DNA from: Pyrinomonadaceae bacterium
GTDB taxonomy: Bacteria; Acidobacteriota; Blastocatellia; Pyrinomonadales; Pyrinomonadaceae
Reading direction: 5' to 3'
Length of the DNA: 33,722 bases
NCBI GenBank assembly: GCA_025922875.1
Contig: JAICGZ010000025.1
Coordinates: 1 to 33,722 of the forward strand
Under the pieces are notes generated by a model that ran no database searches, was not told where the DNA came from, and worked only from the letters and a program-made list of their open reading frames with translations. The position numbers and the translations under genes are program-made. Shown here piece by piece: positions 1-33,722 of the stretch; the stretch's first letter is position 1, and each line of letters starts with the position of its first letter.

Positions 1-241
1 TGCTTACGCCCGCTTCGCGGGCTATCCCAGCCTTATGCTCACGCCCCATTTCGCGGGCTTTCCCAGGCTTTATGCTTACGCCCGCTTCGCGGGCTATCCC
101 AGCCTTATGCTCACGCCCCATTTCGCGGGCTTTCCCAGGCTTTATGCTTACGCCCGCTTCGCGGGCTATCCCAGGCCTTATGCTCACGCCCCATTTCGCG
201 GGCTTTCCCAGGCTTTATGCTCACGCCCGCTTCGCGGGCTA
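1..241. repeat. Tandem array of REP-like hairpin repeats
   Basis: A composite unit of about 72-73 bp is repeated just over three times (units begin at 1, 73, 145 and 218, the last one partial). Each unit has two related halves. The first carries a perfect hairpin GCCCGC-TTC-GCGGGC (at 8-22, 80-94, 152-166 and 225-239); the second carries a degenerate version in which CCCC-ATTT faces CGCGGG. Halves are joined by CAGGCTTTATGCTCACG-like linkers. The last hairpin touches the stop codon of the reductase gene on the minus strand, so the array lies immediately downstream of that gene and could act as a transcript end or mRNA-stabilising structure. The array probably continues beyond the left edge. 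It is not a CRISPR: the units abut without unique spacers. Confidence 0.9.
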
Positions 242-1900
242 TTCAAAATTTCGGGAAGTGGCCGCTTCCATCTGGCGCGCCGCACTAACTTCCCAGGCGT
301 TTATGCTTTCCGGCACGCGCAGCATTTCCACAAGGTTTATGTCCTTCCATTTGAGCTGTTGGGCCGTTGGCATGCGACCAAGTCGCACCAACTCTTCGAA
401 GGCAGCCATTTCACGGTCGCGGTTCATGCCTGCCACTGCAAGCACTCGATCGTCTTTTATGTAGAAGGCGAGGAAATCGTGCGACGAGATCTCGCCACGA
501 TAAATAATCTCATCCCAGGAAACAGCGTGGCCGACGTAAAGGAGTCCGATGTCGAATTGTCGCGTCCAGAAAAACGGGACTCCATCGAAGGCCATGTCAC
601 GTCCAACCATGTTGCGCGCCGCCGCGCGCCCCTGCTGCTGTGCCGTGCGCCAGTGCTCGATGCGCACCTGCTCACCCGTGCGATAGTCTGGGAAGCTAAC
701 GATGTCACCGGCTGCGTAGATTCCGTCGGCCGCGCGCATTCTGGAGTCAACCACGACCGCGCCCGATTGGTCCAACTCGACACCTTCGAGGAAATATGTG
801 CTCGGACGCACGCCCGCTCCGACGACGACCATATCGGTCTTGATCAACTCGCCATTGTCGAGTGCGACCGCTTCAACGTGGTGGCTGCCCTCGAAGCGAT
901 AGACAATTGAGCCGAGCTTGAAGCGGACGCCGTGGTCCTCGTGCACACGCCGAAATAGCGCGCCAACTTCCCGGCCGAGCGTAGTCTCAAAAGGCTCCTG
1001 CGAAGGTGCTACCACAGTGACCTCGAGACCGCGTTCGCAAAGGCTATACGCAGCTTCCATGGCAATGAAGCTCGCGCCTACCACGACGGCATGCCGCGAG
1101 TGGCGGGCCGTTTCGATGATTGAGTCGGCATCCGCGAAGCTGCGCAACAAATGAACGTTTTTCAGATCTGCGCCAGGGACGTTAAGGCGAACAGGCATGC
1201 CGCCCGTGGCAACAAGTAGGGCATCGTATTCCATCGTCTCGCCACCCTCGAATGTTATCGTCTTCGCGCCTGCGTCAACACGCTTCACCTCTCTGTTGAG
1301 CAGAAGATCGATATTGTGCTCGTTAAAGAATTCTTCGGGGCGGAGCGGCATCCACTCCGGCTCTGCATGGCCGTGGAGATAGTCTTTGCTGAGGTTGGGT
1401 CGATCGTATGGAGCGCGGTCTTCGCGTGTGATCATAACGACGTTGCCGCGGAAGCCTTCTTCGCGCAAAGTCTGCGCCGCCGCGTAACCGGCCGCACCCG
1501 CGCCGATGATAACGAACTGTCGCGAGTCAGTGTTGAGGTCACGGTCACACATGACAGGCGCGCGTCGATCCTGAGCATCTTCAGGCACACTGACTAGAAT
1601 GCGATCGTCTTCGATCTGAACCCTGTAGCTGACCAACGCGTCGAGCGCCGGCGGTTCTTCCAGATCACCGTTCACTACGTTGAAGACAGCGTGGTGCCAG
1701 GGACATATAATCCGCGTGCCGCAAAGTGCGCCTTCTGCGAGTGGTGCGCCGTAATGAGGGCACGTCGCACTAACCGCGTGAAACCGATCGCCGGAACGCG
1801 CGAGCAAGATCCGTGTTTCGCCGGCTGAAAATTCTTTCATCTCCCCATCGCGCAGATCAGAGATTTTCGCGAGGTGAACGTTTGTAAAACCCATACTCAT
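239..1900 (-). CDS. Rieske [2Fe-2S]-FAD/NAD(P)-dependent oxidoreductase (AIF/ferredoxin-reductase type)
   Basis: This 553-residue protein joins a Rieske ferredoxin domain to a pyridine nucleotide-disulfide-type reductase, as in AIFM3-like and dioxygenase ferredoxin reductases. The Rieske ligands C-x-H and C-x2-H are at C47/H49 and C66/H69. FAD-binding GAGAAG is at 133-138 and an NAD-binding GASFIAME at 275-282; a late AGD motif completes the FAD site. It should pass electrons from NAD(P)H through FAD and the iron-sulfur cluster; the acceptor cannot be read from sequence. No signal peptide is seen, so it is probably cytoplasmic. The start (MSMGFTN) lies 1 bp after the ribA stop codon, which suggests translational coupling; a longer frame reading back into ribA is possible but has no domain content. 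The gene ends inside the hairpin repeat array, and its last 20 or so residues look like low-constraint or repeat-derived sequence. Confidence 0.88.
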   Translation of the reverse strand: MSMGFTNVHLAKISDLRDGEMKEFSAGETRILLARSGDRFHAVSATCPHYGAPLAEGALCGTRIICPWHHAVFNVVNGDLEEPPALDALVSYRVQIEDDRILVSVPEDAQDRRAPVMCDRDLNTDSRQFVIIGAGAAGYAAAQTLREEGFRGNVVMITREDRAPYDRPNLSKDYLHGHAEPEWMPLRPEEFFNEHNIDLLLNREVKRVDAGAKTITFEGGETMEYDALLVATGGMPVRLNVPGADLKNVHLLRSFADADSIIETARHSRHAVVVGASFIAMEAAYSLCERGLEVTVVAPSQEPFETTLGREVGALFRRVHEDHGVRFKLGSIVYRFEGSHHVEAVALDNGELIKTDMVVVGAGVRPSTYFLEGVELDQSGAVVVDSRMRAADGIYAAGDIVSFPDYRTGEQVRIEHWRTAQQQGRAAARNMVGRDMAFDGVPFFWTRQFDIGLLYVGHAVSWDEIIYRGEISSHDFLAFYIKDDRVLAVAGMNRDREMAAFEELVRLGRMPTAQQLKWKDINLVEMLRVPESINAWEVSAARQMEAATSRNFE

Positions 1901-1901
1901 G

Positions 1902-2549
1902 TTAGGCCACACTGCACATGTGGCCCATCTTCTCCTTCTTAGTCTTGAGATAACCGGCGAAGAAATCGTGCGGCTCAATTTCGAGCCTCACGCGCTCAAC
2001 GACTTCGAGGCCGGCCTGCCGGAGCGCACGAATCTTCGCCGGATTGTCAGACATTACACGTACTGCGCGCAGTCCGAGTTCAAGCAGGATTTCGGCACAC
2101 TGCTCGTAGCACCGCATGTCTGCTTCGAAGCCGAGCCGTTCGTTGGCCTCGATGGTATCGGCTCCCTGGTCCTGTAAGGCATAGGCGCGAATCTTGTTGA
2201 TGATGCCGATGCCACGACCCTCTTGCTGTTGGTATACGATTGCTCCGTGTCCTTCCTTCTCGATGAGCTTCATGGCCGCATCAAGCTGCCGGCCGCAGTC
2301 ACACCTGATTGAGCCAAACACGTCGCCTGTCATGCATTGAGAGTGGATGCGCACCGGGCTGGGCCTGTCGGCGCTCAGTTCTCCTTTGACAAGCACTACG
2401 AACTCTTCCGCAGAGATGAGCGAGCGGAAACCCATTATGCGAAACTCGCCCGTTTCTGTCGGGAGGCGTGCTTCCGCAACCCGCTCCACTGTTTTCGGAG
2501 CGACATGTCGACCGATCGTGTTGTTGAAGTGAACTAGCCTGAGTGCCAT
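1902..2549 (-). CDS. ribA: GTP cyclohydrolase II
   Basis: RibA opens GTP to 2,5-diamino-6-ribosylamino-4-pyrimidinone 5'-phosphate, the first committed step of riboflavin synthesis. The 215-residue length is that of the stand-alone enzyme, without a fused RibB domain. Zinc ligands are visible as C72, C83 and C85 (HSQC...CDC), followed by the QQEGRGIG signature around 108-115 that carries catalytic and GTP-contacting residues, and a typical KTKKEKMGH tail. A GGGAG Shine-Dalgarno sequence lies about 8 nt before the ATG. Its stop codon is 1 bp from the start of a flavoprotein gene, so the pair is likely one transcript coupling flavin supply to a flavoenzyme; that functional link is an inference. 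No FMN riboswitch is recognisable upstream. Confidence 0.95.
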
Positions 2550-2620
2550 TTCTTTTCTCCCGTTCGCAAAGGGCCACGCCTCCGGGACTTAGTCATTATG
2601 TGGAGAGAGGACCTGAAGGT

Positions 2621-2659
2621 CTGTCAGCCAGATGCACCTGTGTGTCACCTGGCTGACAG
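2621..2659. repeat. Perfect 11-bp inverted repeat between cytochrome gene and ribA
   Basis: CTGTCAGCCAG (2621-2631) and its exact complement CTGGCTGACAG (2649-2659) flank a 17-nt spacer. A second small palindrome, GACCTGAAGGTC, abuts the left arm. The element lies 21 bp after the cytochrome gene's stop and about 70 bp upstream of ribA. It could be a terminator without a T-tract or an operator for ribA; the sequence does not decide. Confidence 0.7.
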
Positions 2660-2679
2660 AATTCTGAAAAACTCGCGCC

Positions 2680-4071
2680 CTACAGCGACTTCAGATACTC
2701 GACGAGGTCGACCTTCTGACGCTCGGTCAAGTTCGTGCCAAAGAAGTTGTTGTAGTGCTCAATCACATCGCGCAACGTCGGGAAACGTCCATCGTGATAG
2801 AAGCCACCTTTCTGGTGTGTCCAGAGCCCCTTGAGCGGAGCAGTTCTATAGCGCTCGTCCGGAGAGCGTTTGGCTTGAAAATCGTCGATGCCGATCTCCT
2901 CCGCCGTGTGCATGTTCCATCCCGGTTCGGTATAGATCGGTGGCACGTGGCAGGTCGCGCACTTCGCTTGACCTTTGAAGACAGACTCACCGCGTGCCGC
3001 AGCCGCACGGTCAAAAGTTCCGGCCGGCGGCGTGGGCGCGGGCAGAGCGAGTTGGTAGAACTGAAGAGCTGGAAGTTTTGCGGTAGTCAAATCCGGATCA
3101 CTGCGCACATTGCCAAAGCCCTCGCGTGCGGCGATTGGGAATTTGACGGGATCGTTTAAACGCGGGTCGTAAAACGTCCCTTGTCCGTGCATCTCCAGAT
3201 TGGCAACGAAAGCGTTCCAATGCGTCACTGAGCCCCAACCTGTCCACGTGTGAAGGTTGACGCCCGCGAGGCCGAAGGCAGGCGGAAGTAGCGTCGCTGC
3301 CGACTTGCCGTCAGGCCGGAAAGCCTTGCCATCGAGGAACAACTCCGCATCGAACTTCCCCGGTCCCCAACTATGCAAAACTGTTCGCACTGTCGGCTCG
3401 TCAACCCCGAGGAGGTCCGCAACTGGCTTGAGGTTCGGACTCAGCGCCGTGATGACGCCGACATTGAGGTCACGGTTGGCCCAACCATCAAGACGCCGGC
3501 CGATGCCGGGAGCGAATGAATCGTCGACGGTTGAGTGGCAAAGAGCACAAGTGATACCGACCGATTGAAGACTTCCATCACCTGCGAAAGTTCCCTTCAC
3601 GCCGACGACTGCGTTGAGTTTAAATAGCGCAAGAGTCGTAGCCGGGTCGTCAAGATTAACAAGGCCCTGCTTCAATTGGTCGACGAGCGATTGCGGCAGC
3701 GCCTCCGAGTCAACTTTCAGCCCTACGGCAAGGGCTGTCTTCGGGCTGACGCCGGGACCCACACCCCCGAGGTTCGCACCGGCAATTGCGCGGTGGAGTT
3801 GAAGCGCGTCGCTCCAGAATGCCTCATCGCCAAAGGTGTCAAAGCGGAAAGTTTCCTTACCCTCTTTGAGCATCCGCTGCGCATGCGCATCCGTGCTGTC
3901 AGTGCTGGGCTTCTCTGGCTTGCCTGGTTTCTGCTCTTGTGGAGCGGACCAAACCGCATCGCTGCTCTTATCAAGCAAGACCACCATTGCAGCAACCGTT
4001 AAAAGCACTAACAGAATCTTCACTAATCTGCGCTCTTTTGAATTGCGTATGTCTTCACTTGGGTTTGTCAT
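2680..4071 (-). CDS. Di-heme cytochrome c peroxidase-like protein (CCP/MauG family)
   Basis: This 463-residue exported c-type cytochrome has two haem-binding CxxCH motifs, CALCH at 175-179 and CATCH at 371-375, about 195 residues apart as in the CCP/MauG family, whose members reduce hydrogen peroxide or oxidise partners in the periplasm. A single hydrophobic segment near residues 16-34 (LVKILLVLLTVAAMVVLL) is a signal anchor, and a Pro/Lys-rich linker follows. The C-terminal part has the family-type RTAPLKGLW and YHDGRFPTLRDVIEHYN motifs. The start was placed at the ATG preceded by GGGGAGGA (4076-4083) rather than at an ATG six codons upstream, because the latter lacks a ribosome-binding site and would swallow this one. 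It lies downstream of the DoxX-like gene on the same strand, probably co-transcribed. The exact substrate is not determinable. Confidence 0.82.
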   Translation of the reverse strand: MTNPSEDIRNSKERRLVKILLVLLTVAAMVVLLDKSSDAVWSAPQEQKPGKPEKPSTDSTDAHAQRMLKEGKETFRFDTFGDEAFWSDALQLHRAIAGANLGGVGPGVSPKTALAVGLKVDSEALPQSLVDQLKQGLVNLDDPATTLALFKLNAVVGVKGTFAGDGSLQSVGITCALCHSTVDDSFAPGIGRRLDGWANRDLNVGVITALSPNLKPVADLLGVDEPTVRTVLHSWGPGKFDAELFLDGKAFRPDGKSAATLLPPAFGLAGVNLHTWTGWGSVTHWNAFVANLEMHGQGTFYDPRLNDPVKFPIAAREGFGNVRSDPDLTTAKLPALQFYQLALPAPTPPAGTFDRAAAARGESVFKGQAKCATCHVPPIYTEPGWNMHTAEEIGIDDFQAKRSPDERYRTAPLKGLWTHQKGGFYHDGRFPTLRDVIEHYNNFFGTNLTERQKVDLVEYLKSL

Positions 4072-4119
4072 TGATTCCTCCCCTGTCATTAGTTCCGCCG
4101 CTATGAGTTCCGCCGGCTG

Positions 4120-4551
4120 CTAACGGTCGTACTCCTGACTAAGCCGTGCCAGTGCGAGCGCGCCGAGCGAGAGGCCGAAGTCTCTTAGCGCCACATCGAA
4201 AAAGCCTGGAATCATCAGCAGATTGAGCACGATCAGCAGCAGCCACGCCGCTACCACGTAAGCGAAAATGCGCGGCTTAAAGGCCACGCCGAGCCCTGCG
4301 ACGATCTCGATGACGCCGACAGCCAACATCAGTTCGTGCCCGTGACCGCCGGTTAGATTGTTGACGAATGCCGGAAGGTATTGATCCCAATTGACAAGGA
4401 GGTGAAAGAACTTGTCGAGTCCGGCTACGATGGGCGCCACGGTAAATCCAGTCCGCAGAATCTGGTATGCCTGGTAGCCCGGTTTTACCGTGCTTATGTT
4501 TTCAGCGTTGAGAGAAGTAAGTCCCTCTGAACTACTTAATACCTGTGCCAT
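4120..4551 (-). CDS. DoxX-like integral membrane protein
   Basis: A 143-residue protein with about four hydrophobic segments: around YQILRTGFTVAPIVAGLDKFF, a middle MLAVGVIEIVAGLGVAF, an AYVVAAWLLLIVLNLLMI segment, and a final FGLSLGALALARL. This layout and the R-x-G-F...GLDKFFHL start fit the DoxX/YkgB-type family, small membrane proteins linked in several bacteria to redox or oxidative stress functions. The ATG chosen follows AGGAGAAAAGGGAAA; an upstream start would place that ribosome-binding site inside the coding region. The gene is first in the minus-strand transcript with the di-heme cytochrome and shares a divergent control region with an HTH regulator. Confidence 0.75.
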   Translation of the reverse strand: MAQVLSSSEGLTSLNAENISTVKPGYQAYQILRTGFTVAPIVAGLDKFFHLLVNWDQYLPAFVNNLTGGHGHELMLAVGVIEIVAGLGVAFKPRIFAYVVAAWLLLIVLNLLMIPGFFDVALRDFGLSLGALALARLSQEYDR

Positions 4552-4601
4552 TTTCCCTTTTCTCCTGAAAAAAATTGCTGTCAAACCTGCGAGAGATTCC
4601 T

Positions 4602-4629
4602 AAAATACTCCTGTTCCACAATAAGTCAA
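4602..4629 (-). promoter_or_regulatory. Predicted promoter of the DoxX-cytochrome operon
   Basis: Read on the minus strand, TTGACT (4624-4629) and TATTTT (4602-4607) are separated by 16 nt, a reasonable sigma-70-type pair upstream of the DoxX-like gene. The -35 hexamer lies just inside the inverted repeat at 4617-4650, so a protein bound there would block it. Confidence 0.45.
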
Positions 4630-4650
4630 GCTGTTTTTGTGTTTATTGTG
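4617..4650. promoter_or_regulatory. Inverted-repeat operator candidate in divergent promoter region
   Basis: CACAATAA (4617-4624) and its perfect complement TTATTGTG (4643-4650) are separated by 18 nt and centred between the two divergent genes. The arms overlap the -35 regions of both predicted promoters. The arrangement fits autoregulation plus control of the DoxX-cytochrome operon by the adjacent HTH protein. Confidence 0.6.
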
Positions 4651-4674
4651 TTTTCTCTTGGAAGAGCGTAGAAT
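4646..4674 (+). promoter_or_regulatory. Predicted promoter of the HTH regulator gene
   Basis: TTGTGT (4646-4651), 17 nt, then TAGAAT (4669-4674, five of six matches to the -10 consensus). Transcription would begin near 4681, about 22 nt before the chosen ATG. The -35 region overlaps the right arm of the inverted repeat. Confidence 0.45.
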
Positions 4675-4702
4675 TCGGACTTTGAAGAGAGGAGTGAAGG
4701 CG

Positions 4703-5350
4703 ATGAAGGTGGACAGGCGTTTCTTTGAAAGCACTCGCGGGCAGATCGTCACGATCCTGCGGACCTCTCCCTCTACGGTCGACGAACTTGCGAGGAAGCT
4801 CGACCTCACCGACAACGCTATCCGCGCACATCTTTTAACTCTTGAGCGGGACGGAATTGTTCAGCAGAGCGGGCTACGGCGCGGCCCCCGCAAGCCCCAC
4901 TTTACGTATTCGTTGACACCCGAAGCCGACGCTCTCTTCCCGAACGCCTACGACGCTCTGCTCAATCAGCTTATCGCCGTCTTAAAGAATCGTTTGAACC
5001 CGGCGGAGATCGAGGATGTCCTTCGCGAAGTAGGGCGCGCGGTCGCGAGAGAGGCGCCTCGGGGCAAAGAAGATGATCTGGAAAACCGCGTTCATACCGT
5101 GTTGAAGGTGCTGGAGGCGATTGGCGGCGTGGCCGAAGTAGATCACGATGGAGATAAGATCCTGATTCGCGGTAGCGGCTGTCCTTTAGCCGCCGCGGTA
5201 GCTGTACACCCGGAAGTCTGTCACCTGGCGGAAACTCTCGTGGCTGAAATTGTTAAAGTCCCCGTTAAGGAGCACTGCGATCGTGAGGGCACCAGCCCGA
5301 AGTGTCGTTTTGAAATAGATACGGCCCACGACGCCGTAAACAGATTTTAG
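4703..5350 (+). CDS. SufR-like winged-helix regulator with four C-terminal cysteines
   Basis: A 215-residue regulator. Residues about 12-65 form an ArsR/MarR-like winged helix (VDELARKLDLTDNAIRAHLLTLERDGIV, then a basic wing RRGPRKPHFTYSLT). The C-terminal half carries cysteines at 160, 173, 192 and 201, spaced C-x12-C-x18-C-x8-C, within a GCPLAAAV...VCHL...HC...CRF context. SufR proteins sense Fe-S cluster status through a similar set of cysteines that begins with C-x12-C, so a cluster or metal ligand role is likely. The start at MKVDRRFF is preceded by GAGGAGTGAAGGCG; a longer frame runs back into the promoter. It is transcribed divergently from the DoxX-like/cytochrome operon and probably represses that operon and itself through the inverted repeat at 4617-4650. 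The signal sensed is inferred, not shown. Confidence 0.75.
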   Translation: MKVDRRFFESTRGQIVTILRTSPSTVDELARKLDLTDNAIRAHLLTLERDGIVQQSGLRRGPRKPHFTYSLTPEADALFPNAYDALLNQLIAVLKNRLNPAEIEDVLREVGRAVAREAPRGKEDDLENRVHTVLKVLEAIGGVAEVDHDGDKILIRGSGCPLAAAVAVHPEVCHLAETLVAEIVKVPVKEHCDREGTSPKCRFEIDTAHDAVNRF

Positions 5351-5389
5351 ATGTCAGAGAAGATCGATACTGACGTGCCGAAGAGCCGA

Positions 5390-7660
5390 TCAAAAGGTGA
5401 AGTTTCGGGTCAGTTTGAACTGAAGACTATACGAAGGTCGTTCCAGACCACGGCCGCTTGTCTGATTGTAGATGACGAAGAAATCACTGTTGGGACTATA
5501 GATGTAACGCAGCCTGATGTTGAGGGCTGAAATACGCGCGGCCGAATTCAGTTGCATCAAGGCCGATGTTAGTAACTTTCTCGAGAAGTTGTAATTCACT
5601 CTGCCCACAAACAGGTTGGTGGTGAAATTCCCCTGCGGCAACCTCACCTTGTTGAAGCTTTCGGAAAACTCAAACAGCAAATGAGCGTTCGGTCTGAAAG
5701 TGATGCCGGCTTCGATTTCATCCCGGTTTCCCGAGTAGAAACCGCCCCACTCGTAAAGCGCCGACAAAACGATCCGCTTACTGGTATCTGATGTAGCTTC
5801 GATTTGAGGGCGGTTGAAGCGATAGCTTCCAGGCGGAATGACGATGCCCGGTCTAATCTCAAACGGTTCAGTCAGTACGTCCGTCAAGTCCTCAATAGGA
5901 CGGAAAGCGAAAGTCGCGGAGTTTTTGAATTCCGTGAACCACTCGAGTTCCGTTCGCCTGCTGGACAAGTGGCCCGCTCGATCTTCGTAATATTCGAAGC
6001 TCGACTCAAACTCCATCTGCCGCACATAAGGAATGAAGGTGGGTCGAGGTTTGTAATCTACTTCTCCAAAATATTGTCGAATGCCCTTGCGATCGACAAA
6101 ACCGACTTCCGGATTGAAGTTCTCACCAATGTCTTCATAGACGGTAACGAAACTAAACAGATCATTCTCAAAGCGCGAGTCAATCCGGCCAGAATGAAAA
6201 CTGGAACGCACTCCCGGCGTTGCGGTGCCCATCAAAAACGCTCGCACTTGATAATGATCAGACAGATTGAACTCGGCATCGATCCCGGCTCCACGGTTGT
6301 AAGGAGTGCTTTCCGCTGAAACAGCACCCTGACGATTTACGAAGATGGCGCCGATGCTTGAGCGCTCGAAGATGTCGCGCTTCACCCGAGCAACGGTGAA
6401 TTGTGCGCGTGGAATATGAAAAGGACTTGCCGCGTCTCCGAGACTGCGCGTTTGTACCTGAAGAAAGCCGACGTTGTATTGACCGACTTTGCCCGTGACC
6501 TTTGCGCCATAATCTATCGGCACTGGCTCGCCGGACTCTGTGAGTCCGATCCGGCGTGTGAAAAAGAGTTGGTTGGCTCCACCTCTTCCAAAAAGAAAAA
6601 TACCAGCGTTTTCCAAAAAGAAGTCGCGCTTCTCGGGAAAGAAAACCGAGAACCGCGAAAGGTTGACGATTTGATCGTCCACTTCGGCCTGGCCGAAATC
6701 GGGGTTGGCTGTGAACTCGGCCGTAAGAGAGGGAGTGATGCCGATTCTCGCAACTTCCAGTCCTGCTTTTCCCTGCACGCCGGCGTCGAAAGCCGGGCTG
6801 CCCACTTGCGGTATACCTTCGCGCCAACCCCCAGTGACGTACGGCTTAATCTCGTATAACCGGCGACGCTTGATTTCTCCCACTCCTACCAGTTCGCCTG
6901 CTTGTGAAACACGTTCAAGGCCAAATGAACGTTGCCAACTGGTCCATAAGTTCTCTTCGTTCTTGCGTCTGATGATGCGTGCGGAGTTGAATCCCCACGT
7001 GTCATTTCCTTCCTTGAAGCGCAACGTCGTGAGGGGAATTGCAATCTCTACGGTCCAACCGTCGTCATCGATCTTGCCTGAAGAGATCCAGGGTGCGTCC
7101 CAGGAAAGATTAAGGTCCCGCCCTTCATCGGTAATCAAAGCATCTTGCTGAGTGCCGAGTGGATTAACTGCGAAGCGAAAGGCATTACGCCGGTCGCGAT
7201 AAGTGTCGAGAACAATTTCGATCTTGTCGTCGTTTTCAAAACTTGCGTCGCGGACCAGCTCACGCGCGTTGATATTCGCTGGGTCCGAATCGAAGGCGCG
7301 AATGCCGAGATACAGATTTCTATCGTCAAAAAGAACGCGCACCTCCGTCTTTTCGGAAGCCGGCGTGCCTTCGTTGGGCTGCTGTTGCAGAAAGTCAGCG
7401 GCGGCGACCGCCTCTGACCAGACGCGCTCGTCCAGTTGTCCGTCAATGTTAATCGGATTGGAGACCTTGACGGCTCGAATTTGACGAACTCCACCAGATG
7501 CTGGCGGCGTCGCCTCTCTCCGCGTGGCGGCAGGCACTTGCGCGCTTGTGTTGTCCAATGGAAATGCAACGAGACCAAGTGGAAGGAGAGCCAACGCGAG
7601 TCGCTTCAATATAGATTCGACTGAATTACTGCGTTTGTAAGACTTGTGCATTGTGGGCAT
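5390..7660 (-). CDS. DUF5916 / CBM9-like outer-membrane protein
   Basis: This 756-residue protein starts with a signal peptide (hydrophobic ALALLPLGLVAF, cleavage likely near TSAQV, residue 41). Residues about 65-245 match a CBM9-like sugar-binding domain of the kind preceding DUF5916: NPINIDGQLDERVW, VRVLFDDRNLYLGIRAFDS, DKIEIVLDTY and NPLGTQQDA are characteristic. The rest is DUF5916, rich in alternating aromatic/polar strands and ending in phenylalanine (TRNFTF), as outer-membrane beta-barrels do. Its function is unknown; members of this group are common in Bacteroidota and Acidobacteriota and are often assumed to handle surface glycans. A GGAG lies 9 nt before the ATG. It converges on the SufR-like regulator gene with a 39-bp gap and appears monocistronic. 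Confidence 0.83.
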   Translation of the reverse strand: MPTMHKSYKRSNSVESILKRLALALLPLGLVAFPLDNTSAQVPAATRREATPPASGGVRQIRAVKVSNPINIDGQLDERVWSEAVAAADFLQQQPNEGTPASEKTEVRVLFDDRNLYLGIRAFDSDPANINARELVRDASFENDDKIEIVLDTYRDRRNAFRFAVNPLGTQQDALITDEGRDLNLSWDAPWISSGKIDDDGWTVEIAIPLTTLRFKEGNDTWGFNSARIIRRKNEENLWTSWQRSFGLERVSQAGELVGVGEIKRRRLYEIKPYVTGGWREGIPQVGSPAFDAGVQGKAGLEVARIGITPSLTAEFTANPDFGQAEVDDQIVNLSRFSVFFPEKRDFFLENAGIFLFGRGGANQLFFTRRIGLTESGEPVPIDYGAKVTGKVGQYNVGFLQVQTRSLGDAASPFHIPRAQFTVARVKRDIFERSSIGAIFVNRQGAVSAESTPYNRGAGIDAEFNLSDHYQVRAFLMGTATPGVRSSFHSGRIDSRFENDLFSFVTVYEDIGENFNPEVGFVDRKGIRQYFGEVDYKPRPTFIPYVRQMEFESSFEYYEDRAGHLSSRRTELEWFTEFKNSATFAFRPIEDLTDVLTEPFEIRPGIVIPPGSYRFNRPQIEATSDTSKRIVLSALYEWGGFYSGNRDEIEAGITFRPNAHLLFEFSESFNKVRLPQGNFTTNLFVGRVNYNFSRKLLTSALMQLNSAARISALNIRLRYIYSPNSDFFVIYNQTSGRGLERPSYSLQFKLTRNFTF

Positions 7661-8526
7661 GAGCTGTTACTCCATTATGATACCCACATCTCAAGCAAGT
7701 AAGCGATCAAAGATAGTGTCGAGGCTGATGAGTTGAAGCTTGTAGGTGAATGCTCCGTAATACTGAAGAATTGAGTGATTAAAAATCTCAAACTCCCCGT
7801 ATCAATCGTGTGGACCAATCTTCGTTCGTGAGATGGCGCAGACCGCCAAACCTGAGGTTTAACGAAATACCACGCATGTTTGATCATCGCTTGCTATCGG
7901 TTCGGGCTTACGACGAACTCGCCATTATGAAAGGTGCGAAGGTTGTCGAGGGCCGCGCACTGGAAAAGACCACATAGCAACGTGCGTTAAGACTCTTATT
8001 AATCAACATAACGTTAACTATGGAGATATCGGTAGTGTATTCCTCACGGGAGGATCTTCTTTCGTACCGTATGTGCGTCGCTTCTTTGCCAAAACATTTG
8101 GAAGTCACAAACTAAAAGGCGGTGAAGAGTTAACGACTGTAGCCAAAGGTCTCGCCCTCCGCGCTCTCGAGGATGGATGATGGTAGGCGTGGGCCATTTG
8201 CAGTAAACACGCGTCCTCTGTCCGTGCGAATACCAATTGCGCGTGCTGCCGGTTTGCGCTTCGACATAAAACGCGACGGACACCGCTGGAACTCGCGAAC
8301 CTTCGCGTTCATCAACTATTCTGGCTTTACTCCAAATTGAATGTCTCATGCCCACTCGTCACTCAGTTTGACCGTTTCGTCACAAAACTTTAACTTGAGT
8401 TCCTGACGTTCGATTAAAAGACTTCGGAATCTTGTGTCCACGAGCCCAATAGAGTCCTGGTCGCGTTCGAATCCGACGAGACTAAACCTCAACTTGCGCT
8501 GAATTTATCAACCCAAGGAGACTGTC
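7661..8526. other. 866-bp gap without a convincing gene
   Basis: The gap separates divergent genes for the DUF5916 protein and the esterase. Only short overlapping frames are present on the minus strand (up to about 100 codons), without ribosome-binding sites or recognisable domains. The stretch near 8130-8355 has codon-like composition in two minus-strand frames, broken by a stop, so a decayed gene is possible. No strong hairpin, tRNA or repeat was seen. The right end should hold the esterase promoter; the ribosome-binding site AAGGAG is at about 8515-8520. Confidence 0.6.
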
Positions 8527-9792
8527 ATGACACTTCGCTCATTTGTGTACAACGAATCAACCCATTTGAAACTCAGTAACTGGAAGTTCCTGGCGGGAGT
8601 GTTTGCTCTCCTGGTTCTTATCTCTGCTTCAGCTCTGGCGCAGGCGCCTCCCGGCGTTACTGCATTAAAAATCAACTCCGCTGTGCTTGGAGAAGAGAGA
8701 ACAATCCTGGTGCGAGTACCGGCCGGATACGAAACAAACAAGCTGCGCTATCCGGTGCTTTACATGACGGATGGTAATGCTCACATAGGTCACACCAGCA
8801 GCACGGTTGAGTTCCTGGCGCGAAATGGGCGCATGTCCGAGATGATCGTGGTCGGAATAACAAATACAGACCGCACGCGTGATCTGAGTCCTACCCACGT
8901 AACGACAACCGTAGCCGGCGGCAATAGCGCGCTTCAATTTCCGACCAGCGGCGGCGCCGACAAGTTTCTTAAGTTTATTGAAACGGAACTGATCCCGGAT
9001 ATCGAAAAGCGTTACCGCGTGCATCCGTACCGGATCCTCGCGGGGCATTCATTGGGCGGTTTGTTCACGATTCACGCGATGGTCTCCAAACCCGAACTGT
9101 TTCAATCTTACGTGGCAGTAAGTCCAGCGTTGCAGTGGGACAACCAGGTGGCAGTCAAGCGCGCCGAGGATTTCTTCAAGGCGCGAAAAGAGTTCCCGGC
9201 AACGCTATTCATGTCTCTGGGCCGTGAGCCGGGGCCGATTGAAGATGGGTTTTATCAGATGAAACAAGTGCTCGAAAAAAACCAGGCGAAGGGCTTCGAA
9301 TGGGAAGCGCAGGTGATGGATGATGAGGATCACGGATCAGTAGTTCTGCGCAGTCACTATCTTGGGATGCGCAAAGTTTTCAATGGCTGGATAGTACCTC
9401 GAGATCCGGATTCGGGTAGAGTCTCCGGAGATTTTAAGAGTGTTGAGGAGCACTATCAGAAGCTCTCACAGAAATTCAGGTACACCATTCCCGTGCCTGA
9501 GAACCTGATCAATCAGATGGGGTATCAATCGCTCTTTGCGGGACGTTCTGATGAAGCCATCGCGATCTTCAAGACAAACGTGGAACGTTATCCAGACTCG
9601 GCGAATGTTTATGACAGCCTCGCCGAGGCGTACGAAAGAGGTGGGCAGCTTGAGCTAGCGGCGCCACTCTATGAAAAAGCGCAAACGTTGGGCCAACAAA
9701 ACCAGGATCCCAATCTCGCGGTCTATAAAGCCAACTTCGAAAGAGTAAGCGAGAAGCTGAAACAGGCTGGGGCAACGAAGAAAAGCCAGTAA
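8527..9792 (+). CDS. Secreted alpha/beta-hydrolase esterase with C-terminal TPR-like region
   Basis: This 421-residue protein begins with a signal peptide (hydrophobic residues about 21-36, cleavage near SALAQA). Residues about 45-300 are an esterase domain of the enterochelin-esterase/COG2819 type: RVPAGY...RYPVLYMTDG, the nucleophile elbow GHSLGG at 173-178 with Ser175, and a candidate catalytic His269 in DDEDHGS. Residues about 320-405 resemble tetratricopeptide repeats (GYQSLFAGRSDEAIAIFKTNV, then YDSLAEAYERGGQLELAAPLYEKA). The same fusion is frequent in Bacteroidota and Acidobacteriota; the substrate is unknown but could be a siderophore or sugar ester. The start follows AAGGAGACTGTC. 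A hairpin repeat directly downstream probably ends the transcript. Confidence 0.85.
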   Translation: MTLRSFVYNESTHLKLSNWKFLAGVFALLVLISASALAQAPPGVTALKINSAVLGEERTILVRVPAGYETNKLRYPVLYMTDGNAHIGHTSSTVEFLARNGRMSEMIVVGITNTDRTRDLSPTHVTTTVAGGNSALQFPTSGGADKFLKFIETELIPDIEKRYRVHPYRILAGHSLGGLFTIHAMVSKPELFQSYVAVSPALQWDNQVAVKRAEDFFKARKEFPATLFMSLGREPGPIEDGFYQMKQVLEKNQAKGFEWEAQVMDDEDHGSVVLRSHYLGMRKVFNGWIVPRDPDSGRVSGDFKSVEEHYQKLSQKFRYTIPVPENLINQMGYQSLFAGRSDEAIAIFKTNVERYPDSANVYDSLAEAYERGGQLELAAPLYEKAQTLGQQNQDPNLAVYKANFERVSEKLKQAGATKKSQ

Positions 9793-9809
9793 AGGTCATA
9801 TCATGTAAA

Positions 9810-9877
9810 TCATGTCTAATCCTGAAATCCTGTCAACAATCGTAAGTTAGCCTCATAGGATTTCAGGATTAACATGA
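9810..9877. repeat. Intergenic inverted repeat, possible terminator
   Basis: Arms at 9810-9831 and 9857-9877 are complementary over 21 bp with one bulged base, around a 25-nt loop. The arms contain TAATCCTGAAATCCT, a motif I associate with dispersed intergenic repeats in environmental bacterial genomes (from memory, not checked). It starts 18 bp after the esterase stop codon and lacks a T-tract. It could still function as a transcript end. Confidence 0.75.
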
Positions 9878-9944
9878 CGCTCGGCGCCTCACCCGCTGTG
9901 ATAGACTGCCGCAGAGTTAACCAACTCTCCTTCTGGGGGTCTGA

Positions 9945-11393
9945 TTGTTCCGAAGAAATCGTTCCTCATCCCTTCAACTCGTTTTCCTGTTAATCATAGT
10001 AGTCGCAGCAATCGTCTTGTTTTATCGATTAGGCGATCCCGCTTTGAAAAACTGGGACGAGGCGATTTATGCCGAGGTCGCAAAGGAGATAGTGCAGAGT
10101 GGCGACTGGCTTACATTGCACTGGCAACACACGGACTGGTTTGAAAAGCCGCCGTTAACTTTCTGGGTAATGGCCGGTCTCTTCCACCTCTTTGGAGTCA
10201 CGGAGTTTTCGGCGCGTGCTGTTTCCACGCTCGCTGGCGTTGGAGTCGTAGCAGTCATTTATGGAATTGGAAAACTTCAGCGTGGTCCAGCCTGCGGGTT
10301 GATCGCCGCTTTAATACTCCTGACGACATTTCAGTTTGTACAGATGTCGCGCCTCGTAAACACCGACGTCTTGCTCCTGTTTTTTATCTACCTGGCAATC
10401 TATGGTTACTTACGTGTAAGGAACGGTGACCGTCGCTGGTGGTACGTGGTTTCAGTTTCCTGCGCCCTGGGTTTCATGGTGAAAAGTTTTGCGAGCCTGT
10501 TTGCACCTGCAGCGATCGCTTTCGCGTTAATAGCTGACAGGCAAGTAAATGAGATTCTCAGAGCAAATCATTTCTGGTTCAGCATTCTGGTCGGTCTCGG
10601 GGTCATCGTACCGTGGCATGCGACGATGATTTACCTTCACGGTTCAGCTTTCGTAAACGAGTATTTTTATTACCACGTATGGAGTCGAACGACCACCGCA
10701 CTCGAAGGACACAGTGGGCCTTATTGGTTTTACTTTCGCGAGATATGGGAGAAGACTCATCCCTGGTGGACCATTGCTCCTGTCGCCGTGGTTTTTCATG
10801 TGTGGCAGATCAAACGCGATCGGTTCCCGGTGGTACTCCTCGCTCTGATTGTCTTTGTTTTCGCGTTCTACACCGCGGCGGAAACAAAGTCGACTTCGTA
10901 CATATTGCCCGTGTACCCAGCGCTGGCGCTGCTCATTTCAGGCGTATTCACGTGGCTTTGGGATCGGCATCGTTTAGTGCTCCGTGTGACAGTGATTCTG
11001 GTTTGTGCGGGTTTTGCTTACACGGCAGTTGGCAAGATTAAGAGTTACTACGTGAGAATAGAGGAGCCGGATGAGGGCGTTAAGGAACTGGCGCGTTTGG
11101 CTGCTGCGCAAGATTTGCCGAACGAGTTGATCGTATATTCGCGAGCCGGACAGTTTGACTCACAGGCGGCCGTGTTCTACAGCAACAAACGGGTGCTACA
11201 GGCCACCGGCGGTAATAGCGGATACAGCACCACTCTCTACCACAACTACCAGCCATTAGCAGACATCATTGGTGAACAACCGTCGGGGATCATGTTGGTG
11301 AAAGACGACGTTGCGCCGTTACTTGGCGACTACACGATCGAGATCGTGGGCCAATCTCACAATCTGGTCTACGCAAAGATTTCCAACAAGTAA
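9945..11393 (+). CDS. Family 39-like membrane glycosyltransferase (ArnT/PMT type)
   Basis: A 482-residue polytopic membrane protein with about ten hydrophobic segments. It has the hallmarks of the ArnT/PMT superfamily: an acidic pair in the first periplasmic loop (NWDEAIYAE, D38/E39), WFEKPPLTFWVMA at about 65-77, an early FSARAVSTLAG helix, and TSTSYILPVYPALALL later. Such enzymes move a sugar from a polyprenyl-phosphate donor to lipid A, protein or other cell-envelope acceptors at the outer face of the inner membrane; the acceptor here is unknown. The start is a TTG six bases after GGGGG; no ATG fits before the first membrane helix. It follows the hairpin repeat, so it likely has its own promoter. 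Confidence 0.82.
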   Translation: MFRRNRSSSLQLVFLLIIVVAAIVLFYRLGDPALKNWDEAIYAEVAKEIVQSGDWLTLHWQHTDWFEKPPLTFWVMAGLFHLFGVTEFSARAVSTLAGVGVVAVIYGIGKLQRGPACGLIAALILLTTFQFVQMSRLVNTDVLLLFFIYLAIYGYLRVRNGDRRWWYVVSVSCALGFMVKSFASLFAPAAIAFALIADRQVNEILRANHFWFSILVGLGVIVPWHATMIYLHGSAFVNEYFYYHVWSRTTTALEGHSGPYWFYFREIWEKTHPWWTIAPVAVVFHVWQIKRDRFPVVLLALIVFVFAFYTAAETKSTSYILPVYPALALLISGVFTWLWDRHRLVLRVTVILVCAGFAYTAVGKIKSYYVRIEEPDEGVKELARLAAAQDLPNELIVYSRAGQFDSQAAVFYSNKRVLQATGGNSGYSTTLYHNYQPLADIIGEQPSGIMLVKDDVAPLLGDYTIEIVGQSHNLVYAKISNK

Positions 11394-11438
11394 GTACGAA
11401 AGCAACAACAGAGTTTCATGTTGTGGTAGACTGCGTTC

Positions 11439-11735
11439 ATGCCAATAAAGAAGGCATCAAAAACTCACACCTCAGCACGCAAGAAGAATGTAGCATCATC
11501 TGCAAAATCAGGTCGGGCGAAGAAGACCGCGTCGTCTGCAAGTTCAATGCGCACGAAAAAGACTACATCGAAGCGCTCACAACCTGCGACGAAATCAAAG
11601 TCGACGAAACCTAAAAAGACCAAAAAGAACGGCGAACGGCCAGCCTGGCTGAAAAAGCGCGATGAGCTAACCGTACGAGCTTTTCAAATGACTTACGAGG
11701 CCTATCAGCAAGGCAAATTCCACCGCATTTTATAA
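11439..11735 (+). CDS. Lysine-rich small basic protein, putative antitoxin partner of the PIN protein
   Basis: A 98-residue protein. Residues 1-67 are almost entirely Lys, Ser, Thr, Ala and Arg, like a histone H1 or AlgP tail. Residues 68-98 form a compact, possibly helical end (ERPAWLKKRDELTVRAF). The basic tail suggests nucleic-acid binding. It ends 26 bp before a PIN-domain gene on the same strand, the usual order for antitoxin then toxin. In classical VapB antitoxins the DNA-binding part is a folded AbrB or RHH domain and the toxin-binding part is C-terminal; here the tail would replace the folded part. That role is inferred from position only. There is no clear Shine-Dalgarno sequence. 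A second reading frame is open across the same bases but gives an unconvincing product. Confidence 0.6.
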   Translation: MPIKKASKTHTSARKKNVASSAKSGRAKKTASSASSMRTKKTTSKRSQPATKSKSTKPKKTKKNGERPAWLKKRDELTVRAFQMTYEAYQQGKFHRIL

Positions 11736-11761
11736 ACTTTAATCTTTAAACCTGAAATTTG

Positions 11762-12205
11762 ATGCCGTACTTCACCTACGACACATCCGTCATTATTTCA
11801 AGGAAGGTTGACCTTCGGGACATGCCGCCAACCTTCCTGCTTTCGTCAGTAGTACTAATGGAACTTGCTGCGGGCGCTATTGACGTCTCGCAGCGCAAAG
11901 TATTCGAGCAACTGTTTCTTCAGTATCAGAAAGACAAGTCACTCATTGTTCCTACCGAAGATGATTGGCTGATCGCAGCCAAAATTCTTTTTCTTCTAAC
12001 TCACGCGCGCAAACGTTTACATAGAGGAAAACTGCAGCGATTAGCGTCTGGAGCATCACAGCGTCTCGCTCTCGACGTTCTGATCGCCGTCAGCGCGCGC
12101 AGGTGGAAAGCACAAGTGGTGACGGAGAATTGGACGGATTTCAAAGCGATCCAGCGTTACTGCAACACGACGATCGTGAAGGCGGCAAGCTTCTTTTCAA
12201 AGTAG
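11762..12205 (+). CDS. PIN-domain protein, VapC-like putative ribonuclease toxin
   Basis: A 147-residue PIN-type protein. The acidic site is recognisable: D7 in YDTSVIIS, E34 in VVLMELAAG, D105 in LALDVLIAVSAR, and a final TENWTDF with T121, N123 and D126. These residues bind Mg2+ or Mn2+ in PIN nucleases, which cut tRNA or other RNA when released from their antitoxin. The start ATG (MPYFTYD) is used; a TTG directly before it is possible. It pairs with the lysine-rich gene 26 bp upstream. Its stop codon directly abuts the stop codon of the oppositely oriented reductase gene. Confidence 0.75.
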   Translation: MPYFTYDTSVIISRKVDLRDMPPTFLLSSVVLMELAAGAIDVSQRKVFEQLFLQYQKDKSLIVPTEDDWLIAAKILFLLTHARKRLHRGKLQRLASGASQRLALDVLIAVSARRWKAQVVTENWTDFKAIQRYCNTTIVKAASFFSK

Positions 12206-12877
12206 CTAGTAGTTCGTCAGGATCTCTCCGGGTTTGAAGCCCATCTTTCCCAAACGCTCGCGGGTCTGATCGATCATTTCCCGAGAACCGCAGATCAACG
12301 CCACCGGTGAAGACAAATCTGGCAGGACGTTGTCCAGCAACGACTGCACGTATCCGGTTGGGCCCGACCAATCATGTCCATCCGGGCGAGAGATTACTTG
12401 CCGCAATTCGACACCGGCTTCTTTCCACGCTTCAGTCTCATCGCGATAACAGAAGTCGTCGGGTGTACGCGCGCCGTAAAGCACGACCAGTTGTCCAAAA
12501 TCCTGTTTACGTTTCAACACGTGGCGTAAAGCCGAGCGCAATGGCGCCACTCCCGTCCCCATCGCGACGAAAACAAGATCCCGCCCTTCCATCTCGTTGA
12601 GCCTGAACCCGTGTCCTGCGATGCAAACCAATTCAATCTCATCACCGGCTTTCATGTCGTAGATCACGCTGCTCGCGCCCGCTTTCTGTTTCACAAGCAC
12701 TTCCAAATCCGCGTCTTCAGGTGCGCTGGCGAACGCAAAATAAGCAGGCTCGTGACCCTCCACCCGCAGCAACGCGATCTGCCCCGGCGTGAAATCAATG
12801 CGTTTAGTGGGACGGAGATCGAACGACCGCGTAATCCGCGCCTGGTCTCGAATGCTTGTGATGACGAGGGTCTGCAT
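12206..12877 (-). CDS. Ferredoxin-NADP reductase-like FAD/NAD(P)-binding oxidoreductase
   Basis: A 223-residue flavoprotein of the FNR superfamily with both domains. The N-terminal barrel has FTPGQIALLRV and a FAD-contact motif in the form AYFAFAS (46-51), in place of the usual RxYS. The C-terminal domain has GTGVAPLRS (starting at 107) for NAD(P), LYGAR and ALICGSREM. It would move electrons between NAD(P)H and a small redox partner not encoded nearby. No iron-sulfur domain is attached. The ATG start gives a protein beginning MQTLVITS; a TTG six codons upstream is a weaker alternative, and neither has a clear ribosome-binding site. Confidence 0.82.
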   Translation of the reverse strand: MQTLVITSIRDQARITRSFDLRPTKRIDFTPGQIALLRVEGHEPAYFAFASAPEDADLEVLVKQKAGASSVIYDMKAGDEIELVCIAGHGFRLNEMEGRDLVFVAMGTGVAPLRSALRHVLKRKQDFGQLVVLYGARTPDDFCYRDETEAWKEAGVELRQVISRPDGHDWSGPTGYVQSLLDNVLPDLSSPVALICGSREMIDQTRERLGKMGFKPGEILTNY

Positions 12878-12940
12878 AGGAGCGGAGTGTAACAAATCAA
12901 TCTTCCGATTCTCACGGTGAGTGCTACAATCGTCCCGCTC

Positions 12941-13552
12941 ATGCGTTACCGTTTACCAGCCGTATTGCTTATCGCGCTATGCGTCCTGTCGGTTCAGGCG
13001 CAGTCCGGGCGGCGAAAAACGCAGCCTGCCCCGGCTGCTCCCGTCCCCACGCCGACTCCCGAACCAACGCCGGTACCGAAAAAAGAAGAGAAAACGGATC
13101 TCCTTTTCTTTATCGGCGCCGATCGCCATAGCTCCTATTCGTCCTATCCTTTTTCTTACTACGACGCGGTGCTACGAGGCTGTGCCGAGAAGTTGCGCGC
13201 AGGGTCTTCCGCGAAGATTGATATCACTGATAAGGACTTGAGCCGTGGCGAGGCGATCAAAAAAGCCAAGTCGGAGGCAAGATCTTACGTGGTCTTGCTG
13301 ACCTTGAAATTCGACACGTTGGCACGCTCTTATGACGACCTGATTCTCGAGTTTGTTGTTTTCACTCCAGGCACGGCCAAAGTAGTAACCAGCGGAAGGA
13401 GTTATCAAAACGCAAATCGCAAAGGGCCGATCATCGTTCCCGGCAGTCGGGGGTCGGTGCTATATCGCGAAGAGTTGTTGCAGCAAGCCGGTGAAGATGC
13501 CGGGAGCAGGATTCTGAAAGCGCTGCACTTGAACACACCGGTGCTGAGATAG
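12941..13552 (+). CDS. Small secreted protein of unknown function
   Basis: A 203-residue protein that I do not recognise. It has a good signal peptide (MRYRLPAVLLIALCVLSVQAQ, cleavage after about residue 21), then a low-complexity linker of Pro, Thr and Glu (about 25-55), then a folded domain. The domain starts with LLFFIGADRHSS and contains SYVVLLTLKFD and YDDLILEFVVFTPGTAKVVTSGR, suggesting alternating strands. It resembles the layout of small periplasmic or lipoprotein-like domains with a variable linker. Its neighbours are both convergent or divergent, so no operon clue exists. Its stop codon abuts that of the acyl-CoA synthetase gene. Confidence 0.65.
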   Translation: MRYRLPAVLLIALCVLSVQAQSGRRKTQPAPAAPVPTPTPEPTPVPKKEEKTDLLFFIGADRHSSYSSYPFSYYDAVLRGCAEKLRAGSSAKIDITDKDLSRGEAIKKAKSEARSYVVLLTLKFDTLARSYDDLILEFVVFTPGTAKVVTSGRSYQNANRKGPIIVPGSRGSVLYREELLQQAGEDAGSRILKALHLNTPVLR

Positions 13553-15406
13553 TCACTCCTCGTAAATCCGTTCAATTACATCTCTGTACTTTTGATCGAT
13601 TACCCGGCGTTTAACTTTCAAGGTAGGCGTGAGCTCTCCTCCTTCGATCGTGAACTCATTTTCGAGTAACGCGACTTTTTTTATCCGCTCGTACTTCGCA
13701 AGGTTTGGAGTTAACGCGTCAATCTGCCGCTGAATCAGATCGATGATTCGCGGATGCCGGCAGAGCTCGCTCCGGCTTTTTACTTCGATTCCTTTCAACT
13801 TGCAGTACGACTCGAGCTGTTCCCAAACGGGTACAATCAGCGCCGCGGGAAACTTTCGCTCGGCTCCAATCAAGACTACCTGGTTTACAAAACGAGAACC
13901 TTTAATCGCCTGCTCGATGGGTTGTGGCGAAATGTACTTACCACCGGAAGTCTTGAACAACTCTTTCTTGCGATCGGTAATCCGCAAGAATCCGTCTTCA
14001 TCGATCGTGCCGATGTCGCCCGTCTTGAACCAGCCATCGCTGGTGAACACGGCGCGCGTCCCTTCAGGCTTGTTGTAATAACCGCGCATCACGTTTGGGC
14101 CACGCACTTCGATCTCACCGTCTTCAGCAATTCGAATTTCGACGTTGGGAATAGCCTTGCCGACGGTGCCAACGCGATTCTCTTCGACAGTGCTGGCGGA
14201 AATGACCGGCGACGTCTCCGTGAGTCCATAGCCCTGGACGATCGGAATGCCTACGCCGATATAGATGTACGACAGATCTTCAGGCAGAGCTGCCCCGCCT
14301 GATACCAACAATCGTATCCGGCCGCCAAACGCACTCTTCCATTTTGAAAAGATTAATTTCGAAGCAAGCGCGTGTTTGAGCTTGAGCAATGGAGGAACTG
14401 GTTGGTGAGCGAGCACACACTTTGCGTAGTCGCGCGCGACAGACATGGACCATGCAAGTAATGCCTCGCTCGACTTGCCTGCCTCAGCAGCCCGCTCGCG
14501 AATGCGCGCGTAGATCTTCTCAAAGATGCGCGGCACGCCAACCAGTATCGTAGGACGCACCTCACGCAAGTTTGGACCAATCGTTTGCAGCGATTCGGCA
14601 AAGTAAACAGACATGCCCCGGTACAGATACATGTACATCGCCGCGCGCTCAAAAACATGCGACAACGGCAGCACAGACAACACGGTGTCCTGCTCGCCGA
14701 AAGAAAAATGGCCCGAGGAATCAATTAGATTTGTAACCAGATTCGAATGCGTGAGCATCACGCCCTTCGGCTCACCGGTAGTGCCCGAGGTATAGATGAT
14801 GGTCGCGAGATCGTCAGGCTTCGCCTGTATTGCCGAGCGGTCGACGTGACCCGGCTCGCGCTGTTCGAGTTCGCGCCCCTTCTCTTCGAGTTGCGCCAGC
14901 GTGAGTCCCTCAGCAGGAGTGATTCCTTCCGGATCGAAAACAATAACGTGCTTAACTTCAGGACATTCGCCAAGCACGTCTTTCAGTTCCATGTACTTCT
15001 CACGATTGGCGACAAAGAGAACGCAGGAACCTGAGTCGTTCAGAATGTAACGCACTTGAGGAGGCGTTAACGTCGGATAGATGGGCACATCGATGGCGCC
15101 TGCAAAAATCGAACCCGCATCGGTCAACGTCCATTCAACTCGGCTGTCGGAGAGCAACGCAACACGATCGCCGCGTTGCACACCAATCGCATGCAGGCCG
15201 GCGGCAATAAGCTTCGCGCGCTCCAGCATCTCGTCGGAAGAGATCGAAAGCCAGCGACCGTCTTTTTTGTAATTCAATGTGTCAGGTCGCTTATGCTGGC
15301 GTGCGACTCTCTCGAAGACGTCAACCAGTGTGGTTGGCTCGTCGGCTGCGAGAGGCTGACGAACGGTGGCCGATCGCAGATCCATGTACTCAACCGCGCG
15401 GTTCAC
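13553..15406 (-). CDS. Long-chain fatty acid-CoA ligase (AMP-forming)
   Basis: This 617-residue member of the ANL superfamily activates long-chain fatty acids to acyl-CoA through an acyl-adenylate. The ATP loop YTSGTTGEPKG is at 205-215, the adenine motif GYGLTETSP at 392-400, then GWFKTGDIG and the hinge-region ITDRKKELFKTSGGKYISP. The length and the RKKELFKTSGGK signature match FadD15/FAA-type ligases, which are membrane-associated. The GTG start overlaps the last 4 bp of the TetR regulator (GTGA), implying coupled translation; an ATG at residue 8 is a second choice. Together with the regulator it forms a fatty-acid-degradation entry operon. Confidence 0.92.
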   Translation of the reverse strand: MNRAVEYMDLRSATVRQPLAADEPTTLVDVFERVARQHKRPDTLNYKKDGRWLSISSDEMLERAKLIAAGLHAIGVQRGDRVALLSDSRVEWTLTDAGSIFAGAIDVPIYPTLTPPQVRYILNDSGSCVLFVANREKYMELKDVLGECPEVKHVIVFDPEGITPAEGLTLAQLEEKGRELEQREPGHVDRSAIQAKPDDLATIIYTSGTTGEPKGVMLTHSNLVTNLIDSSGHFSFGEQDTVLSVLPLSHVFERAAMYMYLYRGMSVYFAESLQTIGPNLREVRPTILVGVPRIFEKIYARIRERAAEAGKSSEALLAWSMSVARDYAKCVLAHQPVPPLLKLKHALASKLIFSKWKSAFGGRIRLLVSGGAALPEDLSYIYIGVGIPIVQGYGLTETSPVISASTVEENRVGTVGKAIPNVEIRIAEDGEIEVRGPNVMRGYYNKPEGTRAVFTSDGWFKTGDIGTIDEDGFLRITDRKKELFKTSGGKYISPQPIEQAIKGSRFVNQVVLIGAERKFPAALIVPVWEQLESYCKLKGIEVKSRSELCRHPRIIDLIQRQIDALTPNLAKYERIKKVALLENEFTIEGGELTPTLKVKRRVIDQKYRDVIERIYEE

Positions 15407-16017
15407 GATGCCGTGACTCCGTTCAAAAAAATGTCCAGCACCTGATCGGCCATTGGCGCGAGTTTGTAACGACGTTTGGAAAGGATCCAGTTCGTGGCCA
15501 TTTCATCGAGCGCGCCGAAAAGAATCTTTGCGACCACATTCGCGTTTAGGTTGGAACGAAAGATACCCGCCCGTTGTCCTTCTTCGAAAGTGGCGCGAAT
15601 GAGTGCGAGATATTCAGCGAAACCCGCGGCAGAAAACTCTTGCATGAATTTTGTTGAGCCACGCAGCTCAACCTGGAACACAACTGCGAGATCGCGATCC
15701 GCTCCGAGTCGCTCCAGATGCAGCAGCGCGATCTGGCGCAGCTTTTCCTTGGGATCGGAAACCTGCTTGACCTGTTTTCGCGCGGCGTCGAGTGCTTCTT
15801 CAACGCTCCGATCAAATATCGAGCGGAGTATGTCCTCTTTACTTTTGAAGTAGAGATAGACGGTGCCATCGGCGACGCCGGCTTCGCGTGCGATATCTGC
15901 GACCTTGGAATTGAAGTAACCATTGTGCGCGAACACACTGATAGCTGCGCGCAAAATCGCTTCGCGTTTATCGCCTGCGGGCGCGCGAACATTGTTTAAT
16001 GAACGTGCGGAACGCAT
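15403..16017 (-). CDS. TetR/AcrR-family regulator, FadR-like
   Basis: A 204-residue regulator with an N-terminal TetR helix-turn-helix: KREAILRAAISVFAHNGYFNSKVADIAREAGVADGTVYLYFKSKEDIL, at about residues 16-63. The ligand domain (Leu/Ala-rich helices, EFSAAGFAEYLALIRATFEEGQRAGIF) resembles FadR-type acyl-CoA sensors. The gene overlaps the acyl-CoA synthetase by 4 bp, which supports that ligand. The ATG (MRSARSLNN) was preferred to a GTG nine codons upstream because a palindromic operator candidate covers that GTG. It likely represses its own operon and releases DNA on binding long-chain acyl-CoA, as in Bacillus FadR. Confidence 0.82.
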   Translation of the reverse strand: MRSARSLNNVRAPAGDKREAILRAAISVFAHNGYFNSKVADIAREAGVADGTVYLYFKSKEDILRSIFDRSVEEALDAARKQVKQVSDPKEKLRQIALLHLERLGADRDLAVVFQVELRGSTKFMQEFSAAGFAEYLALIRATFEEGQRAGIFRSNLNANVVAKILFGALDEMATNWILSKRRYKLAPMADQVLDIFLNGVTAS

Positions 16018-16027
16018 AAACTCAGCC

Positions 16028-16049
16028 ACTGAATGATGCCTCACTCAGT
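16028..16049. promoter_or_regulatory. FadR-type operator candidate
   Basis: A 22-bp pseudo-palindrome whose half-sites, ACTGAATGATG and (complement) ACTGAGTGAGG, match at 9 of 11 positions. The half-site core TGAATGA resembles the TGAATGA...TCATTCA type of operator bound by Bacillus FadR. It lies 11 bp upstream of the TetR start. Confidence 0.55.
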
Positions 16050-16068
16050 TTCGTTTAGCAAGATAGGG

Positions 16069-16149
16069 TTTTGTAGGGGCGGTCCCTCCGTGGCCAACCC
16101 GGTTCGAAGGATTACGGAGGGGCGGCCACGGAGGGCCGCCCCTACAAAA
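16069..16149. repeat. MITE-like long inverted repeat
   Basis: Arms at 16069-16095 and 16124-16149 are complementary over 26 bp with a single extra base in the left arm. The arms begin TTTTGTAGGGGCGG, and a nested CCTCCGT/ACGGAGG pair lies within. The loop is 28 nt. The right arm ends 2 bp before the MscS stop codon. It sits between the MscS and TetR genes and lacks any coding capacity. It may be a dispersed non-autonomous element or terminator. Confidence 0.85.
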
Positions 16150-16150
16150 T

Positions 16151-17080
16151 TTAGTCGCTGGTAGGAAGGAGATTGGACTGTTCGTCTCGAGTGTCAACGT
16201 TTTTCATCAGAAACTCCTGCGTCGGATACGGAATGGTAATGGACCGCTCGCGGAACAATTGCGTGATCCGGTAGTTAATATCACTGCGGATCTGTACGTG
16301 GCGCCTTGGCAGGTTAGACCAAACAAGCAAACGAAAATCAAGCGAGTAATCGCCGAACTTAAGAAACTGCACCCGGGGTTGAGGATCTACTAACACGTTG
16401 GCGACATTCTTCGCTGCGTCGATCAGCGTGGTCGTCACCAGGTCGACATCGGAGTCGTACGCTACGCCAATCTCGATCGCGATTCGCGCTCGCGGATCTC
16501 CGTAGGACCAGTTCACCACACGTTGACTTATCAGCTTCGAATTCGGAACGATGATCGCAATCCGATCGTTTGTCGTGACGATGGTGGTGCGCAGGTTGAT
16601 ACTCTGCACGTCCCCTTCATCTTCGCCGATCGTGATCCGATCCCCGACTCTGATTGGTCTTTCGAAGAGCAGGATAAAGCCCGACGCGATGTCCGCCGCG
16701 ATGTACTGTAGACCAAAGCCGATGCCGACGGACAAAGCTGTAAAGATCACGGCAATTGAAGTGAGGTCCAGCGCAAATGCCTGCTTGAGCGCCACCAGCG
16801 TTCCGATCATGATGACGAGATACTTGGCCAACCGGCAGATCGTGTAACGCAAACCGGGATCGATGTGATGCCGGCTCTCGATGCGTCGCTCGATCAGCGT
16901 GGACACTGCACGCGCCACCAATAGCGCCACAATAAAAACGGCTACGCCGACGATGACGCTCGAAACCGAAACTGTGATTCGTCCGAAGGTAAACTGTTGC
17001 GTGAGGTAAGCCCAGACGCGCGCAAGTACGTCGGTGAAATCCTGCCAGAATAATAAGAAGTTCGCGAACTCTGCCATCAT
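16151..17080 (-). CDS. MscS-family mechanosensitive ion channel
   Basis: This 309-residue protein opens under membrane tension and releases solutes during osmotic downshock. Three transmembrane segments are seen: about 38-59, 84-104 and the pore helix 107-140 with the MscS signature GIGFGLQYIAADIASGFIL followed by RPIRVGDRI at 141-149. The soluble vestibule follows, with VVTTNDRIAIIVPNSKLIS. The length is that of the basic small channel rather than the large YbdG-type. A two-codon ATG-ATG start has only a weak Shine-Dalgarno sequence. It sits upstream of the TetR gene on the same strand but is separated from it by the inverted repeat. Confidence 0.9.
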   Translation of the reverse strand: MMAEFANFLLFWQDFTDVLARVWAYLTQQFTFGRITVSVSSVIVGVAVFIVALLVARAVSTLIERRIESRHHIDPGLRYTICRLAKYLVIMIGTLVALKQAFALDLTSIAVIFTALSVGIGFGLQYIAADIASGFILLFERPIRVGDRITIGEDEGDVQSINLRTTIVTTNDRIAIIVPNSKLISQRVVNWSYGDPRARIAIEIGVAYDSDVDLVTTTLIDAAKNVANVLVDPQPRVQFLKFGDYSLDFRLLVWSNLPRRHVQIRSDINYRITQLFRERSITIPYPTQEFLMKNVDTRDEQSNLLPTSD

Positions 17081-17183
17081 GTAACACCAGCATAACGATT
17101 AATCTGTTACAAAAGCGTTGTATCCATCGTTCGTTTGCAAAAAAACTCTCCTTTCCCCTCTCTGGGCCAGCGAAGAAAGTTCA

Positions 17184-17212
17184 TTGACAGGGTATGTAGG
17201 TGTCACTAAGAT
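17184..17212 (+). promoter_or_regulatory. Promoter of the TonB-dependent receptor gene
   Basis: TTGACA (17184-17189, a perfect -35 consensus) is followed 17 nt later by TAAGAT (17207-17212, four of six). Transcription would start near 17219, leaving a 5' leader of about 60 nt before the AGGAG site and ATG. Confidence 0.6.
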
Positions 17213-17278
17213 GAGCGTCCAAACCGTGCAAAACCCCTGACTCAATACGAAACTAAATCTTAAATATAGGAGAACAGT

Positions 17279-20200
17279 ATGTCGACCCCCGCCCTTCGCA
17301 ACTTCCCCCGGATCCATACTTTTGCAATCAGCCTTCTTCTTACACTGCTAATCGCGCCCTCGATGGTTGCGCAAACTCAGAGCACGACGGGAACGATCCA
17401 GGGCACAGTTGTAGATTCGAATGGCGCAGTCGTCCCTGATGCGAATGTTGAAATAAAGAATCTCGATACCAATTTGACGAAGACTATGACAACGAACGAG
17501 GAAGGGCGATTCATTTTTCTCGCACTTCCGCCGGGCAACTATTCAGTGACTGTTTCCAAACAGGGCTTCAACACGCCCGAACTCCCACGAACGACGCTAA
17601 CGGTGGGCCAGGCGTTGACCATTCCCTTTACGCTTGCAGTTTCTCCCATAGCAGAAAGGGTTACGGTCACTGCTGTTCCGACAGTGGACACAACGAAGAC
17701 TGAGGCCAGTGTCACACTGAACGAGACAACAGTAAACACTACACCAATTCTGGGAAGAAAATTTGAAGACCTGCTGACACTCACACCCGGCGTGAGCATC
17801 ACCCAGGGACCCGACGGCGATGAAATAAACTTCTCCGGTCAACGCGGAATCTTCAACAACGTCAGTCTGGATGGCGGCGACTACAACAACGGTTTCTTCG
17901 GCGAACAGCTCGGCGGACAACGCGCTGCGATCGACATCACATTGGAGGCGGTAAAAGAGTTTCAGGTTGTTGCAACCGGCGCCAGCGCCGAGTTTGGACG
18001 TACGGCCGGTGGAGTTATCAATGTCATTACCAAGTCTGGGGCAAACGACGTTCACGGCAGTGGATTTTATTTCCAACGCCTCGAAGCACTAACCGCAAAT
18101 ACCTCAGACGGCAAACCACTGGAAGGTTTTCACCGCGAGCAATACGGCGCAACGATCGGTGGTCCATTCCGCAAAGATAAGGCGTTTTATTTCTTCGCGT
18201 TCGAGGGCATTCGTGAAAATCTGGATCGTTCCAATCTGAGCGCACAGATCGGCGACACCCCTTGCCCGACTCCCAATCCGACGATTACTCAGAATGAAGC
18301 CTTGATAAATGCTAACGAGGATTGCCAACGGCTCGCGCTCATCAATTTCATCAGAGCAACACGCAATCAGGAAGAGGGTCTGCCAGTCCAACACAAGATC
18401 AACAATCAGGCATTCTTCTCGAAAGTCGACTTCCACTTTAATAATGCAAACCACCTTTCAGTTTCTTATAACTTCGACTACTCAAGAAACGAAAACCAAA
18501 CGTTCGATGTAGAGACCTATGGAAATTCCGCCAACGGCATCGAGGGACCATCAAAGATCAATGTGATCCGGGCCAATTTGTTCACCACTGTCTCGCCGAC
18601 AAAATTGAACGAAGCTCACTTCTCTTACAGTCGTGAGCTGCGACCGCGATCTGCCATTCCTTCGAATGTCCCGGCGGATACGGCAATGGGATTTGCGACG
18701 ACTTTCAGGTTTGGTAATCCCTTCTTTCTCCAACCAAACGTCGATGAACTACTTTGGCGTACACACGTTAAAGACAATTTTTCAATCGTTGCGGGTGATC
18801 ACAACGTCAAGTTTGGCGGCGAATGGCTGCATACACTGAACGACCAGGTCTTCCGCGGTTTCTTTACGGGCCGCTATATCTTCGACAGCGTGACTGGCTT
18901 CCTGCGTTATGCCTTAACACCTGCTGCAAATGGCTTCGGCCCCACCGTAGGCGAGTGTTTTGATACGTCCGGCGCCTTTACGGGATGGATTACGCAGGGT
19001 CCACCGTTTAATCAAACGTGCCCCGTGGGAAGTAGTGTGGGTGGACCACTCCTTCTTTATTTGCAGAACGGCATACCCACAGGTATCGCGGGCGTTCCGC
19101 CGCCAGGCAAGTCTACAATCACGAACGAAGACATTGCTCTGTTCGCTCAGGACAAGTGGCAGATAAGATCGAACTTCACTTTGAACTATGGTCTGCGCTG
19201 GGAAGCTCAGATCTTCCCCGAACCCGTCGTACCACCGAGTGAGACCGTCTACGCTTCGTTGCTATCGAATCCGGCATTTCCTTCTGACGGTACGTTGCAC
19301 AGTCCTAAAAAACAGTTTCAGCCGCGTCTTGGCTTTGCGTGGGATATATCGAATCAGGGCAAATCAGTGCTGCGGGCTAGCGCCGGCATATACTACGGCC
19401 GGCAGAACATGTTGTCTCAGGTTGGTTCGATTACTGACAACGGCGTGCAACAGTTTGGTATCGCCTGCGGTTCTTCCTTTGGTTGTAGCAGTGGTCAGGG
19501 ATTGCCAACCTGGCCTAACATCGTGAATGTCCCACCATCCGGCGGCCTTCCTTCATTCGCATCCATTCGCGTATTTAGCAAGGATTACGCTAACCCGCGA
19601 ATCTATACGGCTAATGTTCAATTCGAGCAGCAGTTGGCTGATGATCTGTCGATGTATTTCGACTTCACCCACTCGAAGGGTGTTCACCTGACACGCTTCA
19701 TCAATCTCAATAGAGTGGGACTGTTTCCGGGTTTCGGCGACGTGTTCGTAACCAGCGCCGTTGGTAGATCTGTGTACGACGGATTTACCGTGGGTATGCG
19801 AAAGAGGTTTGCCAAACGATATCAGTTTGAGTGGAATTACGTGCTTTCGAAAGATAAGGACGACGACTCGAACGAACGTGATCCATTTACGGATCGTTCC
19901 TTTGATCCCCTGAACCTCAGTCTGGACTATGCGTTATCGGACCGCGACATTCGTCACAAGTTCAACTTCTTTACCTTTGTTGAAATGGGTTGGGGACTTG
20001 AAGGAAACTTCCGGGTGCAGGCACGAAGTGCTCAACCGATCACGCCGGGAGTTCGCACGGCAACCAATCGGAACACGGCGCGCAAGGACAATGAATATTT
20101 CTCCTTCGACTGGCGCATTCAAAGGCCATTCCGCCTTAATGAACGCTTCTCGATTATTCCGGTGATCGAGATGTTCAATACCTTCAACAACACCAACAAC

Positions 20201-20305
20201 ATCAATCCGCTCACGACGCCAGGCCTTTTTAACTTCGATGGGTTCCTGCGACAGGGCGTGGGCGATCCACGGCAGGTGCAGTTGGCTGTGAAGGTTACTT
20301 TCTAG
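17279..20305 (+). CDS. TonB-dependent receptor, Oar-like
   Basis: A 1008-residue outer-membrane receptor. A signal peptide covers about 1-32 (ISLLLTLLIAPSMVAQ). Residues about 38-120 are a carboxypeptidase-regulatory-like domain (GTIQGTVVDSNGAVVPDANVEI, EGRFIFLALPPGNYSVTV). The plug is at about 150-260 (LGRKFEDLLTLTPGV, FSGQRG, NNVSLDGGDYNN, FGRTAGGVINVITKSG), and the rest is barrel. It ends in a terminal phenylalanine (LAVKVTF). The group is abundant in Acidobacteriota; substrates are thought to be glycans or peptides but cannot be told here. No SusD-like partner lies next to it. AGGAG stands a few bases before the ATG, and a strong promoter precedes it. Confidence 0.92.
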   Translation: MSTPALRNFPRIHTFAISLLLTLLIAPSMVAQTQSTTGTIQGTVVDSNGAVVPDANVEIKNLDTNLTKTMTTNEEGRFIFLALPPGNYSVTVSKQGFNTPELPRTTLTVGQALTIPFTLAVSPIAERVTVTAVPTVDTTKTEASVTLNETTVNTTPILGRKFEDLLTLTPGVSITQGPDGDEINFSGQRGIFNNVSLDGGDYNNGFFGEQLGGQRAAIDITLEAVKEFQVVATGASAEFGRTAGGVINVITKSGANDVHGSGFYFQRLEALTANTSDGKPLEGFHREQYGATIGGPFRKDKAFYFFAFEGIRENLDRSNLSAQIGDTPCPTPNPTITQNEALINANEDCQRLALINFIRATRNQEEGLPVQHKINNQAFFSKVDFHFNNANHLSVSYNFDYSRNENQTFDVETYGNSANGIEGPSKINVIRANLFTTVSPTKLNEAHFSYSRELRPRSAIPSNVPADTAMGFATTFRFGNPFFLQPNVDELLWRTHVKDNFSIVAGDHNVKFGGEWLHTLNDQVFRGFFTGRYIFDSVTGFLRYALTPAANGFGPTVGECFDTSGAFTGWITQGPPFNQTCPVGSSVGGPLLLYLQNGIPTGIAGVPPPGKSTITNEDIALFAQDKWQIRSNFTLNYGLRWEAQIFPEPVVPPSETVYASLLSNPAFPSDGTLHSPKKQFQPRLGFAWDISNQGKSVLRASAGIYYGRQNMLSQVGSITDNGVQQFGIACGSSFGCSSGQGLPTWPNIVNVPPSGGLPSFASIRVFSKDYANPRIYTANVQFEQQLADDLSMYFDFTHSKGVHLTRFINLNRVGLFPGFGDVFVTSAVGRSVYDGFTVGMRKRFAKRYQFEWNYVLSKDKDDDSNERDPFTDRSFDPLNLSLDYALSDRDIRHKFNFFTFVEMGWGLEGNFRVQARSAQPITPGVRTATNRNTARKDNEYFSFDWRIQRPFRLNERFSIIPVIEMFNTFNNTNNINPLTTPGLFNFDGFLRQGVGDPRQVQLAVKVTF

Positions 20306-20323
20306 GCCAGTTCACTTTGTGGC

Positions 20324-20361
20324 CACAGATGAACGCGGATTTTAATCCGTGTTCATCTGTG
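20324..20361. repeat. Inverted repeat at the end of the TonB and TrpF-like genes
   Basis: Arms at 20324-20341 and 20344-20361 match at 17 of 18 positions around a 2-nt loop. The right arm forms the last codons of the TrpF-like gene (Met-Asn-Thr-Asp, then the stop in the loop). The motif CACAGATGAACACGGATT is of a dispersed type seen in many bacterial genomes (from memory). It lies between convergent genes and may end both transcripts. Confidence 0.8.
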
Positions 20362-21007
20362 TGAAGAAGTTTCTTAGCTTCTCCGGATCCAGGCGACCCT
20401 CAGAACGCAGTCCACTACAAACGTCAATCCCAAACGGTTGCACTTCCCGAATGGCTGCGGCAACATTCGCGGGTTTCAGTCCGCCTGCGAGAAACAACGG
20501 CACGTCGATCGCTTCTCTGATCCTGCGGCTCAAACTCCAATCGTGTGTTCGACCCGTCCCGCCAAGTTCTTTGATCGCCAACGATTGATTCCCTGAATCC
20601 AACAACACCGCATCAACGTGCGGAGCGATAGCGATTGCTTCGTCAACAGCTTCCGGACCAGTAACGTGCACGACCTGGACCAGCGACACACCGGGCAATG
20701 CGTCGCGCAGTTCTCGATGACTGCCGTGTGGCAATCGATCGCAAATCTGAATCGTATTGACGCGCAGTCGTCTCTGCTGGTCGATGATGGAAGCAGCATC
20801 TTCCTTGCACGTGAGCAGAAACGAACTAATGGCGGGTGGAACCGTCGTGGCGATTTCTGCAATCAAACTTTCGGGGATCGGACCTGGACCACTCGGCATC
20901 TCTGACACAAGCCCGATCGCGGATGCGCCGGCGTCAATCGCCATCCACGCCTCCTCGATACTCGCGATGCAGCAGATCTTTACCCGTGGTTTCTTTGTCG
21001 GTCGCAT
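20342..21007 (-). CDS. Phosphoribosylanthranilate isomerase-like protein (TrpF-like)
   Basis: A 221-residue TIM-barrel of the TrpF family, which converts phosphoribosylanthranilate to the carboxyphenylamino-deoxyribulose phosphate in tryptophan synthesis. The opening VKICCIAS retains the first cysteine (Cys12) in the place of the catalytic cysteine of KICGIT, and Asp137 in AVLLDS stands for the catalytic acid. GGTGRTHDWSL (149-159), FLAGGLKPANV and IDVCSGLRSEGRLDPEKL complete the family pattern. The second motif residues differ (CC for CG, and GIDVCSG for DVSSG), so the activity may be altered. No other trp gene is nearby. It lies about 30 bp after the hemolysin III-like gene on the same strand. 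Confidence 0.72.
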   Translation of the reverse strand: MRPTKKPRVKICCIASIEEAWMAIDAGASAIGLVSEMPSGPGPIPESLIAEIATTVPPAISSFLLTCKEDAASIIDQQRRLRVNTIQICDRLPHGSHRELRDALPGVSLVQVVHVTGPEAVDEAIAIAPHVDAVLLDSGNQSLAIKELGGTGRTHDWSLSRRIREAIDVPLFLAGGLKPANVAAAIREVQPFGIDVCSGLRSEGRLDPEKLRNFFTQMNTD

Positions 21008-21037
21008 GGATTTGCGCCTCTTGTGCTCTTTATCGGC

Positions 21038-21685
21038 TCAGGCCGCGTACCAGAGCACGGCAAAGAAGTGGCAGGTCGTTCCGGCGATCACGAAGAGGTG
21101 CCAGATGAAGTGGCTGTAGCGTCGCTGCCCTGCAAAAAACGCGAGACCGCCTGTGTAAGCAATTCCACCGGCGAGTATCAAGAGAATTCCGGGTAGCGGT
21201 ATCAGTGTCAGCATGGGCTTGGTAGCGACGACGGCGAGCCAACCCATCACGATGTATAGCGCGATCGTGATCCACGAGTGACGCGTGCCCCTGCATGCTT
21301 TGAGCGTGATACCGGTGATCGCCAGAGTCCAAATGACGACGAGCAGCGTCCATCCCCATGGACCACGTAACACACCCAGACTAAACGGCGTGTACGTTCC
21401 TGCGATCAGGATAAAGATTGCGCAGTGATCGAACAGTCGAAATAGTTGCTTGGCGCCTGCGTGAGTTAGCGCGTGATAGAGAGTCGAAGCGAGATAGAGT
21501 AGGACCATCGTTGCGCTAAAGACGCCGGCGCCGACGATAAAGTGGAAGCTGCCGGCGCGCATCGCGGAGATCACCAGAAACGGCGCTGCAACCAGCGCCA
21601 GTATCAGGCCCAAGCCATGACTGACGCTGTTTGCGATCTCCTCACCTAAAGAGGGCGAAGGCATTTCCAGTGAAGAATTTTTCAT
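21038..21685 (-). CDS. Hemolysin III family membrane protein (PAQR/YqfA-like)
   Basis: A 215-residue protein with seven hydrophobic segments, belonging to the PAQR/hemolysin III superfamily. Typical motifs are EIANSVSHGLG, STLYHALTHAG, DHCAIFILIAGTYTPF and the late YSHFIWHLFVIAGTTCHF. The conserved Asp and His residues are the metal ligands of the family, which is thought to act on lipids or have hydrolase-like activity; hemolysis is not implied. It is followed by the TrpF-like gene with a 30-bp gap, a likely operon. Confidence 0.87.
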   Translation of the reverse strand: MKNSSLEMPSPSLGEEIANSVSHGLGLILALVAAPFLVISAMRAGSFHFIVGAGVFSATMVLLYLASTLYHALTHAGAKQLFRLFDHCAIFILIAGTYTPFSLGVLRGPWGWTLLVVIWTLAITGITLKACRGTRHSWITIALYIVMGWLAVVATKPMLTLIPLPGILLILAGGIAYTGGLAFFAGQRRYSHFIWHLFVIAGTTCHFFAVLWYAA

Positions 21686-21759
21686 GCGCCGTATTCTACA
21701 CGTTCAGGGCTTCGTTTTGGGTTCGGCGTAGAACACTTTGTTCACGATCTTCCCATTGC

Positions 21760-22845
21760 TTATGGCAACGCTGTGAACCCTTTGAGCGGGTTACTATAAA
21801 ACGCCTCCGTCTGCCACGCGGTCTTGTTCCACATGCCGTCCTGATCACCGATGATTTGCACCGGCACGATCACACGATCGCTGCCAAGCTGATTGCTTGT
21901 CGCAATACCGTTGTCGAACTTTCCTCCTGGCTGCACGGTGAACTTGAGCGAACGTGCCAGCTTGTTGTTCCAAAGCACCTTAACTTCATATTCACCCGGA
22001 TTGGCGGCGAGGGTAAAGATATCTTTGGTGGTGGCATCGTCCGTCTTGTTGCTGCCTTTGATGTTTGGGAAGTCGCACTCGATGCGCGCCCATTTCGCTT
22101 TCTGCGGCACGGAATCCTCGACGTAGTGAGTGGTGTTGTTCTCAACTTCGGCGTCACAACCCGCCTTGCCGACTTCGATTCCGTCCATAAATTGTTTCCC
22201 GACTTCCTTGCCTTGATAGAACAGGTGTGGATCGAACTTCACGGCCTCACCACGGACCCAGAAAGCAACGTGAAAATCGGGGAGCTTCCAACCGTACACG
22301 TCGTGCGGCGTCAGATAAACGTAACCGATCGGCAGGTTCCAATCATGGTCCACAAAATAGACCCACTTATTCGCGGCCTTTGGTCCAACTTCATTGGAAC
22401 GAGCTTTGGCGACTTTCATCTTGCCGCTGAATAGCGTGGAATCAGTGCCGGCTAGTTCGTTGCGCATCTTGATCGTGAAGTTTACCGGACCGGTGTAAAG
22501 GCTGCCTTTATCTTCCGGAATCTGGCGGCCGCCGCACTCGGTTTTCCACCAGTAACCCTTTTCGATGTTGTTTGTGTCGCAGTCAAACTTCACCCACGGG
22601 CCGGTGGGCAGTGTGTATTCCACGTAGAGTTGACTACCGCTTGCGATTGGGCCATTGACGCGAAAGTTCATGCGCGGCACCCAACTCCAAGTATCGTAAT
22701 TGCCTTTGTAGACGTTGAATGTAAAAGCGGTGATCTGGATGGAGTCTTTGGCGATCGTAGGTTGATCCTGCGTTGCGCTTGCAAGCGGGTTAAGTCCAAC
22801 CACAACGAGAAAAATCAGGAAGGCATACGCAAAATTGTTTCTCAC
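21760..22845 (-). CDS. Unknown secreted protein with paired cysteines
   Basis: A 361-residue protein I do not recognise. The start is a GTG, because AGGAGG (22856-22861) lies 10 nt before it and the resulting N-terminus is a clean signal peptide (MRNNFAYAFLIFLVVVGLNPLASA); a longer frame upstream has no ribosome-binding site. After it come repeated beta-strand-like segments (INGPIASG, PTGPWVKFDCDT, KKTECGG-like WKTECGGRQ) and short turns. Cysteines occur in FDCDT, TECGG, AGCDAE and IECDF, which could form two disulfides. The sequence AANPGEYEVKVLWNNKLARSLKF resembles the edge of an immunoglobulin-like fold. The tail (NPLKGFTALP) has no anchor. No function is proposed. Confidence 0.7.
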   Translation of the reverse strand: MRNNFAYAFLIFLVVVGLNPLASATQDQPTIAKDSIQITAFTFNVYKGNYDTWSWVPRMNFRVNGPIASGSQLYVEYTLPTGPWVKFDCDTNNIEKGYWWKTECGGRQIPEDKGSLYTGPVNFTIKMRNELAGTDSTLFSGKMKVAKARSNEVGPKAANKWVYFVDHDWNLPIGYVYLTPHDVYGWKLPDFHVAFWVRGEAVKFDPHLFYQGKEVGKQFMDGIEVGKAGCDAEVENNTTHYVEDSVPQKAKWARIECDFPNIKGSNKTDDATTKDIFTLAANPGEYEVKVLWNNKLARSLKFTVQPGGKFDNGIATSNQLGSDRVIVPVQIIGDQDGMWNKTAWQTEAFYSNPLKGFTALP

Positions 22846-22855
22846 GGACGGGGAA

Positions 22856-22861
22856 CCTCCT
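22856..22861 (-). promoter_or_regulatory. Shine-Dalgarno site that fixes the GTG start at 22845
   Basis: AGGAGG on the minus strand, ten bases before GTG. It decides the start of the unknown secreted protein over a longer open frame. Confidence 0.7.
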
Positions 22862-22942
22862 GCGTGTTCTTCTGGGCAAAGCGTCCGTGAGTTTACTACG
22901 ACGCTCAATGGTTCGTTAAGTCGTTTTACTCCCTCGTTCAGA

Positions 22943-22991
22943 GTTCAGCCTTTAGGCTGCTGTTTTCGGAACCGCAAGCTAAAGCTTGAAC
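22943..22991. repeat. Imperfect inverted repeat of GTTCA-type
   Basis: GTTCAGCCTTTAGGCTG faces CAAGCTAAAGCTTGAAC across a short loop, about 12 of 17 positions pairing. It lies between two co-oriented minus-strand genes and is immediately followed by a second inverted repeat. It is likely a dispersed intergenic element. Confidence 0.6.
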
Positions 22992-23014
22992 TGGCTTTGC
23001 ACGAAAAGTCTGAT

Positions 23015-23121
23015 TCTCTGTGCAACCTCTGTGTCCTCTGTGCCTCTGTGGTTGTTTTTCCTAAGCAATAATTGACCACAGAGACACAGAGGGTTCACAG
23101 AGGACGGAGGTTGCACCGAGA
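23015..23121. repeat. Long inverted repeat of ACAGAGG-rich sequence
   Basis: The left arm (23015-23052) and right arm (23075-23121) are largely complementary, built from CTCTGTG/CACAGAG words, with gaps in the right arm. The motif resembles a dispersed repeat seen in many environmental bacterial genomes. It ends about 27 bp before the stop codon of the giant secreted protein gene. Confidence 0.7.
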
Positions 23122-23147
23122 AGAAGCCCGGCGCAAATGAGCAAATT

Positions 23148-26100
23148 TTACGGACTCGTTACCCTCACATCCATGGCTCCCTTGCGATTGCTGCTCGGAT
23201 CAATGCTGATCGTGAACGTACCCGTCGCATTCAACGTCTGTGTGGGCATATTGAAGTTGAGACTGCTCGAAGTGAATGAAGCTTGTTGTGTGCCATCCGG
23301 CTTGAGCAGTCTAACCGTCATCAGACCAATCGCGTTGTTCGTCATTCGAACTGTGACCTGTTGTCCGGAACTAGCCGTGAAAGTCACCTTCGCATTCTGG
23401 CCTGGAACGGTAGTAGCAACGTTTATCGCAGAAGCGTTGATTGTCGTGGATGTCTCAACATCCGGCGGCACATCGTATAGTCTCAGATTTACGGTAGCGG
23501 TGTTGAAGCTGTTCGGGTCTACAAATATCGAGTAGGTACCTGTTACAGGTAATACCCTCACATCGATGAACCCGTTGCTGCCATTACCCACGACATTCGA
23601 AGCCAGGCTCGCTCCATCGGGTTTCCTGATTGTTGTTGACAGAATCCCACTATTCGTCACTGAGACGCCCGTGATATCCAGGCTGATTCGCTGGTTGATA
23701 ACACCATCGAAGGTTAGCTGTCCGTTTTGTCCGGCCGTAGTAGTCGTAACCGTTACGGCTGAACCGCCGGGTATGATCGTGCCGCTAACATCAGGCGGCA
23801 CATCGAAGAGCGTCAGCGTCACCGTGCCGGTAGCTGTGTCGTTTGGATCGACCAGCAAAGTGTAAGTGCCGTTTACTGGCAACGTCCTTGTATCGATAAA
23901 CCCGCCGCCGGAGTCGACGGTGGTGGAGCCCAAAGTCGTGCCGTCAGGTTTCCTGATAGCTATGGTAGCGCGATTACTGGTCCCACCGGTCAACACCACG
24001 TTGGTAATTCTTAGCGATACTCTCTGGTTCGCCGTGCCCTCGAACATCAACTTTACACTCTGTCCCGCCGAAGTCGTCGAAACCGTAACGGGCGGATCCC
24101 CTGGTGTGATACTGCCAACGACATCGTCAGGCACGGCGTAAAGTGTCAGTGTGGCGGTGCCGGTAGACGTGTTCGACGGATCAACCACAATCGTGTAGGC
24201 ACCGTCGGCCGGCAGAGTTTGCGTATCAATGAACCCGCCACTTGCGCCCACAGTATTGGACGCGAGGGAGGTACCGTTGGGATTTTTGATCGCAACACTC
24301 AGCAAGTTGCTGCCACCGGTCAAAGCCACACCACTAATCTTTAACAACACGCGTTGGTTAGTCAGACCGATAAACGACAGCTGTCCGTTTTGTCCGGGTG
24401 TAGTCGTCGTCACTGTCACCGACGATCCACCGGGCACAATCGGCCCGGTAATGTCGGGCGGCACGTCATAGAGCGTCAAGGTAACGCTTCCCACGTTCGT
24501 GCCCTGCGGATCTACGAGGATCGTGTAAGTGCCGGTTACCGGCAGGATTCGGGTATCGATGTATCCGCCACCCGAGCCAATGAAACCGTTCGAAACCAGA
24601 GTCGTTCCGTCGGGGTTCTTGATCGAAACGTCTACGTTACCATTGCCTCCGGTCATTGCTACGCCAGTGATCCTCAGGCTTATTCGTTGGGCGGCGGTAC
24701 CATCGAAGGTCACTTGAACATTTTGACCGATATCATTTGTGGTTACGGTTACCGGAGGCCCACCGGGAACAATAGTGGCGGTGACATCGGCTGAGACGTC
24801 ATTAAGCGTCAAGGTGAGACTGCCGGTGGTAAATGATCTATGGTTAACGAGAATCGTGTAAGTGCCGGTCGCGGGAAGCGTTTGCGTATTGATAAATGCC
24901 CCGCCCGAACCGACAAAATTTGCGGTTGCCAGATTAGTTCCATCCGGCTTCTTGATAGCCACATCGGCTTGGCCGTTATTAGCCAGCAAGACCTCACCAA
25001 TGTTCAGGGTTATGCGTTGACCGGCCACACCGTTGAACGATAATAGACCGTTCTGCCCGGGCACTGTTGTCGTAAGTGTTACCGGAGCTCCACCGGGTGT
25101 GATCGTGCCGGTGACATCCGCAGGCACGTCGTAGAGAGTCAGCGTCGTACTGCCGTAACTTGTGTCGCGCGGATCGACGAGCACGGTATAGTTACCCGTG
25201 ACAGGTAATGTCTGAACGTCAAAGAAACTTCCGCTGGAAGAAATCGAACTGATGGAAGCCAGCGTGACGTCGTCCGGCTTCTTAATGGAAACGTCAACGC
25301 TATTACTGCCTCCGGTCAGCGCAACTCCACTCACCTTCAGACTTATGCGCTGGCCCGTCGTCCCGGCAAATGTTAAGAAGCCTCTTTGACCGGCGCCGAT
25401 CGTGGTAACGGTGACTGGCGGTCCTCCGGGAGTAATCGTGCCGGTCACATCGGGCGGCACACTTACCAGCCTCAATGTCATACTCCCAACGTTAGTACCG
25501 GAAGGATCGATGAGGATGGTGTATGTACCCGACGCCGGCAATGCCGAAGACGCAATGAACCCACCGCTGGTGGTCACTGAAGTTGGAGCAACGAGGTTGC
25601 TTCCGTCAGGATTAAGAATGGACACAGCAGAAAAACTAATGGTGACGGCACTCATGGCTAGACCGACTCTCTGTCCTGCCGTTCCCTCAAAAACAACACG
25701 CGCATTCTGTCCTGAGGTTGTTGTTGTTACGGTCACTGTTGGACCATCGGTCGTGATCGTCGCGAACACATCATTGGCGCCAAAAAGTCTGAGGGTTGCT
25801 GATTTTGTTGTCTCTTCGTAGGTCGCGCTGATAGTGACCCCTGACGTGAATTCGATCGGTAACGTCGTGATGGGGAACGTTGCAGAAGTAGCCCCGCCGG
25901 GGACCGTGACGGTAGCAGGTACCGTGGCCATGTTCGTATTGAGGGAGCGTAATGAAACGAATATGCCGCCAGCCGGAGCGGGGTTGGACAATGTGACTTG
26001 ACCCGTTGCAGTGTTACCCGCGCCGATGCTGCTCGGCAAAAGTGTCAGGGCCTGGAGAGAAGTGGGAACCACCGTGAGCAACTTAGTTTGGCCCACGCCA

Positions 26101-29100
26101 CTCGCTGAAGCCGATATAGTCACAGCCGCAGGCATTGAAACTGCGGTAGTCACGATGCTGAACGTGCCCAAAGTTTGTCCGGCCGGCACTGTTACGTCCG
26201 GCGGTACTGCGGCCACAGCCGGGTCGCTACTTCCAAGAGTAACGACGGCGCCGCCAACCGGTGCTGGTCCATTTAACTCGACTGTTCCGGTTGAAGTTTG
26301 ACCTCCGGTGAGACTGCTTGGATTGAGAAATAAATTACTGGGCACAACTCCCGGCGTAACACGCAAGTAGGTCGTCGAAGTAACGCCTTCATACGTGGCC
26401 CTGATGGCAACGGAGGTGGGCACGGTTACAGCGAGAGTGGAGACAGGAAAGGTTGCCCACGTAAATCCTTCCGGAATCGTGAATTGTGCCGGCACAGTGA
26501 CGATTGAGGTGTCGCCGCTATCGAGAGTTACAGTCGCTCCGCCATCCGGTGAGGAATCTCTTAAAGTGATTGTTGCTGTAGTAGAACCACCGCCTACCAC
26601 GTTGTCAGGCGACACACCTACGCCCTCGAGAGCAATCGGATAAATTCTTAGCGACGCGGATTGACTGACTCCGCTATGTGTTGCCGTTATCTGAGCAGTT
26701 GCCGGCGTTGACACTGAGGTAGTGGTGACGGTGAAAGCGCCGTCAGTGGCTCCTTCAGGAATGGTGACTGAGGATGGCACACTCGCGACTGATGAATCAC
26801 TGTTAAGCGCAACAGTTGCGCCACCGGCCGGTGCTGGACCATTCAAGATCACTCTCGCCTTTACAGGATTTCCGCCCAGCACTTTACCTTCGCTCAAGCT
26901 CATCGACACTAAGGAATGTTCAGCCGGTGCTACTTTTAAGACCGCGGTTTTGCTGACCGTTCCGTACGACGCCGTGATGGTCACCTGAGTAACAGCGGTG
27001 ACGGGTAAAGTCGAGATAACAAACGACTCCTGGCGATAGTCAGGCTGCACTGTGACGGTCGCCGGTACAGTCGCAACGCCAGTATCGCTGCTGGACAGAG
27101 AGACGACTGTGCCTGGTTCCGGAGCAACGCCATTAAATAGTCTGATTGTGCCCACGGAAGGATTGCCGCCCAGAACACTGTCGGGTCCGATCTCCAACTC
27201 TGGCACTATCATTAACTCCGTCAATGCGAAGTTCTTTGTTTCGGAGGCGCCAGTGCTCGCGACGCTGAGAGTAATTACATCCATGCTGCCGGGCGGGATG
27301 TCGGCGGGAGTCTTCAAATTTACGGTAACTTCGATCGTCTGACCGGTGTTGAGAGTGAAGGCTGAGGGACTGATTTTGCGTATCAGACTCTCGTCATCAG
27401 AAGCGTCTATCTTGAACGTGTCAGACACTCCGTGGTTTGTAACCTGAGCTGTGTATGAGAATTCCCGGTCCGGATAAATTTCGTTGGCTCGCGGCGCTGT
27501 TATCTGGACCGTCTGCGGCTTAATGGTTTTAAGCACAACGCGCTGAAACGCTTGACCATTTAGATCAGTTCCGGTTACGTGAGCAAGGACAGGTACAGCC
27601 GGAAAGGTGACGTCGCCGATGTATTGTCTGGCAGTGCCAGTTTCGACAACCGGTATCTCACTCAAGGCGAGAGTTTGAAGAAGATCGCCATTAACATTTC
27701 GCAGTTCGAATTGTGCAGTGTTGAAGTTGCCGGCTGATAAATCTGCGATGACTTTATTCACTGGCCCAGCCAGCGGCAGCCCCTCCACGGGGAAGTAACC
27801 CTCGTGTCCTTCAAGTCCTCCCAACTGGACGATGTCGAACGAAGAGAAGCTCAAAGGGCTTTCGCCCGTCACCCTGATCGTAAACTCTCCACCACCACTC
27901 ACAGTCACGCTCCACACGCCGTCGGCCGGATCGGTGATCGAAAGAACAGTACCGCCGCTGATATCCGCGCTGCTAACGTTCGTGTCTGTCAACTGGACCG
28001 TGCTGCCGTCAGGCCGCTTCACAACGGCGCCTTCTGGACCACTTACTGAAAAAGTGACGCTGGTCAGCGTTGAGTCGACCGGGACCGTGTAAGTCGCCGG
28101 AGTTGCCGACAGTGTTCCATTGATATGTGCAATGTCGACCGAATCGGGACGCACGGTGAAGTCGGCAAGCTTTGTCGCTTCGAAGGTTTCGCTTTCGGCA
28201 ATGACGAAGGTTTGTCCGCCCGTCTCACGAGCAACACGGAAATACTCCGGATCGATGGGAGAGCAGCTTCCGCTCACGAACAGAGTTAAATTCACCTCGT
28301 TCTTTTCCGCGAGACCGATGACAGTTCCAGCGAGCCCACTGTCTTTCGCTGAGGCGTCGGTGAAAACGAGAAGTTCGCCGCCACTTTCGTCAAACTTCTC
28401 GAGGGCTTTAGTCATAGCAGTGAAGGCCAGCTCAGGGCAGTCGCCCCCATCGTCAGCCGCGAGGGCGTTAATAGACTGCTGAAAAACATTAGGGTCATCA
28501 GTCTCAATGAGATTGGTTGTCGGGTCGTCAATTTCCACCAGCACGTATTTCGCTGGTTCGAGATCAGTGTTGAGACGTGAATTAACGATTAAGCTTGCGC
28601 CTTGCCTCACACCCGCGATTTCCGCGGACATGCTCCCGGTAGTATCGATAGCGAATGCGAGTGTGTCGCCGACTCCGAGCAGCGCCCGGAATTGTTTGGC
28701 GGTGACGTTTTTCTTAATGAACTTCAGAAATTCTTTCGTGTGCTGTTTGGCGATTCCTGTCGCCAGGAAGTGAAGGTGACCGTGAGGGGTGTCGCACGAT
28801 CCAGTGTCCTTGTTGATGCCGCCTACGGCTGGGTTATCTGAAGAAAAGTCAAACCAGCCGCCATGACTGCACCTGCCAAAAGGCTTTATGTTCCTGCCTG
28901 GCTTGGCCTGAAACCAGGCGGTCGTGAGTCGAGGGGTGATGACGTTGTTGGCGCATTCTACACATGAGAATGGTGAGGCACAGTCGGCGCAAGTGACTTC
29001 ATTAGAGTGCGCGGCACTTGCGATGAGAGCTCCGGTGTTAGAAAAGTTCGCAACGTTTGGGTTGATGGAAAAATGGTTGGTTTCGAGCCAATTGCTGTGC

Positions 29101-29570
29101 GAGTAGAAATCCTGAATGGCATGGAATGCCGAGCCAAGGGCCAACCGGGCTTTAGCAAGTTCGTTGGCCTCGAGTGCGGCTTTCATGTTTTTATACAGAC
29201 CGTATATTCTCGCTTGACCACCTTCAAGCTCGTCTCCAGTGAAATGGGCCGCATCCATTAAGTAAAGATCAGGTATAAAGTCAGTGTATTTATTACCGTC
29301 TTTGATGTGCTCTATCGCCTTCTCCATACGTTTGCTTACTTTGTTGACACCGGGAATTATTCCCTCGCCCTCGATCAGTTCTTTTATCGCTTCTTCCGTA
29401 ATTTGCACGTGAGTTTTATCACTGGCGCTCGCTCCGGCGGCGTGAGTTGGCTTGAATGCACGAGCGGTGTTTAAGGGCCACCATAGCAGTAGTCCGGATG
29501 CTAATGCTGACGCAGCGACTAAGAGTACAAGCATCCGCTTATAGGCGCGGCGAACGAGCGGGGATTCCAT
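23148..29570 (-). CDS. Giant secreted Het-C/VWA7-like protein with beta-sandwich repeat stalk
   Basis: A 2140-residue protein. A hydrophobic N-terminus (about 13-31) serves as signal peptide or anchor. Residues about 50-290 resemble the Het-C / VWA7-like head, with the signature AFHAIQDFYSHSNW at 148-161 and a cysteine cluster (C194, C197, C203, C206, C234, C259). A von Willebrand A domain follows at about 303-470 with a MIDAS motif, D309-T-T-G-S313-M-S315. Residues about 475-785 hold beta-sandwich modules, the last resembling a NEW3-type domain. Then come five ~96-residue repeats (786-1264) and eight ~110-residue repeats (1265-2140), the latter like bacterial pre-peptidase C-terminal domains. 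There is no LPXTG, T9SS sorting domain or barrel at the end. AAGGAG precedes the ATG. A role in surface adhesion or cell-cell interaction is inferred. Confidence 0.85.
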   Translation of the reverse strand: MESPLVRRAYKRMLVLLVAASALASGLLLWWPLNTARAFKPTHAAGASASDKTHVQITEEAIKELIEGEGIIPGVNKVSKRMEKAIEHIKDGNKYTDFIPDLYLMDAAHFTGDELEGGQARIYGLYKNMKAALEANELAKARLALGSAFHAIQDFYSHSNWLETNHFSINPNVANFSNTGALIASAAHSNEVTCADCASPFSCVECANNVITPRLTTAWFQAKPGRNIKPFGRCSHGGWFDFSSDNPAVGGINKDTGSCDTPHGHLHFLATGIAKQHTKEFLKFIKKNVTAKQFRALLGVGDTLAFAIDTTGSMSAEIAGVRQGASLIVNSRLNTDLEPAKYVLVEIDDPTTNLIETDDPNVFQQSINALAADDGGDCPELAFTAMTKALEKFDESGGELLVFTDASAKDSGLAGTVIGLAEKNEVNLTLFVSGSCSPIDPEYFRVARETGGQTFVIAESETFEATKLADFTVRPDSVDIAHINGTLSATPATYTVPVDSTLTSVTFSVSGPEGAVVKRPDGSTVQLTDTNVSSADISGGTVLSITDPADGVWSVTVSGGGEFTIRVTGESPLSFSSFDIVQLGGLEGHEGYFPVEGLPLAGPVNKVIADLSAGNFNTAQFELRNVNGDLLQTLALSEIPVVETGTARQYIGDVTFPAVPVLAHVTGTDLNGQAFQRVVLKTIKPQTVQITAPRANEIYPDREFSYTAQVTNHGVSDTFKIDASDDESLIRKISPSAFTLNTGQTIEVTVNLKTPADIPPGSMDVITLSVASTGASETKNFALTELMIVPELEIGPDSVLGGNPSVGTIRLFNGVAPEPGTVVSLSSSDTGVATVPATVTVQPDYRQESFVISTLPVTAVTQVTITASYGTVSKTAVLKVAPAEHSLVSMSLSEGKVLGGNPVKARVILNGPAPAGGATVALNSDSSVASVPSSVTIPEGATDGAFTVTTTSVSTPATAQITATHSGVSQSASLRIYPIALEGVGVSPDNVVGGGSTTATITLRDSSPDGGATVTLDSGDTSIVTVPAQFTIPEGFTWATFPVSTLAVTVPTSVAIRATYEGVTSTTYLRVTPGVVPSNLFLNPSSLTGGQTSTGTVELNGPAPVGGAVVTLGSSDPAVAAVPPDVTVPAGQTLGTFSIVTTAVSMPAAVTISASASGVGQTKLLTVVPTSLQALTLLPSSIGAGNTATGQVTLSNPAPAGGIFVSLRSLNTNMATVPATVTVPGGATSATFPITTLPIEFTSGVTISATYEETTKSATLRLFGANDVFATITTDGPTVTVTTTTSGQNARVVFEGTAGQRVGLAMSAVTISFSAVSILNPDGSNLVAPTSVTTSGGFIASSALPASGTYTILIDPSGTNVGSMTLRLVSVPPDVTGTITPGGPPVTVTTIGAGQRGFLTFAGTTGQRISLKVSGVALTGGSNSVDVSIKKPDDVTLASISSISSSGSFFDVQTLPVTGNYTVLVDPRDTSYGSTTLTLYDVPADVTGTITPGGAPVTLTTTVPGQNGLLSFNGVAGQRITLNIGEVLLANNGQADVAIKKPDGTNLATANFVGSGGAFINTQTLPATGTYTILVNHRSFTTGSLTLTLNDVSADVTATIVPGGPPVTVTTNDIGQNVQVTFDGTAAQRISLRITGVAMTGGNGNVDVSIKNPDGTTLVSNGFIGSGGGYIDTRILPVTGTYTILVDPQGTNVGSVTLTLYDVPPDITGPIVPGGSSVTVTTTTPGQNGQLSFIGLTNQRVLLKISGVALTGGSNLLSVAIKNPNGTSLASNTVGASGGFIDTQTLPADGAYTIVVDPSNTSTGTATLTLYAVPDDVVGSITPGDPPVTVSTTSAGQSVKLMFEGTANQRVSLRITNVVLTGGTSNRATIAIRKPDGTTLGSTTVDSGGGFIDTRTLPVNGTYTLLVDPNDTATGTVTLTLFDVPPDVSGTIIPGGSAVTVTTTTAGQNGQLTFDGVINQRISLDITGVSVTNSGILSTTIRKPDGASLASNVVGNGSNGFIDVRVLPVTGTYSIFVDPNSFNTATVNLRLYDVPPDVETSTTINASAINVATTVPGQNAKVTFTASSGQQVTVRMTNNAIGLMTVRLLKPDGTQQASFTSSSLNFNMPTQTLNATGTFTISIDPSSNRKGAMDVRVTSP
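23151..25778 (-). repeat. Eight tandem ~330-bp coding repeats (PPC-like modules)
   Basis: Each module begins DVTGTI/PGGxPVTVTT, then GQNGxLxFxGxxxQRISLxI, a KPDGT turn and PxTGTYTILVDP. Module boundaries recur near 23459, 23787, 24118, 24448, 24780, 25108 and 25440. The middle modules are closest to each other; the first and last are the most diverged. Confidence 0.85.
25779..27215 (-). repeat. Five tandem ~285-bp coding repeats (second beta-sandwich type)
   Basis: Each module follows the pattern VxGGNxxxGxVxLNGPAPxGGxxVxLxSSDxxVAxVPxxVTV, PEGAT...FxVxTxxVxxPxxVTIxAxYxG. This differs from the PPC-like modules further along. Confidence 0.8.
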
Positions 29571-30036
29571 GGGGGTTCTCCTTTTTTTACTGGTACGAGT
29601 TTGAGTGATCTAACCAGCGCTACAACCCTGCAATATGCGAAGAGAATTCTGCGGGGGATGAATCTCTTGACGCGTGCGGTTGCAGCGGATTCAGAAACGG
29701 TTCTTCAACACATGCCTTCCGAACGAGAAGTTCGAAAGCATGTCAGTAACGAAGCGAATAGAAATCCCCGGTTCGAGATGGAGCGGAGCTTTAGTTTGTT
29801 TGTGTTCTTGATCTCAGTCGGGTTGAGACAAGGGGAGGGCCGCTAACTGGGCAACTGTGTGTGAAGCGTGCTCAGACTAGGCCAACGTTTAGATACCTGT
29901 CAAGGTTTTTTATCAACAGGTGAGGTCCGGCGCGTGAGCATATCTAACCACGATGAAGATATGCCGTACTGACGGAGCCAAACTCCTCAAGCCATAGAAG
30001 TGAGGCGGCTTCACGACAGATTCCGTGAAGATGACA
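29571..30036. other. 466-bp gap between dprA and the giant gene
   Basis: Both flanking genes run on the minus strand, so this should hold the promoter of the giant gene, though no clear pair was identified. A short plus-strand frame (29601-29846, TTG start) has no support. Small hairpins are present: GCATATCT/AGATATGC (29938-29945 and 29957-29964) and CTTCACG/CGTGAAG (30009-30015 and 30024-30030), the latter just after the dprA stop; neither has a T-tract. Confidence 0.55.
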
Positions 30037-31320
30037 TTAAGAGTCTTTAAAGAGTTTGGAGCTCCTCCTGGAACGATATCGGATGGGTTTTGATAGCTTC
30101 TCTAAAGTGCCCTCCTTGACGAGTCGCTTTAACCATTTCTTAGCCTGCCCTAATGTTACGTCTAACTCGTTCGCGATCTCTCTATCAGTCTTAGGTTCGT
30201 CCAGTCGTTCGAGCATCGTTCTCACCCTGTCAAAGAGTTGCTCAGCCAGAGGAATGCTTGAACTGTCTGCTTCGCTCGAGGTGTCAAGTAATTTCTGTTT
30301 GTCAGACTGATTTCCATTGTCGGGTGAAAAGGAGAGCTGTTCGGTATCTGTCGACCGTATTCGAGCAGCTAACGCTTCCCTGAAATCGTCGGGAGTGGTG
30401 GGATTCGGCCATGTCAATGCGCCCTTTTTATTAAGAGATTCAAATGCTGCATCCTGCTGAGAGTGAGGGAGAGTGTAAACCGGTACTAGACGCAATTTGT
30501 CTAGCTGCTCAATTGCCCCCGCCCAGGTACCTCCTTTTCCGTAATCGGACTGAACCACCAGAGCCGCATCTGCCAGCGCGTAAATGAGCTTATTTCGCTG
30601 CATCGCGTTCCCAATATTGAATCCAGCCTGTGGATCGTACGGAGAAAGTAGCACTAGTCGCCCATCTCTCAAATAGTTTCGGTGATCTCGGTTGAGAGCT
30701 GAACGCTCCAGGCTGTCCGCGAGAACTCCCGCCGCATTACCTCCTGCTTCCAATACACCAGACATGGCTGCCTGATCGACTCCCCTGGCCCCTCCGGAAA
30801 TAATAGTTCGCTGAGCACGCGCGGCGAGTTCACCGATTGCAGTCGCGGACTCGAGAACTGTGGCATCAGCGTGTCGGGATCCGACTACCGCAAGTCCTCC
30901 GTTATTAAGAATCGTTGGATCGCCACAGCCATAAAGAACGGGTGGAGCCATGTCCTTAAGCCGGTCTTTCAGACGCGCCGGATAACCTTCATCAGCTCTG
31001 CTTACTACCCAGATTGCGCGAGCCCGCCACCGCTCAATCGCCTGGCTCAAAAGGAATCCTCGTGCGACGAGACGTTTAAGACGATCACTATTGACAACCT
31101 GGCCTAAGTCAAGAACCAACTCATTCCCGCCAACAGCGACGAGGTCCGCCGGCTGACAATCTTTGCTATAAAGAAACCGCGCGAGCCTCCCATACTCACT
31201 CAGGGTTAATAACTCTCTCGAATTTTCCCCGCGTCCCACAATCAAGGGGGCAGTGAGTAACAAGATTGCCTGCGTATTCGCTGAGACTGGGGCGCTGATT
31301 TCTAATTGAGAAGTACTCAT
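30037..31320 (-). CDS. dprA: DNA-processing protein DprA/Smf
   Basis: DprA binds incoming single-stranded DNA and loads RecA, and is required for natural transformation; some relatives act in phage defence. The 427-residue protein has the Rossmann-like core: AVVGSR at 144-149, [12 protein letters not shown] at 175-186 (the usual form is SGGARGID), then [23 protein letters not shown] and a KGGTWAGA loop in place of the common SGT. A C-terminal winged helix is seen as [31 protein letters not shown]. The gene's ATG overlaps the TAA of the preceding RecQ-PRTase gene by one base (TAATG), so the two are translated together. A longer frame exists upstream but runs into that gene. The N-terminal ~130 residues do not clearly match the SAM domain of classical DprA. 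Confidence 0.9.
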
Positions 31321-32366
31321 TAGACGTTTCCTGTTATTGCGAGCGCTAGAGGCCAAACCTCACCGGCGCCGTTGGTGCGCAGCAGCCAGGCCGCAACCGT
31401 CATTGTCCAACGCGAATCCACCATATCATCAACCAACAATACCGGGCCAGCAAGCAATGGTTGAGCAATAAGAGCGAGAGAACCGTCGATGTTTCGCGCT
31501 TGCTGTGTGCTGTTCGCCATTGTTTTCTGCTCGGGACGAGGTTGGGTTTTTACAATTGCGTTTTGGAATGGTAGCCCCAACTCTGACGATAACCTTCGAG
31601 CAAAATCCGGTACCAGGTGTGAATGCCTCAGTGATGGAATACACGTGACCCAGGCAGGCGCTGGTTGAGGACTCCACGCTCTCACAAGTGCCGCACACGC
31701 TTTAACGAGTTCGTCGCTAAAGCGTCTGTCAACATACTTTCCCTCTCTCACTAGTCTTCCCCAGCCAGCGTCACCCCACATACATAATGCCTTGCCTGGC
31801 TCGGCCAAATGCTCTGGACGGATTTTCCCTTTGAGCCCATAGGTTGGCATTCCTCCTGCCGGCCATTGTTTGCGTGGTTCAATGGGCAAGCTAGTGCCGC
31901 GCAGAAATTCAATCGCTTTATGAACAAGCTGTGGGTCTACTGTCGTTGGTAACAAAGGCAGCGCTGCGGTACTCGCTTCGTTAGTCTCGCCATCGAGCGC
32001 CCGGGTTAGAAATTCCATGTGCCCACTCGAAAGACTAACGTATTCCTGCATCTGATCTCGCTCACTTCGTCGCAGCTCGGTGAGTCGTTGAGCGCGTTGC
32101 CAAAATTCTTCACTTAGATTTGTATTAGTCAAGAGCCACTTCGTGCCTTGCTTCACGACCGGAGCAGGCGATTCGAGGGAGAGCAGGTTGATGACGTTTT
32201 GAATTCGTCCCGTACTAATATTCAAGCGCTCCATCAGCTCGGGAACAGAGAGCCCGCTTACTACTTCCTCGAGCACATTAAGTACCTGCTCAGCTTCGTC
32301 TCGGGTAGGAAATGCTGTTTCGATAAAGTAATCGATGACATCGGTATCTTCCTGACCGCTGAGCAA
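31320..32366 (-). CDS. C-terminal part of frameshifted RecQ-like helicase: winged helix and phosphoribosyltransferase domain
   Basis: This 348-codon frame continues the RecQ protein encoded just upstream. Residues about 30-80 resemble a winged helix ([24 protein letters not shown]). The next region has the helical pattern of the RecQ zinc-binding subdomain ([12 protein letters not shown]...GHMEFL), but the zinc cysteines are absent. Residues about 200-348 are a phosphoribosyltransferase-like domain, with [22 protein letters not shown] and the PRPP-loop equivalent [13 protein letters not shown] (TG replaced by SR). The apparent TTG start lies inside the RecQ frame and is not a natural start; in-frame residues before it read LESAYGVLL, the normal continuation after the helicase GRAGRA motif. 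The frame ends with TAA overlapping the dprA ATG. Confidence 0.8.
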
Positions 32367-33394
32367 AACACCATAGGCCGACTCAAGGGCGCGCGTCCTG
32401 CTCGGCCAACCTGCTGATAGTAGGCCACCACGGATCCCGGAGTTTGATAGTGAATCACGAAAGCTAAATCCGGCTTGTCGAAACCCATTCCCAGAGCAGT
32501 TGTCGCCACTAAAGCTTTGACCTTGTTATCGAGCAAATGCTGTTCAAGCTCGTCACGGCCCTCGCCAGTTCGTCCGGTATACGACTCAACATTAATGTCG
32601 CGCGACTTAAGCCAATCAGATAGTCGATTGGCGTCGCGAACGGTCAGCGTGTAAATGATCCCGGCTCCGGGCAGATTGAGAAGCTGTTCCGCCAACCATG
32701 CCATTCTTTCTTCCTGACTGGAAAGTCGGATGGTTTGGAGCCGCAACGAGGGGCGGTTTAGATCACCGCGCAAGACACCGAGTTGTGGTCCAAGCACGAC
32801 CCGCAGATCGTCCATTACTCGATCGTTCGCTGTAGCGGTAGTGGCCAGTAAGCGCAGGTTAGGGGGTAGCCCGTGTAAGATTCTTTCTATCATTCGATAG
32901 TGTGGTCGAAAATCGTGCCCCCAGTCGGAAATACAGTGAGCTTCGTCTATTACTAACAAGCTAATACGCGCGGCAATCTGAGAGAGAACTTGTGTTCGAA
33001 AGTGTTCGTTCGCCAGACGTTCCGGTGAGATCAAGAGGATGTCAAGCTCGTCGCTTCTGATCTCGCGCTCAACGGTTTCCCACTCATTGAGATTGTCAGA
33101 GTTAATGGTGGCGGCCCTAGCGCCCATGCGCTGAGCCGCGCGGATCTGATTGCGCATTAACGACAGCAACGGTGAGATAAGCAGGGCCGGTCCGTGCCCT
33201 TGTTCTCGGAGCAACTTCGTGGCGATGAAGTAAACGAAGCTTTTGCCCCAACCGGTCCGTTGCACGACCAAAAGACGACCGCGTCCCTCTACGATGTGCC
33301 GGATAGCCTCTTCCTGTCCGTCGTGAAATGTGGCATTTCCCAGACCAGTGCCAAGGTGAAGGAGTTGAAGTGCACGGGCGGAGTCGTAAGGCAT
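32261..33394 (-). CDS. RecQ-family DNA helicase, N-terminal part (frameshifted)
   Basis: The helicase core of a RecQ-type 3'-5' helicase. With the start at MPYDSARAL, motif I TGWGKS is at 47-52, motif II DEAHCIS starts at 150, motif III ATTATAN follows, and motif VI QQVGRAGRA is at 327-335. Right after this motif the frame is lost: residues after about 335 (PLSRPMVF...) are not RecQ-like, and the true continuation is in the other frame. No stop codon separates this ATG from the tRNA fragment upstream, so a longer frame exists but translates tRNA and was rejected. The intact ancestor would be about 690 residues: helicase, winged helix, phosphoribosyltransferase. Confidence 0.82.
   Translation of the reverse strand: MPYDSARALQLLHLGTGLGNATFHDGQEEAIRHIVEGRGRLLVVQRTGWGKSFVYFIATKLLREQGHGPALLISPLLSLMRNQIRAAQRMGARAATINSDNLNEWETVEREIRSDELDILLISPERLANEHFRTQVLSQIAARISLLVIDEAHCISDWGHDFRPHYRMIERILHGLPPNLRLLATTATANDRVMDDLRVVLGPQLGVLRGDLNRPSLRLQTIRLSSQEERMAWLAEQLLNLPGAGIIYTLTVRDANRLSDWLKSRDINVESYTGRTGEGRDELEQHLLDNKVKALVATTALGMGFDKPDLAFVIHYQTPGSVVAYYQQVGRAGRAPLSRPMVFCSAVRKIPMSSITLSKQHFLPETKLSRYLMCSRK
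32387..32395 (-). other. Frameshift site in the RecQ gene
   Basis: The plus-strand GC-dinucleotide run GGGCGCGCG lies at the point where the RecQ homology changes frame. Removing one GC restores [12 protein letters not shown], the expected helicase sequence. Equivalent to a 2-nt insertion (or -1 slip) relative to the ancestral gene. Could be a real mutation or a sequencing or assembly error. Confidence 0.75.
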
Positions 33395-33444
33395 GAGGAT
33401 CGCCGATAAAAGAAGAAGAACCAAGCTAAGTTGTTGACCATGAA

Positions 33445-33504
33445 TGGCGGAGGGGACAGGACTCGAACCTGCATAGCCTTTCGGCCGGCGGTTTTCAAGA
33501 CCGC
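33445..33504 (-). tRNA. tRNA-Ser(UGA), 3' half only (partial)
   Basis: On the minus strand a perfect anticodon arm GCGGT-CTTGAAA-ACCGC gives anticodon UGA (33495-33497). It is followed by a long variable arm typical of serine tRNA, a T arm (GCAGG-TTCGAGT-CCTGT) and a 3' end CCCCTCC-G-CCA. The 5' half is missing: upstream sequence has neither the expected GGAGGGG acceptor strand nor a D arm with GG. A pseudo-tRNA of about 89 nt beginning GGAAGTC can be drawn, but its acceptor stem has three mismatches. It is not expected to be functional. Confidence 0.8.
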
Positions 33505-33722
33505 ACAGTGGGCCTGGGACCAGTCTGACTTCCACGGATTAACTAATATAAATCGAGTGCGCAGCCATCAGAGTGATCTAGGTAACGGTAGGTTCATTTC
33601 CATCAGCGCGCCATCTTAGCGCCAACTTTTCTGTCTAGCGCCACCCATTTTTTTAGGGCGCATTTTCCATTGGCCGCACACGCGCAAGCGCGTGTGTTTA
33701 GGATCGCAGACTGAAACGCCAA
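33505..33722. other. Gene-free right end with repeats and a perfect hairpin
   Basis: No convincing gene is seen. The words AGCGCCA(A/C) recur (near 33618 and 33638), with an AGGGCGC counterpart near 33655, suggesting terminal repeats. A perfect 9-bp-stem hairpin CACACGCGC-AA-GCGCGTGTG lies at 33677-33696, followed by TTTAG. The region could be the edge of an integrated or transposed element that extends beyond the window. Confidence 0.5.

Follow-up and report, generated by a model that had tools for sequence, protein, structure and literature searches.

A probable PsyrTA (RqlHI) toxin-antitoxin operon with a broken toxin frame, next to a tRNA-Ser 3'-end copy in a Pyrinomonadaceae bacterium

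The window analyzed here, that is, the whole stretch of 33,722 nucleotides, carries on its minus strand a gene for a RecQ-type helicase joined to a phosphoribosyltransferase (PRTase) part and, directly downstream, a dprA-like gene (Table 1); we call them psyrT (rqlH) and psyrA (rqlI). A sequence-only reading had described this gene order together with a 1-bp overlap of stop and start codons, and both are seen in the sequence: the toxin TAA (31322-31320) shares one base with the antitoxin ATG (31320-31318), and translation is likely coupled across this junction. The same reading had placed the locus at 31318..33394. Here, the upper limit stands, as the ATG at 33394 is the start codon of psyrT, but the dprA-like gene extends down to 30037. 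The proposed RecQ-PRTase fusion holds insofar as the helicase and PRTase-like parts are both present, but they lie in different frames. Frame A encodes the helicase to motif VI (QVGRAGRA), where the homology to the family ends, and stops at 32261. The second frame, from ∼32393 to 31320, carries on the family sequence and encodes a winged-helix segment (approximately residues 21-84 of this C-terminal part) and the PRTase domain (approximately residues 139-348). According to the three-frame translation, the break at ∼32380-32396 is an indel of a length not divisible by three. The psyrA product is presumed to be the antitoxin or regulator. A scan for promoters and terminators yielded 2 and 5 candidates, respectively, compared with 3.1 and 4.2 in shuffled sequences.

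Table 1. Features of the psyrT-psyrA locus and its surroundings (window coordinates).
Feature	Position	Strand	Basis
Variable interval, bounded by the tRNA-Ser copy and conserved chromosome	22921..33442	.	End of the G015 DNA match at 22920
2140-aa VWA7-type protein within the variable interval, before psyrTA	23148-29570		Pfam VWA7_N, E 6.3e-48
psyrA (rqlI), DprA-like SLOG domain and C-terminal winged helix, 427 aa	30037..31320	-	PsyrA profile, DNA_processg_A
TAATG, toxin stop and antitoxin start with one base in common	31318..31322	-	Translation
psyrT (rqlH) 3' part, winged-helix segment and PRTase domain with PRPP loop	31320..32393	-	PsyrT profile, translation
Frame break, short alternating G/C tract just past motif VI (QVGRAGRA)	32380..32396	-	Three-frame translation
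psyrT (rqlH) 5' part, RecQ-type helicase core	32381..33394	-	PsyrT profile, DEAD and Helicase_C, translation
Exact 62-bp copy of the tRNA-Ser(UGA) 3' end, attachment-site-like duplicate	33443..33504	-	100% match to own contig C107:18417-18478

The dprA-like protein matches the PADLOC profile of PsyrA with E 9.6e-130 over profile positions 3-396 of 398. The PADLOC profile of PsyrT matches the helicase piece over positions 4-338 of 689 (E 4.5e-161), and its match to the C-terminal piece covers positions 343-684 of 689 (E 4.1e-103); together, the two pieces cover PsyrT contiguously, though their frames differ in the assembly. More general models agree: the helicase piece contains the Pfam domains DEAD (E 1.5e-26) and Helicase_C (E 1e-15) and scores 224.1 bits with NCBIfam TIGR00614, above the cut-off of 219.8, while the dprA-like protein matches Pfam DNA_processg_A with E 5.6e-35. 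The canonical dprA model of NCBIfam gives the psyrA product 81.2 bits, under its cut-off of 191.15. The genome's own DprA and ComFC-like genes are separate genes, and the locus genes are thus neither of them. The PADLOC matches to ShosA (E 5.5e-22) and ShosT (E 0.0005) are weaker than those to PsyrA and PsyrT, and the DpdF profiles of PADLOC match at 8.4e-85 and 1.1e-18, also less well than PsyrT; the NCBIfam DpdF model matches the helicase piece only, with 164.8 bits against a cut-off of 550. The locus therefore has the helicase with a C-terminal PRTase part and the same-strand psyrA directly downstream that define PsyrTA, without the single uninterrupted toxin frame. The broken frame makes a working PsyrTA at this locus less probable, but not descent from the family.

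The PRTase domain scores 16.5 bits against Pfam, under the cut-off of 26.3, and likewise falls below the cut-offs of the NCBIfam models for PRTases; among the sequences of solved structures, the best matches to a profile of the C-terminal part are PRPP synthetases, at E 0.014. It becomes visible by profile-profile comparison (hhalign against ComFC, run without a control family) and by fold search. In the Foldseek search, the first row is APRT (E 1.9e-4) and the second ComF (3.5e-4); a second look at the fold matches with VIA-align puts ComF first, and only this ranking does so. Judging from these comparisons of profile and fold, the domain appears to be a PRTase of the ComFC/ShosT kind. The sequence-only reading had held that a PRTase from an unrelated family would speak against it; hhalign and the fold search instead relate the domain to ComFC.

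The PRPP loop at the locus is DDMVDSRWT. In 22 ComFC-like ORFs from relatives, chosen by loop pattern and equal in length to the ORFs of the comF search in 22/22 cases, the loop is DDV[FYM]T[TS][GS][AS]T, for example DDVFTTGAT; a loop of this DDxxTTGxT type is absent from the locus PRTase. The first D of DMVD (the second D of the initial DD) is invariant in 81/81 rows, and so are S, W, and T of DSRWT (81/81), which stands in place of TTGxT. DMVD is the counterpart of the acidic motif DIVD of RqlH; the equivalence to D663 is drawn from the motif rather than from an alignment to the protein of F11. Any mechanism has to account for this invariant variant loop.

When genome contigs were searched with the C-terminal part, 145 relatives were identified, of which the best 80, from many phyla and with 60-69% identity, were analyzed; this sample leans to close relatives. 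The helicase lies upstream of the C-terminal part in 80/80 of these, and psyrA directly follows psyrT on the same strand in 79/80, the exception being L119, where psyrA is present in fragments only, so that a broken antitoxin accompanies an open toxin. Full-length matches to two family profiles and the recurrence of the same arrangement in these relatives take it beyond chance. With starts picked mechanically, there is a start codon giving a 4-base overlap in 51 and a 1-base overlap in 11 of these 80 loci. As the sample is biased to close relatives, we also surveyed 297 genomes of the phylum. PsyrT (E up to 1e-15) occurs patchily, in 10/297, and in 10/10 carriers the match that comes next on its strand is PsyrA, the pair being split across two contigs in G126. 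The adjacency of dprA in other genomes, which the sequence-only reading had suggested counting, thus holds in both surveys.

PsyrA-type matches (E up to 1e-45) are found in 17/297 genomes of the phylum, seven of which have no PsyrT. In particular, G312 has kept psyrA with psyrT reduced to residues 1-35, psyrA of G253 lacks an adjacent PsyrT, and G090 and G136 carry a helicase-free PRTase gene just 5' of the DprA-like gene (in G136, the PRTase is recognized by a 29.5% match). In G037, a genome with no PsyrT match, the PsyrA-type match (E 2.6e-62) begins 132 bases from the contig end, and this copy may represent another DprA-like family; the neighborhoods of the remaining two, G188 and G329, are not in the tally. 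Identity of the C-terminal part is 62 and 44% to the same-genus genomes G007 and G006, and higher, at 69, 68, and 67%, to copies that carry the labels Fraserbacteria, Syntrophaceae, and Acidovorax, respectively. The tree gives the locus row no firm place (end branch 0.5, bootstrap not settled) and no supported clade, and we therefore argue for transfer from these identities and the patchiness. Relatives were found in 0/50,697 phage records at E 1e-5 and in 10/72,556 plasmid records at E 1e-20.

The copied tRNA-Ser 3' end lies 48 bases 5' of the start codon of psyrT. The intact tRNA-Ser(tga) was identified by ARAGORN on the genome's own contig C107 (18392-18476), and 21 bases past it there is a tyrosine integrase gene (PF00589, E 6.3e-34) that runs off the contig end. 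A search of the window for a second exact attachment copy gave no match of at least 11 bases. The tRNA end is present in 12/16 genomes of the genus, our own included. The distance from tRNA-Ser to the MscS gene (window 16154-17080) is ∼250-350 bases in G011 and G014, where nadE lies on the opposite side of the tRNA from MscS, ∼1 kb in G003, and 16.4 kb here. In G015, the tRNA is separated from the end of the DNA match (window 22920) by 15.6 kb with different genes, which on visual inspection are of the radical-SAM, ABC-transporter, and lanthipeptide types. These distances and the differing genes of G015 place psyrTA within a variable stretch that adjoins a tRNA-Ser integration site. As psyrTA is located toward the chromosome relative to the tRNA fragment, the element of the integrase probably lies beyond the contig end, and psyrTA would have arrived by an older or different event than the integrase-bearing element. 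Elsewhere, tRNAs were found near psyrTA in 3 of the best 80 of 145 loci, one call being inside psyrT (ARAGORN, flanks of at most 6 kb, fragments left out), and hence a location next to a tRNA may be unusual for the pair.

We conclude that the locus is very probably a PsyrTA operon (RqlHI in E. coli), a known toxin-antitoxin pair, within a variable region bordering a tRNA-Ser site. The family and its parallel with ComFA/ComFC/DprA are already published, and the pair is ordinary, a further PsyrTA. Novel at this locus are the variable interval next to the exact 62-bp tRNA-Ser 3'-end copy, with an integrase after the intact tRNA gene, and the PRPP loop that differs from those of ComFC. PADLOC lists PsyrTA among defense systems, and the system reportedly goes back to Sberro 2013, as cited by later papers.

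Whether this copy can work depends on the frame break. A single frame crosses the corresponding point in 80/80 of the best 80 of 145 relatives, 79 by the best match and L126, whose own toxin break is elsewhere, by the second. On this basis, we reject a programmed frameshift. An assembly or sequencing error, with the toxin intact in the living organism, is plausible, although we lean slightly away from it; it would be compatible with the PsyrTA assignment and concerns this copy only. Consistent with an error, the locus contig is one of 542 in the assembly, the break is ∼1.3 kb from the contig end, and the frame past the break remains uninterrupted, its product reaching up to 69% identity with relatives. 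By contrast, each of the other window genes compared with the sister genome G015 aligns without a change of frame (9/9; p11 over 154/211 residues), and hence this stretch of the assembly is not generally frame-shifted. Moreover, a broken toxin with an open psyrA is also seen in 3/80 of the best 80 of 145 relatives (L087, L106, and L126), and G312 lacks most of the toxin gene. In this count, L120, first flagged as a stop, has only a shorter psyrA C-terminus and is not considered broken, and L100 (psyrT homology from residue 259, 132 bases from the contig end) and L123 (psyrA match from residue 76) are counted neither way. With a real break, no PRTase would be translated in frame with the helicase, and the toxin, as read from the translated frames, would most likely be dead beside an open antitoxin.

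The function of the family could also be seen differently. The sequence-only reading had proposed that the RecQ-PRTase and DprA process incoming single-stranded DNA in place of ComFA/ComFC/DprA. The likeness is genuine, as the three activities are the same, the PRTase is related to ComFC, and a DprA domain is present; as a novelty, it had been anticipated, since Russell & Mulvey discuss ComF and DprA in connection with RqlHI (PMC4670107), and Iyer et al. 2017 set helicase-PRTase and DprA beside ComFA/ComFC (PMC5512222). Still, a helicase-based counterpart of the uptake machinery is highly improbable here. Apart from the locus, the genome contains its own ComFC-like gene (C9:25913-26494), which misses the comF model cut-off as such genes do throughout the 24 genomes searched, and a usual-type DprA (C1:29674-30426). 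The usual-type DprA (E 1e-20 to 1e-38) is found in 55/59 relatives, as opposed to PsyrT in 10/297 genomes of the phylum; psyrA-type matches (E up to 1e-60) occur in 7/59 relatives, including our own genome and the doubtful G037. In addition, psyrTA is set in the variable interval beside the tRNA 3'-end copy, and transformation was undetectable in the ExPEC isolates of Russell & Mulvey (PMC4670107). We also consider it unlikely that PsyrT is a repair or replication helicase regulated by PsyrA, with toxicity merely a sign of imbalance. This would fit the description of M. smegmatis RqlH as a helicase, the many Gram-positives having RqlH without RqlI, and the preference of Russell & Mulvey for a cooperative, as yet undefined DNA function (PMC4670107). 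It fits less well with the patchy spread, the integration-site setting, the loss in relatives, and the classification of the pair as a defense system by both PADLOC and DefenseFinder, the latter according to PMC12278908.

The mechanism of the toxin-antitoxin pair is most likely the one suggested by extension from the work on E. coli RqlHI. There, RqlH binds RqlI, and in the absence of RqlI it brings about SOS induction, filamentation, and growth loss, for which the PRTase active site is needed; D663A and DIVD663EVME abolish nearly all of its toxicity (PMC4670107). As the PRTase domain by itself is non-toxic and helicase-dead mutants still raise SOS and reduce viable counts (same source), the helicase appears to hold the PRTase back. 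By analogy, the helicase part would place PsyrT on DNA, probably on replication or repair intermediates from phages or other mobile DNA, and, jointly with the DprA-like PsyrA, would keep the PRTase quiet. A change of the complex on ssDNA, replication intermediates, or an SSB-like trigger could then release the PRTase, which might spend PRPP or modify a nucleotide or DNA substrate, leading to cell damage or arrest.

Published work bears on a role in defense. A survey of P. aeruginosa terms PsyrTA an abortive-infection system, and 81.8% of its PsyrTA-bearing strains are in the resistant group of the panel (PMC10855318). A DprA-PRTase pair defends against T7 and lambda, and the same source cites shosTA, syrTA, and rqlHI as toxin-antitoxin systems (PMC9122126). 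One E. coli PsyrTA in K-12 caused a growth defect, with phage protection undetectable (PMC12409345). RqlH occurs without RqlI in 55.3% of the strains in the Russell & Mulvey 2015 set and in 99.6% of the Gram-positives (PMC4670107), meaning that the toxin does not everywhere need this antitoxin.

On the whole, the profile matches, operon order, patchy spread, tRNA setting with the integrase, kind of PRTase, toxin loss in G312, and RqlHI experiments speak for a toxin-antitoxin pair. On the other side are the frequency of RqlH without RqlI elsewhere, the null result for protection in K-12, and the open toxin with a broken antitoxin in L119. The same side includes the lack of phage relatives (0/50,697), tRNAs at 3 of the best 80 of 145 loci, and the position of psyrTA, by geometry, outside the integrase element.

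Given that the PRPP loop is rewritten (DSRWT for TTGxT), we tentatively raise a possibility that we regard as rather doubtful: the PsyrT PRTase could be a distinct enzyme class, perhaps with DNA or a DNA-bound nucleotide as its substrate instead of free bases, and PsyrTA, ShosTA, and helicase-free PRTase-DprA pairs such as those of G090 and G136 could then have a DprA-PRTase core in common, with the helicase as an addition that targets DNA and exerts restraint. The main value of the analysis is a correction, as the striking fusion is an already described toxin-antitoxin or defense pair. Useful additions are the tightness with which psyrA follows psyrT, counted in this group, the invariant variant PRPP loop, the helicase-free PRTase-DprA pairs, which may link PsyrTA and ShosTA, and a copy with a broken toxin frame next to an open antitoxin.

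Among known systems, DpdF, the helicase of the 7-deazaguanine Dpd system, has a C-terminal part resembling that of PsyrT. Unlike in the Dpd system, no further dpd gene is present among the nine window proteins scanned with PADLOC, and the NCBIfam DpdF cut-off is missed. In contrast to ComFA-ComFC-DprA, the helicase at the locus belongs to another family and is fused, and the PRPP loop is DDMVDSRWT instead of DDVFTTGAT and its kin. ShosTA and the DprA-PRTase system described in PMC9122126 have a ShosT-type protein without a helicase, whereas the locus has the helicase and its fit to PsyrA is far better (9.6e-130). From previously described PsyrTA/RqlHI, the locus differs in the toxin frame broken in the assembly, the adjoining tRNA-Ser 3'-end duplicate, and the host. 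It shares with them the RecQ-type helicase-PRTase fusion 5' of a DprA-like gene on the same strand, the overlap or adjacency of the two genes, and end-to-end profile matches.

The psyrTA pair (helicase-PRTase toxin gene psyrT and DprA-like antitoxin gene psyrA) occurs in altered forms in relatives. In G312 (L214:5758-6992), psyrA is retained while psyrT is reduced to its first 35 codons; this psyrA is a putative orphan antitoxin gene. In the same-genus genome G007 (L043:3910-4808), the psyrA match stops at residue 251, where it passes directly into a second fragment of the PsyrT C-terminus, a pattern that recombination between two copies could produce. A Chlorobiaceae MAG (L119:7041-7288) has a broken psyrA and an open psyrT, which is unexpected for a toxin-antitoxin pair.

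An intact tRNA-Ser(UGA) followed by a tyrosine integrase gene is found on another contig of the same genome (L045, C107:18392-19114), and in G010 (L157) the tRNA is adjoined by an integrase similar to this one (87% over 118 aa). In the sister genome G015, the corresponding interval between tRNA-Ser and p18 (L162-L163, G015:C12:1092500-1130000) contains ~15.6 kb of DNA that by eye resembles a lanthipeptide-type cluster, with radical SAM, ABC transporter and LanM-like genes. The N-terminus of the 2140-aa protein of the window's variable interval appears Het-C-like, also by eye. Near the window start, the oxidoreductase and GTP cyclohydrolase II frames share more than 70 bases, and the true start of the former is probably later than listed.

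Window features discussed in the text
Feature	Position	Strand	Remark
Rieske/pyridine-nucleotide oxidoreductase frame	242-1978	-	TTG start listed
GTP cyclohydrolase II frame	1905-2549	-	
2140-aa protein with VWA7_N, VWA and PPC domains	23148-29570	-	variable interval, neighbour of psyrTA
62-bp exact duplicate	33443-33504		tRNA-Ser(UGA) 3' end

At two loci (L215:1459-3188 and L216:6139-7142), the DprA-like gene is immediately preceded by a PRTase gene without a helicase. The L215 PRTase matches the PsyrT profile (8.6e-15), and its DprA matches PsyrA (2.8e-50) better than ShosA (3.2e-36). Such helicase-free pairs may, by these profile matches, link PsyrTA to ShosTA, the related PRTase-DprA system without a helicase.
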